From Ornithinibacillus caprae (GTDB lineage: Bacteria > Bacillota > Bacilli > Bacillales > Amphibacillaceae), in assembly GCF_009728145.1 (NCBI RefSeq), contig NZ_WOCA01000024.1, positions 1 through 43,038 of the forward strand: a stretch of 43,038 nucleotides of DNA, in the 5' to 3' direction. Below, piece after piece: positions 1 through 43,038 of this stretch (the stretch's first letter is position 1; each line of letters opens with the position of its first letter). The position numbers were made by a program, and so were the translations under genes. The notes beneath the pieces were generated by a model. That model was not told where the DNA came from and ran no database searches. It was given only the letters and a program-made list of their open reading frames with translations.

Positions 1-41
1 TCACAGCAGCGTGCCAGAACATGAAGAAGATTGCCACACAC

Positions 42-165
42 CTAGCAAAGCTAGGCTAGGTGTGTGGGAGTTTATTTTCATTAAAAATTTCTTACTTAAT
101 GAAATAGTTATGACAGAATTAAAAAAGCTTGTAGAGAAAAAACACCTACTTTCTCTACAAGCTGA
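42..165 (+). repeat. 124-bp repeat, left copy (inverted partner at right window end)
   Basis: This stretch is 120/124 identical, without gaps, to the reverse complement of 42915-43038. It contains a perfect 14-bp stem (126-139 with 150-163, arms AGCTTGTAGAGAAA / TTTCTCTACAAGCT). Its outer end forms part of a 13-bp hairpin (about 34-67) around CTAGC-AAAG-CTAG. Similarity stops at 165, where the two copies run into different terminator-like hairpins. It is probably a dispersed repeat or insertion-sequence remnant at a contig end. The 67-codon frame across it (11-214) shows no recognisable protein. Confidence 0.85.
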
Positions 166-190
166 GACCGCTATTTTGCGGTCTTTTATT
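165..190 (+). terminator. Terminator-like hairpin after the left terminal repeat
   Basis: Arms AGACCGC (165-171) and GCGGTCT (178-184) are followed by a T-rich tract. It would end transcription entering from the left edge of the window. Confidence 0.65.
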
Positions 191-284
191 ATTTTTAACA
201 GTCCCTCACCTTGAATGCTATGAATTTCTTTTTTCTTCTAGGACATATTAAAAATAGAAATTCTCTTTTTAGGGGGACTTTTTT

Positions 285-983
285 ATGAATCATTACTTAC
301 CAATGCTCTACGAGACATTATTTGGTTTCGTGGCATTATTTACACTGACCAAAATACTTGGAAAGACTTCAATAAATCAGATTACTCCTTTTGATTTTAT
401 TTCAGCATTAATATTAGGCGAATTAGTCGGTAATGCGTTATTTGATAAAAATGCAGGAATACTTGATATCGGTTTTGTCATTTTACTTTGGGGCGGATTA
501 TTATTAACTCTTGAGATCATAACACAAAAACTAAAAGGAACACGTAGTTTTTTAGAAGGAAAACCAGCTATTGTGGTTCATAACGGTAAACTTATTAGAG
601 ATGTAATGAAAAAGAATAGGCTCGATGTGAATCAACTTCAGCATCTCTTAAGAGAAAAGAGTGTTTTTACAATAGAGGAAGTACAATTTGCAATCCTTGA
701 ATCAAATGGTACAGTTTCTGTATTAAGAAAATCAGACTATCAAACGCCTTCCAGAAAAGATCTAAATCTCCCTCCCCATGAAGTTAAACTCTCATATACA
801 ATAATTAATGACGGAGAGATTATTTACGATAACCTAGAAGAACTAGGAGTAACAGAAGAATGGTTGATGGATGAAATGATTCAACAAGGGTATACACGTA
901 TTGAAGATATATTTTATGCGGAATATACGAAAGGCCAAAAACTCCTTATCTTCCCTTATATTAATAAAAACAAACAAAATTAA
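285..983 (+). CDS. DUF421 (YetF-type) membrane protein
   Basis: A 232-residue protein with an N-terminal membrane part (three hydrophobic stretches within about residues 5-77) followed by a soluble tail. The tail has the family signatures EGKPAIVVHNG and LREKSVFTIEEVQFAILE. Length and layout match the YetF/YrbG/YkjA family of Bacillus, whose soluble part forms paired alpha/beta domains. The molecular role is not settled; some relatives are linked to sporulation or spore germination. The start ATG follows the ribosome binding site AGGGGGAC. It is a single-gene unit closed by a hairpin overlapping its stop codon. Family assignment is firm, function unknown. Confidence 0.9.
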   Translation: MNHYLPMLYETLFGFVALFTLTKILGKTSINQITPFDFISALILGELVGNALFDKNAGILDIGFVILLWGGLLLTLEIITQKLKGTRSFLEGKPAIVVHNGKLIRDVMKKNRLDVNQLQHLLREKSVFTIEEVQFAILESNGTVSVLRKSDYQTPSRKDLNLPPHEVKLSYTIINDGEIIYDNLEELGVTEEWLMDEMIQQGYTRIEDIFYAEYTKGQKLLIFPYINKNKQN

Positions 984-1010
984 AACGAGGTATGAAAACC
1001 TCGTTTTATT
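982..1010. terminator. Bidirectional terminator
   Basis: Arms AAAACGAGGT (982-991) and ACCTCGTTTT (998-1007) overlap the stop codon of the DUF421 gene. They lie just before the end of the convergent small gene at 1017. Confidence 0.85.
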
Positions 1011-1016
1011 CATGCA

Positions 1017-1274
1017 TTATACTTTCTCATTTATATACTCACCTATACCTGTCATTTGTATAAAGAAATGATCAGTAGGATATGGTTGTTCTTTGTTTAA
1101 TCGTTGTGAGTTATACTTATTGATTTGGTAGTTATCTTTCCTAATTTCTTCATATTGTGCTTCCAAAATAACCTTAAATGGTCGCTCAATTTCATAATGA
1201 TTCTTTCTAGCTTTGGTTACTCTTTTTTGATAGTCCGTATATTCATGTTGATGGATCGGTAATATATACCCCAT
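1017..1274 (-). CDS. Small conserved hypothetical protein (85 aa)
   Basis: A soluble, charged 85-residue protein beginning MGYILPIHQHEYTDYQKRV. I believe Bacillaceae have small proteins with this kind of N-terminus but cannot name the family. The ATG at 1274 is preferred because AGGAG lies 8 nt upstream. An in-frame ATG three codons earlier would touch the ribosome binding site. No membrane segment, signal peptide or cysteine is visible. It runs toward the DUF421 gene and shares its terminator. Function unknown. Confidence 0.7.
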   Translation of the reverse strand: MGYILPIHQHEYTDYQKRVTKARKNHYEIERPFKVILEAQYEEIRKDNYQINKYNSQRLNKEQPYPTDHFFIQMTGIGEYINEKV

Positions 1275-1386
1275 TCTAACCATCTCCTATATATTTCGTA
1301 TACTTACTATATAATTCGAAGCTAATTCTTATTTTATGACTGCTTATTTAATAATTATTACCCTTTTTTCAGAAAAATCAAACCTA

Positions 1387-1590
1387 TTATTCCTCCATTT
1401 TCTTTTCAAACTTATCAAACCAGTCTTCGAGTACATTCATGTTTTTCATAAACCTTCCATTCCACTGATCCATTCGCTTTTCAAACTCCAACATTCTTTT
1501 CTCTGGATATTGAAACCATTTTTCATTTTTATCTAGATGTTTATCAATTGCCTGAATATGTTTTATCCACAAAGGTCTTCCAGGCCGCAT
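1387..1590 (-). CDS. Small charged hypothetical protein (67 aa)
   Basis: A 67-residue protein rich in Trp, Lys and Glu (PLWIKHIQAIDKHLDKNEKW, then FEKRMDQW and DKFEKKMEE). It looks like one or two amphipathic helices. A strong ribosome binding site, AGGAGGGGG, precedes the ATG, the main reason to accept the frame as a gene. It lies upstream of and on the same strand as the 85-residue protein, 112 bp away. No family recognised. Confidence 0.6.
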   Translation of the reverse strand: MRPGRPLWIKHIQAIDKHLDKNEKWFQYPEKRMLEFEKRMDQWNGRFMKNMNVLEDWFDKFEKKMEE

Positions 1591-1644
1591 ATTCCCCCTC
1601 CTTTCACTCGTATTATATTTTGCTTACTAAACTCAAAGCTGATT

Positions 1645-1733
1645 AGAAAACTTGGCATTCGCTAATCCCTTATAGTGAATGTCTAAGTTGCACTTATGCA
1701 GGATTGGAAAGTTTATACTTCCTATCTGCTAAA
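1645..1733 (+). repeat. Dispersed two-hairpin repeat R1, copy A
   Basis: About 89 bp related to 10560-10645, 30930-31018 and 40056-40145. The common plan is GAAAACTTG, CATTCGC...TAGTGAATG, CTTATGCAGGAT, then a hairpin GGAAAG-TTTATA-CTTCC and CTGC(C/T)AA. It lies between genes and no protein is encoded. Confidence 0.8.
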
Positions 1734-1762
1734 AAAAGAATGCAGCTAAGTATAAGCTGCAT
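1731..1762 (-). terminator. Terminator of the small acidic coat-type gene
   Basis: On the minus strand the arms ATGCAGCT (1762-1755) and AGCTGCAT (1747-1740) are followed by a run of seven T (1737-1731). It abuts repeat copy A. Confidence 0.75.
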
Positions 1763-1791
1763 CAAACAAAGGGGTAGGATTTTTCATGCTA

Positions 1792-2031
1792 TTAGATCCA
1801 GGAGAAAGGTCTTCTGTCATCTTTACGATCTTGTTCGTCGCTCTCCCCACCAACTAATTCACTGCTGCTTGACTCCAGTGAAAGGCTACTTGACTCAAGG
1901 CGGTCATCATCTACTCGACGATCACGAAATCCACCAAAAAACGGATCACGACGTCTAGGTGGCTCAACAAATACATTGTCTGCTTTTATAACTAAATCTT
2001 TCACACGAATAACTCTCTTGTTATCAGACAT
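1792..2031 (-). CDS. Small acidic protein, probably spore coat or crust associated
   Basis: A 79-residue protein. Residues 1-25 (start MSDNKRVIRVKDLVIKADNV) look folded. The rest is low-complexity: a Pro/Arg/Gly/Phe section, a Ser/Glu-rich section and an Asp/Arg tail ending RRPFSWI. It is divergent from the cotZ-type gene, and its upstream region has a sigma-K type promoter (AC-N16-CATAGACTA), so mother-cell expression late in sporulation is likely. The closing RPFSW resembles, by eye, the RPYSW seen in some coat proteins. The ribosome binding site AGGGAGAG precedes the ATG. The coat role is inferred from promoter and neighbours, not homology. Confidence 0.7.
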   Translation of the reverse strand: MSDNKRVIRVKDLVIKADNVFVEPPRRRDPFFGGFRDRRVDDDRLESSSLSLESSSSELVGGESDEQDRKDDRRPFSWI

Positions 2032-2067
2032 TAATGGTCACTCTCCCTATAGAAATTTAGTCGATAT

Positions 2068-2094
2068 TAGTCTATGTAAAAAATGTCATACGGT
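2068..2094 (-). promoter_or_regulatory. Candidate sigma-K promoter (small acidic coat-type gene)
   Basis: Read on the minus strand, AC (2094-2093), 16 nt, then CATAGACTA (2076-2068). This matches the sigma-K pattern AC-N16-CATANNNTA exactly, 37 bp before the start codon. Confidence 0.65.
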
Positions 2095-2187
2095 ATAGAC
2101 AGGTGCCCTTATTCTCAATGTTTTACCCAATATGAGTGTTAAAAGTACCGATTCAGTAAAGTTATTTAAATCCAAACGCACGCCCAC

Positions 2188-2214
2188 ACCATAAAGCCGA
2201 TACCACATATTCTA
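2188..2214 (+). promoter_or_regulatory. Candidate sigma-K promoter of the cotZ-type gene
   Basis: AC (2188-2189), 16 nt, then CATATTCTA (2206-2214) matches AC-N16-CATANNNTA exactly, 45 bp before the start codon of the cotZ-type gene. Confidence 0.65.
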
Positions 2215-2259
2215 ATAGGGACAATACGTCAATAAACAAACAGAAAGGAGAAATAATTC

Positions 2260-2742
2260 ATGGGTTGTGGATGCAAAAAAGAAGGTGCAGCTGATAACTG
2301 TGTATGTGATATCCTTCGCGAAATCTTGGATGCGCAAAGTGATGTTGTAGAGGCATGCTGTGATACTAGTTGTGAACAATCAATCAATGATTTATTAGGA
2401 GAAACTGCTCCAGGAACTGGATTGGATACCGTTCCAGTAATCTTGTACTGCAAAGATAGCTGTAAACCATTCAAAGGTTTCGGTGCTTTCCGAGGTAACA
2501 TGCTAGGAGAAATCGGTGAGTGTGTATCAAGCTTTGTCTTCCGAGTAAAAAATGTCGACGACGATTGCTGTGCTGTATTAGAATTACTAAGAGCTCCAGA
2601 TGATCCAACACATTGTGATCACTTAAAAGATCCTTGTGACCAAGACTTAAGCAACTTAGATAACACTGGAATTTGTATTACAGTAGATCTAGAATGCTTC
2701 TGTCATGTAACATGCCTACCAGCAATTTCTGTAATTGATTAA
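2260..2742 (+). CDS. cotZ: Spore coat/crust protein, CotZ/CotY/ExsY family
   Basis: A 160-residue, cysteine-rich protein starting MGCGCKKE. Cysteines lie in clusters (CVCD, ACCDTSC, YCKDSC, DDCC, CFCHVTC), typical of the CotY/CotZ/ExsY proteins that build the disulfide-linked outermost spore layer. Length is normal for the family. An AAAGGAG ribosome binding site precedes the ATG. The gene lies next to cotO and is divergent from another likely coat gene, with a sigma-K type promoter. Family is firm; whether CotZ or CotY is the closer orthologue cannot be settled by eye. Confidence 0.92.
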   Translation: MGCGCKKEGAADNCVCDILREILDAQSDVVEACCDTSCEQSINDLLGETAPGTGLDTVPVILYCKDSCKPFKGFGAFRGNMLGEIGECVSSFVFRVKNVDDDCCAVLELLRAPDDPTHCDHLKDPCDQDLSNLDNTGICITVDLECFCHVTCLPAISVID

Positions 2743-2750
2743 TCCTTTCA

Positions 2751-2789
2751 AAAACACCATTGGAAGATTTACTTCCAATGGTGTTTTTA
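2751..2789. terminator. Strong bidirectional terminator
   Basis: A perfect 16-bp stem (AAAACACCATTGGAAG, 2751-2766, with its complement at 2772-2787), flanked by A- and T-runs, serves both the cotZ-type gene and cotO. Confidence 0.9.
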
Positions 2790-2815
2790 CTTTTTAAAAA
2801 TACATATATAAGAAG

Positions 2816-3358
2816 TTAAAATCCTAGCATTCTAACTTCTTGAATATCATCAAAAACTATGGAAACACTTTTTCTACCAGCAAGCATTAGAACCGTATCA
2901 TCTTTCTTTATTTCTAAAACAACTCCTCGATAGGATCTTTCGGATGTTTTAATCTCACATTTCAACTTTGGCAAGTGCTTTGGTGTTCTAGCAAAATACT
3001 CTACTTTTTCTCGTAAAGTCATATCTTTAAATTTCCTACGTTCCTCTCGTGCATTTTCCATTTGTTCTTCACTAGATTCATTTTCTTCTTCTGTTGGTTC
3101 ATTTTTTTTAGCTTTAATCGGTTTTTTTATTGTATTGGGTTTTTGTTCCTGTAGCTGCTGGGTAAATCTATTCCCGGAAGGTCGCTTTGGAATCGTTTTT
3201 TTTTGTTGCTCATTATTTTCCTCTGCTTTTGCACTTGTATTTTTTTCCGATTTTTTATTTGTTGAAGAATACTGATGTTGCATTTTTGCTCCAGATCGTT
3301 TAAGTCTTGGTTGATGGATATACATCAATGGATCATTGGCAATTTTTCTTTTTCCCAT
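2816..3358 (-). CDS. cotO: Spore coat protein CotO
   Basis: A 180-residue protein. The N-terminus (MGKRKIANDPLMYIHQPRLK) and C-terminal part (REKVEYFAR, PKLKCEI, IQEVRMLGF) match CotO (YjbX), which helps assemble the outer coat and crust. The middle (about residues 30-105) is a Lys/Glu/Gln-rich, disordered linker. The last 50 residues look like a small beta domain. An AAGGAGAGG site precedes the ATG. It is convergent with the cotZ-type gene, consistent with the cotO-cotZ neighbourhood of B. subtilis. Confidence 0.88.
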   Translation of the reverse strand: MGKRKIANDPLMYIHQPRLKRSGAKMQHQYSSTNKKSEKNTSAKAEENNEQQKKTIPKRPSGNRFTQQLQEQKPNTIKKPIKAKKNEPTEEENESSEEQMENAREERRKFKDMTLREKVEYFARTPKHLPKLKCEIKTSERSYRGVVLEIKKDDTVLMLAGRKSVSIVFDDIQEVRMLGF

Positions 3359-3654
3359 AGGGCACCTCTCCTTCTATACATCTATTCAACTCATTATATG
3401 AACCCAGAAATTGAAACGTGTTTGTATGAGGTGGTAGGAATTGGGAAGGAGTCATGTTGATTTGGAAGTGTTTAACTTTGGTGATATGCATTTATCAAAA
3501 TTTGAAATAGAAATAGCCATTTAACGGAAGGGAGGATATCCATCCATCAGTGTCAGTGAAGCGAATCCTCGTTCCATTACTGCACAAAGGATGAGGAGTA
3601 CCTCCGCATTCTATACATACGCTGATACTAAAAACAACAATACAAATAGCCTTT
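3359..3654. other. Intergenic region without a supported gene
   Basis: Between cotO and the mgtE terminator I see no frame with a convincing ribosome binding site. A 69-codon minus-strand frame (3704-3495) starts at a TTG overlapping the mgtE stop codon and runs through the mgtE terminator, so it is not accepted. The stretch 3530-3620 is less AT-rich than its surroundings and could be the remnant of something older. Confidence 0.5.
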
Positions 3655-3696
3655 TCAAAACAAAAACGTATGAATCTAACGAAGATCCATACGTTT
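3655..3696 (-). terminator. mgtE terminator
   Basis: Arms AAACGTATG (3696-3688) and CATACGTTT (3672-3664) on the minus strand are followed by a TTGTTTTG tract, directly after the mgtE stop codon. Confidence 0.7.
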
Positions 3697-3700
3697 CTAA

Positions 3701-5059
3701 TCAAGCCAACAACCCCATAAACGCTGTTGCAATACCAAAGTAAATTAAAATAGAAATAATATCATTGATCGTCGTAATAAACGGTCCCGAAGCTACTGCA
3801 GGATCTATTTTTAATCGGTCCATAATCAGTGGTACCAATGATCCTGCTAGTGTAGCGACAACTAAAGCAGCCATAATAGAAATTCCAACAAGGAGTCCAA
3901 GGAACAAATTCTGCTGCCAGAGGGAAATAACGATTGCAATCACAATCCCACAGACAGTACCAGTAATCAAGCCTGTACCAGTTTCTCGTAAGATTAAACT
4001 AACCTTTCCTTCGTTTCCATAGTCACCAGTTGCCAACCCTCGAACAGCCACAGCCAAAGCTTGCGTCCCTGTATTTCCAGCCATACCAGCAATTAATGGA
4101 ATGAAAATAGCCAAAACTGCGACTTCATCTAATGTATCCTCAAATTGTCCAATTAAACTGGCTGTTAACATTCCCAAAAAGGAAAGAATAATTAGCCATG
4201 GGAGTCGTTTTTTTGCTGCCGTGAAAGGATTTCCATCTGGACGGTCCACATCAGAAATACCGGCTAGCTTGGAGTAATCATCGCTTGCTTCCTCATCCAT
4301 AACATCCAAAATATCATCAACCGTGATAATCCCTAATAAATGCTTTTGAAAATCAACTACAGGAACAGCTAAGAAATCATAGTCTTTAATTGTTTGGGCA
4401 ACGTCTTCTTGGTCATCTGCGACAGAAACATGTACAATTTTTTCACTCATGATATCTTCTATGACTATTTCATCATCAGAAATTATAAGATCTCGTAATG
4501 AGACAACTCCAACTAATCGTTTATCATCATCAACAACATACATGTAATAAATCGTTTCAGCGTCTGGACCTTCTTCTTTTAATTGGATCATTGTTTGTTT
4601 GACGGTTTGCGTTTTATAAACTGAAACAAATTCAGTCGTCATGATACTACCAGCAGTTTTTTCTTCATAGTGGAGAAGCTCTTTTATTTCATCAGAAGCT
4701 TCTTTTTCCATAATGGTTAAAAAGCTGGCAACCTTGTCTTTTTCCATTTCATTTAGAATATCAACCGCGTCATCTGTTGCCAGTTCAGAGAGCACCATAG
4801 CAGCGAATCTCGGGTCCATTTCTGTGAAAAAAGGTTCGATATCTTCAAAATCAATATGTTCCATGAGGTCTGAAACTTCCTCAGGAGACAAGTAAGTATA
4901 AATTTTAAGCCGGTCTTCTGGCTCAATTTCCATGAAAAATTGGGCTTGGTCATATGGATGCAAATCTAAATACAGTGAGCGAAAATCCTCGATTTGCTCA
5001 TTGACAAGGGCTTTTTTGATTTCTTCGATATTTTTCTCTTGAATGTTGTTTTCTTCCAT
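3701..5059 (-). CDS. mgtE: Magnesium transporter/channel MgtE
   Basis: A 452-residue protein with the MgtE layout. There is a helical N-terminal domain (about 1-125, with DLMEHIDFEDIEPFF), two CBS domains (about 130-250, with AGSIMTTEFV and GIITVDDILDVMDEEASDD), and a five-helix membrane domain with the pore signature PLIAGMAGNTGTQALAVAVR. Family members are Mg2+-gated Mg2+ channels in the plasma membrane. The start at 5059 follows AAGGGGGA; an in-frame start seven codons upstream has no better site. No M-box-like leader was recognised upstream. It is a single gene, divergent from the SEDS gene. Confidence 0.95.
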   Translation of the reverse strand: MEENNIQEKNIEEIKKALVNEQIEDFRSLYLDLHPYDQAQFFMEIEPEDRLKIYTYLSPEEVSDLMEHIDFEDIEPFFTEMDPRFAAMVLSELATDDAVDILNEMEKDKVASFLTIMEKEASDEIKELLHYEEKTAGSIMTTEFVSVYKTQTVKQTMIQLKEEGPDAETIYYMYVVDDDKRLVGVVSLRDLIISDDEIVIEDIMSEKIVHVSVADDQEDVAQTIKDYDFLAVPVVDFQKHLLGIITVDDILDVMDEEASDDYSKLAGISDVDRPDGNPFTAAKKRLPWLIILSFLGMLTASLIGQFEDTLDEVAVLAIFIPLIAGMAGNTGTQALAVAVRGLATGDYGNEGKVSLILRETGTGLITGTVCGIVIAIVISLWQQNLFLGLLVGISIMAALVVATLAGSLVPLIMDRLKIDPAVASGPFITTINDIISILIYFGIATAFMGLLA

Positions 5060-5252
5060 AATTACATCCCCCTTCACCAATGTACCCTTTTAGTTATAAC
5101 ATATCATCATAAATTATTATACATTTACATTACGTAAAATATATATTCGCGATTCTACTTAAAAAAATCCCAAATATCGTGTAAAATTAACCATAGAGTC
5201 TTTAACTTCTTTAATGCCCCCCTCATAGATTAACAGAAAGAAAGGTTATAAG

Positions 5253-6425
5253 ATGAATAATTTAAAAAATAATACGATTGACTATACATTGGTACTAATT
5301 GTAATTCTTTTAGGCCTAGTTAGTTTATTTACACTATATACGATTACACCTAGCCTACCAGCAAAATATGATAATACTAACTTTATTCTACAACAATTCA
5401 TTTGGTATTTAGCTGGTGGGTTTATAATCGCTTTGATTATGCTGATTGACTATGATCGTTTTCGCCAACTCACCTGGGTTATTTATGGGACCGGAATAAC
5501 GATGCTATTAATGCTCTTCTTCCGTTTTCCTGCAGCGATTATTCATGAGGCAAATGGAGCGGTTAGCTGGTTCAAGATTCCTGTGATGGGAACATTGCAG
5601 CCCGCTGAATTTATGAAAGTAATTTTAATACTGGCTCTTGCCCATGTTATATATAACCATAATCAAAAGTATCAAAACCAAACAATTAAAAGTGATTTAT
5701 TGCTTTTAGCAAAAATTTTACTAGTTTCCTTACCACCAACAGGACTTATCGCTGTTCAACCTGATTTGGGTGGTTTGTTAGTTTTAGCAGCCATTACTAC
5801 ATTTATGATTCTTGTATCTGGAATAAGATGGCGTATTATTTTTTCGATCCTTTTAGTAGGTGCTAGTTCTATTGCATTAATTATTATTGCATACTATATC
5901 TTCCCTGATTCGGTTGCTACATTCCTAGAGGAGTCAGTATTTAAACACGTATCAAGTCGTTTTTATGGTTGGATTAGTCCTGAACAATATTCTGATTCAG
6001 GCTATCAGTTAATTTTAGCTATGCTTGCGATTGGTTCTGGCCAGCTAATGGGAAAAGGAATGCAAACAATGGAAGTGTATGTACCTGAACGTCATACAGA
6101 TATGATTTTCACTGCAATTGCAGAGCAATTTGGCTTTGTTGGCTCCAGTATTGTTATTGCTTTGTTTTTCTTTCTTATTTATCGGCTCATTCATATAGCT
6201 ATTTTAAGTAATGATAGTTACGGGAGCTATTTGGTGACTGGGGTAATTGGGATGTTTGCTTATCAAATTTTCCAAAACATTGGCATGTCTATTCAGTTGT
6301 TGCCAATTACAGGATTACCACTTCCATTTTTAAGCTATGGTGGGAGTTCGACATTAACGTATTTAATTGCCATTGGCATTGTATTAAATGTTCACTCGAG
6401 AACGAGAAAATATATGTTTGAATAG
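5253..6425 (+). CDS. FtsW/RodA/SpoVE (SEDS) family protein
   Basis: A 390-residue polytopic membrane protein with about ten hydrophobic segments and the SEDS signatures: QPDLGG, PERHTDMIFTAIAEQFGFVG, and LPFLSYGGSS near the C-terminus. SEDS proteins are lipid II glycosyltransferases acting with class B penicillin-binding proteins in wall elongation, division or spore cortex synthesis. Length fits RodA. The gene sits alone between mgtE and prpE, with no partner transpeptidase, so its specific role is open; it could be an extra paralogue. An AAAGG site precedes the ATG. It is 21 bp upstream of prpE and may be co-transcribed. Confidence 0.9.
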   Translation: MNNLKNNTIDYTLVLIVILLGLVSLFTLYTITPSLPAKYDNTNFILQQFIWYLAGGFIIALIMLIDYDRFRQLTWVIYGTGITMLLMLFFRFPAAIIHEANGAVSWFKIPVMGTLQPAEFMKVILILALAHVIYNHNQKYQNQTIKSDLLLLAKILLVSLPPTGLIAVQPDLGGLLVLAAITTFMILVSGIRWRIIFSILLVGASSIALIIIAYYIFPDSVATFLEESVFKHVSSRFYGWISPEQYSDSGYQLILAMLAIGSGQLMGKGMQTMEVYVPERHTDMIFTAIAEQFGFVGSSIVIALFFFLIYRLIHIAILSNDSYGSYLVTGVIGMFAYQIFQNIGMSIQLLPITGLPLPFLSYGGSSTLTYLIAIGIVLNVHSRTRKYMFE

Positions 6426-6446
6426 ATGAGAATAGGAGTGTGAAGT

Positions 6447-7193
6447 ATGCAAATTGATATCATTGGTGATGTTCATGGTTGTTATAAAGAGCTATGCACT
6501 CTTTTTCAGGAACTAGGCTATAAACACCAAGATGATATATATATCCATCCAGATGGTAGATTACCTGTATTCGTTGGAGATATTACCGATCGCGGACCTG
6601 ACTCCATTGCTGTCATTCAACTCGTTTATCATATGGTTGTCAAAGAGAAGAAGGCCAAATATGTGCCAGGTAACCATTGTAATAAATTGTACCGCTTTTT
6701 TCTTGGAAATAATGTACAGCAAAAGCACGGCTTAGAAACAACCGTTGCGGAATACAAAATACTAGATCAACAAATGCAGAAAACGATCCGAAAACAATTT
6801 ATGACGTTGTATGACCAAGCTGACCTTTACTTGGTTATTCCAGAAGCTAACGCAGTAATTGCCCATGCTGGTATAAAAGAGTCTTATATTGGTCGGAGTG
6901 ATAAAAAGGTAGAAACATTTGTTTTATATGGAGATATAAATGGTGAGTTTGATGAAAATGGTAAACCAATCCGAAGAGATTGGGCACAACATTATACTGG
7001 AGATCGTTGGATCGTGTATGGTCATACTCCTGTTAAATCACCACGAATTATCAATAAAACAATTAATATCGATACCGGTTGTGTTTTTGGAAATTCATTA
7101 ACTGCCTTTAGGCTGCCAGAAGAAACAACCGTATCTGTTCCATCTCAACAGCCATATGTAGAAGAAAAATTCCGGTCATTCCCAGAGGACTAA
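6447..7193 (+). CDS. prpE: Bis(5'-nucleosyl)-tetraphosphatase PrpE
   Basis: A 248-residue calcineurin-type metallophosphoesterase with the metal-binding motifs IGDVHGCY (residue 6 on), [25 protein letters not shown] and YGHTPV. This matches PrpE (YjbP), which hydrolyses diadenosine tetraphosphate and has been tied to spore germination. Length is normal. GGAG lies 8 nt before the ATG. It overlaps by 4 bp the end of the convergent pseudouridine synthase gene, so neither has its own downstream terminator. Confidence 0.93.
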
Positions 7194-8071
7194 TTACTAG
7201 AGACGATTGTACCCATATCCTCTGGAAGAGGGGAGGTAAAGGTTACCCTCTTCTTTGTAGTCGGATGTAGAAACATAAGCTGGTAACAATGCAACGCCTG
7301 CCGTTTAATATGTTTTAGCTTTCCACCATACAAATCATCACCTGCTAATGGATGTCCAATATGTGAAAAATGAACACGAATTTGATGTGTCCTTCCCGTT
7401 TCTAATTCAATATCGAGTAGAGAGTGACCACTACCCTTGTTTTTTACGGAATAATGTGTGATGGCTCTCTGCCCTTCCTCCATGACAGCTCGCTCAATGA
7501 TTGAATTTTCTTTTCGACCAATGTTAGCATCGATGGTTCCAGCCTGTTGCTCAACCAAGCCTTCCACCACTGCATAGTACTTTCTTTTTACCAATCCTTG
7601 TTTTTGAAAGGAAGATAGAATCGAGTGGCTATATCTATGCTTGGCGATTAACAATAAACCCGAGGTATCCCGATCAAGCCTTGTTACAACATGAACAGTG
7701 TAAGGAACATTCGTTTGTTGATAATGAGCCAACACACCATTTGCTATCGTTCCAGATTGGTGATGTAGGGAAGGAATGCTAGCGATACCTGCCTGTTTAT
7801 TAATAACTAACACCGCTTCATCTTCATACACGATATTTAATGGGACTTCTTCAGGTTTCATATATGTTCCCTTTTGTTCTTCAGGAAATTGAATCGTTAA
7901 TACATCTCCCGTATTCAATTGATATCTAACTGTTTTTGGAGTTCCATTTACTAAAATCTTTCCACCATCATAAATAATAGCTTTGATAATACGCCTAGAA
8001 AAGGAATGCTCTGTTTTTAAAAACTCTCGAATAAGCATTCCATTACATTTTTTCGTGATCGTCCATTTCAT
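7190..8071 (-). CDS. RluA/RluD-family pseudouridine synthase (YjbO type)
   Basis: A 293-residue protein. An S4-like RNA-binding N-terminus (residues 1-65, GGKILVNG) is followed by a catalytic domain with [18 protein letters not shown], where Asp133 is the expected catalytic residue, and [19 protein letters not shown]. It converts uridines in rRNA or tRNA to pseudouridine; the target cannot be told from sequence. It is the last gene of relQ-nadK-rluD, 15 bp after nadK, as in B. subtilis yjbM-yjbN-yjbO. GCAGGTG precedes the ATG. Confidence 0.9.
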
Positions 8072-8086
8072 GCTGTTTCACCTGCG

Positions 8087-8914
8087 TTATTTAATAAGAT
8101 CATCTCTACTTTTACGGTCATCATCTGTAACAAAGGAGTCACGTACTCTATTCCAAAACGGAAATGGGCGAAAACGCGCAAAACGAATTTTTTCCTTGGC
8201 TACACGGCACTGAATTGATTTTACATTAGTATAGTTTTTCGTAACATGATCAATGGTAATTAAAAAGCTTCGATCTACTAATGGCTTTAACAAACAAGTA
8301 TGATGCTTCGGTAAAATAAGTGGTGAACCTATTGTACGGAAAACGCGATTATTAATGGATGCCATTTCTGTTAATTGGATAGCTTCCAATGTTGGATGTA
8401 TAATTCCTCCACCTAGCGCTTTATTGTAAGCTGTACTACCAGATGGTGTTGATATACATAGTCCATCTCCACGAAACGTTTCAAAATGCTCCCCTTTAAT
8501 TTCCACATCAAAAACTACTGATCCATCTGGTGTTTTAATCGTCGCTTCATTTAAGGCTAAAAAGCGATCCTCACTTCCTCCAGACTTTGCACGAATAATT
8601 ACTTCTAGTAAGGGATATTCGACAACTTGATATGGTGTTTTGGCAATCTCGATAATAAGCTTTTCTAATTCATCAGGTACCCAGTCTGCATAGAAACCCA
8701 AATGACCTGTATGAACTCCGATAAAAGCTGTTTTATCTAACCGATGGACGTACCGATGAAATGCCTCTAGAAACGTACCGTCTCCTCCAACTGATATAAC
8801 AATATCTGGTTCAGCTCGATCATATACTAGATCAAATTCTGTTAAGTAATTTTTCATTGTCGCTTTTATTCGCTCGGATCGTTCGTCGCCTTTTGATACA
8901 ATTTTAAATTTCAT
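8087..8914 (-). CDS. nadK: NAD kinase
   Basis: A 275-residue ATP-NAD kinase with [14 protein letters not shown] (residues 43-56), LALNEATI, and the NAD-binding signature [15 protein letters not shown]. It phosphorylates NAD to NADP in the cytoplasm. The C-terminus ([16 protein letters not shown]) is normal for firmicute enzymes of about 265-275 residues. GGGGGA precedes the ATG. It sits 46 bp after relQ and 15 bp before the pseudouridine synthase gene, so NADP supply is co-transcribed with an alarmone synthetase. Confidence 0.94.
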
Positions 8915-8960
8915 CTGCTGGAATCCCCCTTATATCGATTTGGAAATATGTATTCTACTC

Positions 8961-9566
8961 TTATTTTCGACGAAATATTCGTTGTGCTTCACGTACTTCA
9001 CTCTTTATTTTCGACATTTCTTCATCTAGTTTAAATGCTGCTTCTGCTGCTCGCTGTAATCGTTCTTTTACTTCCTCTGGTATAGCCCCTTCATATTTAT
9101 AATTTAAGGAATGCTCATTTATTGCCCAAAAATTCATTGCTAGCGTGCGAATTTGAATTTCTGCTAAAACAAGTTTCATCCCACGAATAGTTTCCACAGG
9201 ATATTCAATAATCATATGATAGGAACGGTATCCACTGATTTTTTCTCTAGCGATATAATCCTTTTCTTCAATAATTGTTAAATCATTTCTCGAACGGATC
9301 ATTTCAACTACTGTATAAATGTCATCAACAAACTGACAAACTACTCGCACTCCAGCTATATCCTGCAATTCTTCAATTTTGTCTAGAGGAATTCCTTTTT
9401 TCTCAGCTTTTTCTATAATACTTGTTACCGGTTTAACTCGAGCCGTTACAAACTCTATTGGTGAATGCCGGGATTCGTATTCATATTGAGCCCGCATACC
9501 TTTTAGTTTAACCTTTAATTCTTCAACTACTTGTGAATAAGGTGCAAGTACTGCTTCCCAATTCAT
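8961..9566 (-). CDS. relQ: Small alarmone synthetase RelQ (YjbM/SasB)
   Basis: A 201-residue stand-alone (p)ppGpp synthetase with no hydrolase or regulatory domains. Family motifs include ARVKPVTSIIEKAEKKGI, IAGVRVVCQFVDDIY, ISGYRSYHMIIEYP, LAEIQIRTLAMNFWA and EHSLNYKYEG. It transfers pyrophosphate from ATP to GDP or GTP. The length is close to the B. subtilis protein (about 211). It is the first gene of relQ-nadK-rluD, with AGGTGGTG before the ATG. Divergent from yjbK with 142 bp between. Confidence 0.94.
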   Translation of the reverse strand: MNWEAVLAPYSQVVEELKVKLKGMRAQYEYESRHSPIEFVTARVKPVTSIIEKAEKKGIPLDKIEELQDIAGVRVVCQFVDDIYTVVEMIRSRNDLTIIEEKDYIAREKISGYRSYHMIIEYPVETIRGMKLVLAEIQIRTLAMNFWAINEHSLNYKYEGAIPEEVKERLQRAAEAAFKLDEEMSKIKSEVREAQRIFRRK

Positions 9567-9708
9567 TGTCTAACACCACCTAAAATTCTCAACAATTCAA
9601 TAGTTTTATTTTACCATAAGATACGTGAATGGATAATCTTTGCATAAATCCATTTCTTTAGCCATAATCAATTAATAATCAATTTACATTTACATGGAGG
9701 ATTAAATC

Positions 9709-10278
9709 GTGCAAGAAATCGAAATAGAATTTAAAAATTTACTAACGAAACCTGAATTTGATCGTATATTAAACCGATTACCTTTTCCAGAAAAAGCCGA
9801 CAAACAAACCAACTTTTACTTTGAAACAATGGATTTTTCACTTAGAAAAAATAAATCAGCATTACGTATTCGCCAAAAGAACGGCAATTATCGTTTAACA
9901 TTAAAGGAACCTCATCCAGATGGCCTCCTTGAAACACATGATCACTTAACAGTGGAGGAAGCAAATGAATGGTTAAACGGAAATTGTATTCCAAAAGAGA
10001 ATATTTTGAAGCAGTTAAACCAAATAAATGTATCTTTACAAGATCTGAAATATTTTGGAAGCTTAACAACTGAACGGCGGGAATATAAAGATAATGGCAT
10101 CATATATGTTCTTGATTACAGTACCTATAATAACCAAGAAGATTACGAATTGGAAATAGAAGCTATTCATAAAAAGGAAGGAATTCAAGCATTTCATTCT
10201 TTATTGGAAGAGCTTCACATACCTCAACGGGAAACAGCTAACAAGATTCAAAGATTTTTCTCAACATTGAAAAAATAA
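9709..10278 (+). CDS. yjbK: CYTH-domain protein YjbK
   Basis: A 189-residue CYTH protein (adenylate cyclase / thiamine triphosphatase fold). The N-terminal EIEIEFK motif, RIRQKNG, LTLKEPH and YELEIEA line the expected tunnel that binds triphosphate and metal. Known members hydrolyse triphosphates or polyphosphate; the substrate here is not evident. GTG start with GGAGG 8 nt upstream. Sits between relQ and yjbI as in Bacillus. Confidence 0.9.
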   Translation: MQEIEIEFKNLLTKPEFDRILNRLPFPEKADKQTNFYFETMDFSLRKNKSALRIRQKNGNYRLTLKEPHPDGLLETHDHLTVEEANEWLNGNCIPKENILKQLNQINVSLQDLKYFGSLTTERREYKDNGIIYVLDYSTYNNQEDYELEIEAIHKKEGIQAFHSLLEELHIPQRETANKIQRFFSTLKK

Positions 10279-10373
10279 GAAATATTAACTGAATGTTAAT
10301 CAGATCATTTGCCCAATACTAGTTTCGTTGCTACAATGTATACAACTATTTCATAAATAATAAAGTGAAACTT

Positions 10374-10530
10374 CATTCAGTGGGGGTTTTCTTCATCCCC
10401 ACTGAATGTTAGTTGAACCAATCGGACATTTACGGGCAGTTGATCCCCCACTTATCCTTCTTCACTTCAAAGTCTTGAAGTGGGGGTCTTACTGCCCGTT
10501 ACATGCGGGATAAATGAACTTAACAGATAG
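10374..10530 (+). repeat. Hairpin-rich mobile-element-like repeat R3, long copy
   Basis: Two strong palindromes in tandem. The first is CATTCAGTGGGG...CCCCACTGAATG (10374-10408). The second is nested: ACGGGCAGT (10432-10440) with ACTGCCCGT (10491-10499), enclosing GATCCCCCACTT...GAAGTGGGGGTC. A GTTACATG tail follows. The start and tail recur in shorter form at 12043-12145. The layout recalls miniature elements derived from IS200/IS605-type ends, but no transposase is present. Coordinates are approximate. Confidence 0.65.
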
Positions 10531-10559
10531 AGATTCAAGGAAATCGTCCTAACATTTTT

Positions 10560-10645
10560 AGAAAACTTGCATTCGCCAAGACTTTATAGTGAATGACCTG
10601 GTTGTACTTATGCCGGATAGAAAAGTATACTTTCTCATCTGCCAA
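10560..10645 (+). repeat. Dispersed two-hairpin repeat R1, copy B
   Basis: About 86 bp with the R1 plan: CATTCGCC...TAGTGAATG, CTTATGCCGGAT, then AGAAAAG-TATA-CTTTCT. The second stem differs from other copies by paired changes (GGAAAG/CTTTCC becomes AGAAAAG/CTTTCT). It ends on the ribosome binding site of yjbI. Confidence 0.8.
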
Positions 10646-10658
10646 GGAGAAAATAATT

Positions 10659-11039
10659 ATGACAGAATACGGAACACTATATGAAGCAATAGGTGGCTTT
10701 AAAACAGTCAAACGATTAGTGACTGCATTTTATAAACGAGTTGGCAATCATCCGAAACTAACTCCTATATTTCCAGATGATCTAACAGAAACTGCTAGAA
10801 AGCAGAGTTTATTTCTAACACAATTCTTAGGTGGTCCTAAACTCTATTCAGAAGAATTTGGGCATCCTATGTTACGAAGACGTCATTTACCATTTGAAAT
10901 AACTCCAACTAGAAAAGATGCATGGTTAGAATGCATGGCTGAAGCATTAGAGGAAGCAAACATTGAAGAACCATATCGTACAGCTATATTTGAAAGACTA
11001 ACAATGACCGCCCACCATATGATGAATACACCAGATTAA
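10659..11039 (+). CDS. yjbI: Truncated haemoglobin, group II (YjbI)
   Basis: A 126-residue truncated globin of the O group with [38 protein letters not shown] (proximal His region) and WLECMAEAL. It binds haem and O2. In firmicutes the gene is adjacent to yjbH, as here. The start at 10659 is chosen because AAGGAG lies about 9 nt upstream and the globin fold begins [11 protein letters not shown] longer frame from 10593 would run through repeat copy B. The gap to yjbH is 118 bp. Confidence 0.92.
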
Positions 11040-11157
11040 GAGTAAACGTGCAAACATCCTTGTTATCGGTATGTACTGGACATGGCTGGTTCCTGTAAAT
11101 GAGTTGAGGAACTCCAAAACTTTGCACATTCTTAATACACTAGAAAGGAGAATCGAT

Positions 11158-12045
11158 GTGAGCTGGAATCATGCTGAGCTAGAAAGCTCCAATCAGACGA
11201 ACACATCGCATAAATATAGCTACGTTGTCAATAAACCGATTGAAATTTACGTTTTTATTGATCCATTATGTCCTGAATGTTGGTCATTAGAACCTTATTT
11301 AAAAAAATTATCTATTGAATATGGTCGTTTTTTTACACTCTACCCAATCATGGGCGGATATTTAAATCCACTAACAAAAGATAAATTTGATCAACCGAAG
11401 AAATTAAAAGATATTTGGGAAAAAACAGCAAAGCGAACTGGGATGAGCTGTGATGGTGATTTGTGGATTGAGAACCCAATTAATTCTCCGAAAATGGCAT
11501 TCTTAGCTATTAAAGCAGCTGAACTTCAAGGAAAACGTGCCGGAAGAGTATTTTTACGAAAAGTACAGGAAAGTGTATTCCTTAATAAGCAGGATATATC
11601 CGACGAGAATGTGTTAATACAATGTGCTAAAGATGCTGAACTTGACCTAAATGAATTTAAAAATGACCTGCATTCCCCATCTGCCAAAAAAGCACTGCAA
11701 TGTGACTTAAAATTAACTAAAGAGATGGATGTCGATTACACACCTACTATTGTTTTCTTTAATCAAAATGCCGAAGAACAAGGCCTTAAGATTTCTGGAC
11801 TTTATCCATATGATATTTATGTACGTGTATTAAGTGAAATGCTACAAAAGCAGCCGATCCCATCTGAAAAGCCACCTCTTGAAGACTTTTTATCCTATTA
11901 CGATGTGGTAGGAAGTAAAGAAGTATCGGTTGTTTATAACTGGACGGTAAATAAGGCAGAACGAGAAATGAAGAAGCTACAATTGAGACAAAAAACGGAA
12001 AAAATCACTGCAAAGTATGGTTCTTTTTGGAAGCATATAAAATAA
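11158..12045 (+). CDS. spxH: ClpXP adaptor for Spx degradation (YjbH/SpxH)
   Basis: A 295-residue DsbA/FrnE-like protein with thioredoxin-fold motif DPLCPECW (Cys38 and Cys41) and [14 protein letters not shown]. In B. subtilis YjbH delivers Spx to ClpXP under non-stress conditions. Its length (299 there) supports the GTG start at 11158, which follows AAAGGAG. An upstream in-frame ATG at 11071 would add 29 unrelated residues. Its substrate gene spx lies 5 kb away, in the same neighbourhood as in Bacillus. Confidence 0.92.
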
Positions 12046-12145
12046 ACCTTCCATTAGTGAGGTTTTTCTTCCACCCTTTATATTTTTGATTTTTAAAGTG
12101 TGAATCGTACTGTCCGTTACATGAAGGATAACTAAAATTTAATAC
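12043..12145 (+). repeat. R3 repeat, shortened copy
   Basis: It starts with TTCCATTAGTGAGGTTTTTC (compare TTCATTCAGTGGGGGTTTTC at 10372) and ends with TACTGTCCGTTACATGAAGG (compare TACTGCCCGTTACATGCGGG). The middle palindrome of the long copy is missing. Its first hairpin probably doubles as the yjbH terminator. Confidence 0.6.
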
Positions 12146-12170
12146 CTCCGCCCATTTTTGGGCAAAAAAA

Positions 12171-12200
12171 AAGATATACGGGGCAGCGTATATCTTTTTA
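12171..12200 (+). terminator. Terminator-like hairpin
   Basis: Arms AAGATATACG (12171-12180) and CGTATATCTT (12187-12196) are followed by TTTA. The stretch 12200-12422 holds no gene longer than a nine-codon frame at 12248 (ATG to TGA). Confidence 0.6.
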
Positions 12201-12422
12201 CTTCTCACTTCTTTGTATAAAAACAAAGGGGGATGGGAGAAAGTTTCATGATCAAACAAAGGGGTTTTGTTTTGTGAGTCATCTCACATTTATAATATAA
12301 CAAGATTCATTTATTTGCGCAATACAAATGTTCATACATTCACAAAATCGTCACTTCTAATTCATTTTTTGGAAACATATAGATATTACTAACCATATAC
12401 TATATTTGGAGGGGCTGATTGC

Positions 12423-12602
12423 ATGAAAGAATTACTTCCCTTTTTATTTCTTGTGGTAACTATTTTTGCGTTTTTCCTTAACCTTCTAGGATTAATGCAG
12501 TTAATCCCACTTTATTTCACATTACCACTCTTCTTCTTTTCTATTTATTTTACGATCTTTTCTTTCACGCACAGAGACGCCTACCGCGGAAGGATGCGGT
12601 AA
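12423..12602 (+). CDS. Small membrane protein (59 aa)
   Basis: A 59-codon frame starting MKELLPFLFLVVTIFAFFLN and ending with a basic tail (RDAYRGRMR). Two hydrophobic stretches (about 4-25 and 28-47) are separated by MQLIP, suggesting a hairpin of two membrane helices with the positive tail inside. TTGGAGGGG lies about 8 nt before the ATG. A strong terminator follows 22 bp after the stop. I do not recognise a family. Confidence 0.7.
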   Translation: MKELLPFLFLVVTIFAFFLNLLGLMQLIPLYFTLPLFFFSIYFTIFSFTHRDAYRGRMR

Positions 12603-12623
12603 AAATGTTAGTATCTATAGCTT

Positions 12624-12667
12624 AGAGATGGCATCTATCGAATAATGATAGATGCCATCTCTATTTT
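12624..12667 (+). terminator. Terminator of the small membrane protein gene
   Basis: A 16-bp perfect stem (AGAGATGGCATCTATC, 12624-12639, with its complement at 12647-12662) followed by ATTTTCC. Confidence 0.85.
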
Positions 12668-12729
12668 CCTATGACATTCTGTGGTCGAAGTTAAATATAA
12701 CATACCATTACACATTTGCTAAACAGTAC

Positions 12730-12764
12730 AAAACCACCAGCTTGGCTCACAAGTTGGTGGTTTT
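12730..12764. terminator. pepF terminator
   Basis: Arms AAAACCACCAGCTT (12730-12743) and AAGTTGGTGGTTTT (12751-12764) give an A/T-flanked hairpin, 12 bp after the pepF stop. Confidence 0.85.
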
Positions 12765-12775
12765 ATTAATACACA

Positions 12776-14587
12776 TTAGTCTACTAACATTTTTTCCATT
12801 TCTTCTAGCTTTTCTTCGAATACTTCTAGAGCATCGAGAATTGGCTGTTTGGATGTCATATCTACACCAGCTTTTTTCAATACTTCAATTGGGTAATCGC
12901 TGCTACCAGCTTTTAAGAAGTCAAGGTAACGGTCAACTGCACCTTCTTCACCTTCTAATATTTTATTAGCTAATGCTGTAGCTGCTGAATATCCTGTTGC
13001 ATATTGATATACATAATAATTCATATAGAAGTGCGGGATTCGAGCCCACTCCAGTCCAATTTCTTCATCAGAAACGACATCGTCACCAAAGTATTTTTTG
13101 TTTAAGTTATAATAAATTTCTGTTAACATATCTGCAGTCAATGCCTCACCATCTTGAGCACGCTTATGGATTTCATGTTCAAATTCTGCAAACATGGTTT
13201 GGCGGAATACGGTACCACGGAATCCTTCTAGGAAGTGATTTAGGATAAATAGTTTTTGCTTTTCATCGTCTAAATTGTTCAATAAATAATCATTGAGAAT
13301 CGCTTCATTACATGTAGATGCAACCTCTGCCACAAAAATAGAATAGTTTCCATAGCGATATGGTTGATTCTTTCTAGTATGGTAACTGTGTACAGAGTGG
13401 CCGAATTCATGCACAAGCGTAAACAAGTTACTCACGTTGTCTTGCCAGTTCATTAGGATGTATGGGTTTGTACCATATGCTCCAGAAGAATAAGCTCCAC
13501 TACGCTTTCCTTTGTTCTCTTCTACATCAACCCAACGATTTTCGAAGCCTTCTTTAACTATATTTACATATTCATCACCAAGTGGTTTTAATGCTTCCAA
13601 TGTATACTCCTGTGCTTTTTCATAAGGAATTTTCATGTCAACATCTTTTACTAATGGTGTATACATGTCATACATGTGCAATTCGTCTACACCTAGTACT
13701 TTTTTTCGCAATTTAGCATAGCGATGTAACAATGGTAATTTTTCATTAACTGCTTCTACTAAATTATCGTAAACCTGTTCTGGAATGTTATTGTTGTCTA
13801 AAGCTGATTGTCTAGCTGAATCGTAATTACGCACTTTTGCGTTAAAGTTATGCTGTTTCACTACTCCACTTAAGGTTGAAGCAAATGTATTCTTGAATTC
13901 ACCGTATTTAGCGTACATTGCTTTAAATGCATCTTCACGCACACGACGATCCTTAGACTCTAAGAACCCAATATAGCGACCATGTGTGAGATCTACCTCT
14001 TCCCCTTCTTCATTTTTTACAGATGGGAAGGTTAGATCCGCATTATTTAACATACTAAATGTTTGAGACGCAGCTGACATTGGCTCAGATGCCTCAGCTA
14101 ATAATTCTTCTTCACGTTCGCTTAATACATGATCACGTTGTCTAGTAATTTCATTTAATGTATGCTCATATATTTTTAATTCTTCTTTTTCATTTAAGAA
14201 GCTTTCAATTTTACCTTCATCCATTGATAATATTTCTGGAATAAGGTAACTCATAGAACTAGATGCCTTTGTTAAAACATTCTCTGCTTTTGAATTTAAG
14301 GCTTGATAGAATGAGTTAGTTGTATCTTGATCATAGCGCATATGAGCATATGTATATAACTTTCCTAAACGTTCTGAAATTTCATCTTGCAGTTTTAACA
14401 CTTCATATAAAGTATCTGCAGAGTCAGCTAATTTCCCTTGATAATCTGTTACTTTCGGGATATCATTTTTTAAGCTTTCTAGCTCTTTCTCCCATGCATC
14501 ATCTGTTTCAAAAATATCTTCTAATCTCCACGTTTTCTCTACTGGCACTTCACTTCGTTTTTGAAGTTCTTTTGTAGCTTTAGCCAA
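12776..14587 (-). CDS. pepF: Oligoendopeptidase F
   Basis: A 603-residue M3B-family zinc metallopeptidase. HEFGH (residues 393-397) gives the zinc ligands and catalytic Glu394; the third ligand is probably the Glu in FVAEVAST about 25 residues on. TWRLEDIF and YAHMRYDQDTT near the N-terminus are typical. It cleaves short cytoplasmic oligopeptides. Starts with TTG after AAGGAGGAG. Downstream of coiA and mecA on the same strand, as in Bacillus, with 124 bp before it. Confidence 0.95.
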   Translation of the reverse strand: MAKATKELQKRSEVPVEKTWRLEDIFETDDAWEKELESLKNDIPKVTDYQGKLADSADTLYEVLKLQDEISERLGKLYTYAHMRYDQDTTNSFYQALNSKAENVLTKASSSMSYLIPEILSMDEGKIESFLNEKEELKIYEHTLNEITRQRDHVLSEREEELLAEASEPMSAASQTFSMLNNADLTFPSVKNEEGEEVDLTHGRYIGFLESKDRRVREDAFKAMYAKYGEFKNTFASTLSGVVKQHNFNAKVRNYDSARQSALDNNNIPEQVYDNLVEAVNEKLPLLHRYAKLRKKVLGVDELHMYDMYTPLVKDVDMKIPYEKAQEYTLEALKPLGDEYVNIVKEGFENRWVDVEENKGKRSGAYSSGAYGTNPYILMNWQDNVSNLFTLVHEFGHSVHSYHTRKNQPYRYGNYSIFVAEVASTCNEAILNDYLLNNLDDEKQKLFILNHFLEGFRGTVFRQTMFAEFEHEIHKRAQDGEALTADMLTEIYYNLNKKYFGDDVVSDEEIGLEWARIPHFYMNYYVYQYATGYSAATALANKILEGEEGAVDRYLDFLKAGSSDYPIEVLKKAGVDMTSKQPILDALEVFEEKLEEMEKMLVD

Positions 14588-14711
14588 TTATAACTCCTCC
14601 TTTTTCTTTCTATACCATGTTAATTCGACACGTATAAAAATATTCCTTTAAACTATTACATTATTTAGTATACCGAAATAATTACCCTCCACGCTCCTAT
14701 TTTGCTCAAAA

Positions 14712-15878
14712 TTAATTCATTAATGTATAGATTAATTGTTTATCTCCCATAACAGCCTCTTCAATATGTTGATAAAATTCAACTTCCCTTATTTTTTCAT
14801 AGATTGTGGCCGATCGTTGCTGAATAATATTCAACTTACAAAGCCACTGAAGGTATTGTTTTATAGGACTTTCTATCGTGTGAAGCATGGAAAAATGGTC
14901 CGAGGAAAAGGATTGATTTCTTAATAGGGCAAAACATTTCCCAATGGAGAAGTGCGCACCAATTTTTAGTGGATTAATCATATCTAGGACAATTCTGCTT
15001 TGCCAATCCCAGAGTGGAGTTTTCATTAAAAATTGAGAGGAAACTGGAAGATATATGATAGACGGTAAGTGGTCGATTGCTATCCCTTTTTGGTATAGCA
15101 AGCGTTTCCACTTTAAATCATTTCCATAAGAATTTTTTCGGGGTTGAACACGAAACTTATTTTTTTCGTAAATCCAATTAGTTAACAATTGATTTTTTGT
15201 AAATTGTCGATAAAGAAACATGCTTCGGAAAAGCACTTGATCTAAATGGGAGAATTTCAGTTTGGCTAGGGCTTTTCTTTTTTTGACTTCATATAAATCC
15301 TGGGCAGTAGTAAGTACATTAGTATTCGGATCAAAATAGTAAAGGGAATGTTGATTAGGGGTTTTAAATTGATGCAGAAACTGAAGTGTAAACGGATCTA
15401 TTTTTATCAAATTGGAGCTTTCTCTTTTAAATTGATTTGCTCCAAGAATCCAAAGCGGTGTAATGCCGATTGATCGATATCCTGTATTTCGTTTGTGAAT
15501 CACTTCGGTCGGAATTCGAGCACATTGATATTCAATCGCAATATGTTTTCCGTTGATCTTAAGTAGGATATCTGGACGCTGATTTATTTTGGGAAGATAC
15601 GCTTCTAAGCTTACTTGATATCCCTGATCCTTTAACCACTTTAATAATAAAAGCTTGCCTTGTTCGTGATATGCTCCTTCTCCTTTCTCATTCGCTGGAC
15701 AATTTACTTTCGAAAGATGTGCAAAATGTGGTGCTACTTGAGAACCAGCTTTTATGATGACTTCTTCATTACAGGTTGGACAGAAGAATCGCTTATGTTT
15801 CTTAAGCTCTAAAATTTCATTACTTGTTAGCTTAGTAAGCGATGTAACAACGCCTATTTGGGTCTTTGCTTGCAACAA
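14712..15878 (-). CDS. coiA: Competence protein CoiA
   Basis: A 388-residue CoiA-like protein. An N-terminal zinc-finger-like part (RFFCPTCNEEVIIKAGSQVA, APHFAH) is followed by a nuclease-like core with GEGAYHEQGK, RPDILLKINGKHIAIEYQCA and RNTGYRSIGITPLWILG. The D...EYQ pattern is the presumed PD-(D/E)xK-type active site. It is needed for recombination of incoming DNA in transformation. TTG at 15878 is chosen because AAGGAGGTGG lies just upstream; the longer frame to 15968 would run through the mecA terminator. Follows mecA. Confidence 0.88.
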   Translation of the reverse strand: MLQAKTQIGVVTSLTKLTSNEILELKKHKRFFCPTCNEEVIIKAGSQVAPHFAHLSKVNCPANEKGEGAYHEQGKLLLLKWLKDQGYQVSLEAYLPKINQRPDILLKINGKHIAIEYQCARIPTEVIHKRNTGYRSIGITPLWILGANQFKRESSNLIKIDPFTLQFLHQFKTPNQHSLYYFDPNTNVLTTAQDLYEVKKRKALAKLKFSHLDQVLFRSMFLYRQFTKNQLLTNWIYEKNKFRVQPRKNSYGNDLKWKRLLYQKGIAIDHLPSIIYLPVSSQFLMKTPLWDWQSRIVLDMINPLKIGAHFSIGKCFALLRNQSFSSDHFSMLHTIESPIKQYLQWLCKLNIIQQRSATIYEKIREVEFYQHIEEAVMGDKQLIYTLMN

Positions 15879-15937
15879 ATGACCACCTCCTTCCTCTATA
15901 TATTCGCTATTGGTGGCCATTATCCTGCAAACAATAA

Positions 15938-15973
15938 GAAAAAACATAGACACCTCATGAAAAGGCATCTATG
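15938..15973 (-). terminator. mecA terminator overlapping its stop codon
   Basis: On the minus strand CATAGATGCC (15973-15964) and GGTGTCTATG (15954-15945) pair with two G-U wobbles and are followed by TTTTTT. The mecA TAG (15971-15969) lies in the upstream arm. Confidence 0.75.
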
Positions 15974-16658
15974 CTTTAGGTGGAAAATATTCGCGTACCT
16001 GTGAAAACGTATTTGCAGCAAAGACTTTTTTACCATACTCCTCTAGATAATGGATGGTAACATCAGAATCATCCGCAAATTCCAAGACTCTACTGATTAT
16101 ATCCTCTTGTAGACTTTCATCTGAATCTTCATTTGAGAATTCAAGATATAGATAATATTTATCGTTTAATGCGTACAAGGCTTCTTCAATGCTATTGGTT
16201 TCATCTTGAAATGAATGACTTAGTTGAATAACATCTTCAAAGTCTTCGAAGCTGACAATTATCCATAAATTGGAGTCATCTACATCTTCCAATGACTCGT
16301 CATCTGATATATTTTTACCAAACTTTTCTTCCAACAGACTTTCAACTTTTTCATCAACAGGGATGTCAATCGTATTTCCGTCATCAATTGGAAGTTCAAG
16401 GTTATCACCATTTTTGGAAAGTTGTGCTTTCGTTACTATAATTTCCAATCCTTTTTCTAACGCTTGGACTTGAATCCACAGTGGACCTTCTACATGAAAG
16501 TCTTCTTTATAATTCAATTCATCCATCATTTGCCAAAATAGCTGTTCACTACGTTCACGGTTATACCATATTTCCTCACGTTCGAATCCACGATCTTCAA
16601 TATCAACATACGAGATATAAAATTTAACCGTATTTTCATTAATTCTCTCTATCTCCAT
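15969..16658 (-). CDS. mecA: Adaptor protein MecA
   Basis: A 229-residue MecA with the conserved N-terminus MEIERINENTVKFYISYVDI followed by EDRGF and REEIWYNRERSEQLFW, an acidic linker (about 105-130), and a C-terminal ClpC-binding domain (LWIIVSFEDFEDVIQLSH). It hands ComK and other targets to ClpCP and so restrains competence. The ATG at 16658 fits the family start and follows AAGGGAGAG; a GTG two codons earlier is less likely. It is upstream of coiA. Confidence 0.94.
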   Translation of the reverse strand: MEIERINENTVKFYISYVDIEDRGFEREEIWYNRERSEQLFWQMMDELNYKEDFHVEGPLWIQVQALEKGLEIIVTKAQLSKNGDNLELPIDDGNTIDIPVDEKVESLLEEKFGKNISDDESLEDVDDSNLWIIVSFEDFEDVIQLSHSFQDETNSIEEALYALNDKYYLYLEFSNEDSDESLQEDIISRVLEFADDSDVTIHYLEEYGKKVFAANTFSQVREYFPPKA

Positions 16659-16854
16659 CTGCACTTCTCTCCCTTCTTTTTGTCCTTAAGTCGAAGAGGT
16701 TCTTCTCCATATATCCAATAATCACTAAGTGATTTCTTATCTTATTAACAATTGTATGATAGCATATTACTTTTTGAAAATTAATATGCCTATACAAATC
16801 AATTATTTAAAGTTTAATTTTAACGTATTTCATTGATTTTGTCATCTATAATAG

Positions 16855-16896
16855 AGAATAAAAGCGTAGACCTTCCAATAATGGGATCTACGCTTC
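16855..16896 (-). terminator. spx terminator
   Basis: On the minus strand AAGCGTAGATCC (16895-16884) and GGTCTACGCTT (16872-16862) pair, followed by TTATT. It is 30 bp after the spx stop. Confidence 0.8.
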
Positions 16897-16925
16897 TTAT
16901 TTCACTTGTTATGTGGTAATGATCA

Positions 16926-17321
16926 TTAGTTAACCAACCGTTGTGCCTCTCGTAGCTGAAATGTACGAACTGTTCTTGGTAGAAATCGTCGGATCTCATC
17001 TTCGTTGTACCCAACTTGCAGACGTTTCTCATCAAGAATAATTGGTCTCCTTAATAATCCAGGGTTATTTTGGATTAAATTAAACAATTCCTTCAATGGA
17101 AGTTGATCAATATTTACGTCTAGTTTTTGGAATACCTTTGATCGTGTTGAAATGATCTCATCCGTTCCATCTTCAGTCATTCGTAATATTTCCTTTATCT
17201 CATCTAATGTTAATGGATCGGAAAATATATTTCGTTCCTTGAAAGCAATATCATGTTCCTCTAACCATGCTTTTGCTTTCCTGCAAGATGTACAACTTGG
17301 TGAGGTATAAAGTGTAACCAT
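16926..17321 (-). CDS. spx: Redox-sensing transcriptional regulator Spx
   Basis: A 131-residue ArsC-fold protein with the redox switch Cys10-x-x-Cys13 ([16 protein letters not shown]), [30 protein letters not shown] and the C-terminal [11 protein letters not shown]. It binds the RNA polymerase alpha subunit and redirects transcription in disulfide stress, and it is the substrate of YjbH-ClpXP. AGGAG precedes the ATG. In B. subtilis it lies directly after yjbC; here glnK-amtB separates the two. Confidence 0.96.
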
Positions 17322-17643
17322 GAAACTTCACTCCTCAATCTAATGTTTATCTTCATTTCATAAACATTTAATAACTTATTAAATTAAAATAAGTTTAAAT
17401 AACCTCATATGTATAAGTATACTATAATTGTCAAGCAAAAGGTAGGGAATTTCCGAGAAAAAGTTGGTTATTTTCTAGATGTTCACAAAATGTTTTCATT
17501 TATTTGTAACATACCCTAAATCGTTTTCAATTAAACATTTTATTTGAAAAAAGGTTGTTAACTATTTTCCTTTTAGAATTCCTCAAGGCGTCCCTCTTGC
17601 CTGAAAATGAGTATAACATAATTTATTTCAAACAAAAACCCTT
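17322..17643. other. Intergenic region without a gene
   Basis: Very AT-rich DNA between divergent spx and glnK. It must hold the spx promoter, which I could not place with confidence. No frame with a good start, no repeat and no strong hairpin was found. Confidence 0.5.
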
Positions 17644-17660
17644 TGTAAGGTATTTTAACA
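17644..17660. promoter_or_regulatory. GlnR/TnrA box 1 (glnK-amtB)
   Basis: TGTAAGGTATTTTAACA fits the GlnR/TnrA consensus TGTNA-N7-TNACA at every fixed position. It lies 50 bp upstream of the candidate -35. Confidence 0.75.
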
Positions 17661-17709
17661 TGAATTACATTATTATCATTTATTTTTTTGTAAAAATAAC
17701 AAAATATCC

Positions 17710-17738
17710 TTGATTTTTTTGTTTTTTAATTTTATGAT
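17710..17738 (+). promoter_or_regulatory. Candidate sigma-A promoter of glnK-amtB
   Basis: TTGATT (17710-17715), 17 nt, TATGAT (17733-17738). It lies between the two GlnR/TnrA boxes and 55 bp before the glnK start. Confidence 0.65.
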
Positions 17739-17757
17739 AATTTATATTACTTATTCA

Positions 17758-17774
17758 TGTTAGAAAACCTAACA
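17758..17774. promoter_or_regulatory. GlnR/TnrA box 2 (glnK-amtB)
   Basis: TGTTAGAAAACCTAACA again fits TGTNA-N7-TNACA exactly and is nearly a perfect palindrome. It starts about 20 bp downstream of the candidate -10, inside the presumed transcript, a position that fits repression or roadblock. Confidence 0.75.
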
Positions 17775-17793
17775 TAAAGAAAGGGGTGTTTGG

Positions 17794-18135
17794 ATGAAGA
17801 AAATTGAAGCAATTATTCGCCCTGAGAAGTTCCAATTACTTCGAAGCGAACTCTCTTCCATTGGTATCGGAGGTTTAACCATCACCGAAGCAGCTGGAAC
17901 TGGGAAACAAAAAGGGCAAACAGGAGTATTTCGAGGAAATACGTTTCAGATTCAATTACTGCCAAAATTAAAAGTGGAAATGGTTGTAGATGATCTGCAA
18001 GTGGATGAAATTGTAGATATCATCATTAATACTTGCAGTACTGGAAATATCGGTGATGGAAAGATATTTATCCATCCTATTGAAGAAATTATACGGATAC
18101 GAACTAAAGAACGTGGAGTTGAAGCAGTACGATAA
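17794..18135 (+). CDS. glnK: PII-family nitrogen regulator GlnK
   Basis: A 113-residue PII protein (MKKIEAIIRPEKFQLLRSEL, T-loop GKQKGQTGVFRGNTF, B-loop STGNIGDGKIF, C-terminal IRIRTKERG). It senses 2-oxoglutarate and ATP/ADP and plugs the AmtB channel with its T-loop. Residues 46 and 51, both Tyr in E. coli GlnB/GlnK with Tyr51 the uridylylated one, are Phe here, so uridylylation is excluded. AAAGGGG precedes the ATG. First gene of glnK-amtB, the reverse of the B. subtilis amtB-glnK (nrgAB) order. Confidence 0.95.
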   Translation: MKKIEAIIRPEKFQLLRSELSSIGIGGLTITEAAGTGKQKGQTGVFRGNTFQIQLLPKLKVEMVVDDLQVDEIVDIIINTCSTGNIGDGKIFIHPIEEIIRIRTKERGVEAVR

Positions 18136-18161
18136 GTTTAAAATCTAAAGGAGGAGTTTCA

Positions 18162-19529
18162 TTGTTTAGAAAAAGTTTTTTCTTGTTTTTGGTTGTTTTT
18201 TTAATTGCATCACCAGTTTACGCGGCACCAACCGTAGAGTCACTGGAATTATCCGTTAATCTTGTGTGGGTGATGCTTGGTGCATTTCTAGTATTCTTTA
18301 TGCATGCAGGTTTTGCCATGGTGGAATCAGGTTTCACACGCTCCAAAAACACGCTTAACATTTTAATGAAAAACTTTCTAACGATCAGTGTCGCAGCAAT
18401 TTTATTCTATGTAATAGGATATGGCCTCATGTTCGGAACTTCAGGTGGTTCATTCATTGGAGTGGATGGTTTCTTATTAAGTGGTGTCGACGATATCGGA
18501 TTCTTTATTTTCCAAGCTATGTTTGTTGCAACTTGTGCGACCATCATGTCTGGAGCTGTTGCAGAACGAATTAAGCTAGGTAGTTATATATTAATTGTCA
18601 TTGTAATGACAGCAGTAATTTATCCGGTGGTAGGTCACTGGATTTGGCAAGGCGACGGCTGGTTAACTACGTTAGGTTTCAGTGATTTTGCAGGTTCAAC
18701 TGTCGTACATTTAACTGGAGCTGTTGGTGCATTAATGGTTGTATTAATTTTAGGTCCACGCCTTGGGAAATATAAAGGAAAAAAAGTAAATGTTATCCCA
18801 GGACACAATATTCCACTAGGGGCTCTTGGCGTATTCATTCTTTGGTTAGGTTGGTTTGGTTTTAATGGCGGTAGTTCACTTGCCGCTGATCCAGAATTAG
18901 TTCCAATGGTGATCGGAACAACGTTATTATCTACATCTGCTGCATTAGTAGCTTCTGTCGCCTATACAAAGCTACGTTTTAGAAGAGTGGATGCCTCTCT
19001 ATCACTTAATGGTGTTTTGGCTGGGCTAGTTGGTATTACAGCAGGCTGTGCGGAAATTTCTTTAAGTGGTTCGATTATCGTTGGTTTAGTATCTGGGGTT
19101 CTACTTGTTGAAGGAATTCGTTTCCTAGATGCAACATGTAAAATAGATGACCCTGTAGGAGCAATTGCAGTTCATGGGATTTGCGGCATATGGGGTACGA
19201 TCGCGATTGGTTTCTTCTCAACGGATACCGGATTACTTTATGGGTATGGTACTTCTCAGTTAGCCATTCAAACAATTGGAGTTCTAGCGGTAATTGCTTG
19301 GGTCGGTTTAACTATCGGTGGATTTACGTATATATTGAACCTCATTTCACCAATTCGCGTCTCGGAGGAAGAAGAGGTCGCAGGTCTTGACTTTGCTGAA
19401 CATGGTTCGAATGCCTATGACTTCAAAGACACATTACTAACCAATGATGATACTGATACAGCAACAGGTTTAGCGCTTGCCGATCGTTTAAATAACTTAC
19501 CTGTTGGAAAGAGTATGAAAACAGAGTAA
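18162..19529 (+). CDS. amtB: Ammonium transporter AmtB
   Basis: A 455-residue Amt/MEP/Rh channel. A signal-peptide-like N-terminus (cleavage probably after VYA, residue 22) is followed by eleven membrane helices, the Amt signature SDFAGSTVVHLTGAVGAL carrying the first pore His, and AVHGICGIWGTIAIGFFS carrying the second. The cytosolic tail (EEEEVAGLDFAEHGSNAY) is the usual GlnK contact. Starts with TTG after AAAGGAGGAG, 26 bp after glnK, and ends at a terminator. Confidence 0.95.
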   Translation: MFRKSFFLFLVVFLIASPVYAAPTVESLELSVNLVWVMLGAFLVFFMHAGFAMVESGFTRSKNTLNILMKNFLTISVAAILFYVIGYGLMFGTSGGSFIGVDGFLLSGVDDIGFFIFQAMFVATCATIMSGAVAERIKLGSYILIVIVMTAVIYPVVGHWIWQGDGWLTTLGFSDFAGSTVVHLTGAVGALMVVLILGPRLGKYKGKKVNVIPGHNIPLGALGVFILWLGWFGFNGGSSLAADPELVPMVIGTTLLSTSAALVASVAYTKLRFRRVDASLSLNGVLAGLVGITAGCAEISLSGSIIVGLVSGVLLVEGIRFLDATCKIDDPVGAIAVHGICGIWGTIAIGFFSTDTGLLYGYGTSQLAIQTIGVLAVIAWVGLTIGGFTYILNLISPIRVSEEEEVAGLDFAEHGSNAYDFKDTLLTNDDTDTATGLALADRLNNLPVGKSMKTE

Positions 19530-19532
19530 CTG

Positions 19533-19568
19533 AAAAACGAAGCCTTCATCATAAGGCTTCGTTTTTTA
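19533..19568. terminator. amtB / yjbC bidirectional terminator
   Basis: AAAACGAAGCCTT (19534-19546) pairs with AAGGCTTCGTTTT (19553-19565). A- and T-runs flank it between convergent amtB and yjbC. Confidence 0.9.
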
Positions 19569-19573
19569 TATAC

Positions 19574-20170
19574 TTACATATTTTTCGTTGCATTTAAGCT
19601 TCCAAGAATGTCTTCTGCTTCTCGATTTTCATCATAAGTTAATACTTCGTCAACTGGTTGGTATGACTGACCATATATCTCTTCATCTTTATAGGTGTGA
19701 ATATTTTCATACATTTTCTTCATTTGCTCATAAATCATTTCTTCTGATTCATTACTTGGTGACCAATATAATATTTCCATAGGATTTTCTTCATTTGTAG
19801 CTAAGGAACGGCGGTTATAACCGATGGATTGAGCGTGGGTAAATCCTTCACGTTTGTAGAAATGAAGTCGCTTTTCCGTATCTGTGTCATCATAATCAAC
19901 CGGTTCTACTTCTAGGATAATCGGTTTATTCTTCTTTTTCAGCTTTTCGATAAGCTTGTGCCCAATACCTTGTCCTCTTGCCTTAGAGGATACCCACACA
20001 TAATCTATAAAAATAAATGTATCAAATTCCGCATACATCATTACGTGCATTGGACTTTCATCTTTGTGATATACATCCCCTTTTTCTTTTAGAAGAAGTT
20101 CCATATGCTCCTTTGATTTCATTTCTTCTACAGGGAAATATTCATTTAGTTTTTCGTACCAGTTTTTCAT
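19574..20170 (-). CDS. yjbC: GNAT-family acetyltransferase YjbC
   Basis: A 198-residue protein with an N-terminal GNAT domain. Its acetyl-CoA loop VSSKARGQGIGHKLIEKL (about 62-79) and the HFYKREGF strand-helix are clear. An acidic C-terminal extension of about 65 residues follows. In Bacillus yjbC is transcribed with spx; the substrate is unknown. AAAGGAG precedes the ATG. Here it is cut off from spx by glnK-amtB. Confidence 0.88.
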   Translation of the reverse strand: MKNWYEKLNEYFPVEEMKSKEHMELLLKEKGDVYHKDESPMHVMMYAEFDTFIFIDYVWVSSKARGQGIGHKLIEKLKKKNKPIILEVEPVDYDDTDTEKRLHFYKREGFTHAQSIGYNRRSLATNEENPMEILYWSPSNESEEMIYEQMKKMYENIHTYKDEEIYGQSYQPVDEVLTYDENREAEDILGSLNATKNM

Positions 20171-20290
20171 TGATCTACTCCTTTTTTAGTTGCTATTCCA
20201 GTCCGTTTTACCGTTATTATTATAAGTCATTGAACAGTTTTTGTTAAATCCGCTTTTAGTATGCATTGTAAACGTATTCTCCGCATACCT

Positions 20291-20330
20291 AAAAAAAAGC
20301 AGAACTTTTCACTTAAGTTCCGCTTTTTTC
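20291..20330 (-). terminator. Terminator upstream of yjbC, after the DUF4015 gene
   Basis: On the minus strand AAAAAGCGGAACTT (20328-20315) pairs with AAGTTCTGCTTTTT (20307-20294) with one G-U pair, followed by T-run. It ends the DUF4015 transcript 5 bp after its stop. Confidence 0.85.
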
Positions 20331-20335
20331 GGCTA

Positions 20336-21562
20336 TTATGGCGTATAATCAACGTTTTCCGTATATGTGTTACCTGCATTCCAAATGAGAAACTCATTTA
20401 TCCCATTATCTTGAAGCGCTCGGATTTGTGCTTCTACTTCTTCTTTTCCATATTGTTGTACAGAGACCCCTGTTCCGCTATAAATCCAAGGTGCTTCGAA
20501 ATCTTGAATCCACGGACGAGATACAGGACGATTTTCCAATTTACCAAGAACTTCATTTTCAACCTTAGCATATTCATCTGTTAGTCGATAAGGTTCTTTA
20601 TCTGGAATTGGAATATCAAAATAATTATTTGTCCAGTGACTCGGATAAATCATGGATGAAATGACATCTACATTTTCAGATATTCTTGAGAAGTTTTGTC
20701 CAATACCCGGAGCTTCTTCAATTGTCGCAGAATATCCAAAAATATCTACAGATACATCCACATCGTATGATTCTAATTCCTTCTTAGCATATGTGACAAA
20801 GTTAGTTACAGCTTCTACACGACGCTTAATATTATCTAATTCAGAATCAGCATAGTCACCTTGTGTATATTCTAATATTTCATCACGATGTTCAAATCCT
20901 TCTGGGAAACGAACGTAATCAAATTGAATTTCTTTAAAGCCCATTTGAGCAGCTAGTTTTGCAATTTCTACATTGTATTCCCAGACTTCTTTTTGAAAAG
21001 GACTAACAAACGCTTCTCCACGACCATTGATCCAAACCTCACCATCTTCTGTAAATGACAAATCAGGTCGTTTCTTCGCTAAAACAGTATCCTTAAACAC
21101 TACTATTCTAGCAATCGGGTAAATTTCATTTTCTTCTAAAACACGCATCATATTTTCAGGGTCATGAATATATTTTTGACTGATATCTTCAAATGGTGAA
21201 TCTTCACCTGGTTCAAATGTTAAGTATCCATGGTCATCTTTTATATCAATTACCATTGAATTCAAGTCTGTCTTACCAATTAATTCCAATAACGTATCAA
21301 AACGACTGCCGCCAGCAGAATGTCCAGTAACATAGATTCCTCTTACAGCATCTGGATATTCAAAATGATAACCAGATTCAAATGTGAACCGTTGGTGTTC
21401 TTTTTCCTCATCAATAGGTTGAACACTTGTTTGTCTTTCTTGATGCAATTTACTTACTCTTTCTTCTTCTCCACTACTTTTTTCCGGAATCACATAGGGA
21501 AGGGCAATAATTATTAGGAGAATACTAACGAAGGTTACAATTTTAAGTTGTTTTGATTTCAT
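20336..21562 (-). CDS. Secreted DUF4015 glycoside-hydrolase-like protein
   Basis: A 408-residue protein with an N-terminal signal anchor (LKIVTFVSILLIIIALPYVI), a charged linker (about 27-60), then the DUF4015 TIM-barrel-like domain: VRGIYVTGHSAGG, MVIDIKDDHGYLTFE, GFKEIQFDYVRFPEG, VSVDIFGYSA, DVISSMIYPSHW and FLIWNAGNTYTE. The family is classed as putative glycosyl hydrolases, with IDIKDD and FDYVRFP acids as likely active-site residues. Substrate unknown. The ATG at 21562 is preferred; AGGAG is 10 nt upstream. No gene partner nearby. Confidence 0.85.
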   Translation of the reverse strand: MKSKQLKIVTFVSILLIIIALPYVIPEKSSGEEERVSKLHQERQTSVQPIDEEKEHQRFTFESGYHFEYPDAVRGIYVTGHSAGGSRFDTLLELIGKTDLNSMVIDIKDDHGYLTFEPGEDSPFEDISQKYIHDPENMMRVLEENEIYPIARIVVFKDTVLAKKRPDLSFTEDGEVWINGRGEAFVSPFQKEVWEYNVEIAKLAAQMGFKEIQFDYVRFPEGFEHRDEILEYTQGDYADSELDNIKRRVEAVTNFVTYAKKELESYDVDVSVDIFGYSATIEEAPGIGQNFSRISENVDVISSMIYPSHWTNNYFDIPIPDKEPYRLTDEYAKVENEVLGKLENRPVSRPWIQDFEAPWIYSGTGVSVQQYGKEEVEAQIRALQDNGINEFLIWNAGNTYTENVDYTP

Positions 21563-21725
21563 ATATATCAATCTCCTATTCTTGTATTAAAAAACAAATA
21601 GCTACTAGACAATCTTTGAGTCTATTATATAGCACAATACAGAATAGTTAAATGGAAAATGATAGAATTTGTCGATTTTTTCGGAGTACTTGTCGAACTG
21701 GATTTGTAGGGGAGTTTAATTGAAA

Positions 21726-21746
21726 GCCGTCTGTTCAACAGACGGC
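21726..21746. terminator. Hairpin after the HesB-like gene
   Basis: GCCGTCTGTT and AACAGACGGC face each other around one base, 7 bp after the stop codon. The T-tract is weak (TTTCAATT on the minus strand), so termination is plausible rather than sure. Confidence 0.6.
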
Positions 21747-21752
21747 AAGTTG

Positions 21753-22043
21753 TTATTTATTATTAAATATATATTCCACTTCATCATTTTTTCGAATAAC
21801 TTCTAAATTATAATCAGAGAAAAACCATTCGTCCTCATCATTATAATAAAATGTAATACCTTCTGTTTCATCTTTTTCTCTAATACTTCCTTGTTTTCCA
21901 ACCGCTACTCCTAAAAAGTAATTCGGATGAACAGTTGGGATGCCTCCGTATATTTTTAGGAAAAATTGAACGTGATCACCTTGTTCCAAATCCATTTCTT
22001 CTTTAAACCATTTTGCAGCTTCATTACTAATATGGATACTCAT
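21753..22043 (-). CDS. HesB/YneR-family small protein
   Basis: A 96-residue protein of the HesB-like (IscA-fold) YneR type: MSIHISNEAAKWFKEEM, FFLKIYGG, and DEDEWFFSDYNLEVI. The Fe-S scaffold cysteines of IscA are absent, as in YneR, so iron-sulfur binding is unlikely. The ATG at 22043 follows GAGGTG; a GTG two codons earlier overlaps the site. Role unknown. Confidence 0.82.
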   Translation of the reverse strand: MSIHISNEAAKWFKEEMDLEQGDHVQFFLKIYGGIPTVHPNYFLGVAVGKQGSIREKDETEGITFYYNDEDEWFFSDYNLEVIRKNDEVEYIFNNK

Positions 22044-22381
22044 TGTCACACCTCTTCTGTTGGAAATTATTTATACAATTCAAGTCTACTCAGTCTATCT
22101 TTATTCTGCAAGTTTATTCGAATTTGATAACACAAAACTTAACCGCTTTCATTTTTTTCCATTTAAGTATGACAGTCTATCAATGATACTTTGAATTTTA
22201 TGTGAAATTTTGTTGGGTGACGTAAATACTTTGGATATTACTTCCTCTCACGGTTATAGGATTACTTATTATTTGAATTTTTTATATTTTAAGTAGGATT
22301 TTTTAGTATAATATACAAAGGGGTCGTTAAACAGTCGTATTTGACTAAAAGTAAATAATTTATATAAAGGAGATGTAGATT
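22044..22381. other. Intergenic region without a gene
   Basis: AT-rich DNA between the divergent HesB-like and NERD genes. No frame, repeat or strong hairpin is evident. It must carry the promoters of both. Confidence 0.5.
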
Positions 22382-23287
22382 ATGCCACACAAACCACGTA
22401 CCAAGTCGAATGAATTGATCATTCTTGAGCTGTTAAACAAACGCAAAACGTTAACGAACAAGGAAAAACAACACCTTTTCAATCTAAAAAAGGGCTATGA
22501 TGGAGAGCTGATATTTGATACCCTAACAGAAAAATTACAGTGTGAATGCTTGATATTAAATGATTTATTGCTAAAAGTAAATAATACCACTTTCCAAATT
22601 GACTCCCTCCTGATTGCGCCAGTGAAAATCTACTTTTATGAGGTGAAAAATTATGAAGGCGATTATATTTACGAATCGGATAAACTATTCAAGAAACCAA
22701 GAATAGAAGTTATTAACCCTCTCCACCAATTGAGCAGAAGCGAATCCCTACTCCGTCAACTACTCCTCAGCCTCGGTTTCAATCCACCCATTGACGCATC
22801 CGTTGTTTTTATCAACCCTACTTTCACCTTATACCAAGCACCTCTGGATAAACCTTTTATTTTTCCCACCCAAATTAATCAACACATGGAAGATTTGAAT
22901 GTAACCCCTTCAAAACTGAATGATAATCATAAGAAACTTGCAGAGAAACTATTGTCATTGAATCTGGACGACTCCCCATTTAGTCAAATTACTGCCTATC
23001 AATATGATGAATTACGAAAAGGAATTACCTGTCTTTCATGTAACTCATTTTCAGTAACTGTTGCAAATAGTAAATGCGTGTGTCTGGAGTGTGGGAATGT
23101 AGAGCTCGTAACAAATGCTGTATTAAGAGCTATAAAAGAATTTAAGATTCTATTTCCAGATAAAAAAATTACTACTACTGTTATTTATGATTGGTGTCGC
23201 GTTGTGGGGTCGAAGAAGACCCTTAGAAGAATCTTGGTAAATAATTTTAAAGTTGTAGGAGCCAAGCAATGGACCTACTATGAATAA
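22382..23287 (+). CDS. NERD-domain protein with C-terminal zinc ribbon
   Basis: A 301-residue protein. Residues about 35-150 form a NERD (nuclease-related) domain with GYDGELIFD (Glu42), QIDSLLI (Asp74) and YEVKN (Glu87, Lys89), the expected E-D-ExK nuclease-like residues. CLSC and CVCLEC near residues 218-238 form a zinc ribbon, followed by a helical tail. NERD proteins are presumed nucleases of unknown target; some lie in mobile or defence contexts. AAAGGAG precedes the ATG. The gene is not part of the yjb block of Bacillus and is followed by a 52-bp tandem array, so it may be an insertion. Confidence 0.85.
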   Translation: MPHKPRTKSNELIILELLNKRKTLTNKEKQHLFNLKKGYDGELIFDTLTEKLQCECLILNDLLLKVNNTTFQIDSLLIAPVKIYFYEVKNYEGDYIYESDKLFKKPRIEVINPLHQLSRSESLLRQLLLSLGFNPPIDASVVFINPTFTLYQAPLDKPFIFPTQINQHMEDLNVTPSKLNDNHKKLAEKLLSLNLDDSPFSQITAYQYDELRKGITCLSCNSFSVTVANSKCVCLECGNVELVTNAVLRAIKEFKILFPDKKITTTVIYDWCRVVGSKKTLRRILVNNFKVVGAKQWTYYE

Positions 23288-23328
23288 CTTTTTAGTGGGG
23301 TTGATCAGAATGAAAAGCTAAGCTCGTT

Positions 23329-23731
23329 TAATCACTTTTTCGCTTCATTGTGCGCTCATCTCGCTTTTGAGTTACCGTTTGAGTGCTTCCTCGCTTCATT
23401 TGGGCACTCATCAGCTCTATGAGTTACCGTTTGAGTGCTTCCTCGCTTCATTTGGGCACTCATCAGCTCTATGAGTTACCGTTTGAGTGCTTCCTCGCTT
23501 CATTTGGGCACTCATCAACTCTATGAGTTACCGTTTGAGTGCTTCCTCGCTTCATTTGGGCACTCATCAGCTCTATGAGTTACCGTTTGAGTGCTTCATC
23601 GCTTCATTTGGGCACTCATCTCACTTTTGAGTTACCGTTTGAACTCTCTACGCTTCATTTGGGCACTCATCAGCTCTATGAGTTACCGTTTGAACTCCTC
23701 ATCACCTCATTCGGTAACTCATCGACTCTAT
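23329..23731. repeat. 52-bp tandem repeat array
   Basis: Seven full units begin at 23369, 23421, 23473, 23525, 23577, 23629 and 23680 (one is 51 bp), after a partial unit from about 23329. Each starts GAGTTACCGTTTGA and contains CGCTTCATTTGGGCACTCAT. Units 1-5 hold the inverted arms TGAGTGC...GCACTCA; the last two have lost one arm. 52 is not a multiple of three, so frames across it are artefacts. The rest of 23288-23880 holds nothing else I recognise. Confidence 0.92.
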
Positions 23732-23879
23732 TTTTATTGCAAACTCTCCCACTTCTATTTTCGTACCGTCCTCCTCCATTACCATCTTTATTTGGATAAT
23801 CAAATTCTTATAAATAACAATTCATGAGTTTTCCCCTTGCATTTCCTCAACAGGATTTATATAATATAAAAAACTCAAT

Positions 23880-25127
<1,248 letters not shown>

Positions 25128-25142
<15 letters not shown>

Positions 25143-25901
25143 TTTTTGTTTGGGTATCCCTTGTTCATAACTGTGTTCAATTTCCCACATTTTCTCTAAG
25201 AACGGTTGGCCTTTAATTAATTTTGCACAAAGCTCCTCATGAGCTTGGCTCCAACCATATTTTACACCTTCATATAATGCTTCCCATACTTTTTCTTCAT
25301 TCATAAATCGTATGAATGGATATTTTTTCGGATTCCATTCGGTTAACCAATATCTTAATTCTTCAATATTGTTGGTTGTACGCAGTTGATCTAGTCCCAT
25401 CATTAGTAATTGTTTAAGTTGACGCTCTCTTCTAGTTAATCCAAATACCAAATCTGGTGACATAGAAAGCATGTGATATTCTTTTTCATAAGATTCTTCA
25501 TCAAAATCAAAGTCTTGCGGTTTTACTTTCTCAATCATATCGTATACGAGTTGTTCCTGCCTTGGAATAAGTCTACTTTTTCGAATTGGAATGCGGTATC
25601 CAATTGTGTCAAAAGCTATTATATCATTCCCATCGGTTACAACGCATGCATAGTCTAAACCGGTTCTTTCTTGGCCTTTTCTAGTATATGCTCGTTTGTA
25701 AATGCTATCTAGTAAGGCCTTCGGTAAGTCATGCATATCATTTTCAATATAATTATATAAGCCTTCTGTTATGTATAACAATGGAACCTGGTCTAATAGC
25801 TCAATCTTATCATCCTTACGCCATTCGTGATAATAACAAACGTTATAGCCATTTTCCTCACCTTCAAACCAGTTCACCCAAACATCGTGCAAATATAACA
25901 T
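25128..25901 (-). CDS. yjbA: YjbA family protein (DUF3603)
   Basis: A 257-residue cytoplasmic protein starting [20 protein letters not shown] with [28 protein letters not shown] and [20 protein letters not shown], typical of the Bacillus YjbA family. Function unknown. The ATG at 25901 follows GAGGGG; the longer frame to 25946 lacks a site. Convergent with trpS as in B. subtilis. Confidence 0.88.
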
Positions 25902-26029
25902 ACAACACCCCTCACTTTTGAATGAATCATTTTCGAGGTTGTTCAAAACCGTTTATTTATGCGATCTTGAACATCACTTAACATACATTATGACCATCCT
26001 TAAAAAATTTATTCTAAGTGATAGTAAGA

Positions 26030-26236
26030 TTATGGTTTATTTGGAAAACGATAAATCACAAGAGTCATGATGAGAAGGCCGATTGGGAGGAAGTAGAATT
26101 CTATTCTACCTTTAATAAAAATAAAATATTCTACCCAAGAAACACCTGCAGGTAAAAAGTTCATATAAGCAATGGTAGTTACTCCACCTGTAACAGCTAG
26201 TCCAAATCCTATTAAAAATAAAAACATATATCCCAT
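26030..26236 (-). CDS. Small two-helix membrane protein (68 aa)
   Basis: A 68-residue protein with hydrophobic segments at about 2-26 and 47-63, a short loop (GVSWVEYFIF, KGRIEFY) and a basic end (RFPNKP). A weak GGTGAT site precedes the ATG. It lies between fabF and yjbA on the same strand. I recognise no named family. Gene status rests on coherent membrane topology. Confidence 0.65.
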   Translation of the reverse strand: MGYMFLFLIGFGLAVTGGVTTIAYMNFLPAGVSWVEYFIFIKGRIEFYFLPIGLLIMTLVIYRFPNKP

Positions 26237-26387
26237 TTTTTATCACCATGCTTGTCCGTTATATTATTAATTCATCCTATGCTAGGAAATGTGAATAAAT
26301 GATAAATTTAATAGAGAGATGTTATCGGGACTGGTATATAGGGATGATTTTGATTGGAATCCGGGGTGTGGTTTATTTTGTGAGATG

Positions 26388-26515
26388 GAGGACGATATTT
26401 TGGGGCTGAGAGCCGATATCTACACTCGAAGGCAGATAGTTCCGCTTGAGAGACGATACTCCCTCTTGAAAGCCGATAACTCTCAATAAAGAGCAGATAA
26501 TACCTCAAAAAGTCT
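26388..26515. repeat. Degenerate 20-21 bp tandem repeat (GNNGATA type)
   Basis: Six units have cores at 26391 (GACGATA), 26412 (GCCGATA), 26432 (GCAGATA), 26452 (GACGATA), 26472 (GCCGATA) and 26493 (GCAGATA). The three core variants recur in the same order, so there is a 60-61 bp higher-order period. Frames across it are not credible genes. Nothing else but the fabF terminator lies in 26237-26579. Confidence 0.85.
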
Positions 26516-26523
26516 ACAGTAAA

Positions 26524-26558
26524 ACCAAAAAGACTGACCCCAAAAAGGATCAGCCTTT
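26524..26558 (-). terminator. fabF terminator
   Basis: On the minus strand AGGCTGATCC (26556-26547) pairs with GGGTCAGTCT (26540-26531), with G-U wobbles, followed by TTTTTGGTTTT. Confidence 0.75.
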
Positions 26559-26579
26559 ACACATAAAAAATATTATAAA

Positions 26580-27821
26580 TTACGCGTCAAACTTCTTAAA
26601 TACTAACGCTACATTATGTCCACCAAAGCCTAATGAATTACTAACTACAACATTTACTTCTTGTTTTCTAGCTTCATTTGGTACATAATCTAGGTCACAT
26701 TCTGGGTCTGGAGTTTCATAGTTAGTTGTTGGTGGTATAATTCCATCTGTAATAGATTTAACTGAAATAACTGATTCTACTCCACCTGCTGCTCCAAGTA
26801 AATGACCGGTCATTGACTTCGTCGATGAAACGGCTACTTTATATGCATGTTCTCCGAATAGATCTTTAATTGCGCGTGTTTCGTATTTATCATTAAGATC
26901 AGTACTTGTTCCATGAGCATTAATATAGTCAACATCTGTAGGGTCAATTCCAGCATCTTCAAGTGCTTGCTTCATGGATCTTCCTGCACCTTCACCGTGT
27001 TCTGCTGGAGCAGTTATATGGTAAGCATCACCTGTCGAGCCATATCCTACGATTTCAGCATATATATGTGCACCTCGTGCTTGTGCTGTTTCTAATGATT
27101 CTAGTAATAAAATTCCTGCACCTTCACCCATAACAAATCCATCACGATTTTTGTCAAACGGACGGCTAGCTGTTTTCGGATCTTGATTAAATGATAATGC
27201 TTTAGCAGAAGAGAAACCTGCAAAAGACATGTTTGTGATAGGCGCTTCTGCACCACCTGCAATAATATAATCAACATCTCCACGTTGTACTGCTTTATAT
27301 GCATCACCGATTGAGTTTGCACCTGATGCACACGCTGTAACGGTACAGGAGTTTATTCCTTTTGCACCTAGTTGGATAGATACTTGCCCAGCTGCCATGT
27401 CTGGAATCATCATTGGTACAAAGAAAGGACTAACCCTTTTATGCCCTTTGTCTAAAAATTTTCTGAATTGATCCTCGTATGTTTGCATACCACCAATTCC
27501 CGATCCGATCCAAACACCAACACGATTAGCAATGGAATCATCTATCGTTAATCCAGCATCTTCAACAGCCATTTTAGATGCAGCAACCGCGTACTGAGTA
27601 AATGCATCCATTTTACGTGCATCTTTTTTATCCATATATGCAGTTGGTTCAAAATCTTTTACTTCTGCTGCAATTTTAGCTGGAAAGTCATCTTTATTTA
27701 CTCGAGTTACAAAATCAACACCTGATTTGCCCGTAATAATGCTCTCCCACATTGAATTCACATCATTACCTACAGGGGTTACCGCTCCTAGTCCTGTTAC
27801 GACCACTCTTCTTTCCTCCAT
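26580..27821 (-). CDS. fabF: Beta-ketoacyl-ACP synthase II FabF
   Basis: A 413-residue condensing enzyme with nucleophile Cys164 ([13 protein letters not shown]), INAHGTSTD (first catalytic His) and [17 protein letters not shown] (second His). It elongates acyl-ACP with malonyl-ACP in fatty acid synthesis. AGGAGGG precedes the ATG. It follows fabH by 65 bp with no terminator between, so it shares the FapR-like regulated promoter. Confidence 0.97.
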
Positions 27822-27886
27822 TAATACTCCCTCCTACTTACTTAAAATTCTACAATTATTAGCATATTTTTTCCTAAAATGAATCC

Positions 27887-28828
27887 TTACCTTCCCCAAC
27901 GTAGAGCGATTGCGCCCCATGTTAGTCCTGCACCAAATCCTACTAATACGACTAGATCATTATCATTAATTCTACCACTCTTCGCAGCTTCTGATAAAGC
28001 CATAGGTATAGATGCTGATGAATTGTTTCCATATTTTTTAATGGTAGTAGCCATTCTATCTTCTGAAATTCCTAATTTTTCACGTGCCGCTTCCATGATA
28101 CGAATATTTGCTTGATGCGGAATTAAATAGTCAACATCTTCTTTATTGTAGCCAATTTTCTCAATGACATTAACGGATGATTCTGGCATCTGGCGTACAG
28201 CAAATTTAAAGACTTCACGACCATTCATTTGTAAATACCCTTCATTTGCATCCTGATACAGATGTTCTCCCCCTGCACCATTTGCTCCTAATTCAAAGGA
28301 CAAAATTCCTTTATTATCAGAGACTTCGCCGATTACTGCTGCACCTGCACCATCACCAAATAGTACACACGTATTACGGTCAGACCAATCCGTAATTTTA
28401 GAAAGCTTTTCGGCCCCTACTACTAAAATATTTTTATAAACACCAGTTTCAATAAATTGTTTCGCAGTGACCATCCCATACATAAACCCTGCACATGCTG
28501 CACTAAGATCCATTGCTGCTGCCTTAACTGCACCTAATTTTTCTTGGAGCATGCAAGATACTGATGGAAATGGTGTATCTGGAGTTACAGTTGCTACTAA
28601 GATAAGGTCTAAATCCTCTGCTTTAACCTTTGCCTCTTCTAATGCAGCCAAAGATGCTTGAAAAGCCATTTCGGATGTATCCATGTCATCCTCTGCAATT
28701 CTTCTTTCCTCTATTCCAGTTCTTGTACGAATCCATTCATCACTTGTATCTACTATTTTTTCTAAGTCTTTATTGGTAACGACTTTCATTGGAGCATAAT
28801 GTCCAGTTCCTAATACGCCAACACCCAT
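27887..28828 (-). CDS. fabH: Beta-ketoacyl-ACP synthase III FabH
   Basis: A 313-residue KAS III with active-site Cys112 ([12 protein letters not shown]), [10 protein letters not shown] (His) and [10 protein letters not shown] (Asn). It starts fatty acid chains from acyl-CoA and malonyl-ACP, and in bacilli accepts branched primers. AAGGGGA precedes the ATG. First gene of fabH-fabF, as fabHA-fabF in B. subtilis. Confidence 0.97.
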
Positions 28829-28867
28829 ATAGACATCCCCTTACGTAGTATATCTTATTATCAATTC

Positions 28868-28912
28868 TTATGACTTGGTACTAATTTTAATGCATAATTA
28901 CATTTCTTGCAA
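28868..28912 (-). promoter_or_regulatory. fabH-fabF promoter with FapR-like operator
   Basis: On the minus strand TTGCAA (28912-28907), 17 nt, TAAAAT (28889-28884). ATTAGTACCAAGTCATAA (28885-28868) starts in the -10 and runs downstream. Its first half equals the FapR half-site ATTAGTACC; the second half is degenerate. Confidence 0.7.
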
Positions 28913-28942
28913 GTTGAATACTAATTTTAGGTTTTTTAGAAT

Positions 28943-28975
28943 AAAAAAAATACCTAATCATTGATTAGGTAAAAA
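28943..28975 (-). terminator. med terminator overlapping its 3' end
   Basis: TACCTAATCA (28951-28960) and TGATTAGGTA (28962-28971) form a hairpin with a long T-run on the minus strand. The last codons of med (ending at 28958) lie inside it. Confidence 0.8.
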
Positions 28976-29917
28976 TCCAGTTTCTGTATACTCTTCAATT
29001 GCATCATTTAACGTTACTTGAAAATCCTCTGGTACTTCGGGGCTAAATTCACCAAAGGAAATATAGTCATCCTTAAAGTCAAACGTTAGAATTTCACCTT
29101 CAAGGTCTCCCTTACTGAACTTCTCAGCAGTTAATGAATATAATCGATCGACCCGTTGTACAGTACTCGTTAATACGGTGTTAGGATCTAGCTCATATTG
29201 ATCAGATACAAAGCCAATCGCATATAATCCATCTTCACTTGCCCTTTTAATTACTTGCTCACTGAACGCATCACCAGCAGGATAAAACACGTCTACATTT
29301 TGTTCCTTCATATCCTCATACATTTCTAAAGCAATTTGATATTCATTCCAATCATAAATAAAAGACATTTGAACATCAGTCGTAGGATTTTGATATTTTA
29401 CACCTTCATAAAACCCTTCAATCTCTGGTTGCCATTGATATGCCGCTATAATACCAACCTGGTTTGTTGTCGACATTTCACTTGCTAACATTCCTGCAAA
29501 GAACCCCATTGCATGCGAGTTAAAGGTTAAACTAGTAACGTTATCATTATAATACGTACCGTTAAAGTAAACGAAATGAACGTCAGGGTACTCATTGCTT
29601 AATTCAAAAAATGGTTTTCCATAGGTACTACTATGTCCAAAAATAAGATTAACACCGTCACGTGCAAACTCTTCTACCGTTTCCTTTATTTCTTCTTCGG
29701 TTATAACTTCTTCTTTATATTCTACATCTACTTCATATTTTTCTTTGATGTTTAATAATCCTTTGTAACCTTTTTCTCCCCAGGCTTGATCGGTAATCTT
29801 CCCTTCTAAAAGTAAGCCTACTTTTTGAATATTACCCTGTTTGGTTTCACCACTGCAGCCTGTAAATAAGAGTAGAGTTGCAACCATAGTAATTAGTACG
29901 ATGTATCGCTTCTTCAA
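28958..29917 (-). CDS. med: Med-like BMP-family lipoprotein
   Basis: A 319-residue lipoprotein. A signal peptide with lipobox LFTGC (Cys21) is followed by a BMP/periplasmic-binding fold: VGLLLEGKITDQAWGEKGYK, GVNLIFGHSSTYGK, HAMGFFAGMLA, VDVFYPAGDAF and TSTVQRVDRLY. Med of B. subtilis is a positive regulator of comK with this fold and position (beside fabH). It starts at TTG 29917, with TGGAG 12 nt upstream. The small comZ that follows med in B. subtilis is not present. A nucleoside-binding role in transport is possible but no permease genes are near. Confidence 0.82.
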   Translation of the reverse strand: MKKRYIVLITMVATLLLFTGCSGETKQGNIQKVGLLLEGKITDQAWGEKGYKGLLNIKEKYEVDVEYKEEVITEEEIKETVEEFARDGVNLIFGHSSTYGKPFFELSNEYPDVHFVYFNGTYYNDNVTSLTFNSHAMGFFAGMLASEMSTTNQVGIIAAYQWQPEIEGFYEGVKYQNPTTDVQMSFIYDWNEYQIALEMYEDMKEQNVDVFYPAGDAFSEQVIKRASEDGLYAIGFVSDQYELDPNTVLTSTVQRVDRLYSLTAEKFSKGDLEGEILTFDFKDDYISFGEFSPEVPEDFQVTLNDAIEEYTETGFLPNQ

Positions 29918-29949
29918 AACTTGAGCACTCCATTCGTTAACAATACGTC

Positions 29950-30561
29950 TTAATAGAATTCTTTATAGCGCCTATAATGGGCCAAGACTCTTTTCAAATT
30001 TTCTTCTTTAGGTACATTGTCACGAATATAAATGGAATTTTCAAGTTTAAGGGCTTGATCTTCATTATTTTTCTTTGTTCGAACTTCTATATGGCCTGGT
30101 AAGTTATCAACCTTTAACCATTGAATAAATGCTTTTACAAAGTCCCCAATATAAATCGCCTCTGACTGAAATTCCTCAGAGTCAAAGTCTATAAATCGTT
30201 CTTGATGCAGGCATCCCTTCTCGTTCATTGGCATCCATTCCCCATATAATATTGGTGCATGGACATGAACGATATTTTCTTTTTCCTCCCTACTCTCTCC
30301 AAATCCAATTTTTATTTTTCTTGATGTGAAATTGGATGGAATATCATCTGAGTTATCAATGATAATAAATGTTTCATAATTTGATGCTTCACTATTATCA
30401 ATGAATGAAAATGAACTGTTCCTACCTATAAACATGGAAAGATGCTCTTTTCTATCTGTATCAAGTGCATCGATCCCAGCTACCTCTATCCCACGATCAA
30501 GTAACTCATTTAATAAATGAAACCCAACCCAATGAAAACAATTAGCAATTAAAATAGACAT
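29950..30561 (-). CDS. Degenerate NAD-dependent epimerase-like protein (YjaV position)
   Basis: A 203-residue protein starting MSILIANCFHWVGFHLLNEL. It has the beginning of a Rossmann fold but not the G-x-x-G-x-x-G of active short-chain epimerases (ANCFHWVG instead). APILYGEWMP and AIYIGDFVKAFIQWL resemble the YGP and DxV elements of the extended SDR family. Catalytic YxxxK is not obvious. It is probably a non-enzymatic relative, in the place of yjaV upstream of med. The ATG at 30561 follows GAGGGG; a frame 16 codons longer has no site. Confidence 0.68.
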   Translation of the reverse strand: MSILIANCFHWVGFHLLNELLDRGIEVAGIDALDTDRKEHLSMFIGRNSSFSFIDNSEASNYETFIIIDNSDDIPSNFTSRKIKIGFGESREEKENIVHVHAPILYGEWMPMNEKGCLHQERFIDFDSEEFQSEAIYIGDFVKAFIQWLKVDNLPGHIEVRTKKNNEDQALKLENSIYIRDNVPKEENLKRVLAHYRRYKEFY

Positions 30562-30601
30562 ATAATCCCCTCTCATCACACACATGTAATCCGCAATGTA
30601 A

Positions 30602-30630
30602 TTCGACAAGTGACAGGCACCGACAAACGG
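30602..30630. repeat. Repeat R4, partial copy (GTGACAGGCAC type)
   Basis: ATTCGACAAGTGACAGGCAC is shared, base for base, with 35129-35148, where it forms half of a large hairpin. Here only that half is present, followed by CACCG-ACAAA-CGGTG. Confidence 0.6.
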
Positions 30631-30737
30631 TGAAGAAATGCTTTTATTTTGGTTAATGATTTGGTAAACTATATTATATATGTGCTATAAATAAACTAGT
30701 TTTTAAAATTATATGGTTAAAGAATGAGGTGTTATGT

Positions 30738-30917
30738 ATGCGATATCTTATGACGATTATTTGGGCTGTGTTAATAAGTTCTACACTATCTTACGTATTA
30801 TCTAGTATGGCAGGAGAGCCATTTCCTGTTACAGATACGCTTGTATTATCAGCGATTGTTTCCATTGTTATCTTTGTTTTAGGTGATGGCGTATTAAAGG
30901 TTAATAGCGAAAACTAA
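30738..30917 (+). CDS. yjzD: YjzD-like small membrane protein (DUF2929)
   Basis: A 59-residue protein with two membrane helices (about 2-23 and 36-52) starting MRYLMTIIWAVLISSTLSYV, fitting the DUF2929/YjzD family of small Bacillaceae membrane proteins. The ATG at 30738 is taken, with GAGGTG 8 nt upstream. In B. subtilis yjzD sits just before the yjaU-yjaV-med group, which is again the case here, though divergent. Function unknown. Confidence 0.75.
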   Translation: MRYLMTIIWAVLISSTLSYVLSSMAGEPFPVTDTLVLSAIVSIVIFVLGDGVLKVNSEN

Positions 30918-30929
30918 TTGTGAATATGT

Positions 30930-31018
30930 TACATATTCATTCGCTAAGTCTTTTGACTAGTGCCCCATTGCGCTAATGCGCAGGATAGGAAAGTTTATAC
31001 TTTCTTACTGTGTCCAAG
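30930..31018 (+). repeat. Dispersed two-hairpin repeat R1, copy C
   Basis: It has ATTCATTCGCTAAG, then AATGCGCAGGATAGGAAAGT, TTATACTTTC and TGTCCAAGAAA, matching the R1 plan. The first hairpin is degenerate, the second intact. Confidence 0.72.
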
Positions 31019-31058
31019 AAAAACCCTTGCCACCTGGTAAAGCTCGGCAAGGGTTTTC
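31019..31058. terminator. Bidirectional terminator
   Basis: AAACCCTTGCC (31021-31031) pairs with GGCAAGGGTTT (31046-31056), 22 bp from the stop of the minus-strand gene at 31079. Confidence 0.85.
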
Positions 31059-31078
31059 ATCTTTAAATTTGCATAATT

Positions 31079-31606
31079 TTAGTACCAAGGTAATACACTT
31101 AATGCAGTCAGTGCAGCTAATGGTAAGACAAGTCTACGGAATCTTCTACGTGGACGAAATCCATAACCTGGGAATCCATATCCCGGGAATCCATAACCTG
31201 GAAATCCGTATCCGAAACCATAGCGGGTATCATCATCGTCCCATTGCCACATCGGCATTTGTTGTCCAGGGGGCATTTGCTGACCCGCTGGCATTTGACC
31301 CGTCGGCATTTGCTGACCTGCTGGTAATTGGCCCATTGGCATTTGTTGGCCTGCCGGCATTTGTCCCATCGGCATTTGTTGACCTGCTGGCATTTGGCCC
31401 ATCGGCATTTGTTGACCTGCTGGCATTTGGCCCACTGGCATAGTTTGGGCTGCTGGATCACCATCTATTGGAATTGCCATATAGACATAATCATCGTCTA
31501 ACCCCGTAATTATTCCATCAACTTGGGATCCATCATTAAGTTCTGCTAAAACATACGAATGCATGTGAGTTTTACACAAATCGTACATATGTTTATGTTT
31601 GTGCAT
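31079..31606 (-). CDS. Repeat-rich small protein with Sm-like N-terminus
   Basis: A 175-residue protein in three parts. Residues about 1-50 (MHKHKHMYDLCKTHMHSYVL, LNDGSQVDGIITGLDDDYVY) read like an Sm-type small beta barrel. Residues about 55-112 are near-perfect copies of an 11-residue unit MPAGQQMPMGQ. Then come an acidic patch (WQWDDDDTRYG), three GFPGY repeats, an Arg-rich cluster (RPRRRFRR) and a hydrophobic end (LVLPLAALTALSVLPWY). The tail could attach it to membrane or spore surfaces. GAGGAGGT precedes the ATG. I know of no function; a coat or surface role is a guess. Confidence 0.8.
   Translation of the reverse strand: MHKHKHMYDLCKTHMHSYVLAELNDGSQVDGIITGLDDDYVYMAIPIDGDPAAQTMPVGQMPAGQQMPMGQMPAGQQMPMGQMPAGQQMPMGQLPAGQQMPTGQMPAGQQMPPGQQMPMWQWDDDDTRYGFGYGFPGYGFPGYGFPGYGFRPRRRFRRLVLPLAALTALSVLPWY
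31262..31443 (-). repeat. 33-bp in-gene tandem repeat (11-residue units)
   Basis: About five units of 33 bp encode MPAGQQMPMGQ with small changes (VGQ, LPAG, TGQ, PPGQ). The near-identity at DNA level suggests recent slippage and likely length variation between strains. A separate 15-bp repeat (GFPGY) lies at about 31155-31205. Confidence 0.88.
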
Positions 31607-31712
31607 TTTACCAACCTCCTCACCAACAGACTATTCATATGCCTAGTAAATGGTGACAATGGCGGAGAGAGTAAATGGAATTGATAGCAAAACGTTTTAG
31701 GAGGTAAATAGT

Positions 31713-32531
31713 TTGGAAGCGATGAGTGAATTTTGGATAATAGTTAAATATATTTTATTAGGAACCATCCAAGGAATAACGGAGCCTATTCCGATTTCTT
31801 CAAGTGGTCATTTAGTTATTTTAAGAGATTTATTTGATTTAGAGGTGGAAGGGCTGTCATTTGAGATATTCGTAAACTTTGGTTCCTTGATTGCCGTTTT
31901 ACTTGTTTATCGCAATGACATTATTCGTTTAATAAAGAACGGATTTCGGTACATTGTATCACGTGACCCAGAGGCACAAAGTGATTTTCGATTTATTTTA
32001 TTCTTAGTTATCGCTACGATCCCAACTGGAATTATTGGGTTCCTCTTTGAAGATTTATTTGGAGAAAGTACTGCATTTACAGTAGGGATTACATTACTGA
32101 TAACTGGAGGGGCATTATGGATTATCCGTAACCTACGTGGGAACAAAAATGATGGAGAAATTACGGTTAAAGATGCCATTATCGTTGGACTAGCTCAATC
32201 AGTTGCATTAATTCCGGGAATCAGTCGATCTGGTGCTACCATCGTTGCTGCCATGCTTCTTGGCATGAAACAGGAAACTGCACTTCGATTTTCGTTCCTA
32301 TTATATATCCCAGTTAGCTTAGGACTCGGAATACTATCTGTTGGAGATATGATCACAGATCCTAATATGAGTGCCTTAGCGATCCCATACTTGCTAGCAT
32401 TTATGGCATCCATTATCGCATCTTATTTTGCTCTAAAATGGTTTATGGGAATTATGGCTAGAGGAAACTTAAAATATTTTGCGTTTTACTGTTTCATCGT
32501 GGGTATTTTGGCTATCTTATTTATGCGCTAA
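31713..32531 (+). CDS. uppP: Undecaprenyl-diphosphate phosphatase UppP (BacA)
   Basis: A 272-residue polytopic enzyme that recycles the C55 lipid carrier of wall synthesis. It has the two conserved motifs: Gln20 and Glu24 with SSSGH ([14 protein letters not shown]), and PGISRSGAT. Eight membrane segments are apparent. In many homologues Glu24 is followed by FLPISS; here it is PIPISS, a mild change. Starts with TTG after AGGAGG; the ATG three codons later is an alternative. Closed by its own terminator. Confidence 0.95.
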
Positions 32532-32539
32532 AATTAGAG

Positions 32540-32578
32540 AAAGGAATTGCACAAGCATGCAATTCCTTTTTATTTTTG
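32540..32578 (+). terminator. uppP terminator
   Basis: GGAATTGCA (32543-32551) and TGCAATTCC (32558-32566) followed by TTTTTATTTTT. Confidence 0.9.
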
Positions 32579-32589
32579 GTAAATATATT

Positions 32590-32628
32590 AATTAGCACAT
32601 AGGCTTTATGCTTTCCTATCTACCAAAA
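32590..32628 (+). repeat. Possible R1 remnant (copy E)
   Basis: GCTTTATGCTTTCCTATCTA followed by CCAAAAAG resembles the 3' end of R1 (GTTTATACTTTCCTATCTGCC). Only the last third is recognisable, so this may be chance. Confidence 0.35.
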
Positions 32629-32652
32629 AGCTCCCTGTACGAGCAAGGAGCC
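32624..32652 (-). terminator. Terminator of the radical SAM gene
   Basis: On the minus strand GCTCCTTG (32651-32644) pairs with CAGGGAGC (32637-32630), followed by TTTTTGG, 7 bp after the stop. Confidence 0.8.
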
Positions 32653-32658
32653 CAAATC

Positions 32659-33789
32659 CTATGCTTTAGCTTTTTTCTTTTCACGCATTGCTCTTGGGAT
32701 ATATACGCAGTATGGTTCACTTTCCATGTAGTCACCTGTGACATTGTAGGCTCTTGACCTAGATCCCCCACATACATGTCTGAATTCGCATACTCCACAT
32801 TTCCCTTTATACTTGTCTGGATTCCGTAGATTTTTGAACACTTCGGATTCACGATAGATTTCAGCTAATGGAGTTTGACGAATATTCCCAGCTTTAATTG
32901 GAAGTAATCCACTTGGATAAACATCACCCGTATGGGAAATAAATACAAATCCGTTTCCATCGTTTACGCCTTTTGGTGCTCGTCCTAAACCGTCAATAGA
33001 ACCCGTTTTTCCATTCATAAGCGCATCTTCATAAAAGATATGATCCTTGTCGCTCATTCCTTTTTGCTCACGAATTTTGCTCTGTATAACAACTCGTCGA
33101 TAATGCTGTGCTGCAGTTGTTTTGATATCAAATGGAACTCGTTTAGAAAGTTTATATAACCAACGAAGTACTTTTTCATGTTCTGCTGGTGATATCATAT
33201 CGGATTCTTTTCCACGGCCAGTTGGAACGAGGAAGAATACACTCCATAATACAACACCTAGCTTTTCTACCATTTCAGCCATTTCATCTAAATATTCATA
33301 GTTATATCTAGAAATAACCGTATTGATCTGTAATGGCATATCTAGCTCATGTAAATAATTGATCGCATTCATCGTTAAATCAAAAGAACCAGATGTTCCA
33401 CGGAAATGATCGTGCACCTCTGCACAATGACCATCAATACTAAATGCCCAACGGGACAATCCAACATCTTTCGCTTTTTGCATTGCTTCCTTCGTCACAT
33501 TTGGTGTTGCAGATGGAGTCATGGAAACACGTACACCTTTTTTAACAGCATATTCAGCAATATCAAATACGTCTGGTCGTTCTAATGGGTCTCCTCCAGT
33601 GAATACAAGCATTGGATTATCCATGTCATATATATCATCAATTAACTTTTTACCTTCTTCAAATGTAATCTCCAATGGATGTCTATGATATTGAGCTTCT
33701 GCACGGCAATGTAGACACTTCAATTGGCATGCTCGGGTTAACTCCCATATGACGATAAATGGGTTTTCATTATAATCTCGAGAAAACAT
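32659..33789 (-). CDS. Radical SAM/SPASM protein, haem-synthase-like (AhbD/NirJ relatives)
   Basis: A 376-residue radical SAM enzyme. CQLKCLHC (Cys21, Cys25, Cys28) binds the [4Fe-4S]-SAM cluster. GGDPLERPD is the GGE-like motif, and a SPASM domain follows at the end (CGVCEFRHVCGGSRSRAY, SEPYC). The start FIVIWELTRACQLKCLHCRA is typical of the group with NirJ and AhbC/AhbD, which remodel haem side chains. Whether it makes haem, matures a peptide or does something else is not decided here. GGAGGG precedes the ATG. It stands alone with a Crp/Fnr-type site upstream, beside DUF2249 genes. Confidence 0.85.
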   Translation of the reverse strand: MFSRDYNENPFIVIWELTRACQLKCLHCRAEAQYHRHPLEITFEEGKKLIDDIYDMDNPMLVFTGGDPLERPDVFDIAEYAVKKGVRVSMTPSATPNVTKEAMQKAKDVGLSRWAFSIDGHCAEVHDHFRGTSGSFDLTMNAINYLHELDMPLQINTVISRYNYEYLDEMAEMVEKLGVVLWSVFFLVPTGRGKESDMISPAEHEKVLRWLYKLSKRVPFDIKTTAAQHYRRVVIQSKIREQKGMSDKDHIFYEDALMNGKTGSIDGLGRAPKGVNDGNGFVFISHTGDVYPSGLLPIKAGNIRQTPLAEIYRESEVFKNLRNPDKYKGKCGVCEFRHVCGGSRSRAYNVTGDYMESEPYCVYIPRAMREKKKAKA

Positions 33790-33851
33790 ATTATCCCTCC
33801 AGCCTTCTTAATGACTTAATTCAACCTTAATATAGTTCACACTCAAAAGAT

Positions 33852-33865
33852 GTGATATATTTCAC
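33852..33865. promoter_or_regulatory. Crp/Fnr-type operator upstream of the radical SAM gene
   Basis: GTGA-TATATT-TCAC is a full match to GTGA-N6-TCAC, and one flanking base (TGTGA) also fits. A possible -10, TAAGGT (33829-33824 on the minus strand), begins 29.5 bp from its centre, the class II activator spacing. Confidence 0.65.
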
Positions 33866-33917
33866 TAATTACGATATTGTTCATAAAACGGACAAAAAAT
33901 GACACCGATTGGAAGAT

Positions 33918-33956
33918 AAAAATAAAAAGTAGACCCCCTAATGCCAGGATCTACTC
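33918..33956 (-). terminator. Terminator of the minus-strand DUF2249 gene
   Basis: AGTAGATCC (33955-33947) pairs with GGGTCTACT (33937-33929) with a G-U pair, followed by TTTTTATTTTT on the minus strand. Confidence 0.8.
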
Positions 33957-33963
33957 TACATCT

Positions 33964-34203
33964 TTATTTTTTACCTATAACAACACGCCATAGTGTTGGT
34001 CCTTCTTCTACGTATTCCCAAGTAAACGTATCTTCTCTTTCCATCATAAATTGATAGTGTAATGGTTTGGGATCATGATCATTGGTAAGCTCCATAAACT
34101 CACCTTCTTTTAGTCCATCAAACACTTCAAAGATTCTTGGATGTCTTATTCTTGGCTCAATATCTGGAGCGTGTAATTTTGCAGCATATTTTAATTCATT
34201 CAT
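33964..34203 (-). CDS. DUF2249 protein 1
   Basis: A 79-residue DUF2249 protein (HPRIFEVFDGLKEGEFMELT, NDHDPKPLHYQF, ETFTWEYVEEGPTLWRVVIG-like end). This TusA-like alpha/beta fold occurs alone or beside redox and NO-related genes; its role is not known. No TusA-type catalytic Cys is present. AGGAGGG precedes the ATG. It has its own terminator and is divergent from the Crp/Fnr gene, sharing 205 bp of control region with it. Confidence 0.88.
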   Translation of the reverse strand: MNELKYAAKLHAPDIEPRIRHPRIFEVFDGLKEGEFMELTNDHDPKPLHYQFMMEREDTFTWEYVEEGPTLWRVVIGKK

Positions 34204-34263
34204 TGAAATCCCTCCTATTATTCATTTACGTCTATATCTTAAAGTGTTTTTTACTCTCTCTAT

Positions 34264-34277
34264 GTGAGAAAACACAC
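34264..34277. promoter_or_regulatory. Crp/Fnr-type operator, DUF2249 gene 1 / regulator
   Basis: GTGA-GAAAAC-ACAC is one mismatch from GTGA-N6-TCAC. For the minus-strand DUF2249 gene a -10 TAAGAT (34241-34236) begins 29.5 bp from its centre, again the class II spacing. Confidence 0.5.
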
Positions 34278-34287
34278 GTTCAGCATA

Positions 34288-34299
34288 TGATTTTTATCA
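34288..34299. promoter_or_regulatory. Fnr/Dnr-like inverted repeat upstream of the regulator
   Basis: TGAT-TTTT-ATCA equals the core of the Fnr/Anr/Dnr box TTGAT-N4-ATCAA, without its outer bases. It lies 110 bp before the regulator start, so it could serve autoregulation. Confidence 0.4.
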
Positions 34300-34408
34300 C
34301 GGACGCTAAGATTTATGTCTACATTTGAAACATATCGTGTTACTATTTAGGTGGAATTACAAACACCTATAAAATTATATTTCTTTACATATATGAAAGG
34401 AGTTTATT

Positions 34409-35101
34409 ATGAATATACAATCTGTAAAAGAGTTGCTTCAAAAGTTTCCTATCTTCAAAGATTTAAACGATGCGGAAATGGAACCAATTCTAGACTTGGC
34501 GAAGCATCGGATGTATCGGCAGGGATCCCATATTTTTATGCAAGGAGACCCACTCACCAATGTTTATTTTATTCACCAAGGAAAAGTAAAAATATATAAA
34601 ACGGATTTACATGGAAAGGAACAAATTGTGAATGTCCTGCAAAAAGGGGATATGTTTCCACACCAAGGCTTCTTCCGGCAAGATGATTATCCGGCACATG
34701 CAGAGGTTGCTGAGGATGCCATGCTAATCTATATTCCAATTAACTTATTTGAAAACTTTCTTCTCACACATCCGGAAATTTGCGTAAAACTATTTCGAGT
34801 ACTTGGTGATATTATTGTTGATCTACAAAGAAGGCTTGAAGAAAAAATCATGCTCAATACATATGAGCAAATTATTATGTTATTGATTCGCCTATCCAAG
34901 AAATATGGAAAGGAACTAGAAGATGGAAATGTCAAAATAACGACACAATTTACCAATCGAGAGCTGGCAAATATGATTGGTTCCAGTCGTGAAACCGTAA
35001 GCCGGACACTAACCCAACTAAAAAAAGCAGAACTAATCAGTAATGACAGCAAAGGAAACATCCTCTTAGACGTAGAAGCCCTCGAAGCTGAATTATTTTA
35101 A
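34409..35101 (+). CDS. Crp/Fnr-family regulator without Fe-S cysteines
   Basis: A 230-residue regulator. A cyclic-nucleotide-binding-type beta roll (about 15-130, with GDPLTNVYFIHQGKVKIYKT and VLQKGDMFPHQGF) is followed by a dimer helix and a winged HTH (FTNRELANMIGSSRETVSRT) with the E-x-x-S-R recognition helix of Crp/Fnr proteins. The only cysteine is one in EICVKLF, so it cannot carry an Fnr [4Fe-4S] cluster. The cAMP pocket residues are not evident either. A haem- or NO-sensing type (Dnr-like) is possible; His in FPHQGFF is a candidate ligand. AAAGGAG precedes the ATG. Confidence 0.88.
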   Translation: MNIQSVKELLQKFPIFKDLNDAEMEPILDLAKHRMYRQGSHIFMQGDPLTNVYFIHQGKVKIYKTDLHGKEQIVNVLQKGDMFPHQGFFRQDDYPAHAEVAEDAMLIYIPINLFENFLLTHPEICVKLFRVLGDIIVDLQRRLEEKIMLNTYEQIIMLLIRLSKKYGKELEDGNVKITTQFTNRELANMIGSSRETVSRTLTQLKKAELISNDSKGNILLDVEALEAELF

Positions 35102-35104
35102 TCG

Positions 35105-35160
35105 AAGGAGTGCCCGTCACCTGTCAAAATTCGACAAGTGACAGGCACTCCTCGTTTTTT
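35105..35160 (+). terminator. Regulator terminator formed by repeat R4
   Basis: AGGAGTGCC (35106-35114) and GGCACTCCT (35144-35152) close a long hairpin with inner arms GTCAC-TGTC / GACA-GTGAC, followed by CGTTTTTT. Half of it (35129-35148) recurs at 30601-30620. Confidence 0.8.
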
Positions 35161-35179
35161 CTTACTTCCTTTTACATCC

Positions 35180-35221
35180 GTGAGTTTCGTCACTTCTTTT
35201 CTAATTGAAAATGATTATCAT
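35180..35221 (+). promoter_or_regulatory. Dual-control promoter of the DUF2249-membrane operon (Crp/Fnr site plus Fur-type box)
   Basis: GTGA-GTTTCG-TCAC (35180-35193) is a full GTGA-N6-TCAC palindrome. A -10, TATCAT (35216-35221), begins 29.5 bp from its centre, the exact class II activator distance. TGAAAATGATTATCA (35206-35220) matches the Fur-family 7-1-7 box TGATAAT-N-ATTATCA at 13 of 14 fixed bases and overlaps the -10. Activation by the adjacent regulator and iron-dependent repression are inferred. Confidence 0.65.
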
Positions 35222-35271
35222 AGGTTTAGAGGGAAACATCCTTTATTAATTCTAATCATGAGGTGATGAGA

Positions 35272-35532
35272 ATGAGCAACAATGAATCATTTGTTGAATT
35301 AGATGTTCGTGAAGATTTACGTTTAAAGAAAGAGCCTTTCGATAAAATCATGGGAACTGTGAAGGAATTAAAGGATGGCCAGGCCTTTATCTTACACGCC
35401 CCTTTTAACCCTGTTCCACTTCATAAAGTATTGGGTCGAAAAGGCTTTACCTATGAATCAGAAAAAATAGAAAAGAAGCATTGGAAAGTGACCTATACCA
35501 AGGAGGAGGCTCCAAATAATGCTAGTAATTGA
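35272..35532 (+). CDS. DUF2249 protein 2
   Basis: An 86-residue DUF2249 protein starting MSNNESFVELDVREDLRLKK with KIMGTVKELKDGQAFILHAP and FNPVPLHKVLGRKGFTYE, the common core of the family. The ATG at 35272 has AGGTGA about 6 nt upstream; earlier in-frame starts at 35263 and 35266 overlap the site. First gene of a four-gene operon, overlapping the next gene by 14 bp. Confidence 0.88.
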   Translation: MSNNESFVELDVREDLRLKKEPFDKIMGTVKELKDGQAFILHAPFNPVPLHKVLGRKGFTYESEKIEKKHWKVTYTKEEAPNNASN

Positions 35533-35737
35533 TAATCGCGGGCTGGAACCACCACAACCAATGATGCGCACATTAAAAGCATTAGAAAAGATGGATGAAG
35601 GCGAAAAGCTATCTATTATAAACGATCGTCGACCAATGTTTTTGTACGAAGAATTAAACGACCTGGGATACTTACATGAAACGGAGCCTCAGGAGGATGG
35701 AAGCTTTAAAATAACCATAACGAAAACAGGTGATTAA
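35519..35737 (+). CDS. DUF2249 protein 3
   Basis: A 72-residue DUF2249 protein (MLVIDNRGLEPPQPMMRTLK, LEKMDEGEKLSIINDRRPMF, LYEELNDLGYLHE). The pattern R-x-L-x-P-P...G-x-x-L-x-I...P-x-x-L-Y-x-x-L is the family core. It overlaps the previous frame by 14 bp and sits 2 bp before the membrane protein, so translation is likely coupled. AAGGAGGAGG lies before the ATG. Distinct enough from the other two copies that it is not a recent duplicate. Confidence 0.86.
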   Translation: MLVIDNRGLEPPQPMMRTLKALEKMDEGEKLSIINDRRPMFLYEELNDLGYLHETEPQEDGSFKITITKTGD

Positions 35738-35739
35738 TA

Positions 35740-36987
35740 ATGATGCCTGGAGCAAATATGAAAATAGATACAGACATTCGCTTACCATTATCGTTTATTC
35801 TTTATGGTCTATTAGCTCTTGTAATCTCACAAGTAATTCTATTCGTAAGCAATGATGCCTTACTAACAGGTCACTTTCGAATTCCTGACATATGGATGGG
35901 AGCACATTTTCTTCTATTGGGTTATGCCGTAATGGTTGCAATGGGCGCTATGTACCAGCTCGTTCCTGTAGCATTTTTAACACCCATTTGGAGTCAGAAA
36001 TTTGGTTTTGTTCAGCTAGGAATAACCGTAATTGGGGTGACTGCTTTCGCCATTTTATTAGGAGTTAACCCAGACAAGGCTATATTTGGAGGAATTATCG
36101 CTATTGCCGGTATCCTTATGTTTATTTTCCAAATGGTTATGTCGATTTGGAATCAGGAAAAGAAAACAATGATGACTTATTTTGTCATTGGGGCAATTGC
36201 CTGCTTTTTCTTAACCATCATAGCTGGCTTTCTTTTAGCCTGGAATATCTCTGTTGGAGGAATTGGAAACCACAACACCATATTATCAACTCATATCCTA
36301 TTAGGTGTTGCAGGGTGGTTTACGCTATTAATTTTTGGTTTTTCGTATAAGCTTGTTCCCATGTTTAGTCTATCCCATGGATTCTCAATGAAGTGGGCTA
36401 AACCGGCACTATTAACTTACGTAATCGGACTTATTGTTTTAATAAGCTCTTTTTGGTCGAGTAGGGAAATTGGTCAAACAATTGGATGGGGGCTTTTATT
36501 TTTTGGATTTGGTTTCTTTTGCCTTGATATAAAAGATATCCTATCAAAGCGTGTAAAGAAAAAGCTAGATAAGTCATTCTCATTTGCTTTGCTAGCAATT
36601 ATCAATGGCCTGACAATACATGCCCTAGCATTAATATTTCGATTAGTAGGAATGAATGACTCGATCGTGTGGAGTTGGCTTATTTTCCTTTATATTATGG
36701 GATGGATCATCTTTAGCATCCTTGGTTATCTAAATAAAATTGTTCCTGTTCTTTGGTGGACATATAAGTACTCAGAGAAAATTGGTAAGGAAAAAGTTCC
36801 GCTACTTAAAGATCTGATTAATGAAAAAGCAAATATTGTACTGTTTAGTCTTTTTATTATTAGTGTTGTGGGGTTAACTTTAGGAGCACTAGCTCAATAT
36901 GGATTAGTGGTTGTCCTTTTCCAAGGAATTCTTACTATTGCTTCCCTACTTTATACCATTTCCATCATACGTATTCTATTCCTGTAA
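35740..36987 (+). CDS. Polytopic membrane protein, haem-copper oxidase/NnrS-like
   Basis: A 415-residue protein with about twelve membrane helices. Two segments repeat a pattern: His56-x-x-LLG...Y-x-LVP (GAHFLLLGYAV, MYQLVPVAF) and His-x-LLG...Y-x-LVP (STHILLGVAGW, SYKLVPMF); a weaker third is GYLNKIVPVLWW. Further His lie at 45, in GNHNTI, SLSHGF and LTIHALAL. The layout recalls subunit I of haem-copper oxidases and NnrS, in which such His bind haem or metal. No cytochrome c or subunit II partner is near, so an oxidase is unlikely. Third gene of its operon. The start is uncertain among ATGs at 35740, 35743 and 35758. Confidence 0.82.
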   Translation: MMPGANMKIDTDIRLPLSFILYGLLALVISQVILFVSNDALLTGHFRIPDIWMGAHFLLLGYAVMVAMGAMYQLVPVAFLTPIWSQKFGFVQLGITVIGVTAFAILLGVNPDKAIFGGIIAIAGILMFIFQMVMSIWNQEKKTMMTYFVIGAIACFFLTIIAGFLLAWNISVGGIGNHNTILSTHILLGVAGWFTLLIFGFSYKLVPMFSLSHGFSMKWAKPALLTYVIGLIVLISSFWSSREIGQTIGWGLLFFGFGFFCLDIKDILSKRVKKKLDKSFSFALLAIINGLTIHALALIFRLVGMNDSIVWSWLIFLYIMGWIIFSILGYLNKIVPVLWWTYKYSEKIGKEKVPLLKDLINEKANIVLFSLFIISVVGLTLGALAQYGLVVVLFQGILTIASLLYTISIIRILFL

Positions 36988-37008
36988 TATCAGAGAGGAG
37001 TGTTCAAA

Positions 37009-37311
37009 TTGTCCTTACTCACAAAGGTCGGAGCTTCTTTATTTGAAGTAATTGATCCGGAGCTTGGTGTTAATATTATGGATTTAGGCCTTGTTTATGG
37101 CATTGAAATCGATGATGAAGATAACATAAAAATCACAATGACACTAACTACTCCTGGATGTCCTATGCATGACAGTATTAAAAATGGTGTCCAATATCAA
37201 GTCAGCCAGGTGGAAGGTGTGGGCGAAATAGATGTAAATATTATTTGGGAACCAGCCTGGACTCCTGCAAAAATGAGTGAAAAGGCTAAAGAAATGCTTG
37301 GATTTTCCTAA
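37009..37311 (+). CDS. DUF59/MIP18-family protein (operon copy)
   Basis: A 100-residue DUF59 protein with VIDPELGVNIMDLGLVYGIE, MTLTTPGCPMHDSI (conserved Cys) and IIWEPAWTPAKMSEKAKEML. Relatives (SufT, YitW, MIP18) assist iron-sulfur protein maturation. TTG at 37009 is chosen, 8 nt after GAGGAG; a GTG three codons earlier overlaps the site. Last gene of the DUF2249 operon, 21 bp after the membrane gene. A second DUF59 gene (yitW) is at 40212. Confidence 0.9.
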   Translation: MSLLTKVGASLFEVIDPELGVNIMDLGLVYGIEIDDEDNIKITMTLTTPGCPMHDSIKNGVQYQVSQVEGVGEIDVNIIWEPAWTPAKMSEKAKEMLGFS

Positions 37312-37312
37312 G

Positions 37313-37351
37313 ATAAACGCTTGGAAAATGTCTCGTTTTCCAAGCGTTTAA
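37313..37351. terminator. Operon terminator, bidirectional
   Basis: A perfect 14-bp stem (AAACGCTTGGAAAA, 37315-37328, with its complement at 37336-37349) between the DUF59 gene and the convergent hydrolase. Confidence 0.92.
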
Positions 37352-37357
37352 ACGTAT

Positions 37358-38218
37358 TTATTTCAAAAAATCCCTAATTACTTGTACATACGATTCAGGC
37401 TCTTCTATATATGGCATATGTGCACTATTTTCAAACACATGGAATTTACTATTTGGTGTTAGATTACTAAAATATTTCGTTGACTCTGGTGTTGCCTCGT
37501 CATGCCGACCACAGGTGTATAGGGTTGGAATTGTAACTGTTTTAAGTTTTGAGGTACAATCAAAATTTTTCAAATTACCGGTAACATGAAATTCCGATGG
37601 TCCCCACATTATATTATAAACTTCTCTATTCTTATACTGTGAACCCTCTTTGAGAAAATCTGGTACATCTTCTAGTCTACAAACAAAGTGCTTATTGAAT
37701 ACTTTCGTTGCTTCTTTATATTCCTCCGAATCGGTTGTTCCATTCTCCTCACATGTTTTTAAAATTTCTTGTACATCAACTGGTAATTTCTTGCGATTTC
37801 TTTCCTGGTCTCGAGCCCACATCGGTGCACTTAAACATGGGCTAGAGAAAATGATACGTTTCACTCCCTCAGGATATGTTAAATAAAAAGCTGCAGCTAG
37901 TGTTGTTCCCCAGGAATGACCAAGTATATGAAAGTCCTTTAGCTGGAGCGCTTCTTTTATTTGGTGTAATTCCTCCACAAAACGGTCAATGTTCCATAAA
38001 GAAGTATTTGTTGGTCGATCAGATTTTCCACACCCTAATTGATCATAAAAGATAACTGGTCGTTCCTCTGCTAAAACGTCCAATCCTTGCATGGACCAAT
38101 GAGATGAGCCTGGACCACCATGTAATAAAATGACAGGTGTCTCTTCTAAATGTCTATTATGTATTTGGTACCAAACCCTTCCACCCGTTACTTCGATAAA
38201 ACCTTCTTTAATAGTCAA
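37358..38218 (-). CDS. Proline iminopeptidase-family alpha/beta hydrolase
   Basis: A 286-residue hydrolase with oxyanion motif LLHGGPGSSHW, nucleophile Ser102 in GHSWGTTLAAAF, and probable Asp (CGRHDEATPE) and His (NSAHMPYIEEP) of the triad. Family S33 members remove N-terminal proline or act on related amides; the substrate here is not certain. Starts with TTG 8 nt after GGAGG. Downstream of a 58-residue membrane protein on the same strand. Confidence 0.88.
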   Translation of the reverse strand: MTIKEGFIEVTGGRVWYQIHNRHLEETPVILLHGGPGSSHWSMQGLDVLAEERPVIFYDQLGCGKSDRPTNTSLWNIDRFVEELHQIKEALQLKDFHILGHSWGTTLAAAFYLTYPEGVKRIIFSSPCLSAPMWARDQERNRKKLPVDVQEILKTCEENGTTDSEEYKEATKVFNKHFVCRLEDVPDFLKEGSQYKNREVYNIMWGPSEFHVTGNLKNFDCTSKLKTVTIPTLYTCGRHDEATPESTKYFSNLTPNSKFHVFENSAHMPYIEEPESYVQVIRDFLK

Positions 38219-38266
38219 ATTATTTCCTCCAATTTCAACTTCCCCTATTTTTCCTACAAACTAATT

Positions 38267-38443
38267 TCACCTTTCTTTATCTAACTTTACAGCATTTATA
38301 TAAAAAACTGTACCAATTAAAAATAATGCAGCACATAAAAACATAACTATACCAGAATAGGCATCATCAAATATCGTTGTATTGATAAGAACAGCAAAAT
38401 TCATTAGTACTAGCGAAACATATAAGCCCTTAACGAATTTCAT
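38267..38443 (-). CDS. Small membrane protein (58 aa)
   Basis: A 58-codon frame on the minus strand: start MKFVKGLYVSLVLMNFAVLI, a short acidic loop (FDDAYSG), a second hydrophobic stretch (IVMFLCAALFLIGTVFYI) and a charged end (KLDKER). Two membrane helices. AAGGAGGT lies 5 nt before the ATG, a strong site. It ends 48 bp before the hydrolase start and is likely co-transcribed with it. No family recognised. Confidence 0.75.
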   Translation of the reverse strand: MKFVKGLYVSLVLMNFAVLINTTIFDDAYSGIVMFLCAALFLIGTVFYINAVKLDKER

Positions 38444-38566
38444 ATGATACCTCCTTTCCCTTATCCACTGATATCCTTACTACCATTTCTACGATTTACA
38501 AAGGCAAAAGATTCAATAAACGTTGGTGGTCCTTATTTTATACCGCCTAAGAAACCTAAGAATAGA

Positions 38567-39445
38567 TTATTGCTTACCTAAATGCTGTTTCAAGGTTTGA
38601 GAAGTCATGTTTAATACGCTCTGATTGATATCTAAATAATAGACATCATCAATATATTTTTCTTCAATTCCTTCTACTAGATTTAATACTTGTATCGCTT
38701 GTGGACGATTTTCATCCATTTGAAATCTATTGTATATATCCTCCGTCATATTGGTTTTATTCTCACTAATAATACTTTTAATTTCAGAAAATGTTAAACG
38801 CTCTTTTACTAAATCAACTATATCTTGATCGTGGTAAGTACTTTTTTCCTGATCACTAATTTCTAAGATTTGATACATATCTTCGCTAGGAAAAACAGCA
38901 TAATAATCAATCGGAATATTAAACAGATCAGATACAGTTATTAACACCGATTCCGGCTCTGAATCATACGCTAAGGTATGAGTTAATTTGTCTTCACCTA
39001 TCATTTCCCCCTCAGAATTATATAAATTAACATATACGTCATGAGGGATTGGCACTAATTTTATACTATTATTTCCACTATTATACGTAAGCAAAATATT
39101 CAATGTGTTCCTATGGCTTATAGGTTCTTCACCTATTAATAATACAGAAAAGGATATGCTTTCTGACTGGGATTTTTGGTGATCATTTTCTCCCTGCATA
39201 CGTAGATCATTTCCTGAAAATAGAGTTGGTAATAACACACCAATAGCTAATAGCAATACCATCAGTGTTCCAACGATAGGAGTTACATATCGTTTTCCAA
39301 AAAGCATAAGCATGGAATTCTTTGTTCGTTTTTTATTATTATTTCTTTTAATTTTATTCCATGTTTTTTCCCTATCTTCTTTAGAAAAGAGTAGACCCTC
39401 TTCATCAAGGTAAGAAAAAGATTCCTTATTAAACTCTTTCCCCAT
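38567..39445 (-). CDS. Putative anti-sigma factor with LCP-like extracellular domain
   Basis: A 292-residue single-pass protein. A cytosolic part of about 50 residues (FSKEDREKTWNKIKRNN) is followed by a membrane helix (about 55-75, VGTLMVLLLAIGVLLPTLF). An outer domain starts SFSVLLIGEEP and carries RNTLNILLTYN, IKLVPIPHDVYVNLY and EDKLTHTLAY. This tracks the LytR-CpsA-Psr pattern (D-T-hhh-hh-N...hSIPRDTYV...K-h-N-x-A-Y), but the Arg of IPRD is His and other phosphate-binding Arg are absent, so catalysis looks lost. It overlaps the sigma gene by 17 bp, marking it as the cognate anti-sigma. GAGGAGG precedes the ATG. Confidence 0.78.
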   Translation of the reverse strand: MGKEFNKESFSYLDEEGLLFSKEDREKTWNKIKRNNNKKRTKNSMLMLFGKRYVTPIVGTLMVLLLAIGVLLPTLFSGNDLRMQGENDHQKSQSESISFSVLLIGEEPISHRNTLNILLTYNSGNNSIKLVPIPHDVYVNLYNSEGEMIGEDKLTHTLAYDSEPESVLITVSDLFNIPIDYYAVFPSEDMYQILEISDQEKSTYHDQDIVDLVKERLTFSEIKSIISENKTNMTEDIYNRFQMDENRPQAIQVLNLVEGIEEKYIDDVYYLDINQSVLNMTSQTLKQHLGKQ

Positions 39446-39956
39446 AGATATCCGCCTCCTCTATTAAAGGTTTCAATTTTTCTCTTGCTCTTTTGAGCCT
39501 TGTTTTAACTGTATTTGCCTTTTGTTCAGTTACTTCAGCTATTTCAGTTATTGAAAGTGACTTATAGTAATACAAAAAAATAACTTCTCGATAGTTTTTA
39601 GGTAGTGAAAATATAACCTGTTTCATCTCCACACTATGTAGATCCTTTATCACTGCATCTTCAGTTCTTGATAAGGTTGGAATGGTACTTTCTAATACAT
39701 TTTTCAATTGAACTTTTCTATAATGCCAACTTCTTAAATAATCCTTGCACTGATTAATTGTGATTCGATATAACCAAGTTTTAATAGTGGAATCATACCG
39801 AAAATCATCTAAATTCTCATAACACTTGATAAACGTATTTTGGACCATATCCTTTGCCGTTTCTTTATCTTTAACATAATGATATGCTAATCGTACTAAG
39901 TCACTTCCGTGTTCTATCATTATGTTTTCTAATATCTCTTCGTTTGGTGTATCCAT
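39429..39956 (-). CDS. ECF-type RNA polymerase sigma factor
   Basis: A 175-residue sigma-70 family ECF factor. Region 2 includes LVRLAYHYVKDKETAKDMVQ, TFIKCYENLDDF and IKTWLYRITINQCKDYLR. Region 4 includes LPKNYREVIFLYYYKSLSIT, EIAEVTEQKANTVKTRLKRA. It resembles SigV/SigM/SigX-type factors of the envelope response. The ATG at 39956 follows AAGGGGG; the frame continuing upstream would run through its own promoter. Overlaps the anti-sigma gene. Confidence 0.93.
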   Translation of the reverse strand: MDTPNEEILENIMIEHGSDLVRLAYHYVKDKETAKDMVQNTFIKCYENLDDFRYDSTIKTWLYRITINQCKDYLRSWHYRKVQLKNVLESTIPTLSRTEDAVIKDLHSVEMKQVIFSLPKNYREVIFLYYYKSLSITEIAEVTEQKANTVKTRLKRAREKLKPLIEEADIYGERV

Positions 39957-40000
39957 AATTCCCCCTTCTTTCTTCAATCTATATAGTAATTTGACCATTT

Positions 40001-40027
40001 GACGACTACCGAATAAAAATGGTTTCA
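40001..40027 (-). promoter_or_regulatory. Candidate autoregulated ECF promoter
   Basis: On the minus strand TGAAAC (40027-40022), 17 nt, CGTC (40004-40001). This is the SigM/SigV/SigW-class pattern, 44 bp before the sigma gene, so positive autoregulation is likely. Confidence 0.75.
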
Positions 40028-40055
40028 ACATTCCTCAACTTTCTAACGATTATTT

Positions 40056-40145
40056 AGAAAACTTGATATTTCGTCAAGCCTTTATGGTGAATACCTTAAT
40101 TGCAAATATGCAGGATAGGAAGTTCATCCTTTCCTACCTGCCAAA
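40056..40145 (+). repeat. Dispersed two-hairpin repeat R1, copy D
   Basis: AGAAAACTTGATATTTCGTC, TTTATGGTGAAT and ATGCAGGATAGGAAGTTCAT with CCTTTCCTACCTGCCAA match the R1 plan. It lies between the divergent-promoter side of the sigma gene and the yitW terminator. Confidence 0.78.
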
Positions 40146-40192
40146 TAAAAAAACACCTGCAAATTTATTTCTAAACCTGCAAGTGTTTCTCT
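40146..40192 (-). terminator. yitW terminator
   Basis: On the minus strand AAACACTTGCAGG and TTTGCAGGTGTTT pair with one G-U, followed by TTTTTTA, 20 bp after the yitW stop. Confidence 0.75.
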
Positions 40193-40211
40193 ATGTTTTA
40201 TCCGATTCCGA

Positions 40212-40523
40212 TCAATCAGGAATACCTAATGCAATTTTAGCGTAACGTGACATTCTTTCTTTGCCCCATGGTGGGTTCCAAACGATATCTACTTTCGTTT
40301 CCTTTACTTCAGGGATATCTGAAAGTGCACGTTTAACATCTGACTCAATATGGCCAGCAAGAGGGCACCCCATTGCAGTAAGAGTCATTGTTACCGTACA
40401 TAAACCCTCATCATTTAAATCTACATCATATATTAAGCCTAGATTAACAATATCAATTCCTAATTCAGGGTCAATTACATTTTCTAATGCGCCCATCAAA
40501 TTTTCTTTTAACGCTTCATCCAT
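40212..40523 (-). CDS. yitW: DUF59/MIP18-family Fe-S maturation protein YitW
   Basis: A 103-residue DUF59 protein starting MDEALKENLMGALENVIDPE with LGLIYDVDLNDEG, MTLTAMGCPLAGHI (conserved Cys) and DIVWNPPWGKERMSRYAKIA. Near identical in layout to B. subtilis YitW, a factor linked to iron-sulfur protein assembly. The ATG at 40523 follows AAAGGAGGT; the longer frame to 40544 overlaps that site. Follows yitV on the same strand. Confidence 0.92.
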   Translation of the reverse strand: MDEALKENLMGALENVIDPELGIDIVNLGLIYDVDLNDEGLCTVTMTLTAMGCPLAGHIESDVKRALSDIPEVKETKVDIVWNPPWGKERMSRYAKIALGIPD

Positions 40524-40600
40524 GACCTCAACCTCCTTTACCATTCATACTATTATTTAAACATATTTTCCAAGCAATTAAAAATGATTTTCATCACACA

Positions 40601-41362
40601 TTACAGGTGTTGATCGAACCACTTAACGGTTTCTAAGATCGCATACCTAGTTACTTTATGACCTTGACCAGATTCTTGTATGAATTCAATATCATCTTGT
40701 TGATGATATCGTTTTTTTGCATCTTCATAAAATGTATAAGAATGATCAAATGGTACGGTTGGATCCTGATCTCCGTGCCAAAATAGTAATGGTCGCTGGT
40801 CTAACTTTTCAGGCTGCAAGGATAGATCAAGATTTTCAAGCTGCTCATATAGCTGTTCGATTACATCGTCCGTTAAAGGCAGGTTCCCTGTTTTCTTAAA
40901 GCTGCTGACCAATGTTTTGGCATATGTGGTTATTTTAGGAGAGCCCATTAAGATAGCAGCTGTTTTAATCCAAGGATATTGAGTTAGTGCTGCAGAGGTT
41001 GTAATTCCTCCCATACTTGTCCCAGCAACACCAAACCTTCCATCCAATATGAGTCCGCGTTGCTCTAAATCATTCCAAATGTCATTTAATTCTTTTACGT
41101 TTTGCATGACAATGTCCCAAAATGAAATCTGTAGTTTAATGGATGAAATATCTACTTCTCTATCCCCATGATATTTACTATCAGGTAAAATCACACGATA
41201 TCCTTTTTCAGCCAGAAGGTAAGCTAAAGGCAAATTATGTTCTTTGGCACTCGTAAAGCCGTGAAAGTATGTAATGACTGGTAACGGTTCTTCCTTTTTA
41301 GCTATATCCACTACAATTAAACTTGGTATGTTTTGTATGGATTCTTTGTATACACTAATCAT
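40601..41362 (-). CDS. yitV: Alpha/beta hydrolase YitV
   Basis: A 253-residue esterase-like hydrolase with TYFHGFTSAKEHN (oxyanion region), nucleophile Ser116 in GVAGTSMGGITTS, Asp in FWHGDQDPTVPF and His in SGQGHKVTRY. It corresponds to YitV, an esterase-type protein of unknown substrate. GAGGGG precedes the ATG. Divergent from yitU and 77 bp ahead of yitW, reproducing the Bacillus yitU-yitV-yitW group. Confidence 0.9.
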   Translation of the reverse strand: MISVYKESIQNIPSLIVVDIAKKEEPLPVITYFHGFTSAKEHNLPLAYLLAEKGYRVILPDSKYHGDREVDISSIKLQISFWDIVMQNVKELNDIWNDLEQRGLILDGRFGVAGTSMGGITTSAALTQYPWIKTAAILMGSPKITTYAKTLVSSFKKTGNLPLTDDVIEQLYEQLENLDLSLQPEKLDQRPLLFWHGDQDPTVPFDHSYTFYEDAKKRYHQQDDIEFIQESGQGHKVTRYAILETVKWFDQHL

Positions 41363-41491
41363 ATAGTTAATCCCCTCATCAAAATTTATCTATACTAAAT
41401 ATCATAATACCTTTTTTACGATAGGCAAAGGAATTACTCCTTTACTTATTTGAAAATCCCTTATACACTAAATAAATACGAGGTGAAATAG

Positions 41492-42328
41492 ATGGAAAAT
41501 AAAAAACATTTAATTGCTCTAGATTTAGATGGGACATTACTATCTGATAAAAAAGAGATCAGTACTAAAAACAAACAAATTATATTTCAAGCCATGAAAC
41601 AAGGTCATATAGTTGTCATAGCAACAGGAAGACCTCACCGCGCAAGCATTCAATATTACCACCAACTCGGACTAAAAACACCGATGGTTAACTTTAATGG
41701 TGCTCTAATCCATCATCCTACTGATCACAAATGGGATGCTCTTCATAGTCCTATGCCTAAGCGTACAGCCCTTAGGGTCGTTGAGGCTTGTTATGATTTA
41801 GATGTTAACAACTTGTTAGCAGAAGTAAAGGATGACGTTTATTTAGATAAATATGATGAAGAAATCATTAATTTATTCCAACATGTAGGTCATGAAGAAT
41901 CTCCATTTACAATTGGTAGCTTAAAAAATAATTTAACGGAGGATCCTACTTCATTACTAATTCATCCGAAAGAGGATCATATACGTGATATCAGAAACCA
42001 TTTAACAGAATTTCATGCAGAGGTCATTGAGCACCGTAAGTGGGGTGCGCCTTGGAATATCATTGAAATTGTAAAAAAAGGGATGAACAAGGCAGTTGGC
42101 TTACAAAAAATTGCTCATTATTATCATATCCCGAACGAGCGAATTATTGCATTTGGTGATGAAGATAACGACTTGGAAATGATTGATTATGCTGGTGTTG
42201 GTGTCGCAATGGGAAATGCCATTGACGAGTTAAAATCCATTGCAAAACATGTTACCGATACGAATGAACAAGATGGAATTGGAACGTTTTTAGAGAACTA
42301 TTTAAAATTAGAATCTAAAACGTATTAA
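41492..42328 (+). CDS. yitU: HAD-family (Cof-type) phosphatase YitU
   Basis: A 278-residue class IIB HAD hydrolase: ALDLDGTLLSDKKEIS (motif I with nucleophile Asp), VIATGRPHRA (motif II), a C2 cap (about 85-195), Lys in KGMNKAVGLQ (motif III) and FGDEDNDLEMIDYAGVGVAM (motif IV). YitU of B. subtilis is one of the FMN phosphatases in riboflavin metabolism; that activity is carried over by homology and position. GAGGTG precedes the ATG. Confidence 0.93.
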   Translation: MENKKHLIALDLDGTLLSDKKEISTKNKQIIFQAMKQGHIVVIATGRPHRASIQYYHQLGLKTPMVNFNGALIHHPTDHKWDALHSPMPKRTALRVVEACYDLDVNNLLAEVKDDVYLDKYDEEIINLFQHVGHEESPFTIGSLKNNLTEDPTSLLIHPKEDHIRDIRNHLTEFHAEVIEHRKWGAPWNIIEIVKKGMNKAVGLQKIAHYYHIPNERIIAFGDEDNDLEMIDYAGVGVAMGNAIDELKSIAKHVTDTNEQDGIGTFLENYLKLESKTY

Positions 42329-42386
42329 TTACTAGTATTTTAAACCTGTGCCGAAAATTTCCTTCTATATAAAAAGGAAAATGATC

Positions 42387-42421
42387 CATACTAGCTAGTG
42401 AACGTTATAAAAGACGTTCAC
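42387..42421 (+). promoter_or_regulatory. Possible forespore promoter element and leader hairpin
   Basis: CATACTA (42387-42393) equals the -10 favoured by sigma-G/sigma-F; no good -35 is visible. GTGAACGT (42398-42405) and ACGTTCAC (42414-42421) form a hairpin in the leader, which could instead be the yitU terminator. Confidence 0.35.
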
Positions 42422-42443
42422 TTATTTGTTGGGAGGAATCATC

Positions 42444-42593
42444 TTGGGTAAAAAGAGCAAATCAAAACGCTTTAGTCAACAAAGTGCTGATTCTGTTAAA
42501 AAACATGATGAGAAATTCCCATATCGATCCAACTTTACGGATGCTGAACGCAAAGCCGATGAAGCAGATCACCATACGCTAGGAGGGTTTTAA
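42444..42593 (+). CDS. Small basic protein (49 aa), possibly spore-related
   Basis: A 49-residue frame: start MGKKSKSKRFSQQSADSVKK, then HDEKFPYRSNFTDAERKADE and ADHHTLGGF. It is hydrophilic, with no cysteine or membrane segment. Its size and composition resemble minor acid-soluble spore proteins, though I match no named Ssp. Starts with TTG, 7 nt after GGGAGG. The stop codon abuts the ATG of the next gene, so the two are coupled. A CATACTA element upstream weakly supports forespore expression. Confidence 0.65.
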   Translation: MGKKSKSKRFSQQSADSVKKHDEKFPYRSNFTDAERKADEADHHTLGGF

Positions 42594-42794
42594 ATGGCTA
42601 ACGGAAATAACAACAACTTATTACAACAAGCTATGGACGCCGTCAATCGTTTAACAAATAATAACCAGGCTAGTGATCAAGATAAGCAAGCTGCACACAA
42701 TGCAATTCAAGCTGCATATAACGACGCTTCCCCCCAAGAAAAACAACAGTTACAGCAGTTAGAGCAACAATTGCAAAACCACCAGCTTAGCTAA
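42594..42794 (+). CDS. DUF3813-like small protein (66 aa)
   Basis: A 66-residue, Asn/Gln-rich helical protein (NLLQQAMDAVNRLTNNNQAS, AHNAIQAAYNDASPQEKQQL). It fits my memory of the short DUF3813 family of Bacillaceae, two helices with a Q-rich end; the assignment is tentative. AGGAGGG lies in the 3' end of the previous gene, and its ATG follows that stop directly. Function unknown. Confidence 0.72.
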   Translation: MANGNNNNLLQQAMDAVNRLTNNNQASDQDKQAAHNAIQAAYNDASPQEKQQLQQLEQQLQNHQLS

Positions 42795-42886
42795 CCTCCG
42801 AGTTCACTAAGTTAATGAAAGCTTGTGATGGTAATCTCTAATTCATTAAAAACGATGAAACAGAATTACTTTAAGCAAGCAGAATG

Positions 42887-42915
42887 AAAAGATGTCCTTT
42901 TTTAGGACATCTTTT
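42887..42915. terminator. Terminator at the right terminal repeat
   Basis: AAAAGATGTCC (42887-42897) and GGACATCTTTT (42905-42915) pair; T-rich on both strands. It stands in the same place relative to the terminal repeat as the hairpin at 165-184 does on the left, but is unrelated in sequence. Confidence 0.75.
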
Positions 42916-43038
42916 CAGCTTGTAGAGAAAGTAGGTGTTTTTTCTCTACAAGCTTTTTTAATTCTGTCATAACTGTTTTATTAAGTAAGAAATTTTTATT
43001 GAAAATAAACTCCCACACAACTAGCCTAGCTTTGCTAG
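42915..43038 (-). repeat. 124-bp repeat, right copy (inverted)
   Basis: It is the reverse complement of 42-165 with four substitutions and no indels. It includes the 14-bp stem AGCTTGTAGAGAAA / TTTCTCTACAAGCT and ends in TTTGCTAG, in the middle of what would be the outer hairpin. The window therefore stops inside the repeat. Confidence 0.85.

Follow-up and report, generated by a model that had tools for sequence, protein, structure and literature searches.

Proteins of the DUF2249 type turn up repeatedly among denitrifiers, both bacterial and archaeal, are rarely named in the literature and have no described function. The sole mutant study that we found concerns DrpA and DrpB of Thermus thermophilus. 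In the excerpts available, Chahlafi et al. 2018 treat drpAB as two genes only, termed bicistronic, and report that their deletion makes nar expression independent of nitrate, while the mutants produce NarG that shows little activity (PMC6282519). The host strain of that work, NAR1, is described in the same excerpts as reducing nitrate only to nitrite (PMC6282519), which favors a role for DrpAB in nitrate response or maturation over one connected with nitric oxide (NO). Here we unite DUF2249 proteins, a membrane protein of predicted oxidase fold and a DUF59 protein in one conserved unit, tie this unit to the Thermus work, and find that in one bacterial family it tracks NO genes instead of nitrate reductase. 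The unit bears on the sensing or survival of NO by denitrifiers, which is relevant to N2O release.

Some membrane proteins outside the catalytic oxidases also have an oxidase-like build. Haem-copper oxidase homology (HCOH) proteins, said to have been described by Pei et al. in 2014, reportedly have an oxidase fold of 12 helices, retain two conserved histidines and occur in a denitrification context; the three-unit type binds a single haem. The fold of NnrS likewise resembles that of oxidases. Catalytic subunits of oxidases and NO reductases (NORs) are defined, in the sections seen of the relevant source, by a histidine sextet that includes the three CuB/FeB ligands (PMC3475470).

The window, a 43,038-nucleotide stretch of Ornithinibacillus caprae DNA, contains a cluster of seven genes whose ORFs are all intact (Table 1).

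Table 1. Genes and promoter palindromes of the cluster at 32659..37311 of the window.
Feature	Position	Strand	Basis or context
Radical SAM/SPASM protein, TIGR04053 family	32659..33789	-	profile match; CxxxCxxC and four conserved C-terminal cysteines
FNR/Crp-like palindrome TGTGATATATTTCACT, 1 mismatch	33851..33866		upstream of radical SAM gene
DUF2249a, DrpA orthologue	33964..34203	-	Pfam; 63% identity to T. thermophilus DrpA-position protein
Pair of weaker palindromes, each with 2 mismatches	34263-34278, 34286-34301		between DUF2249a and regulator
Crp/Fnr-family regulator, without conserved cysteine set	34409..35101	+	domain matches
Palindrome CGTGAGTTTCGTCACT, 2 mismatches	35179..35194		upstream of four-gene operon
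DUF2249b	35263..35532	+	matches first DUF2249 domain of DrpB
DUF2249c, TusA-like	35519..35737	+	matches second DUF2249 domain of DrpB
415-aa membrane protein, without CuB/FeB ligand set	35740..36987	+	predicted haem-copper-oxidase fold
DUF59 / FeS_assembly_P (SufT/MIP18-like) protein	37000..37311	+	conserved Cys

The last four genes of the cluster occur together in all 33 other loci of the window's family, and DUF2249b, DUF2249c and DUF59 are each present in 79 of 80 named loci, a sample that overlaps the 33 family loci. An earlier note on this DNA had proposed that the genes belong together, and their co-occurrence in other genomes is indeed wide. Part of the relatives share one chromosomal site (UppP, YitV and YitU occur in 17, 24 and 25 of the 80 loci), as might be expected if redox genes with no connection had come together by accident, but the core set stays constant across several Bacillota groups, Deinococcota, Alphaproteobacteria and partly Campylobacterota while its surroundings differ, leaving chance a negligible probability. 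The note's further description of the cluster as self-contained is too strong, because the promoter motif is shared with nirK/NOR operons elsewhere in the genome and because the DUF2249a, Crp-type and radical SAM genes also occur without the membrane-protein operon (loci L197 and L200). It seems instead to belong to a broader regulon of denitrification.

Each of the DUF2249 proteins exceeds the Pfam cut-off for the domain, and these three are the only DUF2249 genes found in the genome. They had been taken for three paralogues, a view that domain-wise matching replaces with DrpA plus a split DrpB: the identity between DUF2249a and the T. thermophilus DrpA-position protein extends over 65 residues, and the two DUF2249 domains of DrpB are matched in order by DUF2249b (38% over 71 residues, E 3e-15) and DUF2249c (40% over 63 residues). 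Within DUF2249a, H21, D42 and H43 do not vary across an alignment of 29 rows (of which two are identical), and no solved structure resembling it by sequence was found. Judged by sequence, this cluster is what the Thermus drp operon looks like in Bacillota, and a Crp-type regulator lies within the same island in both. In T. thermophilus SG0.5JP17-16, four genes follow the drpB-position gene, no gap exceeding 50 bases: those for a 144-aa protein, a protoglobin, the membrane protein and DUF59. In contrast to Thermus, where DrpB joins a DUF1858 domain to its two DUF2249 domains, DrpB here is two genes with no DUF1858 match, the protoglobin gene and the 144-aa oxidase-like gene are missing, and the radical SAM gene sits inside the cluster; the Thermus TIGR04053 gene adjoins, on both plasmids examined, a nitrite reductase gene that one record calls nirS. 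The seven-gene cluster, put forward earlier as a candidate for an undescribed system, is real and conserved; its DrpA/DrpB part was published for Thermus in 2018 according to the excerpts seen (PMC6282519).

The DUF2249c protein matches both the DUF2249 model (5.4e-19) and the TusA model (3.2e-12). TusA has a CPxP active site, a motif found in 0/53 DUF2249a, 0/66 DUF2249b and 0/70 DUF2249c proteins, the window's DUF2249c having PPQP. A sulfur-carrier role was rejected on the absence of this cysteine, making the earlier idea of DUF2249 proteins as carriers unlikely in its sulfur-type form.

All 34 of the 159 family genomes that encode the membrane protein also encode nirK, bNOR or qNOR, genes present in 29 of the 125 genomes lacking it; within-genus shuffles of the association gave p <= 1e-4, although kinship means that these counts are not independent. 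The membrane protein is absent from 29 of the 63 genomes with nirK/NOR. When genomes are stratified by narG, it occurs in 30/53 with both narG and nirK/NOR, 0/15 with narG only, 4/10 with nirK/NOR only and 0/81 with neither, so that in this family, unlike in Thermus, the cluster tracks nirK/NOR more than nar. These strata weigh against nitrate sensing as framed for Thermus, wherein DrpA would detect nitrate and DrpB and the membrane protein would signal to the Crp-type regulator. That reading can draw on the orthology of DUF2249a to DrpA and the DrpB matches of DUF2249b and c, on the Thermus gene run lying directly after nar genes, on the nitrate-independent nar expression of the deletion strain as excerpted (PMC6282519), and on narG adjoining the module in three same-class genomes (L183-L185). 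The Sinorhizobium meliloti copy, however, is set among nap, nirK and nor-side genes, and on balance we consider nitrate sensing unlikely.

Gene position points toward NO as well. Sixteen of the 80 named loci contain qNOR, in 14 cases between DUF2249a and the regulator; a bNOR motif lies within 50 kb of the membrane protein in 19 of 34 genomes and on the same contig in 21; and the rhizobial order is nor-DUF2249-membrane protein-DUF2249-DUF59-NnrS-nirK. In the genome studied here, nirK, sNOR and bNOR are present outside the cluster. Oxidase-like subunit I genes are also found in the named loci, but we did not count these ba3 oxidase neighbors as evidence for NO because 31/41 carry HPxVY, the oxygen-reducing type, and their chromosomal order is conserved. 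The link to NO or nitrite suggested earlier is thus upheld by association, through gene content, position and promoter motif.

Regarding the last of these, profile searches confirmed the Crp/Fnr-type domains of the regulator. FNR, an Fe-S oxygen sensor, has a conserved cysteine cluster; among module regulators, a single Cys column exceeds 40% occupancy (33/62), and 10/61 have no Cys at all. An FNR-like palindrome lies upstream of the cluster's transcription units and of qNOR. Allowing at most one mismatch, it precedes the radical SAM gene in 26/33 cases in the named loci, the regulator in 36/59 and DUF2249a in 36/53 (the latter two counts overlap, as divergent pairs share their upstream region), DUF2249b in 29/66, qNOR in 15/16 and other genes in 58/1128. 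Other Crp-type genes of the loci have it in 9/24 cases and YitW in 2/17, or 11/17 with up to two mismatches, and it was found upstream of 0/8 bNOR subunit I genes. Within this genome, the bNOR operon has two palindromes and sNOR and nirK one each, the narG operon has no clear one, and the cluster's own DUF2249a/Crp and DUF2249b promoters carry palindromes with two mismatches. The palindrome is notable by position alone, since genome-wide it is no commoner than a reversed control (71 sites versus 69 in 4.16 Mb).

The membrane protein has no usable match in Pfam, NCBIfam or PHROGs (best E 0.25, 0.15 and 0.42). Its predicted structure (pLDDT 94.2, pTM 0.93) matches 46 PDB chains at E <= 0.001, the best 50 of 337 fold matches are without exception subunits of haem-copper oxidases or NO reductases, and we predict for it a 12-helix haem-copper-oxidase fold. 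The earlier view of the protein as oxidase-like is in keeping with this fold and with the lack of a match to any transporter family, while the sequence-model comparison that the note had proposed matched neither Pfam COX1 nor Pfam NnrS at E <= 1 (a rhizobial NnrS, as positive control, scored 371.4 bits). A transporter or NnrS identity was rejected, there being no Pfam match and the fold matches listed being all oxidase or NOR. The relation to oxidases rests mainly on the predicted fold, because profile comparisons are weak: COX1 scored 21.8 and 12.4 bits on two of ten distant relatives (cut-off 34.8), a PDB sequence-profile search found nothing but three sequences of cbb3 oxidases (E 0.007-0.018), and profile-profile comparison gave no reliable match to a B-family oxidase/NOR alignment (17% probability) or to qNOR (0.8%).

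The duplicated histidine and Y-x-(L/I)VP repeats noticed earlier are real, with H56, H185, the loop histidine H213, H294, Y72 and Y330 invariant in 33 aligned sequences, the window included, and Y203 nearly so. These four are the only histidines invariant in the 33 sequences, and the catalytic sextet is absent; the sequence has no HH pair anywhere, and the CuB/FeB ligand set is missing. A wider alignment of 68 sequences retains H56 and H185 in all, H213 in 61 and H294 in 56. In a HMMER alignment to CcoN, H56 falls on the His of GHNAVGFF and H185 pairs with the first His of GHVHAG; the threefold pseudo-symmetry of the oxidase fold would permit this offset of one unit. Twelve helices and two conserved histidines are also reported for HCOH proteins. 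NnrS is likewise an oxidase-like membrane protein of denitrification islands and adjoins the rhizobial copies; that the two stand side by side in the same islands, and that only one matches the NnrS model, sets them apart. With the bNOR, sNOR and qNOR catalytic subunits, as covered in the parts seen of two sources (PMC3475470, PMC11388526), the protein shares its predicted overall fold, genomes and promoter motif, but it lacks their histidine sextet, CuB/FeB site and operon partner subunits; as the earlier note had observed, none of the seven genes encodes an oxidase partner. An NO-detoxifying enzyme, either an unusual NO reductase or NnrS-like, would suit the fold, the restriction of the protein within the family to genomes with nirK, bNOR or qNOR, and the NnrS genes nearby. 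Without a CuB/FeB ligand set, an electron-donor subunit in the operon or an NnrS match (versus 371 bits for the neighboring rhizobial NnrS), and with two NOR-type genes already in this genome, we find such an enzyme quite improbable.

We propose instead that the drp-type cluster is a denitrification helper acting where NO is produced and removed. The membrane protein would be a haem protein of oxidase/NOR-like build, with H56 and H185 as ligands of one haem; having one-haem ligands and no CuB/FeB, it should not perform normal O2 or NO reduction, and it would bind NO or a related nitrogen oxide within the membrane. DrpA (DUF2249a) and the DrpB-like domains (DUF2249b and c) would dock on it and relay its state, the Crp/Fnr protein would switch the module and the nirK/NOR operons via TGTGA-N6-TCACA sites, DUF59 would deliver or repair Fe-S clusters of respiratory enzymes under NO, and the radical SAM protein would probably provide an oxygen-independent, AhbD-like haem supply. 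That the cluster is a denitrification- and NO-linked Drp-type accessory system we regard as highly probable. We give the whole explanation, accessory system and mechanism together, about an even chance, and advance the specific haem-NO membrane relay tentatively. More doubtful is a new kind of signaling or NO-handling haem protein, in which the oxidase fold, minus its catalytic metal, would serve as a membrane NO receptor; DrpA and TusA-like proteins of the DrpB type would read it out, and it would be coupled to the repair of Fe-S clusters. If this receptor reading is true, denitrification in several phyla would share the unit for its control and protection, and the Thermus ‘nitrate sensor’ would have to be seen anew, as one portion of a membrane complex encoded by six genes.

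Among the models shown, the radical SAM protein passes the cut-off of TIGR04053 only (526.7 bits, cut-off 395), a name for which no published mention was found in the literature searched. Its likeness to AhbD haem b synthase (TIGR04545; 386.1 bits, cut-off 500) and NirJ (167 bits) falls below both cut-offs. Seven cysteine columns of the family are occupied in 32/33 aligned sequences. Haem d1 synthesis in this organism was rejected because no cd1 nitrite reductase (Cytochrom_D1) was matched in its genome; Cytochrom_D1 matches occur in 19/159 family genomes, 16 over the cut-off, as pieces of <= 38 bits singly and at most 75.1 summed per frame, none spanning the model. An anti-phage system was also rejected: of the radical SAM protein, DUF2249c and the membrane protein, all scanned, only the first matched, to viperin models, which we read as superfamily likeness.

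Profile searches confirmed the DUF59 domain, and its Cys is kept in 66/66 aligned sequences. The adjacency of DUF59 to the membrane-protein gene (33/33 family loci, 79/80 named loci), the low NarG activity of drpAB mutants in the excerpts seen (PMC6282519), and RIC/ScdA immediately downstream of the module at one locus (L140) would fit pure maturation or repair, wherein DUF59 and DUF2249 proteins assemble or repair Fe-S/haem centers of nitrate and NO reductases and the membrane protein acts as haem chaperone or docking site. This would leave the oxidase fold with its two invariant histidines unexplained, and the CPxP cysteine is missing from the DUF2249 domains; we judge it rather unlikely. 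A second DUF59 copy in the window is YitW (40212-40544). The DUF59 gene of the cluster may start at TTG 37009 instead of GTG 37000, given the better spacing from the ribosome site.

The seven genes that an earlier note had grouped as one module are all intact in the window (see table), and their three DUF2249 genes are the sole DUF2249 genes found in the 4.16-Mb genome. The note had also proposed a co-occurrence search, and this showed the core of the module to be conserved. We found the membrane protein in 34 Amphibacillaceae genomes out of 159, window genome included, and DUF2249b, DUF2249c, the membrane protein and the adjacent DUF59 gene stand together in all 33 of the other family loci. 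The fetched stretches of these 33 loci include the module-type regulator 24 times, DUF2249a 23 times and the radical SAM gene 22 times. The radical SAM gene is in two pieces at L061, as is the membrane-protein gene at L059, a broken copy in a Virgibacillus halodenitrificans record (L059/L142). A DUF2249 remnant with a stop was seen in a same-genus genome (G103:C21).

Coordinates of the features discussed, by stretch
Feature	Stretch	Coordinates	Strand
Truncated-haemoglobin-like gene (148 aa) adjoining YjbH-like gene (324 aa), named by eye	window	10593-12045	
Perfect TGTGAGTCATCTCACA palindrome, downstream of that pair	window	12273-12288	
GlnK/AmtB-like pair (ammonium sensing and transport), named by eye	window	17794-19529	
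Protein with repeated MPxGQQMPxGQ units, then YGFPG repeats; opposite strand open over part	window	31079-31606	
Seven-gene module	window	32659-37311	
TIGR04053 radical SAM/SPASM gene and DUF2249a	window	in module	minus
Crp/Fnr regulator, DUF2249b, DUF2249c, 415-aa membrane protein and DUF59, in that order	window	in module	plus
YitW, a second DUF59, among surrounding yit genes	window	40212-40544	
144-aa protein with weak COX1 match	L204	12521-12955	
144-aa protein with weak COX1 match	L208	10521-10955	
139-aa hemerythrin-like gene ahead of narG, named by eye	L202 (window genome)	10905-11324	

A wider scan of the collection yielded 241 relatives, the best 80 of which are our named loci; this set overlaps the 33-locus family set, and the 27 of the 80 omitted from the later alignment are the same records. 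Among these best 80, DUF2249b, DUF2249c and a DUF59 beside the membrane protein (exception L100) were each present in 79, while the available flanks held any Crp/Fnr gene in 54 (module-type in 51), DUF2249a in 57 and a radical SAM hit in 31. The contig of L107 stops shortly after DUF59, and DUF2249b and DUF2249c may therefore be cut off; the Schinkia (L108) and Calidifontibacillus (L109) loci have both genes after DUF59. Across the phylum, 20 of 398 genomes drawn had a match (window genome included; some weak), and the distant loci listed retain some of the module's gene company. In three same-class genomes (L183-L185) the consecutive genes are narG (nitrate reductase), radical SAM, DUF2249a, DUF2249b, the membrane protein and DUF59, with a weakly matching radical SAM gene of 333 aa and a DUF2249b of 201 or 287 codons (longest reading), preceded in two by a 124-aa frame. 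L191 combines the membrane protein with DUF2249, DUF59 and Crp; L196 holds DUF2249, a longer relative and a 1095-aa frame that is qNOR-like by eye; others, such as L186, L190 and L193, have module genes in part only. At L197 (G098, of the window genome's genus), a bNOR-like operon, a NirK gene, DUF2249a, the regulator and radical SAM follow one another while the membrane-protein operon is missing; the module can thus split into its two halves.

Among the 159 family genomes we found the Cu nitrite reductase gene nirK in 36, of the NO reductases covered bNOR in 54 and qNOR in 10, narG over cut-off in 68 and DUF2249 in 52; these counts take in partial or broken copies, such as nirK in G061 and qNOR in G054 and G140. 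bNOR was called by a codon pattern for FGHTLVN that tolerates Phe in the Leu position (seen in G115); PMC3475470 gives Asn replacing the cross-linking Tyr as a mark of alternative NORs. The membrane protein coincides with nirK in 24 genomes (Fisher 4e-12), bNOR in 30 (1e-13), qNOR in 7 (9e-4) and narG in 30 (1e-9). The earlier note had suggested an NO/nitrite link, and gene content supports it: nirK, bNOR or qNOR is present in 34/34 genomes with the membrane protein and in 50/52 with DUF2249. Of the 63 genomes having any of the three, 29 are without the membrane protein. The association stays when shuffling is confined to genera (observed 34 versus expected 24.8, p <= 1e-4). Stratified by narG, the membrane protein occurs in 30/53 narG-positive genomes with nirK/NOR and 0/15 without, and in 4/10 narG-negative genomes with nirK/NOR and 0/81 with neither. 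In Amphibacillaceae, the module therefore follows the NO genes rather than nitrate reductase. There is good support for a tie between the module and NO metabolism. In the 34 genomes, the bNOR motif shares a contig with the membrane protein in 21 and lies within 50 kb in 19; the corresponding figures are 11 and 7 for narG, 4 and 1 for nirK, and 2 and 1 for qNOR. Among the named loci 16/80 encode a qNOR, identified in one member by Pfam NorB domains; 14 of these lie between DUF2249a and the regulator, that of L093 lies between the regulator and DUF2249b, and that of L130 is on a stretch without DUF2249a.

The window genome itself encodes narG, a bNOR-type operon and a Cu nitrite reductase-like gene (TIGR02376 score 197.8 bits, under the cut-off of 296.3) adjoining an sNOR-type gene; searches of this genome for qNOR and cd1 nitrite reductase gave no match. 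Many of these genes share a promoter palindrome with the module, TGTGA-N6-TCACA, which we take to be an FNR/Crp type of site. Allowing one mismatch at most in upstream regions of the 80 named loci (regions <250 bases dropped, divergent genes sharing regions), we found it before radical SAM in 26/33, the module-type regulator in 36/59, DUF2249a in 36/53, DUF2249b in 29/66 and qNOR in 15/16, against a background of 58/1128 for other genes and about 1% for shuffled regions. It precedes the membrane protein in 2/80, DUF2249c in 3/70 and DUF59 in 2/74, as expected because such genes lie inside the operon. Other Crp-type genes had it in 9/24, YitW in 2/17 (11/17 allowing two mismatches), ba3 subunit I in 1/31 and bNOR subunit I in 0/8; the bNOR palindrome of the window genome precedes subunit II, the first gene of the operon. 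In that genome, palindromes precede the radical SAM gene, nirK, a small cytochrome c gene, the sNOR operon and, in two copies, the bNOR operon, with no clear one before narG, and the other two module promoters carry palindromes with two mismatches. Genome-wide there are 71 sites versus 69 for the reversed control.

Relatives of the membrane protein are also found on 90 plasmid records, including 14 from Thermus and 45 from Sinorhizobium. In T. thermophilus SG0.5JP17-16, the run nitrate reductase alpha-narH-TorD type-narI-MFS is followed by DUF2249 (72 aa)-DUF2249 (273 aa)-144 aa-protoglobin-membrane protein-DUF59, and the first two DUF2249 genes match, in size and place, DrpA and DrpB as described in PMC6282519. 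That paper terms the drpAB operon bicistronic, whereas SG0.5JP17-16, a different strain, has four further genes behind it with gaps <= 50 bases; the paper also reports that T. thermophilus without both drpA and drpB shows nitrate-independent expression and a poorly active nitrate reductase. The window's DUF2249a and the DrpA-position protein share 63% identity, and DUF2249b and DUF2249c resemble the first (38%) and second (40%) DUF2249 domains of the DrpB-position protein, which on another Thermus plasmid comprises DUF1858 and two DUF2249 stretches. The 144-aa protein beside the protoglobin has a COX1 match that is weak and under the cut-off (E 7e-5, model positions 344-405) and is possibly a four-helix single-unit oxidase relative. 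On two Thermus plasmids a TIGR04053 gene adjoins a nitrite reductase gene. Ensifer canadensis has, in order, cytochrome c-NO reductase large subunit-NorQ-NorD-hemN-DUF2249-membrane protein-DUF2249-DUF59-NnrS-nirK-SUMF1 type-Crp; the locus lies near Crp, NnrS and nosZ in Mesorhizobium and near NnrS, nirK and nap in S. meliloti, and in Aliarcobacter DUF59 alone is annotated beside the membrane protein. Haloferax mediterranei DUF2249 genes go up under denitrification, according to PMC11218638.

An AlphaFold2 model of the membrane protein (68 sequences; pLDDT 94.2, pTM 0.93) matched 46 PDB chains at E <= 0.001 in Foldseek, and all 50 PDB matches listed are subunits of haem-copper oxidases or NO reductases, with query TM-scores of 0.64-0.73. 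Its sequence profile reached cbb3 oxidases alone in the PDB (E 0.007-0.018). Because profile-profile comparisons with B-family oxidase/NOR and qNOR alignments were negative, the likely shared descent with oxidases rests on predicted structure. In the CcoN alignment, H56 is paired with the His of GHNAVGFF and H185 with the leading His of GHVHAG; both are invariant in 68/68 sequences and kept in the aligned Thermus, rhizobial and Aliarcobacter copies, while H294 is found in 56/68 and H213 in 61/68. Since these two residues align with CcoN histidines, the duplicated His...Y-x-LVP motifs noticed earlier look like the internal repeats of the oxidase fold. The oxidase histidine sextet with CuB/FeB ligands is absent from the aligned sequences.

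A mechanism acting on NO might involve haem, NO binding, a relay and Fe-S delivery, as the fold, ligand residues and family names suggest. The strongest argument against it comes from Thermus NAR1, which according to PMC6282519 goes no further than nitrite. TIGR04053 is named nowhere, and DUF2249 rarely, in the literature searched, with most subscription papers outside the search. We claim as new the split DrpB, the joining of radical SAM gene and regulator in a single cluster, and the linkage to NO rather than nitrate, and hold this to a variant of a known system because Pei et al. 2014 may already list the membrane-protein family.

The globin of the window, which stands beside the YjbH-like gene as in the B. 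subtilis yjb region, could be another protein that meets NO. At L198, a 138-aa gene similar to the hemerythrin-like one ahead of narG in the window genome, again named by eye, separates narG from the radical SAM gene.
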